In this document: positions 1 to 64,000 of the stretch, piece after piece
Layout: each line of letters begins with the position of its first letter
How positions within the stretch are numbered: the first letter of the stretch is position 1
Assembly: GCF_000226115.1 (NCBI RefSeq)
Contig: NC_016457.1
Span: 2,604,001 to 2,668,000 of the forward strand
Source: Thermothielavioides terrestris NRRL 8126
Lineage: Eukaryota; Ascomycota; Sordariomycetes; Sordariales; Chaetomiaceae
Reading direction: 5' to 3'
DNA: 64,000 bases
The notes under the pieces: model-generated
The model's database searches: none
What the model was told of the DNA's origin: nothing
What the model saw: the letters and a program-made list of their open reading frames with translations, nothing else
Made by a program: the position numbers and the translations under genes

Positions 1-1113
1 GGCCGCTGAACGCTCGCATTGGGGTCGTTGCCCTCCGTATTGGGCTCGATGCGGTTGATCGGCACGCCCATGATCTCGCCGAACAGCTGGCAGATCTCGT
101 ACTTGGTGTACTTGTCCTCGCTCGAAAACTGGAGCACCCTCGGCAGCGCCGCCTTGTTATCCGCCTCCAGATACCGGACAGCGATATCTAGACCCATCCC
201 AGCCCGTGTTAGTGAGCCACTCCCCCAACCCACGAGCCATACTGTCCAGTCAAGCTCGACAACACAACGCAACGCAACGTACCGTAGCAAACCCTCGCCA
301 CATCCTCCGTATTCGTAGGGTATCTCAGCGCCCAGTGGTCCATGGCCACTTTCTTGGCGCCCACCTCCTCACCCTGCCGCGCCGCCTTCATCACGACATC
401 CATCAGCACATTCACCGCGCTCTCCGCGTTCTTCCCGTCCTCCACCTGCCCGTAAAGCACCGGCACCCTCAGCACCACCGCCCCGCCCTCCTTCCCCGCG
501 GCCGCGAACGTCCCCAGCACGGCCCGCTCCCCATCCAGCTTTGTCTGCCCGTAGAGGTTCGTCGGCCCCGGCTCGGCGTCGGCCTCGTACGGCGCCTCGC
601 CGGGCCGGCCGGGGAAGACGTAGTCCGTCGAGATGTAGATCAGCAGGGCCTCGCGCGCGGCGCACAGCGCGGCGAGCGCCCGCGAGGCCTCGACGTTGAG
701 CGCGCGCGTGCCGGCGGGGTCCTGCTCGACCTTGTCGGGGAAGCGGTTCGCAGCGCCTAAGGCCTTTCTTGAGTTATTGCCCGGAGAAGGGAGAGGAGGA
801 GGGAAGACAGGACGTGGGGAGGGGGGTTGGGGTCAATTACAGTGAATGACTACCTGTGGTCTTGCCACGACAGCGTTAGATGCGAGATATCCTATGCGTA
901 AATGAGTTGGCTGAAACGTGCTGCGCACTTTTGTTCATCGAGGACTCTTTCGATCTCGGCCGTGTTGGACAGGTCAACCTTGAGGATGTTGAGGCCATCC
1001 GCACGGGAGAAGCCGGTGCCCTTGGCGGACCAGCCGTGGAAGGCGAATGCCTTGACCACCTGCCTGCCCAGCAAACCCGTGGCGCCGGTGACGAGAGCTG
1101 TTTTGCCGGTCAT
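1..1113 (-). CDS. NAD(P)-dependent RmlD/MAT2B-like reductase, 3' end outside window
   Basis: Exons complement(<1..187, 283..756, 841..860, 929..1113); ATG at 1113. The four exons join in frame with GT-AG introns, and exon 2 is only 20 nt. The protein opens with a Rossmann loop (TGATGLLG, residues 8-15) and continues through PQVVIHCAANRFPDKVEQDP, STDYVFPG and the YGQTK (YxxxK) catalytic signature. This is the extended short-chain dehydrogenase architecture of dTDP-4-dehydrorhamnose reductase (RmlD) and of the beta subunit of methionine adenosyltransferase 2 (MAT2B), the usual annotation of fungal members. The C-terminus runs off the left edge. A cytosolic NADP-binding regulator of S-adenosylmethionine synthesis is the family-based guess; a sugar reductase is the alternative. 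Family is confident, exact role is not. Confidence 0.85.
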
Positions 1114-1438
1114 GGTTAACAGCGGGGTTGCTAGTCGGGTACTGGCGCTCAGTTGAGAGGAGAGTTGAATTTCCCACTGCGGGGGAGCTTTGGAGGAGTC
1201 CCACGACCGACGTCATCAATCGGCAGGAGCAAAGGGAAGGGTTAGGGTTTGTTATTGGCCGGAAGCGTCCTGCAAAGGCGGGTTCTGTCCATGGACATGG
1301 GGCCGCCGACAGCGGTTCTAGGGGGCATGGAAAGAATAGTTGGCATCAGTGACGATCTCTGCGATGATAACGCTGCTTCAATTCGCTGTACATACAGGAT
1401 GCCCGCTATTTGCTACCCCCTGGCCTTCCACCGCTTAC
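1114..1438. other. intergenic: promoter of the reductase and 3' flank of the PFK2-like gene
   Basis: 325 bp between two minus-strand genes. It must hold the promoter and leader of the reductase and the 3' UTR of the upstream kinase gene. I see no repeat, RNA gene or further ORF in it. Confidence 0.6.
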
Positions 1439-3467
1439 TCAATCCTCGTCGGCCAGCTTATCCGAAACTGTCTCCTTCGCGTTGTTGATGATCTTCTCGG
1501 GTGGCCGCGGGACAGCAACATCGACCGGCTCCGGGCTGCTCATTCCCGGGATCGGAGGGAGATTAGCGCTGGGATCACCCGGCACAGGAATCCGAATGTC
1601 TTCTGGTGAGCCCGGTATCGTCCTTGGATCGAGTCCCGGGATGTGGATGCGTTTGGCGTTGTTCTGGTACGCTGCGGGAATGATCTCAATGATCTCGTCT
1701 CGTGGGAACTTCAATTTTGGGATGTCCATGGTACTGCAGTGCATCAAGTATGAATACAGGACGCGCAACACGCTCTCATGGGCAATAATCAGGAGATCAT
1801 TCTGCTCCCGCTCTAGTTCGAGGATGATCGGCTCCAATCGGACAGCAAGGTCATGATACGACTGTCACTAGTTAGCCCTACTGAAAAGAAGAGGTAGATA
1901 AAGAATGGAACAAGGCAAGAAAAAGGAACAAGAAGAAAGGTGGTGGGTAAGATGAGGGATAGCGGATGACTGCGTACCTCGGCGCGTGGGTAGCGATGGT
2001 GGTACGGATCCAGCTCGTGCTTCTTCACTTCCTCGGGATACAGGGCGCGAATCGCACGCTCCGACAGCTTCTCGCAAACCCCGGGGTTTATTTGGCTCAT
2101 CTGGGACCGCTGCCGGACTTTGAATCCCATCCTTTTCAGCGGTTCGGCGGTCTGCATGGTGCGGAGGCGCGTGGATGTCCACACGGTCAGCGGTCGCAAC
2201 GGCACGTCCGGGCCGCCCTGGGCAATGGAGGCCTGACGCTCTTGCTCTCGGTGTCGGAGGAGTGTTTCCGTCATCTTCTCTGCATACGCCATGCCTTCCT
2301 CGGAGAGAGGGGCATCAGCCTTATACGAATCTTCGTCCGTGGCGGGGCCGGCGCGGACAAAGAAGGTGGTCCGCGACTTGATATGAAGGTTGGTCAAGTA
2401 AAAGACGATTCTGTGAAACAGGTAGTTGAAGCTGACATTGTTGTAGTAGAAGGCTTGGCCGGCGTTGATCATCTTGACGAAGTTCAAATTTTCCTCCTCC
2501 ATCGTCTCGAATACAGGGATCTTGGTCTCGATCCGCTTGAGGTAGAGACTCGCTGCCTCGTCCGGATCCATGCCATGGAACTTGGCCGGTTAGTCTTCCT
2601 CTGCCGCTCAATCTTGCCCGGAGTTACTTACATCTGGTGAGGATATCTTGACGTTGCGGGCATTTTCCTTCAGGATCTCCTGGTCATCGACATACGATTC
2701 GATGAACAGGGTCTGTGGCGTGCCATATTAGAGGGACGTCCTTGGGCTCGCACATCGAGGATCTCACCTGGACATCGTGCTTAGCGAATTCCTTTGCGAG
2801 GGCAATGCGCCCGCTCCGAGTGGGATTAACGGCGTCGTAGATGGCGACTTGGCCGTTCTCGTGATTCAACCAGGCATAGATATCTTCTCTGCACTTCTTG
2901 AGAATCTTCTGACGTAGCATCATGGAAGCCGGAGATGCATTGGGGTAGAAATAGTCCTCCGGAACATGGCCCCCTGGGACGGTAGCGCGGCGATAGTCGC
3001 CCAGGTGGAAGATGCGAGTCTTGACGCCAAGCCTGCCACGGGTGAGTGTCACGGCCTGGACGGAGCACGATCCAAACCTACCACGAGAGGTAGCGACCCA
3101 TCGAGACGGAAATATGACTGCAACGGCTCGATCAGTCTCCAGCTGTGCAGCGGCAGTCCAAGATCTCCCTACGTCTTTCCCCGAGCCGGTAGGCCAACCA
3201 TGACAATGGCAATTCTCCCCGAGTGAAACAGCCTCCCAGACATGGTGCTGTAGAGCTGGGCAGGGGCCAACTTGCCCTGATTGTCGGAAACATCGTGGAT
3301 GCCGTCGATAAAAGTCGAACTCTTGCGACGGTACCGCGGCGCGTTGGCGGCGATCTCGGCGGTCCTGCAGCTGTCAGCGGCCTGTGCCTTCGGTCCCCGA
3401 GCCAAGTGTCGCGAGATGGTATGCTCGCCAAGCGAGCAGCAGAGCCCACGTACAGAAGTGTGTCCAT
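1439..3467 (-). CDS. 6-phosphofructo-2-kinase with degenerate bisphosphatase domain
   Basis: Exons complement(1439..1861, 1978..2580, 2632..2712, 2768..3077, 3173..3364, 3454..3467), 540 residues; all junction phases agree. The first coding exon is 14 nt (ATG at 3467), chosen because it splices in frame to TAEIAANAPRYRR. The kinase half has the P-loop GLPARGKT (about 62-69) and VKTRIFHLGDYRRA, and makes fructose-2,6-bisphosphate from fructose-6-phosphate and ATP. The C-terminal phosphoglycerate-mutase-like half keeps CEKLSERAIRALYPEE and an AHESV counterpart of the second His, but the phospho-acceptor RHG motif reads RAG at about residue 276 (FFVRAG), so phosphatase activity should be lost. 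Yeast Pfk26 also lacks that His, so this is probably a kinase-only paralogue controlling glycolytic flux in the cytosol. A Pro-rich tail ends the protein. Confidence 0.9.
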
Positions 3468-3967
3468 CTTGACAATGGCCGTTGTAATCAAGCCTGGAAG
3501 GGTCGGGGCGGGGATGGTTCGGTATGAATCGGGCTTCTAAGTGTTATCGTAGCTTGCTATGGATTCTTATCAAATAACTACCGGGCCCACCTAGCATGAG
3601 CACGGTTACCTAATACGCAGCTAACTTCTCATTGACCCACCAGCAGTCAGGTGTCTTGCCGGTGCATGGGCCAGCCAGCTCCCACAGACTGGGCTGCTAG
3701 CCTGCCACTGTCCTGCCCGGCGCTATGGAAATTTTTGGCTGCAGCTCCTTTGAACCAGCGCAACCGGCGGCGACAGTTCAACCACGGCCCCAGCGTCCCG
3801 ACATCAAAAGGCCGTTGCGTCGATCCAAACGGCAGGCATATCCATAGCGATCAGATCCGTCGCGTCTGGTTTTCCTGGGTTTCCTCTTTCGGCACTGTCG
3901 CTCCCTCTTCGGAGTCCTTTGGACGGACGCTTAGCAACTTTGCGCGACGGCCGCGACCGCTGTCACC
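3468..3967. other. divergent intergenic region (PFK2-like / TOM40)
   Basis: 500 bp shared upstream region of the minus-strand kinase gene and plus-strand TOM40. No distinct operator or repeat recognised. Confidence 0.5.
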
Positions 3968-5281
3968 ATGACATCCGCTATCGACGCGCCATTGGCGTTT
4001 CTACGCAAAAACCCCGTGTTTTCCGGTCTCTCAGATATTTACAATGCCTTTCAAGAAAGGAGAGCGCGGTTGGGACTTCCAAACCCTGGCTTGGTCGAGA
4101 ATATCGCCAAGGGTACGTCAGCGCGGAGGACTCGCTCGAGAGCATGCTGCTTCGGCAACGTGTCGCCGCTTGACCATCGCTAACCGAGTCCGTAGAGGTC
4201 CAGCGAGATGTTCTCACCACAAACTTGATGTTCTCCGGCCTGCGGGCCGACCTCACAAAGGCCTTCAGCTTCAACCCCTTGTACGTTCTATCGCCAGGCC
4301 AGCCCGCTCACACAAGGGTCGCCACGGTCGGAGTGGATGTGGTTGCCTGCCGTACCGCCCCGATAGCTGCTGCGAGGTGCTGATTCAAGTAAAGATTCCA
4401 AGTATCTCACCAGTTCGCGATGGGCGAGCGGCTGAGTCCTTACACCTTCGCCGCCTTGTACGGCACCAGCAAGGTGTTTGCCCAGGGCAACATCGATGAC
4501 CAAGGCGCCTTGTCCGCGACGTTCAATTGGCGATGGAATAACGCCTTCATCACCAAGTCTCGGTTCCAGATCTCACCCGGCGCCACCGGTCAGGACATGG
4601 CCCAGTTCGAGAACGAGTACCAGGGCAACGATTTCACCGCCACCGTGAAGGCTCTGAACCCTTCGTTCCTTGAGGGGGGTTTGACTGGCATCTTCATCGG
4701 CCAGTACCTGCAGTCCGTCACACCCAAGCTTGCTTTGGGTCTAGAAGCTGTCTGGCAGCGTAGCGGTCTTACCCAGGGGCCGGACACTGCTGTCTCGTAT
4801 GTTGCCCGGTACAAGTCGGACAACTTCATTGCGAGCGCGCAGCTGCAGGCCCAGGGCGCCCTCAACGCCTCGTATTGGCAGCGTTTGTCGGAGAAGGTCC
4901 AGGCTGGTGTCGACATGACGCTCTCTGTCGCTCCCAGTGGCGCCTTGATGGGCGGCCCTACGAAGGAGGGCATTACCACATTCGGCGCCAAGTACGACTT
5001 CAGGATGTCGACCTTCCGCGCCCAGATCGACTCAAAGGGCAAGCTGAGCTGTCTTCTGGAAAAGCGGGTTGCTGCTCCCGTTATGATGACGTTCGCCGCC
5101 GACGTGGACCATTTCTCGGTACGAGAGACACAACCCACCTGTGTCGGAAGTTCCAAACTGACCTCTCCCACAGAAACAAGCAAAGATCGGTGTCGGCATC
5201 TCCATCGAGGCTGGTGGCGAGGAGCTCCAAGACCAGCAGGACGCCACGGGCGCCCAGCCCCCGGCGAACATCCCCTTCTAA
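3968..5281 (+). CDS. tom40: mitochondrial import receptor TOM40
   Basis: Exons 3968..4112, 4196..4280, 4395..5118, 5174..5281, giving 353 residues, close to the roughly 350 of Neurospora Tom40. Junction phases are consistent, and intron 1 carries a clear CTAAC branch point. Tom40 is the beta-barrel pore of the outer mitochondrial membrane through which nearly all nuclear-encoded mitochondrial proteins enter. Seen here: a short N-terminal segment with [17 protein letters not shown], then the conserved core [33 protein letters not shown], a long run of alternating amphipathic strands (no helical membrane spans), and an acidic Gln-rich tail ending NIPF. The start is the first ATG in frame with the conserved N-terminus. 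Its upstream region is shared with the divergent kinase gene. Confidence 0.95.
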
Positions 5282-6540
5282 GTTGTGACGGGCAGCAGGC
5301 AGAACGACAATTGACGTCCCGGTTCTGCACTCACACGCCTTGCCTCGTCTCCGCTCTGCTCCGCTCCACCATATGTCCACACGAGGACCGACTAATCTAA
5401 TAACACCCGGCGGCCGGTCAGCGACAGCATGAAGCCGAACCTTCCCATCCGTTGACGTCATGCTCGCTCTGACCTCTGTCCCATGTCTTTCCCCCCCCCC
5501 TTTCTGTGTTTCTATACATGATCACCGACCACTGCGGTCCACCGGCAGCCGTGACGATCTCGGCTCCCCAACATCGGGTTGGCTCCCCCCGTCTTGCATA
5601 TCGGCTCCTGACGAACGATAGACATTCCCGGTCGGTGTTGCGAATGGTTCTTGGTCGGGCCCTGTTCGTTCCCTGCTCCCTGCCGGGTCGCTCGGGGAAG
5701 ATGAAAGGAAAAATTCAAATGAAATTTGTACCATAGAGTTTTTGTGTGTGTCATGGGGGCGGGGAGTGAGATAGAAGGGAAAATGCGGCCTTATCCCTTT
5801 TGGCGTCGGAAGAAGCCCGTTTGTAGGCTGAGCCGGGTTGCGTTGAGGTGCGGAGAGGGAGTCTGAGACGTTTGCCTTTCTGTTTCACGCGGCCGCGGCG
5901 TTGTTGAATCCGGCGGTGGCCGCGCTGTAGATATATCTGTGGCATTGAGGCGGTGTGTAAAATAGCATGTGCATGGTTGGTTTATGGGAGCGTCTTCGCA
6001 GCAAGCTTGGTCCGGTTACTATCATCCTCCGGGATCGGCCATGGTCGATATCACTCAACTCCTCGACTGTCGGGTTTATGAGGGGCACTCACCCATCTTG
6101 AATGGTGCAGGTATGGATATCAACCCGACGTACTTCATGCTCGCTCATTGCTACTCGACAGTCACCAACTCTCTGCAGCCCCCGTTGCTGCCTCCGCGAC
6201 GGCATTGGACCTTTCTTGTGATCCTGAGGGTTGCGGGAGCTGCCTCACATCCCAGCCATTGTACATGCCTTTTGACATCCCTCCCATGCTGCTTCATGCT
6301 GTCCTTGGTATCACTGATATCATGCAAACCCACCAGCCATCCAACCAGTATGCTTTCCTGTTTTGCCAGCGCTTCCCGTTTCCCGATGTGTCAGCCAGAA
6401 CAGCCTTTGCGCCAGCGTTTGAGGATAATTGAAAAGAAAAAGAGAGCATGCGTGCCGTGTCCTGGAATGAAACCCTCAGAACCAAATGCTTCCCACTCAA
6501 TGATAATCCAACAATGCTGTGACCTCGTTCGCGCAGCCGC
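5282..6540. other. convergent intergenic region (TOM40 / USP 3' flanks)
   Basis: 1.26 kb between converging genes. It should contain both 3' UTRs. A C10 homopolymer lies at about 5491-5500. No exon-like coding segment, RNA gene or repeat could be supported. Confidence 0.5.
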
Positions 6541-9305
6541 TCACATGACCACGCATTCGCGGTCTGGGACGCCATTTTTGCCAGACTCCTTGGCTGCTTT
6601 GCCCTTCCCTTTGTCTTTGTCCTTCTTTTCATCCCTGTCGCGGCTCTTGGACTTGGTGCGGTCCTTGTCCCTTCCCTTGTCCTTTTTCTGGTGGTGGTGG
6701 TGTTGATGGGGCCCGAGGAGCTCCTCCTCCTTGTCCTTTCCATTCGATTCCTCTCCATCGACAGTCGGGCCCTGCTCGTTGGTTGATGTCTCGGAGCTGG
6801 AGACGCCGTTCGCGCCGTTGGAGCTATCTCTGCTCTGGCGTCCAAACCCGAACCTTGACATGGTAAGGCTGATTCTGCCCTCTCCGACCTGGCTCGAGGG
6901 CCGAGATTTGCTGGCGCCTGTCTTGAACTTGGCCGCTGCCCTGGAGAGGCGTGCTGCCGCTGTCTCTTCCTGAGGGGTGACCGCCGGAGAGACGGACTCA
7001 GTGTTTGTGACGGGATTGGCAATTACCGGCTCCGAGAAGGCGATGCTAGCACGCCGGGAGACGTTTGCCTTCATGGTCAGAGCGGACGGGTCGTCATCAA
7101 AACTGAATCGTGGCGGTCGGTCGGTCTCGGAACTGGGGCGGAGATGCGGGCCAGAATGAGCCAGAGTCGTCGCTGAGTCAAAATAAGCGCTAGTTGATTT
7201 TGAGAGGGTGCCGCCGTGGTCGGACGGCGCCCCGACGCTCGGTGTTCCGGGAACGTTGGTAGCTGATTCAAGGTACGACGGCGGCTCGGTGACAGAGCCG
7301 TCGGTTGATGCAGTCGTTACATCTACCATGGGCACGATTTGGTAGATCAACACATATGGCATTTCCTCTTGCCGTCGAAGACACTGCTGGATATCGTCGA
7401 CGGTTTCGACCCGCTTTTCAATGGCCAAGTCGTCGAACTTGACCCATTGTGCTTCTTCGTAGTCAGGAGGGGGATCGTGGTCGTGTCTCCGATTGTCCGT
7501 CAGGAGCTTGGGCGCGACCCGAGCATAGGCGACATAATGTCCACTGTGAAGAGAGTCGCCTCGGTGGCAGATCGCCGACTGCAAAACTAACTTGTAGCCT
7601 TGACTCAGACCGTTCGGATTCTGTTCTTCCGCCTTCGGATCATCAACGACCATGAAATGAGGGAGGCGAAGACTGTCGGGAATATCGATGAAGGTGTTTT
7701 GCCGGATAGGAACACCCTGTTCTGTCATCGTGTACCTCTTCAAGCAGATGGCCACGACGGGGCGTTGATTGAAATGCCGAGCAAGCTCTACGTCGTTGCT
7801 CGGCGCCTTGTTCAAGGTGGCATTCCATGCTGATAAAGACATTTAGCCTCAAGTACTGTAGGTTGGGGAAGGGGGAACACCGACGTATCAATCGGTAGAA
7901 CTGCCAGGCTGGAATAGTGACGGCCTTGACCACCGACGAACCAGTACGTTTAGCTCGCTCAAGCAGACTCCTGGTTTCCGCGTCCGTAGACTTTGCTGTC
8001 GAGTGGCCTTCTCCCTTCACCACAAACCGTTGGATGATACTGGTCGACCTGGTCCGGGAGCTTGAAGGGCCTTCGGAGATCAAGGGGTCTGGACTAGATA
8101 CCGACACTGGTGACTGCACGACGCCTCCGTGAGTCGTCCATCGCCGTTGCAGCCGAGTGTGCTCGGCCTCCTCACCCGGCGGCTCCTCGGAGACGAGTCG
8201 AATTGTGCTGGAAGGGCTTAGGGTCGGCCTGTCGACAGGCGTCTTTTCCTCCACACTGTCCCGGAGAACATCGACCTTGTTGTTAAAGTACTCTTCCAAG
8301 CAATCCTCAAGCTTGATCCCCTTCCCATCGGGGTCGGGAGGCACAGCGAGGTTCAGACACCTCTCGTGGACGACCTTGTGGTCGTCGGCGTCTCCCTTGC
8401 CTTGGTGGAAGAGATCGACTTGGAGGGCGAGCAGCGGCAGCTGCAATGCGTCAGCGATAAAGGCAAAAGCTTCGGACGTGTCCTGCTGCTCAAGGAGCGC
8501 GGCCTCTTTCCAGCCACAATCGGCTAGGGCCTGCTGTATATGTTCCATCTGTGACGATATGGTCAGCCTGGGAGGGCGGCAGGACGGCGGCAGGGTGCGT
8601 CGTACCATATCAGTGTGGATCAGCTTCCCACTCCTGAGCATGTTCACCCATAGTCTGAGCAAAGCGGCCAACTTCCTCTGAGGCTCACTTTCCAAGTCAT
8701 TCTGCAGCATCGACTCGAAAGCTGTGAGATGGGCGAACATAGCAAACAGTAATGAATCCAGATAGCAGGTAACGTTCCCCCTGTTTTCGGCGCCGAGCAT
8801 CTCCACGTTCGGGTCATAGGGTTGGATTATTCCCGAGAAGGCTTGTTGCTGGAGTTGAAGAAGCTCGACCGCTTTGTCGGTGTCGCCGGCGGCGAAGTTG
8901 GAGCGGAGGGCAACTCGGATGATGTCCTTGGAGATTTCGTGGTAGTTGAGCTCTGTGAGCCTCTTGGCTATGGCTTCGACCTGTTTAGCACCTTTAGCAT
9001 GGCGACGCGACCATCGGCCAGGGTTCTTCCGCAGTCTACCTTTGCCGCCTCCTTCTCCTCTTCTTCCTTCTCCTTCTGGGCCTGCTTCGCGGAGTCGGGT
9101 TTGAAGATGGAGAGCCACGAGTCGGCGGTCAGGGGCCGTGCCTGAGGGGGCTGTCAGCGATCGTTATGGTGGTGCAACGACGTAGTCTCCGCACCTTGGC
9201 GCCGGACTCGGAGGACCTGTTGCGACGATGGCCGCCATTCTTTTCCCTCACACTCCGGAACTTCTTGGGAACCATGAGCGAGCTGGCCGCCTTGACGACC
9301 TCCAT
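6541..9305 (-). CDS. USP-family ubiquitin hydrolase with polybasic CaaX tail
   Basis: Exons complement(6541..7829, 7885..8548, 8606..8980, 9040..9141, 9195..9305), 846 residues, phases consistent; ATG at 9305 begins a basic N-terminus. Peptidase C19 features in order: Cys box NRGNVTCYLDSLLFAMF (Cys about 143); QQDTSEAFAFIADAL; LIPWNATLNKAPSNDVELAR; a KRY motif; His box SLHSGHYVAYARV (His about 515); and the WVKFDD element. All catalytic positions are present, so it should cleave ubiquitin from substrates. A long insert rich in Ser/Thr/Pro separates the Cys and His boxes. The C-terminal 150 residues are disordered, then His-rich (HQHHHH) and Lys/Arg/Asp-rich, ending in CVVM, a farnesyl-type CaaX box. 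This predicts membrane anchoring. Other USPs with this tail are few (for example human USP32). Which yeast Ubp it matches I cannot say. Confidence 0.9.
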
Positions 9306-11355
9306 TGCTTCCTGGAGCGCCGCAGATCTGGTCCGAAACTAATATAGGATAGGCAAGCTAAAACCGGGAGGCTCTGCGTGGATACTGCGACATCGTCTAA
9401 ATGTTGACTTGTCGCGTTGCGCGATGCTGTGATGGAGAGCCGGAAGACGGGAGGCTGGGGCTATGACTATTAAGACAAACAGGTGAATTGCTGACGAGAA
9501 GCCACGTCTTCGGCAGTCGCTGTACGTGGCAATGGAAGCTTCTGGGTGATGGTGGTTGCTGGTGGTCATGAGTGAAGTTGGGGGAGGGAGGTACTTGTGG
9601 AGTGGGGGGCAGTGGGAGAGGGGAACCCTGGCCACTGTTAAGTTAAAGGCAGAACGTGCAGCCAACAACTTGAAGAGGAAGGAGGGGCCCGAAGACGTGG
9701 GCTGCTAGGGTCCCCGCCACGCGAAGCCGGAGCAGCACTTGATTCACGGATGATTTCCTCGCTTCCCTCGTTTAACTATCACTGTATCAGGGGCCTGCTG
9801 CAGCCCCCGGTGGGCGGCTGAGGTGTGGGAGATCGCTGCAAGCTCCCTGCCTATCGGGACGGCGTCCTGCGACACGCCACCGACACCGTCACATCGACAG
9901 CCTGCAAGGTAATATACCAAGCACACACGAGATCCTACCTGAGTACGTTACGTTACCTTAGGCGCCAACTTACAATGAAATTACAGATGAAGCGGCTTGA
10001 GGCAGCCGACAGTCATGGAAGTTCATGTCTGAGCAAGCCTTGACTCTCTGTCGCAACATCAGAACTATCCTTCGAAGTACGACGACCATGAAGCTCGCCC
10101 AACTGCGTGAGTTTTTGCCCTACCCAGTGGTAAGGAAGCTAGAGCCAACCTCTCGTGTACTACTTGGCTTACTCGTGCGTAATATTGAAGGTTACGTGAC
10201 AGCCTGGTGCGCTGAATCCCCGATGTGACGGACCCTCGCCCCACCTTGTTCCGCCCCACGTCAACCTCTCCTTGGTTGCGTGTGCAGCCTGTCGTGGGCA
10301 TGAGAACGGGAGCGGCTGACAGCTGACGTCTTCAATGACGTGTAGGGCTGACGACGATACTATTGAGAAAATCTTGAAGCCTGCGGCAGGCGGATCGCTG
10401 ACACTTATTTCCCAGAGATCAGTTTGGAAACTGTGCTCATGTTCCTACTACCGTCTTAGAACGTTGGCGGTTGAGACGGCACGGTCGTCCCAGTTATGGG
10501 CCGTGCGGATCGCTTGATCCGCCGCCCATGGGCCTGCTCCCAGAATCTTAATACAGAGGCCGGGTCAAGGCCGGACCTGGGCATAGATGCATCCTCGCAG
10601 ACAGACGCATCTGAGGGATTGATAAATATAGGACGTATGCATCCTACTGCAACCACCTGATTGCGGCGGTTACTCGCATGGGGCTATTCCATTGCCCATT
10701 CTGCTTCTGGCCAAGCGGACCGCACCAGGTGCCTACCTAGGTCACGCATCGATCTCTCGTCGCTCTGTGAGGCGATCTGCTGACGAGCTGGCAGCCGTTC
10801 CTCATTTGGTTTTGACTCACCTACGCAGGCACCTAGATAGGTGCCTGTAGCAAAGCATCTGTGGCTCCCAGACTCTATCAACCCTTGCAGGCCTTCATGC
10901 CGTTCCCTCCCCTGAAGACAGCCACCTCGCGCGAAACCAACCAGGGAAACTTCCGCAAGCCGCTGCTAGCCGTAAATGGTGTAGGTGACTTTGCGCACTC
11001 GCTGCTCCCGTCCGCCGGCCTCGAGTCCCCGGGCCGGGGGCTTGGTCGAGCCACCTCCGCGTTTTGGTCAGCCACTGAACCCACCAGAAGCTTGGCACTC
11101 CGCCCAGCTCGCCCCACTAAAGCCGGGACGGACCTCGGCATACAGGGTAGAGCGTACCGAATGGGAGCTTGAACCTCGCTTGTTGTTAAAGGCATCTTAA
11201 ACCATTGATTCGACTTCAACGGAGTCTCTACATTTTCCTTCACACGGGTGCTCCGTACACTGTCTACTCCGAAGTAAACTTCCCTTAATCTAGAATTATA
11301 CCCGAACTACACTCCATCACCTGAACCTAGCGCTTCACACAAGAGAGCATCAAAG
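9306..11355. other. 2 kb divergent intergenic region (USP / acyl-CoA dehydrogenase)
   Basis: Upstream DNA of two divergent genes. Several ORF-like stretches lack any protein-family signature or spliceable structure and were not called. A perfect 22 bp palindrome lies at 10826-10847 (separate entry). No tRNA, 5S rRNA or transposon ends recognised. Confidence 0.45.
10826..10847. repeat. perfect 10+2+10 palindrome
   Basis: Arms CAGGCACCTA and TAGGTGCCTG flank a GA spacer. A related partial copy (AGGTGCCTACCTAGG) lies about 100 bp upstream near 10728. It could be a dimeric transcription-factor site or the trace of a small element; no function can be assigned. Confidence 0.5.
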
Positions 11356-12904
11356 ATGTCGGCTCAGATCCCAATTGCTGTAGGTGCTTCCATGTGTGAC
11401 CCCGCATTGGCTTTCAGTCATCCGCTAATTGAGACCTATCTTGCTTGCTTGCAGGTCCGCGATCGGGTGAGCGAGCGGGCTAAGAAGGCGTTGGACACTG
11501 TGGCCAAATTCGTCGAGGAGGACTGTATCCCGTAAGCCAAAGCTCGCCTCTTCCAGCCGTTCAAGATCCTTGGGGTCTGATGTACGTCCAGTGCCGATGC
11601 CGTCTTTGAGGCCCAGATTGGCGTTGGCGACGCGAGGTGGAACTCGCACCCGCCAATCCTCGAGGATCTCAAGAAGAAGGCCCGTTCTCTGGGTTTGTGG
11701 AACATGTTCCTGCCCAAGGGCCACTACAAGGAGTCGCCGGGCTTCACGAACCTTGAGTATGGCCTGATGGCCGAGTGGTTGGGCAAGTCGAGGGTAGCCC
11801 CCGAGGCGGTCAACTGCGCCGCCCCGGACACGGGCAACATGGAAGTGCTGGCCAAGTACGGCAACGAGGCGCAAAAGGCCAAGTGGCTGAAGCCGCTGAT
11901 GGAAGGCGAGATCCGCTCGGCCTTCCTGATGACAGAGCCGCAGATTGCTTCGTCCGATGCTCGCAACATTGAGATGAAGATTGAGAGGGACGGGGACCAT
12001 TACGTCTTGAACGGGCAGGTTTGATTCCGAGATTGTCCCCGGAGCTTCCTCGCCACGTACCTGACTTAGTTCGCAGAAATGGTGGTCAAGCGGTGCTGGC
12101 GATCCGCGGTGTAAGGTGTACATCGTCATGGGCAAGACCGACCCTCAGAACAAGGACCCCTACCGACAGCAGTCGGTGATCATCGTGCCGGCCGACACCG
12201 AAGGCATCACCATTCACCGCATGCTCTCGGTCTACGGCTACGATGACGCGCCGCATGGCCACGGCCACATCAGCTTTCACAACGTCCGCGTGCCAGCGAG
12301 CAATCTGGTGCTCGGTGAGGGCCGCGGCTTCGAGATCATCCAAGGCCGGCTGGGCCCCGGCCGGATCCACCACGCGATGCGGACGATTGGCGCGGCCGAG
12401 CGGGCGCTGGAGTGGATGCTCATGCGCATCAACGACCCCAAGAAGACGACTTTCGGCAAGCAGCTGCGCGAGCACGGCGTCATCCTGGAGTGGGTCGCCA
12501 AGTCGCGCATTGAGATCGACGCAGCGCGCCTGATCGTGCTCAACGCCGCCATCAAGATGGATGAGCAAGGGCCCAAGGCCGCCCTCACGGAAATTGCCCA
12601 GGCCAAGGTGCTTGTCCCGCAGACTGCGCTGACCGTCATTGACCGTGCGGTGCAGTCCTTTGGTGGAGCGGGCGTAAGCCAGGATACCCCGCTGGCCAAC
12701 ATGTGGGCAGGGATCCGGACGCTGAGACTTGCCGACGGACCCGACGAGGTGCACCTGCAGCAGATGGGCAGGAATGAGAACCGGCGCGGCAAGGCGGTCG
12801 CGGCGAAGATTGCTGCGCAGAAGGCAAAGACTGAGCAGCTCATGAAGCAGTACGGCGCGACGCGCTCCGAGATTGGGTCCAACATCAAGCGGTCCAATCT
12901 CTAG
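11356..12904 (+). CDS. ACAD10/11-type acyl-CoA dehydrogenase
   Basis: Exons 11356..11379, 11455..11531, 11592..12018, 12077..12904; 451 residues with consistent phases. The 24 nt first exon encodes MSAQIPIA. Acyl-CoA dehydrogenase landmarks: the FAD/substrate segment [17 protein letters not shown] (family form MTEP..ASSD), [39 protein letters not shown], and the C-terminal [11 protein letters not shown], which is the ACAD10/ACAD11/plant IBR3 version of the motif. The enzyme introduces a C2-C3 double bond into an acyl-CoA using FAD. There is no N-terminal aminoglycoside-phosphotransferase-like kinase domain such as animal ACAD10/11 carry. The last residues are KRSNL; -SNL is a weak PTS1-like tripeptide, so peroxisomal location is possible but unproven. 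Confidence 0.92.
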
Positions 12905-13436
12905 GTTGCTCCATTTCCGGCATGCCCGACCTGGTTACCTGGTTGTTATGGTGTAAACTTAACGCAGCTCTTAACGTTGCGCTGTTTGAGCACTTCAAGC
13001 TTTCCTTGTCCACGTTGACTCACTCGATTGAGGTTGCTGGGGTCAAAGGTTCCATTTCTGGGAATCAAAAAGGAAGCTAGCTGACAGGGTGTTTGGGACA
13101 TGTGGGTCCAGAACATTTGACTATCAGGTGGTTAATTATGCCGTTGCCCGGCCAATGGTGCCTGAACGGGAAGTGTGTTGACCTTTTTTTTTGCACAAGG
13201 CACTGAATCCAGCATTCCTGCAGTCAATTTAAGTCTAAACCACCCCTCCTCGTGACTTCACTCCGGTTGCTCCTGCAAGCACACAAGCCTCGGCACTTGG
13301 CGCTTAGCACGATAGCCAACCCACGACTTCTTGCTGTTGGACCTGCTTGCTTCTTTGCATCCCACCCGCGCACTGCCATCGCGTTGCGCACGAGATCGAG
13401 CCTAGACTCAGAACGAGACCAGGAAAGGCGACCACA
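12905..13436. other. intergenic (acyl-CoA dehydrogenase 3' flank / Spo12-like promoter)
   Basis: 532 bp between two plus-strand genes. A T9 run lies near 13184. Pyrimidine-rich DNA just before 13437 fits a fungal leader. Nothing else recognised. Confidence 0.45.
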
Positions 13437-14050
13437 ATGTCCTCCAACGTCCTCGCGGCCAGAGACGTGAACACGTCGATGCCGGCCCAGCAGCCCTCAG
13501 CTGGCACCGAGACCAAGGCGGATGCCAAGCCCGACGTTATGAGCATGGAGTACCACCGCCAGGTCTTCCAGTCTAAGATGCAGCAGGGCGAGTACGTTGT
13601 TGCCCGCCTACCTCACCCCATACCTGGCCTGCCTAGGTACCTCCGCTGCCAAGCGAAAAGAGACTGCCACGAGCCAGCATGCTGACTCTTCCTTCTGTCG
13701 CACCCTCCGCCCAGGAACAAGACGTACATCTCCCCCTCGGACAACATCATGAGCCCCTGCACCGCCAAGCTGAGCGCCTTCCGCAACAAGCAGGTCGGCA
13801 AGTACGTTGAGCCCCTCCTCCTCCCCTCGCCGACCCTCGCCTACCCTCGCCGCCTCTCTTCCTCCTCTCCACCACACACGGTGAGCTCGGCACAAGGGGG
13901 TGCTGGCTAACAAGGTGCTTGCTGTTTTGCAGGGTCAAGCCGAAGTCGCTCTTTGCCCAGGCCTCGGCTAAGAAACTCGGGGCCGGGAGCGGTGCCAGCG
14001 GTGCGGCCGCGCTCGGGAACAAGGCTGAAAACAACCCCTTCGCCAACTGA
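13437..14050 (+). CDS. Spo12-like mitotic-exit protein
   Basis: Exons 13437..13591, 13715..13801, 13933..14050, encoding 119 residues; all three exons join in frame. The diagnostic core, split over the exon 1/2 junction, is NKTYISPSDNIMSPCTAKLS followed by AFRNKQ, which matches the short conserved block of the Spo12 family. In yeast, Spo12 is a small nucleolar protein of the FEAR network that promotes release of the Cdc14 phosphatase at early anaphase and is phosphorylated in this core. The rest (Gln/Ala/Lys-rich N-terminus and a Gly/Ala tail) is low complexity, as is usual for the family. Two introns of 123 and 131 nt are long for this gene's size. Confidence 0.85.
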
Positions 14051-14487
14051 GCGTGCTCGCCCTCCATACCTCTGTTCGACTGGGTTACGGATATGAGCCT
14101 GCCTGTCTTATGATACCTGTGCTTTGGCGGCGGTCTGTGGTTCGGTTCTACCATCTTGTATTTTTGTTTCCTGCTTCCACGTAGAGCGATGCGTGGTCTG
14201 TTGGGAGAGGGAGGGAAGGGAAGGGTTGGCTGGGCTGGGATTGGGCGTTTGGGCAATCACGTCTCTTTGCGTTGATTTCTGTGTTGTGGCGATGCCAATA
14301 GGGGGCTCTTTGTATTGCCAAGGGTAAAGGGTGAGGGCTGATAACGACTGGTTATGACGAGGCACGAGGCACGCACAGACATGTACACAAAGAATGCAGA
14401 ACACGCTATTACGGGGACTCCTGATGCACGCCAAAGCACCGCCGCAAGTCGTGACCGGCGCCCAATGGTCTCTTCTATTCGCAAAGA
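14051..14487. other. convergent intergenic region (Spo12-like / DRG1)
   Basis: 437 bp of 3' flank for both genes. No gene or repeat seen. Confidence 0.45.
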
Positions 14488-15909
14488 CTACGCCTTCCAC
14501 CCGCTGACAATGTAAACCACGTCCTCGTCCGCCACAACATGGCCTAGCCCTACCCGCTGCGGGATATGCCTCGCGCTCGCGCCCCAGACCAGCGCGTACT
14601 TGAACGTGTCCTTGAGCGACCTGTGGATGCGGTCGCACACGTCCTCGATGGTGCTGTTGTTCCGGACGATCAGCGCCTCGTTGAAGTCCGGATCGACACC
14701 CTTGCGCTTCGTGTATATCCGTATCAGGTTCAGCTCCTTCCAGCACCGGTCGATGACGTCCTGGATGCCCAGGTCCAGCTCGCAGCTCATGACCACCGTG
14801 TGCGGCTCGCGGGCCAGTTTGTCGAGATAGTCGAGCGACACGCTGTCAATCTTGTTGTAGACGTACAGGCACTTGATGTACTTGCGGTGGTCCTTCATGA
14901 TGACATCGATCAAGTCGTCGACGGTGCAGTTTTCGTCGCGGACGAGCACTTCGCAGTTCAGAAGCTTGTAGTCGCGCAGGATGTTCATGATCATCTTCTC
15001 GTCGAGGCCTTTGGGCGGGGACTGGAAGGTGATTTTCATGCCGCCTGCCTTTTTTGGCTTGAGATAGATGTTTCTGTTGTAGCTTTGTCAGAGAGGATGG
15101 CGCGCCGAGGGTTGTTCCCAGATTCTCAGGGGCTCAGACGTACGGAGGTTCGCGGTTCAGCCGAATGCCTACAGCTTCTAGCTCGGCTTCCAACAGTGCC
15201 CTCTGCTCAGCACTCTTGGTCGCGTCGAGGACCATGAGAATGAGATCGCTGGTCTTTGCCGCCGAGATAACCTGCCGCCCTCTGCCCTTGCCTTCTGCGG
15301 CACCTTCGATGATTCCCGGCAAGTCGAGCAGCTGAATTTCGGCGCCACCGTACTCGAGAACGCCAGGAATGGCAGTGAGTGTTGTGAACGCATACGAGGC
15401 GACCTCGGACTTCGTTTTCGTGACCTTGGACAAGAAAGTCGACTTGCCCACCGAGGGGAAACCGACTAGTGCTATCCGGGCATCGCCGCTTTTGCTCACA
15501 TCAAAACCGGTGCCGCCACCACCGCCCGAGCCCGGCCCTGGTTCTAAGAGTTGGGCACGGAGCCGCGCAAGCTTTCTACCATTATTCAGGATGCGGCATT
15601 CAGAGGGAGCGCTAAGCCCTTACTCACCCCTTTAGGAGACCCAGATGATATTCTGGCCGGAGGCATCAGCAACAAGGCTCAATCAGATCGTCCGGGTTCA
15701 AGCAGGGGTCGACCACGTACCGGTTGCCTTATTCTCTGCACTATGTGTCAGTCCAAAGACACTGATCCGGAACTATAACACGGTGGAGCAAACTTTGAGT
15801 CCTCCTCATCTCCTCCTCAATCCTGCCGCTGGTCAGCCCAAGCATCGACATATCGATACGCCTCAGCGGCCAAGTCTTACTTCTTGATCTTGTCCGTTAT
15901 GTTCACCAT
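14488..15909 (-). CDS. DRG1/Rbg1-type GTP-binding protein
   Basis: Exons complement(14488..15073, 15144..15575, 15628..15652, 15721..15735, 15794..15822, 15881..15909), 371 residues; DRG1 proteins are about 367. The 5' end is shattered into coding exons of 29, 29, 15 and 25 nt, all with GT-AG borders and matching phases, together rebuilding the helix-turn-helix leader ([19 protein letters not shown]). GTPase motifs: G1 GFPSVGKS, G3 [17 protein letters not shown]4 NKID, and a C-terminal TGS domain (about 290-371) ending [10 protein letters not shown]. Family role: a cytosolic, ribosome-associated OBG-class GTPase that, with a DFRP partner (Tma46 in yeast), supports translation elongation. ATG at 15909 was chosen because [10 protein letters not shown] matches the usual family opening. 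Confidence 0.95.
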
Positions 15910-16362
15910 TTTGAATTGTTGGTGTGCTAGGTGCCACGTGAATCTCTTTCAATCGTGTGAGATAAAAAAAAAATGAGGAAAACAAGACAAATCTCCAAGC
16001 AACAGAGTTGTCGGGTTGAGCGACTTGGACGGCAGCTGGATGCTAATCTAATTGGGAGCATTGAACCCCACGTTGTGAAGGCGGCAGAATTTCGGGGGGG
16101 GCGCGGGGCACTCAGCGTAGGACATTCACCGCCTTCAAGCCCATGCCATGCCAAGACCCAAGTGTGGAGCCGCCAAGGTTCAGTTAACGTTACCCCGGCC
16201 GCCAGAAAGTCCGAGCTGTAGTTAGTCGCAGCATCATCGCAAACAGCCCTCTGTCAAGAAACCCGTCGTCGCCACTTCACACCGTCAATATCCCCACCCT
16301 GCAGTTCCCCCCACGCGAACGATTCGAGAGAAGACTGGAGGAGAATCCCCTTGCAATACAGG
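15910..16362. other. divergent intergenic region (DRG1 / CWC2)
   Basis: 453 bp shared upstream region. An A-tract at 15964-15973 is the only obvious sequence feature. Confidence 0.45.
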
Positions 16363-17681
16363 ATGGCAGAAGTCGAGGTCAGGCCAGACACGGCTATCGA
16401 GGTTCCCGGCGAGGCGCAAGAGCTCGCGCTCGCAACCACGAGCCAGGAGGTTGCGCCCCCAACAGAGAAAAAGGTCAAGAAGATCATTCGGCGGAAAAAG
16501 CGCCCGGCGCGTCCGCAGATCGATCCAGCCCTCGTCAAGTCGGAACCACCGCCGCAGACTGGCACAGTATTCAACATCTGGTACAACAAGTGGGCGGGCG
16601 GAGACCGCGAGGACAAATACCTGTCGCAGACGCACGCCAAGGGAAGATGCAATGTCGCTCTGGACTCGGGGTACACGCGCGCCGACTCCAGGCCCGGGTC
16701 ATATTTCTGCTTGTTTTTTGCCAGGGGGATATGGTACGTTGGGTCCCCGCCATCAACTTCATGCTGGAGCTTGCTGACAGTTTTCCGTGCGCGCGCGAGT
16801 GTAGCCCCAAAGGCCAGGACTGCGAGTATCTACACCGCTTGCCGGGCATTCACGACATCTTCAACCCCAATGTCGACTGCTTCGGGCGCGACAAGTTTAG
16901 CGACTACCGCGACGATATGGGCGGTGTCGGTAGTTTCACCCGCCAGAACCGCACGATCTACATCGGCAGAATCCATGTGACGGACGATATCGAAGAGATA
17001 GTGGCGCGGCACTTCGCCGAGTGGGGGCAGATCGAGCGCATTCGCGTGCTCAATAACCGGGGTGTCGCCTTTGTGACGTACACGAACGAGGCGAATGCGC
17101 AGTTTGCGAAGGAGGCGATGGCTCATCAGTAGGTTTGAGCGCAGGCGCTGACCTGAAAGTGCTTGGCTAACTCGAGTTGCAGATCTCTTGACCATAACGA
17201 GATCCTGAACGTTCGCTGGGCGACGGCCGATCCGAACCCGATGGCGCAGAAACGGGAGGCGAGACGAATCGAGGAGCAGGCTGCCGAGGCCATCCGGAAG
17301 GCATTGCCGGCCGAGTTTGTTGCCGAGATTGAGGGCAAGGACCCCGAGGCTCGGAAACGGCGCAAGCTGGAAAGCAGTTACGGCCTCGAGGGGTACGAGG
17401 CACCCGATGCGGTGCACTTTGCGCGGGGGCCAAACGCGGTTAACCCTAGAGGCCGAGAGGGTTATGCGCTTGAGCACGAGCAGCGGCTGATGATTGAAGC
17501 TGGGGAAGCTCAGACGGCGGAGGCGCCTGCCCAGGAGCAGGACCAGCCCCAGGCAGGGGGGATCCTCTCGAGCAGCACCCTGGCCGCTCTGCAGACAGCC
17601 CAGGTGGCTGTCGCCTCAAAACCAAAGGCGACGCCCCCATCTGGGCCATTAGTAGCGTATGACAGCGACGACAGCGATTAG
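16363..17681 (+). CDS. cwc2: pre-mRNA splicing factor CWC2
   Basis: Exons 16363..16733, 16805..17128, 17183..17681; 397 residues with consistent phases. The splice between exons 1 and 2 is confirmed by the Torus zinc finger it creates: C-x7-C-x5-C-x3-H in FCLFFARGIC joined to PKGQDCEYLH, preceded by the invariant KGRCNVALDSGYTRADSRPG. An RRM follows (TIYIGRIHV as RNP2, NRGVAFVTY as RNP1), then a basic RWATADPNP segment and a low-complexity tail ending in acidic DSDDSD. Cwc2 (human RBM22) binds the U6 internal stem-loop and helps shape the catalytic centre of the spliceosome. It lies 453 bp from the divergent DRG1 gene. Confidence 0.95.
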
Positions 17682-17789
17682 AAGGAGGGAACGTCGTCCT
17701 GGGCCGGCCCCAAGTGGTAAAGCCCGGGTTCTGTATGTACATGTATGTACAACGTTGAGATACCACCGAATAGACCAGCTCGACATCAT

Positions 17790-18963
17790 TCAGCTGTTAA
17801 ATATTCTCGAATATAACACCTCATGCCTGCCCACCCACAGATCCATGACCGGCACGTTCTGCCCCGCCTCCTCCACCGGCGTCTCCCACTCCCTCTCGAT
17901 CACGGCGGTAATCAGCCCCTGCACCGTCCCGCTCGCCAGCGTCTTCTGCGCCTGGTACGGCCCGAACACGCCGGCCCGCACCGCCGCCGACACCAGCGCC
18001 TTGACGTGTCCCAGCATGAACACGTACGCGGTCTGCTCCAGGCTCAGCCCGACCAGCGCGCACACGGCGCCGAACAGCGGCGCCAGATGTGCCGCGACCG
18101 CCGGCGGTTCGGGTTCGGGCTCGGGCTCGGGTTCCTCATCCCCTGCGCCGCCCATCCTGCCGCTGCCACGGCCACCACCGCGGCGGCTGGAACTTACACC
18201 TGTTGTCATTGTCGCTGTCGTTGTCACCGCCGCATTCGAATTCGAACTCGCCGAACTCCTCAGCAGCGCCGCGAACTCCCTCAGCGCATCCGCAGCCCCG
18301 TTCCCACCTCCATTTCCATTTCCACTTCCACTTCCACTTCCCTCTACCACCCCGGCGAACGACCGCTCCCAGATGGACAGCAGGGCGCGGCCCTGGGCGA
18401 CGGACGCGCGGCGGCCGACGGCGCACGGGAGGCTGGCATCGAGCAGGTCGTCGAGCGCGGCGAGGCGGGCCGGCGAGGGGTCGCGGTGGGCGGCCAGCGC
18501 GAAGGGCAGGGCCGTGGCCGCGTAGGAGGAGAGGGAGAGCGGGAGGAAGGCGGCGAAGGATGGTTGTTGCTGATTAGGGGTCTGGGACTGGTTCTGGGTC
18601 TTGGTGTGGTGGGCCAGGTAGCTTTCCAGGCCGGAGGAGAAGGCGAAGCTGCCGAGGGGAAGGGCCGAGTCGGAGAGGAGGAGGAGGAAGTGCGTTGATG
18701 AGGGGAGGGCGGTGCGAAGGGGGCCTGGTTAGGGCGTTAGCAGCCGGTTTGTAGTATTCACGAGGCGCAGGCCCGCTTATACTGAAGGGCTGAGACTAAC
18801 TCGACGGAGGCTGGTGACTGCCGGCGGGTGGTGGTGAAGCGCGGGAGTCGGCCGCGAGTTGGCGGCGCCAGGCCTTAGCTTTTGACAGTCGACGCTCTAG
18901 GTCGGCGATTTCATCTTCTAGCTCGCTGGCGTTGCACGGCTCTGGTTCATCTGAGGTGTCCAT
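17790..18963 (-). CDS. urease accessory protein UreF
   Basis: Exons complement(17790..18724, 18801..18963), 365 residues. The junction restores a Ser codon and reads into the UreF hallmark (SALPLGSFAFSSGLESYL); the C-terminus has SLEQTAYVFMLGHVKALVSA and ends MDLWVGRHEVLYSRIFNS. UreF works with UreD and UreG to load nickel into apo-urease in the cytosol. The 55-residue first exon is a predicted coiled coil (LEDEIADLERRLSKAKAWRR). The middle carries low-complexity inserts: a Gly/Ser/Asn tract (residues about 165-180) and an EP dipeptide run (EEPEPEPEPEPP), which make it longer than typical UreF. Its stop lies only about 110 bp from the convergent CWC2 stop. Confidence 0.92.
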
Positions 18964-19366
18964 TTTTTTCCTATTTGAGTCAGTGCTCGCATGCTCACTC
19001 AACTCAGTTGAAGATTGAGGATTGAGTGCCCCTCGTGAGTGATCGAGTTGCTGATAAGCTTATCTCCCCCGGTGCCCTTCATTACGTTCTCGTAGTTGAC
19101 CATCAAATACGCAGTACAGTACCACAATGCTCTTCCTTCCTACAACACTCAATCCCGGAGACCACATCCCGAACTCCAACCCGACCGACCCAAGCGTACT
19201 TGTACTTGGTAAGAAATCATATTCCAACACCATGCCCGGTCCCAAGTAACCATGATGATGCGCCCTCGCCCCGCCCCACCGGGGAGAAAACAGATATGCA
19301 ACAAATGCTCTGCCCACAGTAACCCAACATTGACCAACGCCGTAAGAAAAAAACAGGCGCTGCTCA
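18964..19366. other. intergenic (UreF promoter / Cut12-like 3' flank)
   Basis: 403 bp between two minus-strand genes; should contain the UreF promoter. No repeat or RNA gene noted. Confidence 0.45.
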
Positions 19367-21578
19367 TCACGGATCCGAGTTCTCCTTGTCCCGCAGGAGT
19401 TTCAGCTGCATCGCCCGCTCCGCCTTCTTGCGCTGAAGCCGGGCAATGGCGGCCGCCTTGCGGTGCGCGGGGAGAGCAGCCCGTGAAGCGCTCATAGTAC
19501 TCCAAACAGCGCTAGTCTGGCCATCTGTGCCGGCGGCGACGTGTGCGTGGTCGCCTTGTGCGAGATCGCCGTCCGGTGATCTCGCGGCCTCCCGCGAGAG
19601 CGGCCGTGTCGGCAGCTTCTTCGCCTGCTGCTGACGCTCCGAGGACGTTGCTCTGGCGCGCCTCTCGCGCGTCTCCGCGATGAGTGCATCGAGCGTCGGC
19701 TTTTCCGCTGAGGTCACTTCCCGAGTCGCCCGTGACAGCCGGTCGGTCCGGGTGCGATGCGGTGGATCGTCGCGGAGGTGGGCGGATCGCCCGCTCGACG
19801 CCGAACTCTGGCTGTCTTGCAGGTTCCCGCGCTCGCCGAAGACGCCGGAGGCAGGCAGCGCTTTGGTGCCAGACTCGGCCTCGAGCCTCTCCCTAAGAGC
19901 TCGGGATTGCGCAAGCGTCCTGTCCTCAAAAGATGCACGCCTGCTGACCTCTGCGCCGCGCTTCTCCCTCTGCCTGGTCTGAGCTCGGTTTGCTGCGGCG
20001 GTCAGACTGTCTCGGCTGGAGTCCAGCTTCATTTCCTCGAGCTCTTTGCGCCGCTGCGCCGTCCCGTTGTCTACTTGTTCCAGGGATTTGAGTGCGCTGC
20101 CCTTTTCGTCAAAGCTCTTTGCCCGGGTAGATCGACTCGGCCGCCTTGGCTCGGTTCCGACTCTCCTGAGTGATTCGATCTCCTCTTCGAGTTCCAAAAT
20201 CTTCTCGTTCTTCTTTTCCAGAACCTGCTGGGCTTCGAGATACCGAGCTTTGGCATCGTCCTTCAACTTTTCGTAGAGACCCTTGGAGTCCCCCAGCTTC
20301 TGTTCCAGGTCCCGGACCCGCGCAGCGGTCTGAGACAGTTCACTAGTGAGTTTGCGGTTCTCCTCGGCAAGCTTGCTCGCGCGCTGCTCGGCATATTTCA
20401 GCTCCGAGCTCAGTCGGTCTCGTTCCTCTTGGAGCTTGTCAAGCTCGCGAATCTGTGACCTCGCGCGCCTCAATTCCCGCTGCGCTTCCATTAGGGTTCG
20501 CTGTGTCCGAGGGGACGCTGTTCGCTGTTGCCGTTGGTGTCCGTCGCCTGCTTCGTCGATATTTTTCTGGAGCAGGGATTCTAGCTCCTCCACTTTCTTC
20601 TTGTATTCCGCCGCAAGGGCCGTTTGTTTATCGAGCTCGTCCATCAAGACGGGGTCGCCATCTTCTCCCTTTTTCCTGGCAGTCGATGCTGCCTGGCGGG
20701 TCAGCTCGGCTACTTTCTGCTCCATCGCCTTGACCTTCTCCTGCTCTGCCTTGAGTTTTTGGCTCAGCTCGACTGCCTCGGCATCCTTCATCTTCGCGTA
20801 AGACTTGGCGAGATGCTTGTACTTGACAAGCTTCTCCATCTCAACCTTAGCGTCGCGGTGGTAAGTCTCGAAGTACGACTTCCAGTATTTGCCGGAGCGG
20901 GAGTGTGGTTCGTTGAGATCGATGGTGATATCCATGTCCGCTTCAAATTCCGAGTTGTCATCCACTTCCTCCCATACGTCCTCGGGCTCTCCGGCCGCGG
21001 AAGCCGAGTCCTTCTCGTCCGCCTTCCCGGTCTCCTTCGCGTTGCCTTTCCGCGAGTTCTCCATGGCCTGCTGCAGTCTAGTCTTCGGTCGAGCCGTTCC
21101 ACCATCCTGGCCGCGTTCGATCCATGGACTGGGGAACTTGCCGGGGCACTCGTCCGGTAAACCGGAGGTGCTCGCTTTCGCTGCCCCGCCGGAGCCTTGC
21201 TTCACGTCTTGATCGAACGAGACACGCTTCCGACGCGCTGTGCCGGTGCCGGGTGTGAGGAGTATCCCCGTCGTTTTCACCGGCGACTTCGCCGTAGGTT
21301 GTGCTAGATTGGGTTTCTGCTGGGTTGTTGTGTCGTCCGTGGTCTTCGACGCAGGCCGGCGGTCTCTGGGCGCGGGGGTGCCGAACAACGCAGACCGCAA
21401 TGCGCGGACGGCAAATACAGGAGCCGGCGTGTCGGGGAGGTCAATTTGAGTGGTATCATCTGCAGCTGTCAGAGTCCAATGCCCAACAGCCAGGTAGCGA
21501 AGACGTGGGCGCAAGCGCACCTGACGCGGGCGCGTCGCGCGCGCTGTCCGAGTTGCGCTTTAGCGCCCAGCTGATCAT
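19367..21578 (-). CDS. Cut12-like spindle pole body protein
   Basis: Exons complement(19367..21459, 21521..21578), 716 residues. The 61 nt intron is a multiple-of-three-minus exception resolved by phase 1 borders: exon 1 ends ...RDAPAS and joins DDTTQIDLPDTPAPVFAVRA. That N-terminal block, the LFGTPAPR segment, TGILLTPGTGTARRKRVSFD and an acidic stretch are what I associate with the fungal Cut12 family. The middle (about residues 215-470) is a long heptad-rich coiled coil (MEKLVKYKHLAKSYAKMKDA onwards), followed by a basic Ser/Arg-rich tail. Fission-yeast Cut12 sits at the spindle pole body and regulates Polo kinase and CDK1 at mitotic entry. The coiled coil itself is not diagnostic, so the family call rests on the N-terminal motifs. 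Confidence 0.72.
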
Positions 21579-22164
21579 GGTGAATTGTAGACTGCAGTCA
21601 GGGACGATACTAGTTCCGTGGCGATCGTCAATCTACGTGTCTGTGGGCTGGTCTGTTGTGTTGAGGCAGTCTACCGGGCCTGCTGCGGCGCCGTCGTGGC
21701 TTGTTCGTTGAAGGCGACTGTTTACTTGATTGCCAGATTCAGCCAGCGAAGACCAGATGAGCGCGTCGCATCGGCCGCAAGAAAGTGGGGTGGTCACACT
21801 GAGGTCCATAGACAGTAAAAGTTAAATTGAGATACGGTATTACGTACGGAGTACTTCCGCAGCTTATGTAAGGTAGTGCACACATGCATATGGAGGTCCG
21901 GCCTTACATCATTCTCTAAAAGAGGGGCCCTGCTTATCTCAGCCCTCAGACCTCTTTCATTGCGTTCTCTGTTTTCCCGGCCTACGGCCGGGGGTGGTCC
22001 GTGCCCAGGCCTACCAAGACGTAATGCCATACTAGTTTGTATATAACACTGTCCGCTAGCCCATTCTAGAACCTGGCCCACTTTTTATAGAGAACGCCTT
22101 TGAAAGAGGTCTAAGAGTAAAATTCCGGATCTAGCCAAGTTTATACACACTTTTATATAGGAGT
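21579..22164. other. intergenic; border between gene block and transposon island
   Basis: Promoter side of the Cut12-like gene, becoming AT-richer to the right. Holds an inverted repeat (21948-21970 with 22089-22112; separate entry). No gene supported. Confidence 0.45.
21948..22112. repeat. imperfect inverted repeat, possible relic element
   Basis: AGACCTCTTTCATTGCGTTC (21948 onward) is mirrored by GAACGCCTTTGAAAGAGGTCT near 22092-22112, with a loop of about 118 bp. The arms are some 23 nt long with a small mismatch. No target duplication was recognised. It could be a degraded MITE end pair or a chance hairpin. Confidence 0.35.
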
Positions 22165-22592
22165 GTCACGGCACGTGCGCGAACCGCTGTCGAGTAGGAG
22201 CCGGCACAGTTCCAAGACGGAGTGAGCACCTGGAACCCAGAAGCTTGTATCTATGACGTGCGACATGACGCATGTGCTCGGAGCCTGGGAACCATAGCTA
22301 AAAGGGTGGGCAGTCGCCCACCGAGGCGGAGAAAGATTCCTGATCCTCTAAGGATCAGCCTCTGATCACAATAGGAGACGTATTCAGACAGTGTCGCCTT
22401 GGAGACTGCAATTACTCGCCCTGGTCACTGCTGTGGTACTGTTGTACTCCTCTGTTTGAGGCATCTCACCAGTAGCACTCGAAGACTCCTGTTACAAGGA
22501 GCTCTGAAAATCCAACTTGATTACTCGCAAATATCTCAACTACTACGAATCGTATTACGAAAGCAACTACTGTCTGAAGATCGCTATTGACA
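22165..22592. repeat. possible solo LTR (428 bp)
   Basis: The segment begins TGTCACGG and ends GCTATTGACA, giving the inverted TGTCA...TGACA termini typical of Ty3/gypsy LTRs and shared with the intact element downstream. Its right half resembles a U5 tail in style. The flanking pentamers (AGGAG and GGCGA) do not match, so target-site evidence is lacking. Confidence 0.4.
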
Positions 22593-22627
22593 GGCGATTC
22601 CAATAAGCCTATTTTTATATATTGAAA

Positions 22628-22796
22628 TAGTGCAAAACCTCTACACCAACCTACTCTACCACACCTAGGACCAGGCGCGCAAGATAGCTCCCAAAGGAAT
22701 GTAGTATCCCTCTAGACGGATAAAGATAGTATATATCAAATAGTAGGAAGGATATCTCCTAAGAGGAAAATATATAGCTTAGGCGTATCTAGTAGG
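22628..22796 (-). repeat. left LTR of the RIPed element, outer part
   Basis: Aligns base for base with 44448-44616 in the right LTR, differing almost only by C/T and G/A transitions. The split point is the insertion site of the younger element. Confidence 0.85.
22792..22796. repeat. target-site duplication GTAGG, left copy
   Basis: The same five bases follow the nested element at 32230-32234. The uninterrupted right LTR of the host element has the sequence once, proving the insertion. Confidence 0.95.
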
Positions 22797-23390
22797 TGTC
22801 ATGCCCCGGAGCCACCCTAACCCGCGGGACCCGCCTCGGCACCCGGCACAGCCCTCGGAACGCGCCTCGGCACCTGGCACAACCCTCGGCCCGACCACCT
22901 CGCCCTGCATCCGGCACCCGGCGCAGCCTGGCCAACCACAGGGCACCACGCAGGTCATCTGCGTGCGCCACCAGGGCGCACGTCAGTAGCCCAGATCACG
23001 CGAGCCACCCGGAGGAGCGATCGGAGGGGCACAGAGCTGAGCGAAGTGCGGGGCATCAGGCTGAGCAAGTGCGGGGAACTGAGACATTGGGTCGGCAGCA
23101 GAGCGGATTGGGCGCACTCAGGGAGCTATGCAGGCGCCACAGGATGGCCCAGGAAAGGATCTGCGAGCTCAGGAATGGAGGCTGGCCGATGCGGAGGAAG
23201 ATCGAGGGCCAGGATGGGAGAAATAAGGAGGATGGAACCCACAGGCAGTGGGAGAGGCCAGCGTTCAATGCAACCACCCGCAACCCCCCTACCTGTAGCT
23301 ACCCTGTAGCGCGTGCTCTGCTTGTGCCTTGCTCGTACTCCGTCACTTCAACGTATACCCCCTTCCTTCTGGGAGCCCCCGCTCCTGACA
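22797..23390 (+). repeat. 5' LTR of the chromovirus
   Basis: 594 bp, starts TGTCATGCCCC and ends GCTCCTGACA. If transcription starts near 23260 (see the self-priming complement), U3 would be about 463 bp and R plus U5 about 130 bp. Confidence 0.95.
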
Positions 23391-23401
23391 AGTTGAACGC
23401 T
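23391..23401 (+). other. candidate self-priming primer-binding site
   Basis: The base after the LTR begins AGTTGAACGCT rather than the TGG expected of a tRNA 3'-end complement. TTGAACGCT (23393-23401) is exactly complementary to AGCGTTCAA inside the LTR (23260-23268), extendable by a G:U pair. This is the geometry used by Tf1/sushi-type retrotransposons, where the 5' end of the RNA folds back to prime reverse transcription. Confidence 0.5.
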
Positions 23402-23441
23402 CTTATCCCACCTCAGGGAGTTGAACCGGCGGAGACGAGCC

Positions 23442-25103
23442 ATGGCCCAGACCCGCGCCCGCGCTGCGCTCGAGCAGAGCCCTGCACCCTCGCAATCTCA
23501 GGCACTTTCCACCGATCCGACCTCTTCGTACACCCTCTCCGCACCGCCTGCGCCTGACGCCACCATGGGCGAGAGCTCCCAGCACGCCCAGATTGATCTG
23601 AACGGCTCCCGTGCAGCGCCTATCGACCCCCTGCTCTCCACCCAGGAGCGCGACCTTGCTGAGGAAGAGCGCCGTCTGAGCGCTGAGATCGCTCTCGAGC
23701 GCCGCCGTCAAGCTATCCTCCAACTGCGAGCTCAGCATGCGCAGCTCCTGCGCCAGAATGCCCAGCTTGCGCATGTTGCCGAGGGCGCCACCTCTTCGAA
23801 TTCCGACCCTCTTGCCGCCCAGACCGCCAATACCACCGTGCCGGCTGCATCTGTTGCCGCGCCTGCGCCCGCACCCGCTCCTGCACCTGCTCCTGCGCCT
23901 GTTGCCGCGCCTGAGGCTGCGCCCGTGGCCGCTGCGCCTGCGCCCGCACCTGTGGCCGCACCTGTGGCCGCGTCTGTTGCCATCGATGCCCCTCCGCCCG
24001 CTGCCAATCCTGAGTTCAGCGCTCCTATTGCGCCCTCGCCGATCCTTCCCAGCGCTGCGGGAGCTCCCCTCTGGCGTGCCGCTGGCTTGAACCACCCCAC
24101 GTACAGCGGCAAGGATGCTTCTTCGCTTCGGGCCTTCCTGTACGACTGCCGCACCAACTTCCAGCTCATGGGCTACTCGCTCGATGGTAGCGACTGCGTT
24201 GCGTACGCGGCAAGCTGCCTCCGAGGCCCGCCCAAGAACGCCTGGGTGAAGTATGTCCAGGAGCAGGAGGCCGATCCTAACTTTCGTCTCTCGGCCATCA
24301 CCTGGGGCGAGTTCGTTGCGTTCCTTCAAAACGAACTATCTGATCCCGATTCGCGCGCCTTCAGTGCGGCCTCGGAGCTTGAGCGCCTCGCACAGCGCGA
24401 AGACGAGACCGTCCCGGAGTTCGTTGAACGGTTCACCAGCGTAATCGCCGACATGCCTTCGAAGTGGGATGAACCCACCCGCATAGTCACCCTCCTGCCG
24501 AAGTTCCGCCCAGAGATCAGCTTCATCCTCAACTGCTCCCCCCAGTTACCCGCTACGTTCCAGCAGCTCGTGAGCTTCGCCCGCCGTATCGAGCATAGTC
24601 AGCGCATTGCCGGCACCTCTCGCTATCGCCCTCGCTCGTCAAACAACGCCCCCACGGCTCCGCAGCCGCCGCGCCCTGTTAACGTCCCGCCCGCGCCCTT
24701 CCAGCGCCCCGTTCGATGCTTCACCTGCGGCAGGGAGGGCCATCGCTACGCCAACTGCCCCGAGAACCGCCCTCCTGCCCAGCCTGCCCCGCCTTCTGCC
24801 CCGCCTGTTCAGCCTGTTCCGCCTGCGGCTGCGCCCACCCAGCTTCCTCCTGCGCAGCCCGCACCCCAGCAACCCGCCCCAGATGCTGCCACGGCACCCG
24901 CTGCTGCGCCCAAGTCGCGCCCAGTTTGCTACACCTGCAACGAAGTTGGCCACATCTCCACATTCTGCCCCAAGGCCATCTGCCGTCGTTGCGGGCGTAC
25001 AGGTCACACCGCTGTTCGTTGCCCGGAGCCTCTGAACCCGAACGCCCAGAATAACCCGAACCTTGCTCCGCTCGGGCGCGACCGCAGCGCCAACGCCGCC
25101 TAG
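23442..25103 (+). CDS. gag: Gag polyprotein of the chromovirus
   Basis: 553 residues from ATG 23442 (the first ATG after the leader) to the UAG at 25101. N-terminal third: a coiled-coil segment rich in Glu/Arg (about 65-105), then an Ala/Pro-rich spacer of repeated APAPAPA units. A retrotransposon-Gag capsid-type domain follows (about 215-390), with YSGKDASSLRAFLYDCRTNF and WGEFVAFLQNELSDPDS. Three CCHC zinc knuckles close the protein: CFTCGREGHRYANC, CYTCNEVGHISTFC and CRRCGRTGHTAVRC. The second and third are close together, the first separated by about 55 Pro/Ala-rich residues. Gag packages the element RNA into virus-like particles in the cytoplasm. Most gypsy Gags have one or two knuckles, so three is slightly unusual. 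Confidence 0.95.
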   Translation: MAQTRARAALEQSPAPSQSQALSTDPTSSYTLSAPPAPDATMGESSQHAQIDLNGSRAAPIDPLLSTQERDLAEEERRLSAEIALERRRQAILQLRAQHAQLLRQNAQLAHVAEGATSSNSDPLAAQTANTTVPAASVAAPAPAPAPAPAPAPVAAPEAAPVAAAPAPAPVAAPVAASVAIDAPPPAANPEFSAPIAPSPILPSAAGAPLWRAAGLNHPTYSGKDASSLRAFLYDCRTNFQLMGYSLDGSDCVAYAASCLRGPPKNAWVKYVQEQEADPNFRLSAITWGEFVAFLQNELSDPDSRAFSAASELERLAQREDETVPEFVERFTSVIADMPSKWDEPTRIVTLLPKFRPEISFILNCSPQLPATFQQLVSFARRIEHSQRIAGTSRYRPRSSNNAPTAPQPPRPVNVPPAPFQRPVRCFTCGREGHRYANCPENRPPAQPAPPSAPPVQPVPPAAAPTQLPPAQPAPQQPAPDAATAPAAAPKSRPVCYTCNEVGHISTFCPKAICRRCGRTGHTAVRCPEPLNPNAQNNPNLAPLGRDRSANAA

Positions 25104-25137
25104 GAACTCGGGGGGCCCAGGTCGTCTCGGATCGAGA
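25101..25137 (+). promoter_or_regulatory. in-frame gag UAG stop with candidate readthrough context
   Basis: gag and pol share the same reading frame; only the UAG at 25101-25103 separates them and no other stop occurs before pol. The next base is G (UAG-GAA), followed by a G-run and GGGCCC, and a perfect 5 bp hairpin (TCTCG-GAT-CGAGA, 25125-25137) begins 22 nt downstream. The arrangement suggests stop-codon readthrough rather than frameshifting. Confidence 0.65.
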
Positions 25138-28100
25138 GCACTGTCCTCGTGCGCTTGGATAAGAATTGGAAGCCTGCGGTAGCAATGCTAGATACTGGGT
25201 CGGATTACAACATGATCAGTCGCAGCTTTCTAGCTGAGCACTCGCAGTTGACCAAGTTCATTCAGTGCCCTGGATTTGCCGCTGTTGGCAATGTGCCTGT
25301 TCTGACGTACGGCGTGTGCCCCCTGCATGTTCGCATCACCGACCACCTTGGATACTCCCAGACCTGCCTGCTGCGCTTCGTGGTCGCAGATATCGAGCCA
25401 TTCACAATCCTCTTGGGCCAGACTTGGATGGAGATGGCCGAGCCATTCTTCAACTACCACGAAAAGACTTGGACTTACCCGAACTCGAAGCGCCACCTTG
25501 GCTTGCAAGTTGAGCCCAAGCAGGATTGGAGCGATAATGCTTTCCTTGTTGCCGCGCTTGTGCCAGTCACCGACCCAGCCGAACCGCCCGACCCAGCCAA
25601 CCCAGACGACCCAGCCGAAGAAGACTCGCCCACCGTTGGCTTGCAACCTGCTACTCCCGAGCTCCCGGAAGTGTATGAGGCCTACCGAGACCTCTTCTCC
25701 ACTGCGGATCGACCTCCCCTGCCTCGCCACACTGCGCTTGAGCACCGCATCGATCTCGAAGACGGTGCGACTGCGCCATGGGGGCCGATCTACCCTCTCA
25801 GCGAGAAGGAATTGGAAACCCTGCGCAAGTGGCTCGCGGAGGCTCTGGAGAAGCAGTGGATCCGACCTTCCACCAGTCCCGCAGGCGCGCCCATTCTGTT
25901 CGTTCCGAAGAAGGGAGGCGAATTGCGCCTCGTTGTCGACTATCGTGCGCTCAATCACATCACCCGCAAGAACCGCGCTCCCATTCCTCTGATCGGCGAG
26001 ATCCTCGATCGCCTGTCTTCCGCGAAGATCTACACCAAGCTCGATTTGAAGGATGCGTACTATCGGATCCGGCTGCGCGAGGGCGACGAGTGGAAGACCG
26101 CCTTTCGCACGCGTTACGGCCACTTCGAGTTTGTTGTGATGCCGATGGGCCTGGCTAACGCACCCGCAACCTTCCAGACTTACATCAACCATGCCCTCTC
26201 TGGCCTTGTTGATGTCACCTGCATCGTGTATTTGGATGACATACTGATCTTTAGCAACGACGAAGCTGAGCACGAGCGGCATGTGCGCGAAGTTTTGGAA
26301 CGGTTGCGAAAAGCCGACCTCTACGTCAACCTTCCCAAGTGCCGGTTCCATGTGCGCGAAGTCGAATTCCTCGGGTTCATTGTCACCCCGGAGGGCATCA
26401 AGATGGAACCATCGCGCGTTGAAGCCATTGCGCAGTGGCCGCTACCTCGCAGCGCTCACGACATCCAGGTGTTCCTTGGGTTCACTGGCTTCTACCGCAG
26501 GTTCATTCGCAACTACTCGAAGATCTGCGCCCCCCTGACCGACCTACTCCGAGGCAATCGCACCTTTGAGATGACACATGATGCGATCGATGCGTTCCAC
26601 GAGCTACAGCGCAGATTCCAGGAAGCGCCCGTCCTGCGCCATTTCGATCCCAGCCTTCCGACCCGCGTTGAGGCAGATGCTTCGAAGTTCGCCATCGGCG
26701 CGGTCCTCTCCCAACTGTTCGAGGGCCAGTGGCACCCTGTTGCGTTCCGCTCCCGCAAACTCAGCCCCGAAGAAACGCGCTACGGCACCGGTGATGGGGA
26801 GCTGCTTGCGCTCGTCGACGCCTTTCGTGCCTGGCGGCATTACCTCCTGTACTCGCAGACCACCGTCATCGCCCTCACTGACCACCTAAACCTCGAGTAC
26901 ATGAAGACGAAGAAGCGGCCCTCTGCGCGGCAGCTGCGCTGGAGCGATGAGCTCGCAGAATTTGACTTCGTCATTAAGTATCGCCCCGGCCCGCAGAACC
27001 CTGCTGACGGACTCTCTCGAAGACCAGACCTGGCAGAAGGCCCCAGCGACGAGGGCGCCGAGAACCCGCTGCTACGGCTCCTGGAGGAGCGTATTGCTGC
27101 GGGAAAGGACCATGTGCCAGGGCACCGCTCTACGGTTGGGGTTGTCACTCTGGCTGTGCGGCCGAGACCCAGTATGGGCCTCAGAGAGTTGGAGGATGCG
27201 TATGAGCTGCGTGAGCGGGAGTTTGATGAGAGTGTTGCGCCTGATGTGCGCCTCGAGGAGGGCCATCGGGAGGTCTCGCAGCGCGTGGGTAGCGGCAAGC
27301 GTCACCGTGAGCCCACGGCTGGGGACGAGGGAGAGGCGGCGGCGCAGAGGCCTCGCCTGGATGACGCTTTTCCACTGGTCAACCACGGCTTGGACGGAAG
27401 TGCCACCCGCGGCCCAGATGGACCTGGTAAACCGCCGCTGGAGCGTGGCTCCCCGGAGGCCCAGGAAACACACGCAAGGGAACCTGGCCACCCGGGGCCT
27501 GGGCGGCGACCCCCCTCGGACCAGACGGCCCGCAGCAGTCTGGCTGGCGGCGTGCGTGCGCCTGATCACCGCCCGTACGTCGCTGCCGCTGCTAGGAAGC
27601 CGGTGGAGGACGAAGGCTGGCCTTTTGAGCAGCAACTAATCCAGGCACAGGAAGTCGATCCCTGGGTGACTGAGGGCGCTTGGAAGACGGCTCGCATGCG
27701 CAGGCAGTGGAAGCTCGGAGACGATGGCATCCTGCGTTACAGCGGCAGGATCTATGTGCCTGCGGCCCTGCGGCACACGCTTTTGGCGCGCTACCACAAC
27801 GCTGCAACAGGTGGCCATGGCGGCATCAGGAAGACTCGCGAGCGCCTGATGCGCTACTACTACTGGCCGGACATGCGCAGGGAGATCGATCAACATGTGG
27901 TGGAATGCGTCACATGCGGCCGCACGAAAGCGAGAACCCACCGCCCTTACGGCGAGCTCGCAGCGCTGCCGGTTCCTGAGCGCCCGTGGCAGGATATCAC
28001 GGTCGACTTCGTCACTGGCCTGCCCACCTCCATCGACCCCCGCACGCACAAACCCTGCGACGCCGTCCTCGTCATCGTCGACAAGTTTACCAAGTACGCC

Positions 28101-29078
28101 CTCTACATCGCAACGCACAAGCAGCTCCAGGCTGGCGCCTTTGCCCACCTCTTCTTCGATTACGTCTACCGACCCTTCGGCCTGCCGCAGACCATTGTTT
28201 CCGACCGCGGGAGCTTGTTTACAAGCGGGTTTTGGCGCGCACTCTGCGACCTCTTGGATGTCACGCAAAAGCTGAGCACTGCGTACCATCCTCAGACTGA
28301 CGGCCAGACAGAGAGGCAGAATCAGGCGTTGGAGCATTACCTGCGCACTTACTGCGCGTGGGAGCAGCATGACTGGGCGCAGAAGTTGGCTCTGGCCGAA
28401 CACACTTACAACACCTCAGTGCATTCGGCTACGAAGGCGACCCCGGCATACCTCCTTTACGGCTACCACCCGCGCGATCCGGCAGACCCGCTTGCGAACA
28501 GCTCGAGCAACGTTCCCGCTGCGGAGGAGCGTGCTAGGAAGCTCGCCAAGGATCGGGAAAGAATCCGCGAGGCCCTGGTGCAAGCCAACGAAGGTTATGC
28601 GAAGTGGTACAACCGCAAGCGCACGCCCATGACCTTCAGAGTTGGCCAGTGGGTTTGGGTTGATTCAAGGCACATTCGCCAGCGGCGCCCGAGCAGCAAA
28701 CTCGCAGATAAGTATCTCGGGCCGTTCAAAATCATCGCTGATGTGGGCAGCAAGAAGATGGCGTATCGCTTGGATCTCCCGCCTGCGTTCAAGTTCCACC
28801 CTGTTTTCTCTGTTGCGATGCTCGAGCCGTTCAACGGCAACCTGCAGGAAGCGCTCGCGTACCGCGATCGCGTGCAGGTCGTTGCGCAGGAGCAGCATTG
28901 GGAGGTCGAAGCCATTCTTGATCATGCAGGGCCACCTCTCGACAGGTATTTCCTCATCAAGTGGAAGAACTACCCGCCAGAGGAGAACACCTGGGAGCCG
29001 CGCAGGCATATTGATGACGGGCCTTTACTGCGCGCTTACGAAGCACGCATTCAAGATGAGCACAGGCGCAGGCGATGA
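25104..29078 (+). CDS. pol: Pol polyprotein (PR-RT-RH-IN-chromodomain)
   Basis: Open from the codon after the gag UAG to the stop at 29076-29078 (1,324 residues); the first ATG is far inside, so a Gag-Pol fusion by readthrough is the likely route. Aspartic protease MLDTGSDYN comes first, then reverse transcriptase (LRLVVDYRALN, PMGLANAPATFQTYIN, YLDDILIFS near 26230), RNase H (VEADASKFAIGAVLSQ), and a roughly 170-residue disordered charged linker with GKRHRE. The integrase has its HHCC finger (HNAATGGHGG...CVTCGRTK), catalytic core (DFVTGLP, VSDRGSLFTS, TAYHPQTDGQTERQN) and GPF-type C-terminal region. A chromodomain ends the protein (FLIKWKNYPPEENTWEPRRH). All catalytic residues I checked are intact, so the element looks competent. 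Pol order RT-RH-IN is that of Metaviridae. Confidence 0.96.
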   Translation, partial: ELGGPRSSRIESTVLVRLDKNWKPAVAMLDTGSDYNMISRSFLAEHSQLTKFIQCPGFAAVGNVPVLTYGVCPLHVRITDHLGYSQTCLLRFVVADIEPFTILLGQTWMEMAEPFFNYHEKTWTYPNSKRHLGLQVEPKQDWSDNAFLVAALVPVTDPAEPPDPANPDDPAEEDSPTVGLQPATPELPEVYEAYRDLFSTADRPPLPRHTALEHRIDLEDGATAPWGPIYPLSEKELETLRKWLAEALEKQWIRPSTSPAGAPILFVPKKGGELRLVVDYRALNHITRKNRAPIPLIGEILDRLSSAKIYTKLDLKDAYYRIRLREGDEWKTAFRTRYGHFEFVVMPMGLANAPATFQTYINHALSGLVDVTCIVYLDDILIFSNDEAEHERHVREVLERLRKADLYVNLPKCRFHVREVEFLGFIVTPEGIKMEPSRVEAIAQWPLPRSAHDIQVFLGFTGFYRRFIRNYSKICAPLTDLLRGNRTFEMTHDAIDAFHELQRRFQEAPVLRHFDPSLPTRVEADASKFAIGAVLSQLFEGQWHPVAFRSRKLSPEETRYGTGDGELLALVDAFRAWRHYLLYSQTTVIALTDHLNLEYMKTKKRPSARQLRWSDELAEFDFVIKYRPGPQNPADGLSRRPDLAEGPSDEGAENPLLRLLEERIAAGKDHVPGHRSTVGVVTLAVRPRPSMGLRELEDAYELREREFDESVAPDVRLEEGHREVSQRVGSGKRHREPTAGDEGEAAAQRPRLDDAFPLVNHGLDGSATRGPDGPGKPPLERGSPEAQETHAREPGHPGPGRRPPSDQTARSSLAGGVRAPDHRPYVAAAARKPVEDEGWPFEQQLIQAQEVDPWVTEGAWKTARMRRQWKLGDDGILRYSGRIYVPAALRHTLLARYHNAATGGHGGIRKTRERLMRYYYWPDMRREIDQHVVECVTCGRTKARTHRPYGELAALPVPERPWQDITVDFVTGLPTSIDPRTHKPCDAVLVIVDKFTKYALYIATHKQLQAGAFAHLFFDYVYRPFGLPQTIVSDRGSLFTSGFWRALCDLLDVTQKLSTAYHPQTDGQTERQNQALEHYLRTYCAWEQHDWAQKLALAEHTYNTSVHSATKATPAYLLYGYHPRDPADPLANSSSNVPAAEERARKLAKDRERIREALVQANEGYAKWYNRKRTPMTFRVGQWVWVDSRHIRQRRPSSKLADKYLGPFKIIADVGSKKMAYRLDLPPAFKFHPVFSVAMLEPFNGNLQEALAYRDRVQVVAQEQHWEVEAILDHAGPPLDRYFLIKWKNYPPEENTWEPRRHIDDGPLLRAYEARIQDEHRRRR

Positions 29079-29192
29079 GCGGCGGGAACGCAACGAGGGC
29101 GCCAAGCGGCGCTTCAATTGAGGAAAAAAGAAAAGAAAAGGAAAAAAGAAAAAAACAACGCAAGAACCACCCACCCACCCAACAGCCACCCC

Positions 29193-30647
29193 CTACATCG
29201 CCAAGTCCTTCTCCAAGCCCTGGATCGACTCCGTCACGAACTCGGCCACCTGCGCGTCATCAGCGCCCTCCTCGCTACCCCCCTCCCCCTCCTCACCCTC
29301 CTCCGGCGGCGGACCCCAGCTCTTCACCACCACCAAAATTTCATTCTTTGATTGTTAGCCACACACACGCTTCGTGGACGCAACGGACTCGCAGACTTAC
29401 CACCACCCCCTCCACACGCTTCTGCTGCTCCTCCAGCTTGGCCAGCCTCTCCACCACCTCCTCCAGCGTAGTGCTAGGAGGAGGGGGAGGAGGTGGGAGC
29501 GGCGCGGGCGCGCCGACGAAGCGCCGGAGGCGCCTCTTCAGCACGCCCTCCGCCTTCCGCACCTCCCCCCACTGCTCCGAGAAGTTCTCGGAGCGGGCGG
29601 TGGGGGCGACCGGGGCACCGCTGATGGCCTCGCGGGCCACCGCAAGCGCGTCGACGACGCCCTGGACAAGCGCAGCCGGCTAGAACGCGCTCAGTACACG
29701 CATCGCGCACGCAGGGGAGACACTTGAAAACTTACCTTTTCATCGGCGGCGGGGTGGTCCCTCTTGTCGAGGGCTTCGATAAAGCCGCAAACTGCGGCGA
29801 GGGCAGTAGGATGAATCTTCATTTTTTCAGAGGGATCAGCAACAGCGCAACGCACACGCAACGAAAACGCAGGTTTCGGCTTCAAGGCGCTGAGGTCAGC
29901 GCCTTTGAAGGAGGAGGGCAACTCACAGCCGGGCAAGTATGGTTATTTTGCGCACACTCGACGCAGCGCGAACCGGAACCTACGAGCATGTCAGACGCAA
30001 CGAACACGCAACCTACACGCAGACACGCACCGGCTTGATGGTGGCAGACGGGGGCGCCACCACTGTCGAAAAACTTGGCCACACAACGGCGGCAGCTACC
30101 ATTGTCAGCACACGCACAGCCCGCGCCTCCGACACGCTTCGGTTGCGCTCTCTGCACTTACGGAATGATGCGGGCAGCGCCCGCAGGGACTCTCTTCTTG
30201 GGCGTCGAGTCAAGGTCACTGGACTGCCGCACTGTCAGCGATCGCGTTGCTCCCCATCTGCGCCCTCTCTACGTACCGCCCTTCTCTTGCGGCCGAAGCC
30301 GCCCTTGCGCGGAGTCGGAGGCTCGGATTCCTCCATCTCTTCGTCCTCGTCCTCCTCCTTCTTCTCCTCCTTCTCGTCGTCGTTGGCGGGCGCAGCCGCC
30401 GCGCCAGACGCACGCTCCGCGGGAGCCGCGGGCGCGTCGTCGGCGGGCGACTCCGCCTCGCCAGCAGGGCGCTCTTCAGGCGCCGCGTTGATGGGCCGGA
30501 AGCCCAGGCTCGAGAACAACTTTGACATGATTGCTTCTACCCAGCGTGTCAGCAGCGTCCGCCCTGCTCCATCCATCGACATCTCAGCGTTGAAGGTCAC
30601 TCACGAGGCGCGGCCGGAAATGAATGAGTTATTTGAATCTGCCACAT
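29193..30647 (-). CDS. antisense eight-exon gene inside the retrotransposon; Cys-rich, coiled-coil protein of unknown function
   Basis: Proposed exons complement(29193..29345, 29401..29661, 29736..29879, 29927..29979, 30031..30095, 30162..30223, 30277..30536, 30605..30647), about 346 residues. All seven introns (about 47-74 nt) have GT-AG ends, most with CTAAC/CTGAC-like branch points, and phases sum to one open frame. The start is uncertain (ATG 30647, or 30528 without exon 1), and the 29879 acceptor is the weakest junction. Order: SKLFSSLGFRP, an Ala/Pro/Glu region, a highly acidic stretch, a basic GGFGRKRRA; then a Cys cluster CRRCVAKFFDSGGAPVCHH...RCVECAQNNHTC that could bind zinc; a conserved-looking HPTALAAVCGFIEALDKRDH; LKRRLRRF; a Pro run; a coiled coil TTLEEVVERLAKLEEQQKRV; and an acidic tail ending GLEKDLAM. 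I do not recognise the family. It lies wholly between pol and the 3' LTR, opposite to them. Confidence 0.72.
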
Positions 30648-31369
30648 TGTCAGCGCACCATTGCATTCTTCCCGCCGGCCGCGCAGCGAGTTCGCCAGCC
30701 ACGCGGCCCTCGCACGCTGGAATCGCCAGAGCCATCCTGTCGATCGAGAGCCATCCTGCCAATCGACCGAACCATCGCGGGGCGACCTACCGAGGAGAGG
30801 CGAGGGCGGAAGCGCCAAAAAAAAAACGAATCATCTGCAGAGCGAAGAAGTCAGCCATGCGCGCGCGATCAGAGGGAGCGTTAGGAGGAAGCAGAGGGCA
30901 CGCGCGCGATCGCAATCGCGGGCCAGTATCGCATTGTCGTCGTGGTGGGCTGGGCACTTAGGTGGGCTGGGCACTTACGAAGATGGCGCGAAGGAAGAAA
31001 AGGAGGAAAGGAAGGCTGGGAGCCGCGAGCCCAGAAGATATACTCGGTAAGGTGGTCCAAGCTTGGAGGGCTCAAAATCCTGTGTTTCTTGCATCGCAAT
31101 GTTCTGGCAGAAGTTTCAATTCCCCTTTTCCATGTGCGCAGCGAAGGCGCTTGGGACGCGCATAGTGTGCGCTCCTTACCCCTTTTTCTTTCCTGCCGTC
31201 ACCCCAAACATGCACACCTTCTATTCAGTTCTATTCAGCTCTATTGTTGCCTTCCTGTTTCGGGCCTGAATAGGCCCTGAATAGGCGGCCCCAGATCTGA
31301 ACAGGCCACTTCCATCTGGGCCGCCCTGGATCGCGCATGCGGAGGAGCAGTTGGATCGATGGAGGCCGC
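30648..31369. other. non-coding segment of the chromovirus upstream of the antisense gene
   Basis: About 720 bp with no supported coding region on the plus strand. By position it should contain the promoter of the antisense gene. An A9 run lies at about 30819-30828. Confidence 0.45.
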
Positions 31370-31380
31370 GCATGCAGGAA

Positions 31381-31575
31381 GATCGCAAGCCGCGCATGCG
31401 CCACCCGAACTACCGCTACGCGATCTGCCGCCGGCAGGCTAGGCCGCGGGCCGAAGCGCGACTGACAGGAACCACGCGTGCGGCAAGATCGTAAGCCGCG
31501 CATGCGCCACCCGAACTACCGTTACGCAGTCCGCCGCCGGGCATGCAAGGCTACGACCCCGAGGCGCGACCACTG
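31381..31575. repeat. two-copy direct repeat, about 85 bp units offset by 106 bp
   Basis: GATCGCAAGCCGCGCATGCG at 31381 recurs as GATCGTAAGCCGCGCATGCG at 31487, and similarity continues through CACCCGAACTACCG...CGCC to the GGCGCGAC near the end of each copy. GC-rich, with several GCATGC sites. It lies between the antisense gene and the purine tract. Confidence 0.7.
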
Positions 31576-31620
31576 CGCCCCTCAGGCTACGGCACGGCAG
31601 TCCCTGGGGTCAGGGACCTT

Positions 31621-31635
31621 GAAGGAGGAGGGCCC
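31621..31635 (+). other. polypurine tract before the 3' LTR
   Basis: GAAGGAGGAGGG, then CCC, immediately precedes the 3' LTR TGTCA. This is the expected primer for plus-strand DNA synthesis. Confidence 0.75.
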
Positions 31636-32229
31636 TGTCATGCCCCGGAGCCACCCTAACCCGCGGGACCCGCCTCGGCACCCGGCACAGCCCTCGGAAC
31701 GCGCCTCGGCACCTGGCACAACCCTCGGCCCGACCACCTCGCCCTGCATCCGGCACCCGGCGCAGCCTGGCCAACCACAGGGCACCACGCAGGTCATCTG
31801 CGTGCGCCACCAGGGCGCACGTCAGTAGCCCAGATCACGCGAGCCACCCGGAGGAGCGATCGGAGGGGCACAGAGCTGAGCGAAGTGCGGGGCATCAGGC
31901 TGAGCAAGTGCGGGGAACTGAGACATTGGGTCGGCAGCAGAGCGGATTGGGCGCACTCAGGGAGCTATGCAGGCGCCACAGGATGGCCCAGGAAAGGATC
32001 TGCGAGCTCAGGAATGGAGGCTGGCCGATGCGGAGGAAGATCGAGGGCCAGGATGGGAGAAATAAGGAGGATGGAACCCACAGGCAGTGGGAGAGGCCAG
32101 CGTTCAATGCAACCACCCGCAACCCCCCTACCTGTAGCTACCCTGTAGCGCGTGCTCTGCTTGTGCCTTGCTCGTACTCCGTCACTTCAACGTATACCCC
32201 CTTCCTTCTGGGAGCCCCCGCTCCTGACA
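31636..32229 (+). repeat. 3' LTR of the chromovirus
   Basis: Same 594 bp length as the 5' LTR and no difference found when read side by side, indicating a very recent insertion. Confidence 0.95.
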
Positions 32230-32234
32230 GTAGG
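32230..32234. repeat. target-site duplication GTAGG, right copy
   Basis: Matches 22792-22796; the interrupted LTR sequence resumes with ATATAG as in the right LTR of the host element. Confidence 0.95.
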
Positions 32235-32547
32235 ATATAGCAGAAAGATAAAAGACAATAAGAATATAGTCAGAGCTTAATAGCTCGAATGCCTATCGTC
32301 TAGATAGAGGTAGAACAACAAAAGGAGAGGCTTAGTAGCCCTCCTAGAAGAAAAAGAACTATCAACGTAGTGCTAACGAACGTATATTTACAATTGCTTA
32401 ATATCTTACTTAATAACAAAGAAGATGGGCTTAGCCTACTTAAATATATATAATTAGAGGGCTAGATCCCTTAGCAACGAATATAATGTACTAAAACGAA
32501 TAGAAAAACTAGGTCCCTATATTTAGGTAGTCCATTACCCTAATTTA
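32235..32547 (-). repeat. left LTR of the RIPed element, inner part
   Basis: Continues the left LTR after the nested insertion and aligns with 44617-44929. It ends CTAATTTA where the right copy ends CTAATTCA, one C-to-T change. Confidence 0.85.
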
Positions 32548-35500
32548 TATTTCCTTTTCGAGCTTGCTATATACTCCTATAGGCAAGCTTGTACTTTAAA
32601 AGCTCTCTAGTATACGCTTCTTATCGTTGTTGCTCCTTAAGCTATTCTCTATATATAGCTCTCTTAGCTTATAAAGGTCTAGCTAGCTATAGTAGTTGAT
32701 TATACCGTCTTTCGTACTCCTCTACTTCTTTAATATATACGTCCTATCCTTACTACTATATTAGATACTTATACTTATAGGCAAAGGCGCGATTATATAG
32801 GTTGTATAGTAGTAGGCGAAGTAGCTACTTAGGCTTAGTAGGTTCTTTATAAAGGCGTTTATTATAGTACTATACTAAGGGCGATATATAGCTAGATAAT
32901 ATAAGTGAACTCTAAGCTTATAAATGCTTTTATACTAGCGAGTAAAGCATCTTAAAGTAGTTTAGCCTCCTTATAAGTATATAAATAAACGTCTCTTCTT
33001 CCTAAAGATAGGGATCAAGTATTATTATCCTAAGTGCCGTCTATACTAGGGCCCCAAGCTTTTTAACCTATATACTTCTAAGGAAGTACTCCTAGTTGAA
33101 CTTGTCTATAGGGGCGTCGACAAGCCTTTGAACTGTAGTCGCCTATATTGTAGTGATCTCTATAATCTTAGCTTTAACGTTCGCCTAAGTCGATATATTA
33201 TTAAGATCCTTCGCTAGTATAGCCAATAGTCCTAAAGTAGTATTTTAGTCCTTTAGTCAAAGTGGTAGAACGGCCTTAGGTATTAAAAATATAGTTTACA
33301 ACTATTGTTTAAAGTCGCTTATAGAGTCTTATAAAGATAGCCTACTATTTAGCTATCTATTTAGTAGAAGCTTTATAATCCTATAGTAGTATACTTAGTA
33401 CGCTATCTTTTACTTTAATTAGAGTATAAGGATTAGCTATATAGTAGCGATTAGTCCCTTCTTACTTTAGTTAAAGATCTAGGCTTGTTTAAATACTACT
33501 AAGTATATAGCTAAGATCCTAAGCTCTACGTCGCTAAAGTAGTTGTAGATATATATAGGCAGGTCGTCGAGCTTAAGAATATCTAGCTTATTAGGTATAA
33601 ACACGTTATTACCTTAGAGGACTTCGATTATCTTACTTTCGTTGTACTCTAAGAGCGTAGGCTATATAGGTTCTTAGGTTAGAGATAATAGGTCTAGAGG
33701 GAGCTTATACGTCTTACCTTCGTTCTATTATAACAAAGGGATTCCCTTAGTATAGAGTAGGCAATCTTTGAAGGTACTAAAAGCATTCCTATAAGCTCTT
33801 AACTATAAGTATAATATATACCGCTATACAACTTTCTTACTATCTCTCTAATATAGTTAGAGCTAAGGTATCTTAAATTGTATTAGTCCGTCTAGAAGGT
33901 AGAGCTAAAGCTTTTGAAGAAAAGCCTATATAAACTCTAGAGCGAACTATCTATACTCCTATCCTATACTTTATTAAAGATAGTAGATAATTACCTCCTT
34001 ATATAGCTACAATTAAAGGAACTTATAGATAGACTAAAAGGCAATCTAGACCTCTAATAAGATATTAGTATACGTCTCTATACTCTTAAGTATAGAGTCG
34101 AAGTAGTAAAGCTAGCCTATAACTTAGTTGAAGATTATAATAGCCTAGTATCTTCTATTAATAAAGTAAAGAAAGACCTAGAAACGACAATGGTTAGCAA
34201 TGACCTTTTGGTTAAACTAGTAGAACTCCTTTAGTCTAAGACTAGTATCTAAGATAGGTTGTAGATAGAACTAGAGATAGTCTTTATAAGGACGAAAGAA
34301 AAACTATATAACGTTTAGGATTATCTAGCTCTTTAGCTATTTTTTAGTAAGTAGTATACCTTCTATATTAAGAAGTGAAATACCTATATCTATAAAACTA
34401 ATTTCGAAAAACCGATCTATTATATACCTTCCCCCTAGCTAGCTTAGGAATAGGTAGCTTATAATCTTAGAGTTTATACTAAGCTAAAGGCTCTAAATTT
34501 AGTTAGGTTACTAGTTGATTATATTTTATAGGTACTTCTTTAGGGTCTATAGAAATAGAAAAAGCTTAGGACTAGTCTCTCTAAGGTAATTTAGTATCTT
34601 TAAGTCTAGTTCTTGCCCTATAAAGGAGGTGTAATACCTTATTTAATTACTATCTTTAGCAAACCTCTATAAACCTAGTAGTATATAAAACTTAAGCTCT
34701 CTAAGCAGCTACTTCTATCCTAGGGCGGTAGTTATATTAGCCTAAGATTATATAGGCCCTACGAAATTAGGAATCCTACAATAACCTATAGTAATGTTTA
34801 CAATAGTATATAAAAATTTAGTTCAATAGAAAAGTCGTTCTCTAGGTAGAAAGATCTAGACCAATTGAAGTAATTATAAGAAAATCTAAGGCGTAGTAGG
34901 CAAGGCGAAAGAAATAGTTGATTATAAGAGAGTTAGTAGGAGGATCAAGAAAAGGGGTAGGTAAGCCTTTAAAGGTAGGAGAGCTACTTAGCTCTTTCCT
35001 AATCTAGGTAAAAGAAAATAGATAAGGCCTATAGTGTCTACTAATTAGCTAGAGATAGGCTAGAAAAGAGCGTTCGCCTTTTAAATTCTTAAGGCCTTCC
35101 TCTTCTCTTTATTATCTTAGAACTATTTCCTTCTTCTAACCTTCTCGCTATTTTATTTTAGTGCCTTCGTCTCTCTAGGCAGATTAGGTTCTTAGTAGTT
35201 AGGTCTTCTACTTCCCTTTCGAATTTGTATATAGCTCCTATATACGAATTTACAACTTAAAAACTAAGATGTTGAACAACTAGTGTACTTACAATGTCTT
35301 ATAGAAAATCACTAATAAAGTAGACAACTAGAGGCCTTTATTATATAGGATTATAAACTACTAGATCGATCTTTCGCTAGTGCTAAAAACGAATATTTTT
35401 ATAGCCTAGAAGTATATCTAAGTAGTTTAAAGTAAGATAAGGGATTTACTAATATTAAAAGATAAATGCTATACTAATAAGTATATTATAATCTTAGTTA

Positions 35501-36900
35501 AATATAAAGCTATCTATAGTATAATTAAAATCTTCTAACTAAACGTTAAACTACTATATATCTAGTAGGTTCTACTAAGCAACTAGTAAGATCAATATAG
35601 GATATAACGATTAGTTTATATCGACAATAGGCTAGTTGATATAATTGAATAGTACTATAATACTTTAGTCCTTTGTTCAGTGTATATAGAGCACTATAAT
35701 AGTAGACCGCTTAGGCGTTAGATATACTATCTTACTATACGTCTAAACTAAGCTTCGGCTCTCTTAATCTAAGTATAGAGTTGTAAATAAGTACTACACT
35801 TCCCTTTTATATTCGCCCTTTAGGTAGAGGAAGACTAATACTCCTATAGCAACAAAGTTCTTTATTAAAGCTATAAACTGTTGTACTAATGTTTAACAAC
35901 TCCTTTTAGCGAAGACGGAGATGTCTATATAACCTAGCCCTTTAATAGCTATACTTCTCTTACTCCTCTCTTTGCTAATAAGCGTATTAACTGTATCTAG
36001 TTAGAGAAGGAATATACCTAGACTTACGTCTATAGGAATAATTAGAAGCACCTAGCTTAGGACTTGATCTTATAGGGCTATCTCCTATATAATCTAAGGA
36101 ATGATCCTAGGTTGAAGCTATACTTAGAAGAAGTAGGCCAAGAGTGGTTTATCTCGCCTAATCGTAGATTTTTTTTAGCTTTGACTTTAGCTCTAAGAAA
36201 CTTAGTCCTATATAATAGAAACTATTTGTCTAGAGAGCAGATATAAAAAGAAAAAGGTATAAATGACTATAAAGCCCTTAAAAGTAGGGTCACCCCTTAG
36301 GAGAAAAACTTAGGTATTAGCGAAAAAGAATAAGGTTCTAAAGGCTAAAAACGAACGAAAGATAGTAGACGGACAAAGACTAAGTGAGATATAGCTAATA
36401 GAGATATTACTAGTAAGTAGGAGGCTAATATAACAATAGATATTAGGAAGGAAATATAGTTAAACGCTAATGAAACTATTAGAGGTAGTAGCTTCTATAC
36501 CCTCCCTCCTTTCTAGAATATATATCCCTATACGTCTAGAGGGCTAGTATTAAAAACTAGGTAGCTTTCTATAAGGGATTTTAATGATAAGCTCCTAATA
36601 AGGTCGTTCCTTCTTTGCCCCCTTTATAGTTAAGCGAGTTCTATTAGCTTAAGGCGCTATACTATAATTAGAGGTTTCTTCTTCGAGGACCTCCTCCTTA
36701 ATTATAATCGTAGCGTCCTTTGTACTATCCTCTTTCGGTGTCCTATCGTTGTAATCGCTTATACTATAGACCTCGTTATAACTTAGAACTACAACGCTAT
36801 TGTAGGGAAGCCTATTTAGGTGATTAGCATAGCTACCTAGGCTAGTGAAGATATAAGTATAGTCTTCCTCTACCTAGTTGAGGCTAGTGCTATCGACGAC
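32548..36900. other. RIPed interior, segment 3' of integrase with no recognisable domain
   Basis: About 4.4 kb on the 3' side of the minus-strand pol, beyond the integrase core. It is TpA-rich with dense stops on both strands. A standard gypsy element would have the LTR here, so this block probably held an additional gene or a long non-coding tail that RIP has erased. Confidence 0.5.
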
Positions 36901-37779
36901 GCTATATTCCCCTTCGCTATTGTTAGCGAGTATCGAGTAATATATATTTATAGAATCTACGCCTTCGCTATAATTATTGTCACTGTTGGCAGCTCCTAAG
37001 TGACTAGCATTTATAGAATCTTGCTCTTTGTTGCTATAGCCTTTGTCGCTAACCTTATTGTAGTGCCTACCGTTATAGCGCTCCTCTCTACAATAGAACA
37101 GGGCTAGCCTATCTACTTCTAGCTAGACGTTATCTAGCTTAAAGAATTTCTTTATATAGTTTAGAGGATATAACGTCTAGATAGGTATATTGTCTAGAGT
37201 TTCTAGGAAGTAAGTATCCTAATCTTTGATTATCTAAATATAGAATAGGCTAAACTAGTAGTACTCTAGCTTTTGAACTAAGCTTATATCTAGCTAATGT
37301 ATATTATTGTAAATAAGGACAAGATTACTAATAGATATAACTATATTTTTAAGGCGAAATTTACGTTTATAGGCCTTATTATAGTATTTAGCTATCTTTT
37401 TATAGGCTATAGCAACCTATTTAATAGTAATCTTATAATTGTACTCTATTTCCTAGAGAATATAGGTATAGAGGGTAATAAGCTTTGTATAGACCTTCGT
37501 AGGACCTTCTTCCTTTAACTAGGTATAGATAGAGTCCTAAATAAGAATTTGCTATATAGGAATATTAAACTTAACTAGATTAATAGGCTTATAATTATAG
37601 GTAAGAAAGAAAGGGGATATTTTATAAGAGCCTTTAATAGTTATACGATCTATATATAAGATATATAGAAGGAGCTCCCTCTATCTCTTTCCTATACTAT
37701 TAGTTATCTTTATAAGCGAGGTAGTAATTAGGATATAGCTAGCCTTATTTACACTATTTATATACGAATTGTATAGTAA

Positions 37780-39560
37780 GATAATAACTTTCTTAATACC
37801 TAGCTTATAAAGGATCTCCTTAACTTCGCTTTTGAACTTAGAGCCTTCGTCGACAACTACAACTATAGGGTAACCCTAGTAATAAAGGATATATCGTAAG
37901 ATAAAGGACTTAACGGACTTAGAGGACTTGTTTAGTAGGATCTTAGCTTCGACGTATCCTATAAGATTGTCGTAAGCTTCGATAAGGAAACACTTCTTCT
38001 CCCTATAGCTAGACGGTATATATTAGATATCGAGGTGCTATTTAGTAAAAGGAAAAGGTGGAGGCGCTATCTAACTTACTACTTCCTTAAACCTCTAGGT
38101 ATTATATATTTAATATAGGGTATAAACCTAAATCTAATTCACTATATCTTCGTATATACTACACTAGTAGTAGTAGTTCGTTACTTATTAGTATATTAGC
38201 TCCCTCCTATAATAGCTAACCTCATTGTAATACTAGTTAAAGATTAAACGCTTCTCTTTAAAGGTGTCAACAATGTACCTATAACACTATATATAATTTA
38301 TACTTTAGAGGAAAAGGTAACGATCTTTAACGAAGTACTTTAACGCTTCCCTTTTAAACTAACGTCGCTTCTAGTATAGACTATAGCTAGATAGAGCTTT
38401 TATCGTCGATAGGAAATAGGCGATATTCTAGGAACGTTAGGAGGAACTATCCTAAAGGTGGATAGGTTCTAGCTTCTCTTCTAGATATAAAGTCTCTTCG
38501 CTTATATAGTTGATAAAGATTTAAACGTTGACCTAGTCGTCGATATTCTCTTCTAATTCCTTCTTTATATAGTTAGAGGGCCTAGGCGGCTTATAGGACA
38601 ATGTATTAGCTACAACGTTTTTAAGACTTAGAATATATTTAACTTTAAAGTCGAATAGGCAAATCTAGGCAATCTAGTATATTATAAGAGCATTTAGAAT
38701 ATCGCTTATAGCACTATTAAGCTAATAGACTAGAACTAGAGTATTAGTCTCTATAATGAAATATATACTAAAAAGGTAGTAGTGAAAATGCTTTAGGAGG
38801 AAGAGTAGCCCCCTTAGCTCCTTCTTTATAGTATTATACTGCTTCTCTACCTTTAACTAGATACTACTTTTAAACTTATATAGGTGTCTTTTACTATTAG
38901 GACCAACCTACTTAAGTATATCTCCCTAGCTAAGGATACTAACGTTGTAAACTAAGAAGATTATACTATATTATAGATCGCTATAGACGAGCGTTGTAAA
39001 GACTAGAGTAGTAGTGATTTTCTCCTTTAGCTCGTCTATCGCCTTCTACTTAGTAGGTCTCTAAGTCTATTTAACATCCTTCTTTATTAGGGTATAAAGA
39101 GGAATTACAATAATTATAAAGCCCTTAATTTAGATCTAGTAGTATCTAACTATTTCGACGAAGGTATATACCTCTTTAACGTTAGAATAGGTCTTCTACT
39201 CCTTTATCTTAATTACCTTCGCTTCCTTAGGAAGGTGCCCATTAGGTATATAAAGATAACTAAGTAGGACCGCTTTTAGCTACGCTCACTTCGACTTTAC
39301 TATAGTAATAGTTAGATTTGCTAGCTCTATATTTAGCAATACTATATCGATATTCTTAAGATACTTAATAACAAATTTATAATGTCCTCCTTTGTCTAGA
39401 CGGCTATTATAATTAGATCAAGGACCTTTTACTATAATATTATCTAAGTAGACTCGATAAATATCTAGGATAAAGTTACTAAAGATCGTTGTTATAGTCC
39501 ACTAGAACTAGGCAATAGAATTTATACCTCTTATCGGCAGTATATATATATAGAAGAGAC
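37780..39560 (-). pseudogene. RIP-destroyed pol (RT to integrase) of the older gypsy element
   Basis: Readable fragments on the minus strand, from high to low coordinates: LPIRGINSIA, then VYLDNIIVKGP (reverse transcriptase, 39421-39460), and downstream FLIEAYDN and VVVDEGSKFK with KSEVKEILYKLGI (integrase core, about 37780-38000). The fragments are interrupted by TAG/TAA codons at former Gln/Trp positions and by Asp-to-Asn changes. The order RT before IN on the minus strand confirms a Ty3/gypsy element in reverse orientation. Confidence 0.8.
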
Positions 39561-42500
39561 CGATTAGTATCGAAAAGGTTGTTAAATTGTAGCTTTATAT
39601 ATCGAGATTGACCTAGTTATAACTAGAGAAGAGATCTAAGAGAGACATTAGCTTATAGCTATTAAAGTCTTTACTATATTCCTCTATAGTAGGTAGGACG
39701 AAAGCGTTATAGATTATTATAGCATTGGCCTTTTAAATATTATTAATAAGCTATAATCTACTATCCTTCTTAAGAATAAAGAACTAGTTATTATAGTAGC
39801 TTATATAGCTATATTTAATAATCTTATATATCTACCTCTCTCTAAGTAGATTAATAACCTTCTATATTAATAGCTTTAGAATTAGAATAGACTTACTTTG
39901 CTAAGCCTTATATAGAATAGTCTTAATATACTAGGGTAGGACAATATTTTCATAGATATATCTATATTTAGTAAAATCCTATATAAACGTAGCTTTCTAG
40001 TTTTATAAAATCTTAGTAAACATCTTCTTTTTTAGCTTATTAAGGAATCCGTCTATAGTAGTAAATATCGTTTAAAGGCGCTTTTTAATAAGCTTTGAGC
40101 CTAGCTTAAGATCTAAGAAATAGGGAACTATAAGATTGTCCTATTCCTTTTTAAACTATATCTTTGTCTTAGCCTTTATAAGCTACTTCTCTTACTATAA
40201 TAGGTCTCTCTCTAGTATAGAGCTATCTAATAGGGCTAAATCGACTAGCTAAACCTTATTTACAATATTCTTCTAGAGTATAAACGTCTTTAAAGTATAT
40301 CTAACTTTATATTCGAATTCTTGCCTTAGTCTCTAGTTGGAAAAGAGGTTTCTAATTAGGGTCCCCCTCTTCCCTTTTAAATAGGACAACAATTCGATCT
40401 TTGTCTATCTAGATAGAGAAGATAAAGAATAAGAATATACAATATAAAAAAGAGTGTTAAAGAGTAGTATATAGGACTTCTATAAAACAAAATAAAAAAC
40501 CACTTTACTTATATTATCGTTAAAGAAACTAAGGGCAGTCTCACCTTCTTCTATCTCTACTTAGTCAAAGATTCTTTTAGGACTCTTTGTCAATCCTTGG
40601 AATTACTTTTAAATAGCTAGTTACATTAGAGATAGTAGGCGATTCTACTAAGTAATCTTCTTAGAGACGACGTATACCTAGACTATCTTTCCTTCTATAA
40701 ATAGATTAGTAGTAATTAGGTTACTATTGTAATAATCGAAGGTTAAAGTAGTATCTTTGATAAACGGTATATTGAGAATTGCTTTATACCTATTAGCGAT
40801 GTCCTTAGTTACAAAGAAGTGAAGGTTAATGCCGACTTTACCTAGATAAAGAGTGACCTAGGTCTCTCTAAGGAACGGTACTAAGCTATAAAGGCCTTTT
40901 AAAACAACTTTAGTAGGCTAGTATAGTAGTATATACTTTTTAATAATGTTTATTAAGATATAGTTATACTCTAAACCAAAGTCGATTAGAGTAAGATACT
41001 TATTATAATAACCTTTTTTAAACTAGATATATAGAATAGGAAAAGACTATACTTTTATTATTATACTAAGTTCTATATACTATAAGACTGAAAGCGTTGA
41101 GATAGACTTCTATAGTAGAATATAGATATAGTCGTTAATATCTCTAGGTAGACCTTTACGAATCTAATGCTCTTAGAGGCTTTTTATATAGATGCCCTAT
41201 ACACTATCTTTAGTAACTTTGAAGATCGTTAGAACTGTCTTAGTCTAACTAGAGCAAGGACTATCAAATGTATTTACATTAGTATATAGAGCCTATATAT
41301 AGACTTCTATATCTTTTAGTACAATAGCTAGTCTATTAAGCTTAGGAATATTAGACCCTTTATAGTCGATAACCTCGATATTAGCAGAAATGTCTTACAA
41401 ATATATAATTAGAGTGTTCTTATACTTAGGCGAGATATAGACTAAGTCGTTAAAGGTTAGACCGATCTTCGCCTTAATTATAGTATAGATCATATCCTTT
41501 ATATATAAAGGCAATGTAGCAACCTTCGATATAGGCGGCTTAGACTATAGCTCCTCTTTCTTTATATAATTCGCTATAGCTAGGTTCTTAAAGATAGTTA
41601 TATAAGGAGGCTCTACTAGAGGTATAAGAGTACTGCTTATCTAGAAGTTATCTTCCCTTTCGTCTTTAGTAAACCGACGTTTAGTAGGCAATATACCTTA
41701 AAGTATAGTCTCTACTTCCTTGTCCACTTCCTTTTTAGCTTCCCCCTTAGTCTAGTTAAAGAGAAGAAGAGGCAATTAGTAGAATTCGTTAGCCTTTAGC
41801 GTAGGCTATAGAATAACCTTCTAAGTTAAGATATAACCTCCCTTTGACGGAACTATATAAAATAACAACTAATTAGATGCTATATAATAGAAGGCGGAGG
41901 TAAACTTAGGCTCCCCTTTGTATATAAGACGATTGATCGTTGTCTAGATGGTTGTAGGCTCTTAATACGGCTTAGGCTACTAGAGGTAGTACTTGTTTAG
42001 TACTAGGGATATATCTAGCTTAAATGGGCGACTATTTAGGTGCTTATACTCGCGATAGTACACCTAGTATATAGGATAACTGTTATACTATAGGCAATAG
42101 GCTATATATATAAAGACAAGCTAACTAATCTTATTAACCTCTTATACATTGTTAATATCTACCTTTGTAAAAGTAATCGTCTTAGCTAGTATATAGCCCT
42201 TCTTACTCCTATCGCTAAGGCAATAGTCTATACCTTTATAATATATTAGACCTATAGCTATAGCTTTTATAGCTTCTATATACTTAAGGACTATATAGTT
42301 AGAGTTACTACAATAGTAGTAATAGCTAGAGCTTATAGGTCTACTATAGCTAGGAGGACGACTATCAATATATAGGCTAATAACAAAGCTAACACGTCTC
42401 TCCTATAAGCGGCTCCGCTACTAGAAATATATCTAGAGAACCTTAATTTCGTTAAAAGTAGGATTGATTCTATATAATCAAAGAGCTTTGATCTTCTATT

Positions 42501-44447
42501 TAAACTGCTTAGTAATCTTCTACTTCTAAATATATAGCCGCTAGAGCTGATTAGTTAAATCGTCAATGTCGTTGGGTATAGGTATAAAAGCTTTCTTTAG
42601 CTCCTCCTTTTTCTACTTCTATAGCTTAGGAGTTATCTTAATAGTAGACGTAGCCAAAGGCGAGTAGTACTTCTATAGATCGATCTTACGCTTATAGGTC
42701 CTAAGAAAGAGGTCTCCTACATTAAGACCCTTCTAAAGAGTATTTTAAACGAATTTAAGGAAGTCTATCTACTTTATAATATAGATAGAGTCCTTATTGT
42801 CCTTCTTCTAAGTATACTAGTAGTCCTTAAGAGCTATCTAGATCTACTAATTAAGTATATACTATATAGTTAGAACGATTATATACTATAGCTCCTTATA
42901 AACTTTAATAGAGGCGATAGCGTATATATAGTTGATCAACTTAAAGTAGTTATAGATAACCTTGTCAACTAGCTAGTATCTCTCTTTAATTAGATTATAA
43001 AGGTAACCTCTATTACTATACTACTTAGGATCGTTGCCTTTCTAACGCTTTAAAAACTTAGTTTTAAAAGCTACCTAGGTCTTTTAGTCCTTTTTCTCTT
43101 AGTAATAGATAATAGGCTAGATTATAGTATTATATTAAAGCTTAAATAGGTATATATAGGTCTTATTATTAATAATCTAATAAGCTTTATATATCTCTTT
43201 AAAGGTCTTAATCTATTATATAGCATTCTAACTAGAGAAGTAGCCTTAAAGGCTAGCCTTTACTAAGGTTAGAAAGGTTATACTAAGTACAATAGTAAAA
43301 ATATACTTAGTTATCTTCTTTAGAACTTTGGTTTTAGAGAGACTAGAAGATATTACTATAGGTACCTTTGTATAGATAGGCGGAGTAGAGGTATCTAGCG
43401 AAGATAGAAGAGATATCTACGCCGCTTTAGCTAGGTCTTCTTCGCTTAATATACCTTAGAAAGGCTATAAGATAGATATATCCTTAGACTCTCCTTTAGA
43501 GGTTAGTATTAAGATTAATAGTATTATAAAGGTCGATAGGATTTTTAGAGCTTCTATAGACAATATATATATATATATCGCTAGAGTCTAGTTATTAGGC
43601 GCTTCGTTATTGTCTTTAAGAAAGGTAATGACTATATTGATAGACTATAAAAAGACTGATATATATACTTTTATAGGAATGTCGTCTCTTTCGACGTCTG
43701 TCTAAAAGAAGAAAACCTCTTAAGAAGCTAGGTTCCTTTAGAATATATAGTCTAAAGGCCCTAAAGGATAACTATAGGTTCTTTATAAATTACCTAGATA
43801 CCTTTAGCAACTAATATACTAAACCCAACTAATATAATAGCGATAAGAGTATAGCTCTTAAGAAGAAAAGTAAACGTCTATACTAAGACCTTATATCTAA
43901 TATAAAACAGTGCTAGATATACTGTTAGAAGGAGCTAAATGTTATAAAGGTATAGTCTCGAGCTTAGAAGCTTATAAGTAGCTACTATACTTAACCGTTT
44001 CTATAACTAGTTCGGCTAGATTAGAGAAGAAAATGATAATCAATAAAAATTCTATTTCTATCTTTATTTAGGAGAATAGAACTATCGTCTTTCGATTAGG
44101 TTAACGTCTTATAACCGCTACGTCGATAATAACGAAGCTTTAATAGGTCTTCAAAGTGTTAAGGATAACGAAATATCTTTTTAATGCTCTACGCCGTCTA
44201 GGCAAAGGAAGGTCTCCTAAGACAAGGTCTTAATAGACCCCTAGAACATATATACCTTAATAGGTTTCTACACTTCCTAGAGATACTAGTATCGGTATAC
44301 TAAAGCCTTAATAGGTTAGCTATATCGTCGTTATATAGCTATAAATATAGCATTGTATAGTTCTATAATCTTAGAAGACTTCGTAGTCTATATTATTCTA
44401 TTTAGATATAGAGCTAAACTCCTTTTTAATTAAGCCCTTATTTAAAA

Positions 44448-44929
44448 TGGTATAAAACCTCTATATTAACCTACCCTACTATACCTAGGACTAGGTATAC
44501 GAGATAGCTCCTAAAGGAATATAGTGTCCCTCTAGATAAATAAAGATAGTATATATTAAGTAATAGGAAGGATATCTCCTAAAAGGAAAATATATAGCTT
44601 AGGCGTATCTAGTAGGATATAGTAGAAAGATAAAAGATAATAAGAATATAGTCAGAGCTCAATAGCTTAAATACTTATTGTCTAGATAGAGGTAGAACAA
44701 CGAAAGGAGAGGCTTAGTAGCCCTCTTAGAAGAAGGAGAACCACTAACGTAGTGCCAATGAACGTATATTTACAACTGCTTAATGTCTTGCTTAATAACG
44801 AAGAAGATAGGCTTAGCCTACTTAAATATATATGATTAGAGGGCTAGACCCCCTAGCAACGAATATAACGCACTGAAACGAATAGAAAAACTGGGTCCCT
44901 ATATCTAGGCAGTCCATCACTCTAATTCA
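44448..44929 (-). repeat. right LTR of the RIPed element (its 5' LTR)
   Basis: 482 bp, uninterrupted. Begins TGGTATAAAACC (left copy TAGTGCAAAACC, ancestral TGGTGC) and ends CTAATTCA. Serves as the reference that shows the nested insertion site. Confidence 0.88.
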
Positions 44930-45214
44930 GTATATGCCTACAGTATTTTGCTAGACGGTTGGCCTCGACGTAAAATCCAGGTTTATGCACGCCTTTCCTT
45001 CTGGTCGATGACCCCCCCTCAACTTCCACACCACTGCGTTAAACTCGATCAAATTTGACAGCGACGTTGCCTAGCTCAAGGCGATCCTTAGAGCCTATTT
45101 TTCTGCCCCTTGATCAGACCTTTGGCTGAACCCTAGCCCAGAGGGTGTGGAAAATGGACTTTGACGAGCTTGATCGTAGGCATCTTGGGCTTACGGCCAT
45201 CCTCCTGGCCTCGC
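44930..45214. other. short non-coding segment right of the RIPed element
   Basis: Normal base composition returns abruptly at the LTR edge. No gene recognised. Confidence 0.45.
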
Positions 45215-45580
45215 GGGCATCCTGGGTTCGCGGGCATCTTCCTAGGTTCGCGGGCATCCTGCGTTCGTGGGCATCTTCCTAGATTCGTGGGCATCTTCCT
45301 AGGTTCGTAGGTATCTTCCTAGGTTCGCGAGCATCTTCCTAGGTTCGCAGGCATTTTCCTGGGTTCGCGGGCATTTTCCTGGGTTCGCGGGCATTATCCT
45401 GGGTTCGTGGGCATTATCCTAGGTTCGTGGGCATCTTCCTGGATTCGCGGGCATCTTCCTGGGTTCGCGGGCATCTTCCTGGGTTCGTGGGCATCTTCCT
45501 AGGTTCGCGGGCATCTTCCTGAGTTTACAGGCATCCTGGCCAACGTAGGTATCCTAGGTTCACGGGCATCTTCCTAGGCA
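45215..45580. repeat. 20 bp minisatellite, about 19 units
   Basis: Consensus GGGCATCTTCCTAGGTTCGC in tandem, with 17-18 bp variants of the form GGGCATCCTGGGTTCGC at both ends. Most unit-to-unit differences are C/T or G/A. Units are directly adjacent with no spacers. Confidence 0.93.
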
Positions 45581-45732
45581 CCGTTAGAAAGCGTATAATC
45601 TGGCTATTGCGGACCAACTTACGGCTTGCTTAAAACCTATATTTGATGGTGTAGTGGCCGTCGATGCAATGCGCCCTGCTCTTTGCGTGCGTTGATCGGG
45701 CCCAATCCCGAACTTTGCACTCAGACCAGTAT

Positions 45733-46189
45733 CGACCCCAGTAAAATGACTATACAGTTCCAGTAGAATGACTACACGCGTCGAGGTGGACCGTGTACCA
45801 CCACCAAAATCAGGGGTGGCCCGTGCACCACCACTAAAACTCTGCAGCGCGCATCACCACGCCGCCCCGGTAAGCACCAAGTTACCGGAGTCACGTGTCA
45901 CCCCAACCACGACAGCAACCACCACAAAGCAACCCTCAATTGCTCGCCCAATACTAGGCCAAACTACGAAAAGAAAACGGTCTATTCAAAGCTCTTCGAT
46001 AGGGTTTCAACAATGATATACTAACATTTACGATGCATATATCGTAGAGGCGCGTAGGCGTTTCCTATGGTGACGCATTGGCCAAGGGCTATGTCGACTT
46101 ACGCTCCTTGGATTTTGGTGGTGGTGCACGGTCCACCCCGACGCGTGTAGTCATTCTACTGGAACTGTGTAGTCATTTTACTGGGGTCG
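45733..46189. mobile_element. 457 bp MITE with about 79 bp terminal inverted repeats and 9 bp target duplication
   Basis: The ends are inverted copies: CGACCCCAGTAAAATGACTA at 45733 and its complement at 46170-46189. The similarity runs about 79 bp with three mismatches, all transitions, ending at a CACCACCACCAAAATC block. Flanking GACCAGTAT occurs at 45724-45732 and 46190-46198, a 9 bp direct duplication. Long TIRs with 9 bp duplications are typical of Mutator-like elements. No transposase is present, so it is non-autonomous. It lies 467 bp upstream of the GCN2 start codon. Confidence 0.9.
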
Positions 46190-46198
46190 GACCAGTAT

Positions 46199-46655
46199 AG
46201 GCTCAAATTGCAATGGGCGCTCTGATTGGCCACAGGCAGTGTAGTGGGGCAGTGGTGCAGGCTAAGCCGGTTTGAGGCCCGCGCAGCGGGCCAATACAGC
46301 CCAATACTGGTCTGAGGTCTGAGATAAGGCCCTGCTCCCTCAGCTCTTCAGCTGAGCAAACACACTAACCGCGCTAGTGTAAGTTGACAGCACAGTATCA
46401 TCAAATGCACAGTGTGCCCCGCCATCTTTCGTCCAGTCAAAGGCCAAGGGTCCTTCTTTCACTCGCGTTTAACCTGCGTCCTGGATTTGACCTGCCTGTC
46501 TTCACTTCCCATCGCTACCTTACCTTGCCTTATCTAGGCAACACATTTGGCAAACGATGGGCTCAACTCGGTAGAGTCTCACAGCCTTTTTGGCTGTGCT
46601 AGATCTTCTCCGAGTTGTCTGCTTGAGTCCCGGGTCATCGTCGCTCAATATCACC
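46199..46655 (+). promoter_or_regulatory. GCN2 upstream region with candidate uORFs
   Basis: 457 bp between the MITE target duplication and the GCN2 ATG. If included in the transcript it carries two upstream ORFs: ATG 46405 to stop 46602 (65 residues) and ATG 46557 to stop 46574 (MGSTR). The leader boundaries are unknown. Confidence 0.4.
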
Positions 46656-51806
<5,151 letters not shown>

Positions 51807-53107
51807 GCGGCCCCGGCGTCGGCCGGGCCGTCCGCTTCCTCTTCGTCGTCGCGGAGAGAGCGGCGGTGGTCGGTTGGCTTGTGAGGATCGCGGTGCATAA
51901 TGCGGTCTCTGTCTATCTCTTCTCTGCGATGCTTCCGAATGGCGGATGGAGGCTATGCGTAGCCTCGGCTTTGTTTCTACTTTCATCAGTTGATATCCGA
52001 GTGGTCAATCCAGACAGACCTAGGCGTTGTTAGTGGCGGCGTCTTGATTCGGATTGAGCAGTGGTTGAACAAAGGAGAGTGGGTGGGTGAGCTTGGGCTG
52101 TGTCTGACACAGGAATGATGATTGCCTGTCGGCTGTGCCGGAGCAGCACGGCGGTCAGGGGTCGACTGCCAACCAGACCGTGTTCGCTGACAACGGAGGC
52201 CATTGGAGGCCATTGCCGTGATCATTGCATCAAACCTCGTCTCATCGCTCGCGGTCGTCTAAATTTAACGTCAGTTAATGTGACTCTGTTGTACTCTGAA
52301 CTCTGCAATAGCAGCAAGCGATACCAAGGTTGTTGCACGCTATGAGACGGAAACTTGTGCAACGATCTCAACGTTGCCTGTCATGGCATATCTTGTAATC
52401 GCCGAATGGCCATCAGGCAAAGCTTCCCATTGTTTGGCGCATTTGAATATCTCTGTTGCGGGACGGGGACAGTGAGGTAGAGTTACTTCTGGACAGAGGA
52501 CCTCAGTTCAGGTTAGTCGGTAGTGTCCGGTACTTCCACAGTCGGTAAGCAAGTGGGCCCGGAATCTTGGAATCCAGGGTGCTCGGGCACCCATGCTTAA
52601 GTGCAGGTGGGGCAGTCATCCCTGCTCGGCGCCCCCGGCTCCAAGAGACCAAGCATTGAAGTTGAATGAATGACTGGAGACTTCCAGCGCCTTGACACCA
52701 CACCTGAACCTGGCGTTGGCCTCAGTCACGGAATCGGAGAGAATACCTAACTACAATACCAAGTCCCGGCGCTAAAACCCCCCTCTCTCTTTTCTCCCGT
52801 CCACTTTCTTTCCAGGCTTTTCCGGCGGTACTATAAGTCCCTTGGTTGGACTCGGCAGCGGACCGACCATTCGCTACCTACCCACCCAGGCACCGATTTG
52901 CCGCCGCCGCCGCCTGTTCTCTACCAGCCCAAGCGCCACTTCAGCTTCCGCTCTTAAGAAGGCTGAAACCTCTTCAGCTGCTCGCTCTTCCTATTTCTCA
53001 CTCCGCCTGTCCTCAACCCACTCGGGACGAGCCCACGGGCCCCGTGTTGTACAGAAGACCGACGATCCTGTGTTACCTCGCGCCCGATCTCTTCTGTCCT
53101 AGCCGCC
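51807..53107. other. intergenic (GCN2 3' flank / CDC34 promoter and leader)
   Basis: 1.3 kb. Pyrimidine-rich stretches from about 52780 to 52930 look like a fungal core promoter/leader. No RNA gene, repeat or coding exon supported. Confidence 0.45.
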
Positions 53108-53938
53108 ATGTCTCGTGCTACGGCGCCCAGCGGCGCGAAGACGCGCCTCATGAGCGAGATGAAGGCGCTGCGGAAGGAGAAGTGGATCAACTTTGAAGAC
53201 GTAGGTTCCCAGCCGAATTCTCGCCGTCGTCTGCAGCCCCTCCTTGACTGACGCTAACTCCCCGCGTGACAGGATGAGCAGAGCAACATTCTCAAGTGGC
53301 GCTTCGCGCTGATGGTCATCAACTCGGACAGCGCCTTCAACGGCGGCTACTTCAGGGCCGAGATGCTCTTCACCGACGAGTACCCGTACCAGCCGCCCAA
53401 GTTCCGCTTCCTGATCCCCATCACGCACCCCAACATTTACCCTGACGGCCAGCTCTGCATCTCGATTCTGCACAAGCCCGGCGAAGACATCATGTCCGGC
53501 GAGGAGGCGAGCGAGCGCTGGTCGCCGCTGCAGGGCGCCGAGAGCGTGCTGCGCTCCGTGCTCCTGCTGCTCGACGACCCGGAGATCAACTCGCCCGCCA
53601 ACGTGGACGCCAGCGTCATGTACCGCGACCGCCGCGCCGAGTACAACGAGAAGGCGCGCGAAACGGTCGAGCGGTCCAAGAAGGACATCCCCCCCGGCTT
53701 CGAGATGCCCCGGAGCTTCGAGTCGACGCCGCCGCCGAAGCCTGAGAACGACGACGACTTTTGGGCCGAAAGTGAGGACGAGTTCGACTTCGGCGGCAGC
53801 GATACCGGCGACGACGAAGAAGAAGACCAGGAGATGGAAGACTTTGGGGATGCGGAAGGTGAGGAAGATGAGGAGCAGGAAGGCAGTGACGAGGAGGGCG
53901 AAGAGGACGACGACGACGATGAGGATGGCCACCACTAA
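53108..53938 (+). CDS. ubiquitin-conjugating enzyme E2 CDC34-type
   Basis: Exons 53108..53200 and 53273..53938; 252 residues. The E2 core has the HPN triad (THPNIYPDGQ) and catalytic Cys at about residue 93 (GQLCISIL). The acidic loop insertion that marks Cdc34/Ube2R/Ube2G1-type E2s is present (HKPGEDIMSGEEASERWSPL). The C-terminal 75 residues are strongly acidic (EEEDQEMEDFGDAEGEEDEE and beyond, ending DGHH), matching Cdc34, where the acidic tail docks on the basic canyon of cullin-RING SCF ligases to build K48 chains on CDK inhibitors and other substrates. Nuclear/cytosolic. Start is the first ATG of the conserved frame. Confidence 0.92.
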
Positions 53939-55210
53939 GACATCCTCGGCCGACAGTACGGCTCATTCATTGTGGGGTGGGGAAGGTGTTGCGGCGAGGG
54001 CTCTCGCTCCCTTCCCTCCTCCCTTTCACCTCCTTTTCATTCGGTTTTCTTATTGCTTGCTCTCTTTTCCTTTTGTCGCTGGTTTCTTATAACATGCATA
54101 GCGTTTGTGAGGACGACGGGGCGCAGTGGGCGTTCTACGGGGCTTACATCTGGAGAACGGGGACTTGGCTGTATTTACGGGACCTCACAGCGCCTGGAGA
54201 GGTGTCCTCCAAGGGGTGACGAACATCACACGGGAACACGGGGATATCACCACTAGAGTGCTGGTTGGTTGGTCCACATGGCGCAAGTTGGCTCTGGATT
54301 TTCCTGAACGGGGGACTTTTGTAGAGTACTGGTGAACTGCCTTTGCAACTGACCGCTTTGATGGAAGCTAGCTGGTCCAAGGCACCCTGCAAACAAGAAC
54401 GGGGGGCTGCATTGCGATTGTGCTGGTTTCCGAAGCACAAGCGACGTCGTTAAGTTTGGACTCTCGATGAGATGAAAGCACTTTATCTTGGGGTTCCGGA
54501 AGTCTTAATAATCCACCGCAATGTTCCGGAAAGATGCCCACAATGTTCCGGAAAGATGCCAAAGGATTACTTTAGTGGCTTCCGGAAGTGAGCGGAATGC
54601 AAGAGCACCTCTGTACAGAGCACAGAATACCATACCTACTGAATATGTCCTTGAGTTACCACAGCCACGGGTTCTTGTGCTTTGCAGCGGCCTGTGCTCA
54701 GCTGCCCCCTGCCACTCATTACCCCGCCAAGACCCAGCAGCTTCCCGGTCTGAACCTGGCATCCATGACGGGTCTCTTTGGAATGGAAGGCAGACCTACA
54801 CTAAACAACCCGAACAGTTTGCTCAAACTTGGCAAAAACACAAAGCCCTGGCTCTTGCTCTGCCGGAGAGTGTCTAGTCCAACCATTGGGCAATGATAGC
54901 GAGGTCTTCTCCACTTACTTGCAAGTCTTAACTCCAACGTCAGCGTCGAGCAGCTTGAGCCCTTCCAGGCAGACGCTGAGCTCCTCGAGACGAACGACGG
55001 TACTTCGCCTACCCAGCTACCCAACCCTCCCCGCCAACTTCGATTTTGTCTTGCTACCACGCGCCCAACCAACCACGTCCTGCCTCCGCCGGTCCTGCAT
55101 GGCACCTTGACATTCCCGAGACCAAGTGGACGTTGACGACCCCGGCGCGCTGTCCCTAGGCGGCGCCGCCGCAGCCGCAGCCGCAGCCGGAGCCAGAACG
55201 AACCTCCAAG
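53939..55210. other. intergenic (CDC34 3' flank / USP-like gene promoter)
   Basis: 1.27 kb. Contains the TTCCGGAA cluster listed separately. ORF-like stretches here have no family signature and were not called. Confidence 0.45.
54494..54587. promoter_or_regulatory. cluster of four TTCCGGAA palindromes
   Basis: Perfect 8 bp palindromes at about 54494, 54524, 54545 and 54580. The middle two lie in a 21 bp direct repeat (CAATGTTCCGGAAAGATGCC). Four copies in 94 bp is far above chance, suggesting a homodimeric regulator site array upstream of the USP-like gene. Confidence 0.5.
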
Positions 55211-58200
55211 ATGGCCGCCGACGGGACCCCGGTGCCTGCGGGCGACGTCGACATGGTGGTGACTATTACCGGCTTTGAAGACCGCGGCATGATCAGAAAT
55301 GCGCTTCGAAACCGAGGCAACGTCGAATCCGTTATCAATGAGTACCTCGACGATCCGGACAAAGTCAGTGCCCGCTTCCGCGCTGCCCGCCTTCAACTTT
55401 CTAGTGCAGCGCATTCCCGCTGACTCCCCTCGCAGTTCAGGCGACAGTATGGTTGGGATGAGAGTGCGTTCTCGTCGGGTCGAGAAGGCGAAGACGCCTT
55501 GAACACCAGCATCAATGTCCCTGGTACGTACCTTTCCCCGGTGGATCGCCTTTACAGCAAGCTTGCGTGCTAAAGACACAAACCATCGGGTTAGCCTTTG
55601 CCATACACTCGCCCGTTATTTACGGAACGGAGCCATCATCGGGATTCTACGGCGCCCCCTCGCGTCCTCCGTCCAGGGCCAATAACAGATCCCCGATGAG
55701 CCGTCTGACCGATCTCACCACCGCCGGCGAGTACACTACCGACGCACCTAGCAACCGTCAAGAGGAGGAAGCACACCTGCAACGCGCCATCAACGAGTCC
55801 TTGAATACCTCGGTCGTTCCGACTGCCCAAATGCTGCCGCCCCCTTTTCCGCCCCCGCCACCCCAGCAGTCCGGCGTTACTTCGAGCAGCGGGGAGACCT
55901 CGGTCTACTTTGGCCCTGCCAACCGCCCAGACTATGACCCAGATGAGTGGGCGATGGTTCGGTTGGGGAACCAGGAGAGCGATCCGGAGCCATCTCTTAG
56001 AGCGAGGAAACCGGGGCTGCCCGTTTTCTTGCGCTGTCGCCAGGAGGCAGCGTGGAGCAAGCATCGCCTCGGGGCGCTCCTGATGATATTCCAGCAGATC
56101 CCCGCCGCGCGCAATGCGCTGCTCCAGTGCGGCAAGCCCCCCGACTACGGGTACGGCAACAAGAGCGACTGGTGGCAAGGCAAGCCGATCCTGCCCCCAG
56201 GTCACCCGGAGACTGGTGGCTGGGGTAACTCGGCCGTCCCGCCTTGGTCGGATGAGCTCCACCGCTTAATGGCCTTCCTCGAGTCTTCAGATCGTGCCTA
56301 CGGAACAGCTGACAATCTTGCGCGTGCTACGGATCAGGCGGCAATAGAGACGGGCGACGTAGAGAGGGACTTCTTCCACAGCGTCTGTGTATCGCAGTCG
56401 CCGGGAAGCGGTAACGGGAACAAGGAAGCGCTCATTTCAACCGTCGAGGCGGTTACACTTGACGACTTGACGCCGCAGGGCAGCGACTGGTTCGGCCTCT
56501 TAGATCTGCTGGTCAGCAAGGACGCCATCCCGGTACCCAAGATCATCTACGACGTTTTGGATTGGGTGTTTCTCGCCGATTTGAGAATGGCAGGGGAGGA
56601 TCCGAGCAACGCAAGGATGGCCTTGGTACAACAGGCCTCCGGGGTTCTGACCTTCCGCTTCCAAGGAGACGACGGGCTCCCCGGGCCAATCGAAATGCCC
56701 GAGACGTTCTACATCGATCGATACATATCCAGGAACGGCCCTCAGATGCAGGAGTTGCAGATGGACATGATAACACTCTTAACGGCATACGACGACCTCG
56801 TTCAGAGGGAGGAGGCGCTCATAAGATGGATTAACCCCAAAACGAACAAGGCCCATGACCGCCGGGTCCTAAGCCGGGCCGCCGCGCGCCGCTGCCAGGA
56901 GAGGATAGCCCAGGTCAAAAAACGGGCCTTTTGGAGGGATCATGAGCAAGCAGTTGCCAACGGGGACGGAGAATATTACCTGCCGGACCACGCGGGCGAA
57001 CCGCGGCTGCTGCCCGAGGAGGCCAGGGTTGTTGCCCACTACGAGGCTAAGATACGCGAGCTTGACGAGAGTATGGTCGAGATTGAGCGCGTTATGAACG
57101 GTACGTCGAGCCAGCCCCCGAAGCACTTGACCCGTCGCTAACAGAGCACCGGTGTATCAGAGCAGATTCTTCCGCGCAGGCAGGCTATCCAGGAGGTTAT
57201 GCGCAGAATGGCATCGCTGCTTACTGGGCCATCCCCGGATGAGAAGTGGAACGCAACACACGCGTACACGCTTCGTGGCGTGGTGAATGAGGCGAACACG
57301 GTTTACCTGCGGATCCGAGGCCCTGTTGGCGAGCCTCGGTCCGAGTCGGCTGAGAACGACCCCGTACAAGTGGAAGACAGGTGGTGGAAGGTATCTTTTA
57401 AGTCAGAAGACAACACGGTTGAACAGAGCGTAAGTACCCGTTCGGCCGCTGCTTTGTGGTGGTCTCTGGGGTGGCCTAACGGCCGGTGCTGACCGTTGCT
57501 CCAGCCGGTGTCGTTTGAAACCGTCATGCGCGAGGCCTGCGGGGTTGGCAGCTTACCCATTCTGGTATACGCGACGGACAAGGCCATGGAGCAGGAGAAG
57601 GTGCCTCTATCGGATGCCCTCAGGTCCTTTGTCAAGCTCGACAATCGGCACTTCAAGAACGAGCTCGCGCAGTCGGCTCGCTTCGGCCAGTCCCCGGATA
57701 AGAAGCGGAGCGCAGTGCTCGGCGACGATTCACAGTCGAAGAGACTTCAACGGTCGGCCAGCATGGACTCGCTAGCCACCAACCACGCCTCCGCCGGCGA
57801 TTTCGAAGACTTCATGCGCGACTCGCCATTCGACAACGACTATCATTCCGGCCAAGCCGGTGGAACCCCCGCTCACGAGTCGGCCGGCCAGGATGAGAGT
57901 ATCCCGGAGCTCGTGGATCCGTCCCCCGTCTGGGCCTCGTCATCGTCGTCGTCGGCTCCCGATAACGACGTCGAGATGCAGACCGGTGAGGCTCCGGCCG
58001 TCGACCATGAGTCGGCGCGGCTTGCTCAGGTGCTACCGCTGCAGGACGTCAAGATCAGCAACAGCCCGCCGAGGCCGCCCGCGCCGGAGATGCAGGAGCG
58101 CCCGAACGCGCAGCTGCTCATGGCGCGGCCGACTAACCGCAGCGCTGCCAACGGCGGTGCGGCTTCTGCTGCTGACGACGGTGAGCCGCTTATTGACTTG

Positions 58201-58257
58201 AGCAGCGATCAGAAGGATGTGGACGCCGGTCTCGGGCCGGCGGCCGACGGCGTTTAG
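55211..58257 (+). CDS. UIM-containing USP-like protein, probably catalytically inactive
   Basis: Exons 55211..55363, 55436..55523, 55595..57100, 57161..57429, 57505..58257; 922 residues, phases consistent. N-terminus resembles a UBA-type helical bundle (VVTITGFEDRGMIRNALRNR). A ubiquitin-interacting motif follows (EEEAHLQRAINESL). A long globular region starts with GLPVFLRCRQEAAWSKHR and LGALLMIFQQIPAARNALL, reminiscent of the USP25/28-type USP fold, but no Cys box (GNTCW-like) is present. The final strand region (DRWWKVSFKSEDNTVEQ then PVSFETVMREACGVGSLP and ILVYA) resembles the USP end with no catalytic His. I infer a ubiquitin-binding pseudo-deubiquitinase. The C-terminal 200 residues are disordered and acidic/Ser-rich. 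Confidence 0.8.
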
Positions 58258-59559
58258 AAGGTCGCTCAGCGGCCTCCGGAACCGGATCGGTCGCCGCCAC
58301 GGATGACGTCCGCCGTGGCCGGCGAGGAGGACCAGCACGCGCTGGCGCCGTGCTTAACGGAGGCGGAGTCAGCTTCGCGCTGCGGCGGGGCGGTGCGAGG
58401 ATGCGCGACGGACATGCGCGGCGGCTGTGGGAAAAGAGACAGGACCGCGGAAGAGCGCGAGGAAGTTTCTGTTCTCGAGGCCAAACGGTCACGGCGGGCG
58501 GAGGGAGGGGGTGCGGCGGGGGTGACAGTGGAGCGGAGGAACAGAGCAGCGCGCGGGGAGAGAGTGCGCCGGAGCAAGAGGGTGCGCCGGAGGATGGAGA
58601 GAGCGCACAGCGGAGCGCGGCAGAGCGAGAGATTGAGGCGGCGGACGGGTGGGTTGCATCCGGAAGGGAAACCAGGCAGCACGTCGATCATCGTAGATTA
58701 GACACAGCGAGCAGTCTGTTTTGTTTTGTTGTGTGTTGTGTTGTAGCAGGGCTTAGGAGTAGCATTTCGGATATGCATGGTACGGATGATACCCCTGAGG
58801 AGACTTGAGTGGGTGGGCCAAAAAACGGGTCGAGATGTTGAGGTACAGTACAGAGTAAGTAGGGTCCTCTCTGATGTGCCTACCGTTCCGCACCCAATAT
58901 ATACCTAGGTAACAACATACAAAGCCTGAACCCCAAACACGGTGCCCCCAACTTCACTGGTCTAAACCGTCACAGTACTTTTGTTGCAGCGATGAACCAC
59001 GTCCGAATTGTGTGATCTGCAAGTACCCCCTAGTGATGGTCAATACCAGCGTGGGCTGCCCGAAATAGATCCGTGCAAAAAAGGGGCTGTTCAGCGCAAG
59101 TGAGCTCAGGAGTTGCCGAGCAAATATATGCGGCTGTCCCAAGCAAAACTCCGCGACCGACATCCATCGGTGTTCGATGGCTAACTGGCCGTCAATAACG
59201 GGATCTCTGTCAACCAGAGAACGAACTGTCGTAGTCTCTTCGCTTCGTCGCCAGTACCATCTTCCAAGTTGCCCCCTTTTCGTACGGGCTGTCCGAGTCC
59301 GCGGCCGCGTCCTCATCGTTCTCACACGCAGTTTTCTTGCACGCCCTTGCCCGCTCCATTCCTAGCTCTGCAACTCGGGCCTCTCATCTCAGGTAGGGCT
59401 GCTCTACCCTGTTCGCTTTGGCCTCGAGCCTGCGGTGCACAGAAGTGGCAGCTCTGCCGTCATTTGGGGCTGGGATCAACAAGCGGTGGTCTGGAGGGCA
59501 TTGAGAGGGACTAAAGACCACCAGAAACCTTCCCGCCGGCAAGAGAGCAGGCTTCACTC
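58258..59559. other. intergenic, 3' flank of the USP-like gene to the tRNA
   Basis: 1.3 kb. The first 450 bp are strongly purine-rich on the plus strand (about 58340-58680), with ORFs in several frames that reflect composition rather than genes. A short TTTTG/TGTTG run lies at about 58718-58745. No gene supported. Confidence 0.45.
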
Positions 59560-59643
59560 TGCGACGTTCAAGAATCGAACTCGAATCTTACGCAGGCCAC
59601 TGGACATGGGAAGCGTAGATGCTAACCATTACACCAATGTCGC
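59560..59643 (-). tRNA. tRNA-Gly(CCC) with 12 nt intron
   Basis: 84 nt on the minus strand. Folds as a cloverleaf: acceptor GCGACAT/ACGTCGC (one A-C mismatch), D arm GTGT/GCAT as in other fungal tRNA-Gly, anticodon stem TACGC/GCGTA, loop TTCCCA with anticodon CCC, T arm TCGAG/CTTGA with loop TTCGATT, discriminator A. The anticodon stem pairs only after removal of 12 nt (TGTCCAGTGGCC) at the canonical position after base 37. Internal A box TGGTGTAATGG and B box GAGTTCGATTC are present. The mismatch leaves a small chance of a pseudogene. Confidence 0.82.
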
Positions 59644-60478
59644 ATCGCTGAGACTACCAGAGTGGTAAGTTCTGCCAAGGCATGTGGTCCGATTCGATGC
59701 TCGGAAGCCGAGGGCGGAGGGCGGTAACGTTAACACCATAGTGCCCCGCCTCGTGGAAAGACGTCGAGCTGTGTAGGTAAGTCAACTGTGTGAGCAAGCC
59801 AAGGGCGCACGAGAGCTTGGTACGGAGTGCTTACTCTGGCAGTGTGATGAGGGCTCGATTTCACTGTTATCTCTACACTGGGTTGAAAGGCACAGGTCCA
59901 GCTCCTTCATAAATTCAAGGTGCGAAGAAAAATGAACAAAAACAGGAGGAATGAAAACAAAGAAGAAACAAGCAAGAGTACAGTCAACGTCAGAGAAACC
60001 TGGAAGTTAAAAATGGATCAAGCACTGCTGATGCAGTGCCTAGGTACTTAGGAAGTTTAAAAAATTAGCCATTCGGTTCGCTGGAGGAAACCGCAGCGAT
60101 GCGCAGCGGAGGGTTCGGTGGGGCCGTGGGGCACGGAGCTGGACGGTTGATCCTGAAGCTCGCTGGGCAAGCCTGGATCCCAGCGTTGCTTTCATTCCGC
60201 CTGCTGTCTTTTGCTCCGACTGTCTGCTAAAAGTAAACAGCGGCCTCGGCCTCAAAAGGACAGTGCCAAACGGGGCCATATTGACGACACGGGGTCCTCG
60301 ACTGGAGGATTCCATAGTCCATACAACAACGTCACATCTTCTCCCCTTCCGACCCCGCCTCTCCGAACCGGAACGGAACCCGAAACCAGTCGAGCGACTC
60401 AACCCAGGAGGCCAAGACACAGCAACCCCTTAACTCGCTTGCCCCTCGCCCCTCCCGGACCGACACGACACGCCCAGC
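59644..60478. other. intergenic, promoter and leader of GET4
   Basis: 835 bp between the tRNA and GET4. A-rich at about 59925-60010. Nothing else recognised. Confidence 0.45.
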
Positions 60479-61589
60479 ATGTCATCGGCCAAGATCGAGA
60501 AGATCATCGCGCGGCTGCAGAAGCGCATCGCCGAGGGCGCCTTCGAGGAGCAGTACGAGGCGGCGCAGGAGACGCGGCTGGTGGCGGCGCGCTACGCCAA
60601 GCAGGCGAACTGGGCGGCCGCCATCGACATCCTCTCGCGCGTGTCGCAGGCGCTGCTGCGGGCCGGCCAGGGCGGCAGCGGCGGCGACCTGGCCGTGCTG
60701 CTGGTCGACGTGTACCGGCAGGCGGCGCAGCGGCCCGACGGCGGGTCGCGCGGCCGCCTGCTGACCTGCCTGCGGCTGTTCGAGCCCGGCGAGCCGATGC
60801 GGAAGAAGTTTATCAAGGAGATGATCGAGTGGGTTTTTTTTCTGTCTTTGCTCTCTGTTGTCTATTGCTACTCTGGGAATGTTGTCTGTGAGGGTGCGCT
60901 TCGGCTGACGGAGGTGCGAACTGCACAAAACACACAGCTGGTCGAAAAAGTTCGGCGACTACCCAGCCGGCGACCCGGAGCTGCACCACGTCATCGGCTC
61001 TCTCTACGCCGAAGAGCACCAGGCTGAGGAGGCGGAGCGGCACCTGATCCTGGGCACCAAGGACTCGACCGAGGTGCTCAGCCGCATGGAGTACGAATGG
61101 TACAAGGAGGACGATTCCCACACGGCGCCCCTCTACTGCGCCCGCGCCGTCCTGCCTTATCTGCTCGTTGCCAACGTCCGGGCCGCCAATGCGTCCTACC
61201 GCGCCTTCGTCAGCGCGCTCGAGGCCGATAACAAGAATCTCGCAGTCCAAGACGTGAGCTCACAGAGCGCCGATATCCACGTGTTCCCTAGTCTGCCGCT
61301 GCTCAACTTCCTCGGCCTGCTCCTGCTCGCTGTTCAGAAGGGTACTCCAGATCTGTTCCGACAGCTGAAGACAAAATACGCTGCCAATATCAGTGAGCTG
61401 GGAGGCGTGTGGGACACGCCGCTCGAGATGATCGCTGAGATGTATTTCGGCATCCAACGGCCGCGACAGAGCAATCCTCTATTCGATATGATGGGAAGTC
61501 TGTTCGGAGGTGGCGGCGCGCCGGCCGGCCGGCAGAGCAGACCAGCGCCTGGGCGAGTGGAGGCGCCTGTTGCAGAAGGGTTGGACTAA
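60479..61589 (+). CDS. get4: GET4, tail-anchored protein insertion factor
   Basis: Exons 60479..60828 and 60938..61589; 333 residues. The donor GA|GTGGGT was chosen because it restores IDWSKKFGDYPAGDPELHHV, the conserved Get4 block. The protein is an all-alpha TPR-like repeat: IEKIIARLQKRIAEGAFEEQ, YEAAQETRLVAARYAKQ, RHLILGTKDSTEVL, FPSLPLLNFLGLLLLAVQKG, then a Gly/Pro-rich tail after NPLFDMMGSLFGG. With Get5 and Sgt2, Get4 hands tail-anchored membrane proteins to the Get3 ATPase for insertion into the ER (TRC35 in animals). Cytosolic. Exon 1 is very GC-rich. Confidence 0.95.
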
Positions 61590-61686
61590 TCCGCTCTGGT
61601 TGTGCGAAGAGGACGGCGGGGGTTCAAGAATATGGGCCGACGAGCCGGAGAGAGACGAGGCTCGGTAGGAACTATGGAGCGCCCGG

Positions 61687-62328
61687 CTACTGATGCTGCT
61701 GCGGTAGCTCTTCGCGCTCATATAACCAGTTGTCCTCGTCTAGCGCAGCAACCTTTGCTCTCAGGCTTGCCTTGACCGCCTCGAGAAGCTCTGTACTCGA
61801 TGCAAAGCGTTTGGTTTTAGTCATCAGGACGACGGGCGACATGTGTTTGGCAGAGCACTTGCTGCTGGTGGAACTGATGGAGGGGAAGGGGTCCTTGCCT
61901 TCGGGCTGTGCAGGCACACTGTTACGGCCAATCTGATGCTGCCTCACTGCCTCGGCTAGCCGTTGCCTCTCCTTCTCGTCCTCGCGCCGCCTATCTTCCA
62001 TATCCTCGGCATCGTTGAAGGGCGGTGTTGGCGGGTCGTCCAGCTCGATCTCGCCGTTGTGGTCGCGCACAACGATGTGGTCATCGGGCGAGTGCGCCTC
62101 GAGCTGTGGTTGGAACTGATTCTGCTGCTGGTGCTGGTGCTCCCTTTGCGCATCGACATCTAGGTGCAGCGAGTCGGGTGACGGCGGTGAATTGGCTGTC
62201 GGCCGCCGTGTGAGCTGGCTCTGGAAGAGGTTGCGGCGCACGCCATGCGACGACGAGGTCATCCCGCTGCGCGCCTTGGAGATGCCGGATGCGAGAACCC
62301 GGGAGGAGGACGCGTGTCTGTCAGCCAT
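61687..62328 (-). CDS. uncharacterised acidic/Gln-rich protein, 213 residues
   Basis: Single exon, ATG at 62328 (MADRHASSSRVLASGISKAR), stop at 61687. I do not recognise the family. Composition: a basic Ser-rich N-terminus (GVRRNLFQSQLTRRP), a His/Gln run (EHQHQQQNQFQPQ), an acidic segment (DHNGEIELDDPPTPPFNDAE), a charged helix (DRRREDEKERQRLAEAVRQH) and a folded-looking C-terminus (TKRFASSTELLEAVKASLRA) ending DNWLYEREELPQQHQ. The conserved-looking C-terminal 60 residues and a clean start in a 500 bp divergent promoter with POL3 argue that it is real. Convergent with GET4, about 100 bp between stops. Likely nuclear or cytosolic; no signal peptide or membrane span. Confidence 0.75.
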   Translation of the reverse strand: MADRHASSSRVLASGISKARSGMTSSSHGVRRNLFQSQLTRRPTANSPPSPDSLHLDVDAQREHQHQQQNQFQPQLEAHSPDDHIVVRDHNGEIELDDPPTPPFNDAEDMEDRRREDEKERQRLAEAVRQHQIGRNSVPAQPEGKDPFPSISSTSSKCSAKHMSPVVLMTKTKRFASSTELLEAVKASLRAKVAALDEDNWLYEREELPQQHQ

Positions 62329-62830
62329 CGAATTGGATGTTGAGTACCTAGGGTATACTTTGTAGCGCTGGTTGATGGTGGCTCAAATACAACGTGACAG
62401 TTCTATCTGAGCTCCAAGATGGTCGAGTAAACAACACTGCCCGTGGCTTCAATATGCAGGTCTGAGGGTTGGCGGGGTTCAGGAGACCAGGGTTAGTTAG
62501 GCGGGGGCCCTGTCACGCGTTGCTCCATTAAAGGTCGCGTCAGTGAAGTGGGGCACGTCACGTAACAAGGGCGGGAGCGCGTCAGTGAACCTGCTGGGCC
62601 CTGGAAACTTTGCTTGTCACTGAGCTCTTGCTCCTCCCACACAAGCTCACCAGCTCTAACAAGCAGGTGCATGATGCTTGGTGCCTCACCACGGCTTCGT
62701 ACGTGACTCGATGAATTGACCGACATCGCATCATCGCATCATCCATCTCGCCGGAGCACGACTCGACTGCCTGGAAGTCCACGCCCTCACAGTTCCAGTC
62801 CGAGTCGTTCACGCCGACTCCGACGTCGCG
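62329..62830. promoter_or_regulatory. divergent promoter with MCB-like sites (unknown protein / POL3)
   Basis: 502 bp. Contains ACGCGT at 62515-62520, the MluI cell-cycle box bound by MBF (Mbp1/Swi6) in replication genes, and two related repeats CGCGTCAGTGAA at about 62536-62547 and 62578-62589. These fit G1/S control of DNA polymerase delta; binding is inferred, not shown. Confidence 0.55.
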
Positions 62831-64000
62831 ATGCCCACTGCGACGTTGCCCCAGAAGCGGGTGTTCGGCGAGGCCTCGAGTGCCCGTCGCAACATCGTCG
62901 CCACGCCAGTCTCCTCCAAGAAGCGCCGTCTCGATGAGCCGCCTTCGTCTCCCTCGGTCCGCTTCGCCGGCTCCCAAGCTGGCGGCAGGGGGAAGCTCGC
63001 GTCGAGCCAGCAGAAGAGCACCTTCGAGAGCGAAGTGCTGGAGCGCATGAGCCAGGACATCTCGGGGCTCAAGGAAACCAATGCGGAGAAGGACCAGGTC
63101 TGGGACCGCCCGCCGGTACCCCGCGACTTCGAGCCAGACAAGGATGCCCTTTGCTTCCAGGCCATCGAAGCTGAGGAGGGCACGCTCGCTGGCGGGCAGG
63201 CCACCGTCAAGCTCTTTGGTGTCACTGAAAATGGCAACTCTGTCCTGTTGCACGTGAAGGACTTCAAGCACTACCTCTACGTCGCCGCGCCTGTGTCTTT
63301 CACCCCCGAGGACTGCCCAAAGTTCAGGGCCTATCTCGAGACACAGCTCGCCATGCACCAGCCCGTCATACATTCTGTCGTTCTGACGATGCGAGAAAAC
63401 ATCTACGGTTTTCAGGGGAACATCCAGAACCCCTATCTGAAAATTACTGTGAACGACCCAAAGTTCATCAACAGGGTCCGCACCACCATCGAGAGGGGTG
63501 ACGCCAACTGGAAGGGCATGTGGAAGAGTGCCGACGGCACTATCATGACATACGACAATATCCAGTACCTGCTCAGATTCATGGTTGACTGCTCGGTATG
63601 TTGGAAATGTTGGGACCGAGTGGACACTGGGAAACGCAGAAAAGCTAATGAGTGGGTATAGATCGCTGGGATGGCCTGGGTCGAGGCGCCGGCTGGCCGG
63701 TATCGTCTCGTGACCGACAAGCAGTCCAACTGCCAAATCGAGGCCGAGATGAGCTACAGAGACCTGATCGCCCACAAGCCGGTCGGCGAGTGGTCCAAGA
63801 TGGCACCGCTGAGGATCCTCTCCTTTGACATTGAGTGTGCCGGCCGCAAGGGCATCTTCCCCGAAGCCAAGCATGACGCTGTCATTCAGATTGCGAACAT
63901 AGTCACCAAGTACGGAGACAAGAAGCCGTTTGTCCGGAATGTGTTCTGTCTAGACACAACGAGCCCCATCGTTGCCACGCAGATCCTGTCCTTCGACCGA
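62831..64000 (+). CDS. pol3: DNA polymerase delta catalytic subunit, N-terminal part
   Basis: Exons 62831..63595 and 63662..>64000; 368 residues visible of an expected 1,100 or so, the rest beyond the right edge. The disordered N-terminus is basic with a bipartite-type NLS (SSKKRRL). Then comes the family-B N-terminal domain: WDRPPVPRDFEPDKDALCFQ, HYLYVAAPVSFTPEDC, YGFQGNIQNPYLKI. The exonuclease domain starts with Exo I (LSFDIECAGRKGIFPE), whose Asp and Glu are the proofreading metal ligands. This enzyme replicates the lagging strand with PCNA in the nucleus. ATG 62831 is the only in-frame start before the conserved region. Confidence 0.96.

Follow-up and report, generated by a model that had tools for sequence, protein, structure and literature searches.

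A seven-intron antisense gene between pol and the 3′ LTR of a young chromovirus of Thermothielavioides terrestris

Introduction

Several plant elements (Grande, RIRE2, Retand and PvRetro13) and the fungal element Boty carry antisense genes in the interval from pol to the 3′ LTR (PMC7264820, PMC11963269). Gene23 of Grande has a nuclear product and its own promoter, and the antisense open reading frames (aORFs) of plants occur in most copies of their elements (PMC7264820, PMC11963269); those of Retand are the antisense TRP28 ORFs (PMC11963269). The gene of the Boty-like elements of Botrytis cinerea, brtn (Zhao et al. 2011), is mentioned in PMC8365987 and in PMC4227169, where it is found beside a gag-pol with CHROMO, and in Monilinia a transcript has been reported that resembles Pol and BRTN (PMC5987419). 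PMC7264820 gives the function of the antisense genes of LTR elements as unknown, urges that antisense and spliced transcripts be examined, and notes that retroelement antisense transcripts can have effects as RNA. Spliced antisense genes are also known from HTLV (PMC10186651).

The window analysed here is a stretch of 64,000 nucleotides from the ascomycete Thermothielavioides terrestris NRRL 8126 (contig NC_016457.1), in which a chromovirus carries a minus-strand gene at the same position. An antisense gene at this place is not new in kind, since it is already found in plants and in Botrytis (brtn); an earlier note on this DNA had suggested that such a gene could be undescribed, a view not supported in light of the precedents in Grande, RIRE2, Retand, PvRetro13 and Boty (PMC7264820, PMC11963269). 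By description, the locus is like that of brtn in Boty, a fungal element with gag, RT, IN and CHROMO and with one antisense gene between pol and the 3′ LTR (PMC7264820). It is also like Grande gene23, RIRE2, Retand TRP28 and PvRetro13 in position, orientation and presence in most copies; introns in the plant aORFs are not mentioned in the available excerpts of PMC7264820 and PMC11963269, whereas the window gene has seven. Retand, which does not belong to the chromoviruses, encodes TRP28 (PF04195), a domain without a match in the window protein.

By analogy only, the gene resembles HBZ of HTLV-1 and APH-2/3/4, which are antisense and spliced, with HBZ and APH-2 acting as nuclear regulators (PMC10186651). 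The HBZ and APH genes are expressed from the 3′ LTR, and HBZ has a bZIP domain; their products are not known to have a six-cysteine cluster. The his3AI and mneoI markers place a reverse-facing intron in a retroelement, from whose RNA it is spliced; the window introns, in contrast, are spliceable only from the antisense mRNA and so persist. The literature searched, beyond which most subscription papers lay, yielded no fungal element with an antisense gene of several introns and no exchange of an antisense cassette.

Results

The host element is a young chromovirus

The T. terrestris genome comprises 36.9 Mb in six contigs. At 22797-32229 of the window lies a Ty3/gypsy chromovirus of ~9.4 kb with the following features.

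22797..23390, plus strand: 5′ LTR, 594 bp, identical to the 3′ LTR
23442..25103, plus strand: gag, with Retrotrans_gag and a CCHC zinc knuckle; its TAG end is in frame with pol
25104..29078, plus strand: pol, with RT, RNase H, integrase, SH3 and chromodomain
29905..29919, plus strand: exact second copy of the 15-nt polypurine tract, within antisense intron 5
31619..31633, plus strand: polypurine tract, adjoining the 3′ LTR
31636..32229, plus strand: 3′ LTR; the target-site duplication GTAGG stands at both flanks of the element

The LTR ends are of the TG..CA type usual for chromoviruses (TGTCATG...CTGACA; duplication GTAGG), and the Pfam order along pol, namely PF00078, PF17917, PF17921, PF00665 and PF00385, is that of chromoviruses, with the chromodomain at the C-terminus. 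The element is a young chromovirus with gag and pol intact.

At window positions 25101-25106, the TAG closes gag and pol runs on in the same frame, and the first ATG of pol stands only two codons ahead of a protease-like DTG motif. The in-frame TAG and the late ATG together suggest that Gag-Pol is made by putative stop-codon readthrough. The second polypurine tract overlaps by eye the end of a 10-bp inverted repeat (29884-29905) and is possibly an internal primer site for the plus strand.

Exon–intron structure of the antisense gene

The minus strand of the pol-3′ LTR interval, read from 30.7 down to 29.2 kb, gives a single open frame once seven GT-AG introns are removed; the frame closes at the TAG 29195-29193 and lies at the position that characterizes an aORF-3R.

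30978..31045, minus strand: candidate TATA-like sequence, CT-rich start region and GTAAGT donor of an upstream leader exon, by eye
30605..30638, minus strand: probable 5′ leader exon, part of the earlier exon 1; upstream 3′ splice site CTGACAATGTGGCAG
30537..30604, minus strand: intron 1, 68 nt, probably within the leader
30277..30528, minus strand: coding exon from ATG 30528 (MSKLFSSLGF...), with an acidic stretch and the basic GRKRR
30224..30276, minus strand: intron 2, 53 nt
30162..30223, minus strand: coding exon with the PKKRV basic segment
30096..30161, minus strand: intron 3, 66 nt
30031..30095, minus strand: coding exon, first half of the Cys cluster (CRRC...C)
29980..30030, minus strand: intron 4, 51 nt
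29927..29979, minus strand: coding exon, second half of the Cys cluster (CVECAQNNHTC)
29817..29926, minus strand: intron 5, 110 nt, or 47 nt (29926-29880) with the acceptor at 29880
29736..29816, minus strand: coding exon, becoming 29736-29879 with the short intron 5
29680..29735, minus strand: intron 6, 56 nt, without a CTRAC branch site
29401..29679, minus strand: coding exon (exon 7), helical in a low-confidence model
29346..29400, minus strand: intron 7, 55 nt, with an alternative acceptor at 29322
29193..29345, minus strand: last coding exon, acidic tail and stop TAG 29195-29193

A candidate upstream intron (30715-30639) has a likely 3′ splice site, CTGACAATGTGGCAG, that contains the ATG at 30647; exon 1 is therefore probably a 5′ leader and ATG 30528 the first good start. 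The earlier note had joined the same seven introns into one frame, which stands, but its start moves from ATG 30647 to ATG 30528 and its length from about 346 to 314 aa with the 110-nt intron 5 or 335 aa with the 47-nt form. Further upstream, the TATA-like sequence near 31040, the CT-rich stretch and the GTAAGT donor at 30978, all picked by eye, suggest a putative leader with further introns.

The donors of introns 1 to 7 are GTGAGT, GTACGT, GTAAGT, GTGCGT, GTGAGT, GTAAGT and GTAAGT. As had been claimed, most introns have branch points, with CTGAC in introns 1-4 and in the short form of intron 5, CTAAC in intron 7 and none in intron 6. By eye, several introns have the short motifs GTTGCGT, CGAAGCGTGT and CTGACAATG in common, as if of the same origin.

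Splice and coding signals

Intron-like structures were counted strictly, as a GTRNG donor, a CTRAC branch site and an AG, and compared with dinucleotide shuffles (n = 500). The minus strand of 29193-30660 holds 6 non-overlapping structures, against a shuffle mean of 0.64 and maximum of 4, so that 0 of 500 shuffles reached 6; the plus strand of the same interval holds 0. For the codon-usage log-odds, three window ORFs served as presumed host genes in training; one of the three has no Pfam match. The spliced antisense frame scored +0.154 bits per codon and was the sole positive among the scored frames of the region, the others (two spliced, three unspliced, three plus-strand and one plus-strand ORF) lying at −0.07 to −0.54. 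On the same scale, pol scored +0.187 and the three training ORFs 0.14-0.31; gag scored −0.031, which shows the measure to be imperfect. The minus strand thus contains an intact antisense frame that has several introns and carries coding signals.

The predicted protein

The Cys cluster, basic segments and acidic ends that the earlier note had read are all visible in the translation. The six cysteines are spaced CX2CX12CX9CX2CX6C and may form a putative zinc binder, and the basic segments GRKRR and PKKRV presumably resemble nuclear signals; together with the acidic ends, these features point to a predicted nuclear binding protein. A single-sequence structure model of exon 7 was helical, at low confidence (mean pLDDT 59.5, pTM 0.29).

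No Pfam match near the cut-off was returned for the window protein and none for pieces of the Cys cluster; bZIP, the hallmark of HBZ, was absent among its Pfam matches up to E = 10. A sequence search of the PDB gave three matches, none better than E = 1.4. In the Zn2Cys6 binuclear cluster of fungi (PF00172), the first loop is X6. This family was rejected, as there was no Pfam match and the first loop is X12 here and X11 in an antisense gene of another element, compared below (L046).

Searches by shared 5-residue words, one of which scored the 7993 candidates that had the most words in common with the query, returned no protein relative in other fungi, no BRTN and no record of the intact spliced antisense protein; distant relatives would be missed by such searches, since shared words are required. 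The sole match, THITE_117983, comes from the same genome, and this gene model best matches L006 (G000:C3:955457-958010), a copy hit by repeat-induced point mutation (RIP).

Copies, RIP and constraint

At least four further copies are identical to the window element over the 2556 bases searched, giving five identical in all. The fetched loci, L001-L030, include the window (L005) and 25 diverged copies (L006-L030); a few smaller matches were left out, and copy counts are minima. The antisense region was present, at least in part, in 30 of the 30 fetched loci, and the gene thus shares with aORF-3R genes the presence in most family copies. The claim that antisense introns survive retrotransposition is supported, and the region is a standing part of the element.

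The differences of the diverged copies are nearly all C>T/G>A (226 of 226 in L006, 444 of 450 in L024 and, at the lowest, 420 of 489 in L029). RIP accounts for most stops in the copies, and those stops refute nothing. Selection was thus tested on non-RIP differences, with shared-site tests restricted to sites seen in two or more copies. Against L029, 9 of 22 A/T-site transitions were synonymous (22% expected, P = 0.04; dN/dS-like ratio 0.42), and of those common to two or more copies 9 of 19 were (P = 0.014; ratio 0.32). The same ratio was 0.28-0.36 in gag and 0.05-0.07 in pol. Shared transversions in the window gene showed no synonymous excess (2 of 12, vs 19% expected without constraint). 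All unique non-RIP coding differences, unfiltered, amounted to 27 synonymous and 55 nonsynonymous, and L023 had 5 synonymous vs 21 nonsynonymous non-RIP differences plus two non-RIP stops.

Indels in multiples of three made up 6 of 6 in coding and 3 of 14 in non-coding sequence (P = 0.002); a 2-nt insertion at 29861 in one copy falls in coding sequence if intron 5 is short, and the in-frame indels are then 6 of 7. Triplet slippage in the acidic repeats may lie behind part of the multiple-of-three indels. No non-RIP change was found at splice and branch positions in 1729 cells of 31 rows, 5 of which are the identical copies. Introns were slower than synonymous sites in non-RIP differences (7 of 194 vs 9 of 69 changed, P = 0.015) and changed no faster than nonsynonymous sites (29346-30604, minus strand), so that they are slow beyond what simple coding selection explains.

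The comparison of copies proposed in the earlier note therefore gave a mixed outcome: stops were found but are confounded by RIP, and among non-RIP differences the A/T-site transitions speak for constraint and the transversions against it. Given few sites and mixed results, protein constraint on the window gene, similar to that on gag, is likely from these comparisons but not proven.

Antisense genes in other chromoviruses of the genome

In an RT search of the genome, 115 of 451 candidates were scored, comprising 30 of the window family (58-100% identity) and 85 at 31-49%. One of the other elements, L039, has downstream of RT an antisense frame that contains one intron and encodes a CxxC cluster. 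Used as a genome query with X at stops, this frame gave 129 matches. An opposite-strand antisense match stood 2.2-3.4 kb downstream in 51 of the 85 RT matches outside the window family; 3 had another arrangement within 8 kb and 31 had none.

After 13 partial or intermediate antisense matches had been excluded from the 129, the other 116 were assigned to types: type B, at least 57% identical to the query (47 of 116), and type C, below 46% (69 of 116), with L054 as the variant C′. Because RIP makes only transitions, transversions test the reading frame cleanly. Among 11 loci, they reached at most 1.1% within B, at most 0.4% within C, 6.6-6.7% between C and C′ and 26-27% between B and C. By codon position they fell 9/3/34 between C (L040) and C′ (P = 2 × 10−8) and 54/41/95 between B and C, a bias indicating that the B and C antisense frames are under selection as protein. 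Both B (L039, MSVAAATLGG...) and C (L050, MLATVASLGD...) have their first intron after 26 codons and at an identical phase; an antisense intron has thus passed through retrotransposition since before the types split. As judged from these sequence comparisons, the B and C antisense genes are mutually homologous, bear introns and are under clear frame constraint.

Kinship of the window gene

All six cysteines align between the window protein and L046, whose spacing is CX2CX11CX7CX2CX6C, and in both proteins V-[AS]-[KR] follows the second cysteine, with C-x-E-C further on. The profile match between the window and the B/C genes was weak (hhalign probability 0.8%, P 0.067), and their alignment was equalled in 9 of 5000 shuffles, or in 69 of 5000 with the cysteines fixed. 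The window gene has introns within the Cys cluster, whereas the B and C frames have none there. These statistics are no more than suggestive, and shared descent of the window gene and the B/C antisense genes is plausible.

A genome search at E ≤ 1 revealed no intact host homologue; outside the family, it returned only the fragment in L031 and two weak matches. The L031 fragment (L031:9405-9560, G000:C1:2829404-2829559) is Cys-cluster-like, 45% identical, and lies outside the recognised element copies. L032 (C1:6116259) was rejected as a relative, since it is an unrelated-looking 485-aa frame with a low-complexity match, and a Pfam scan of the matching 74-aa stretch gave nothing; L033 was rejected because its match is not significant.

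With the RT query, no relative was found among viral contigs, and two loci were found among prokaryote contigs, L056 (RT 57%) and L057 (27%). The former (CADCWO010000016.1) is a fungal-looking gypsy gag-pol that is filed under a cyanobacterial MAG and ends 336 bases after pol; it is probably a mis-binned eukaryotic contig.

Probable exchange of the antisense cassette

L041 (type B, on G000:C1) and L040 (type C, on C3) differ in RT by 4 transversions in 1032 bases (0.4%). Along pol, transversions stay at 0-2% per 200-base step to about L041:4204, just past the chromodomain, beyond which they rise to 16-30% over the antisense gene and then fall through 10% to 6% at the LTR (L041:6265-6527). A second copy of this segment 7 kb upstream on the same strand, beyond RT (C1:9579462), shows it to be the LTR; its sequence also matches beside C-type elements, e.g. 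at C2:123166. In a control comparison of two B elements, L041 and L039 (on C6), the values were 0-5% from pol to LTR and 6% in the step running past the LTR. Among the best 40 of 122 candidates scored for an L040-like pol 3′ end (40 of 41 matches, a second piece of one element being excluded), 29 carried C, 9 B and 2 neither, and the types were interleaved by pol identity.

The simplest reading of these patterns is that the antisense cassette, from pol to LTR, was swapped by template switching or recombination. Had the sequences instead diverged very unequally in place, 0.4% next to 27% and such an abrupt boundary would hardly be expected.

Discussion

Our main reading, to which we give a probability of about 0.7, is that a recently active chromovirus carries a permanent, host-spliced antisense gene, whose product is probably a nuclear protein of ~314 aa that regulates the element. 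We infer that host RNA polymerase II would transcribe the gene from the minus strand of integrated DNA, with a promoter probably between the gene and the 3′ LTR, and that the spliceosome would remove the introns from this transcript. Since the genomic RNA reads the complement, the introns would be copied unspliced in each round. The protein, with its acidic N-terminus, basic segments, Cys cluster, probably helical region and acidic tail, would act in the nucleus and most likely regulate the transcription or expression of its own element, or its integration. By analogy, nuclear regulation of its own element, as proposed for GENE23 of Grande and as for HBZ in HTLV-1, appears most likely.

An unlikely alternative is that the antisense RNA is itself the product, pairing with the genomic RNA and controlling copy number or silencing, and that the open frame is incidental. 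An RNA role is possible for retroelement antisense transcripts (PMC7264820) and would agree with introns as conserved as nonsynonymous sites; the 9/3/34 distribution of transversions over codon positions in the antisense genes of other elements argues against it, as do, for the window gene, its codon use and the indels in multiples of three, and no Rfam family reached the gathering threshold in 22700-32300.

Quite improbable, in our estimate, is a captured host gene riding with its introns as passive antisense cargo and intact because amplification was recent. The five identical copies do indicate a recent burst, the introns look like ordinary fungal ones and the diverged L031 fragment (45%) lies outside recognised copies, but the genome holds no intact host homologue at E ≤ 1 and the word-based protein searches gave none, the gene is already present in the most diverged copies, L029 and L030, and antisense genes stand at the same place in other elements. 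A chance open frame in GC-rich sequence is very improbable, since, although the plus strand also has a long frame (29909-30961, 350 aa), no shuffle reached the splice structure, only the spliced frame had a positive codon score, and the constraint and indel data speak against it.

The regulatory antisense gene allows a bolder extension that we regard as doubtful: fungal chromoviruses may have an ancient, exchangeable antisense locus whose spliced product serves identity or competition between elements, or counters host silencing; near-identical gag-pol backbones would then hold very different antisense alleles, swapped by recombination as a cassette between pol and LTR, and the introns would be retained for confining expression to integrated DNA.

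This small genome thus holds five identical copies of an element whose antisense gene has seven introns, which shows that a retroelement can retain introns lying in the opposite orientation. Transversions allow constraint to be measured in genomes scarred by RIP. Elements that combine an almost unchanged pol and LTR with strongly differing antisense genes provide a natural domain-swap experiment on the function of the antisense gene.
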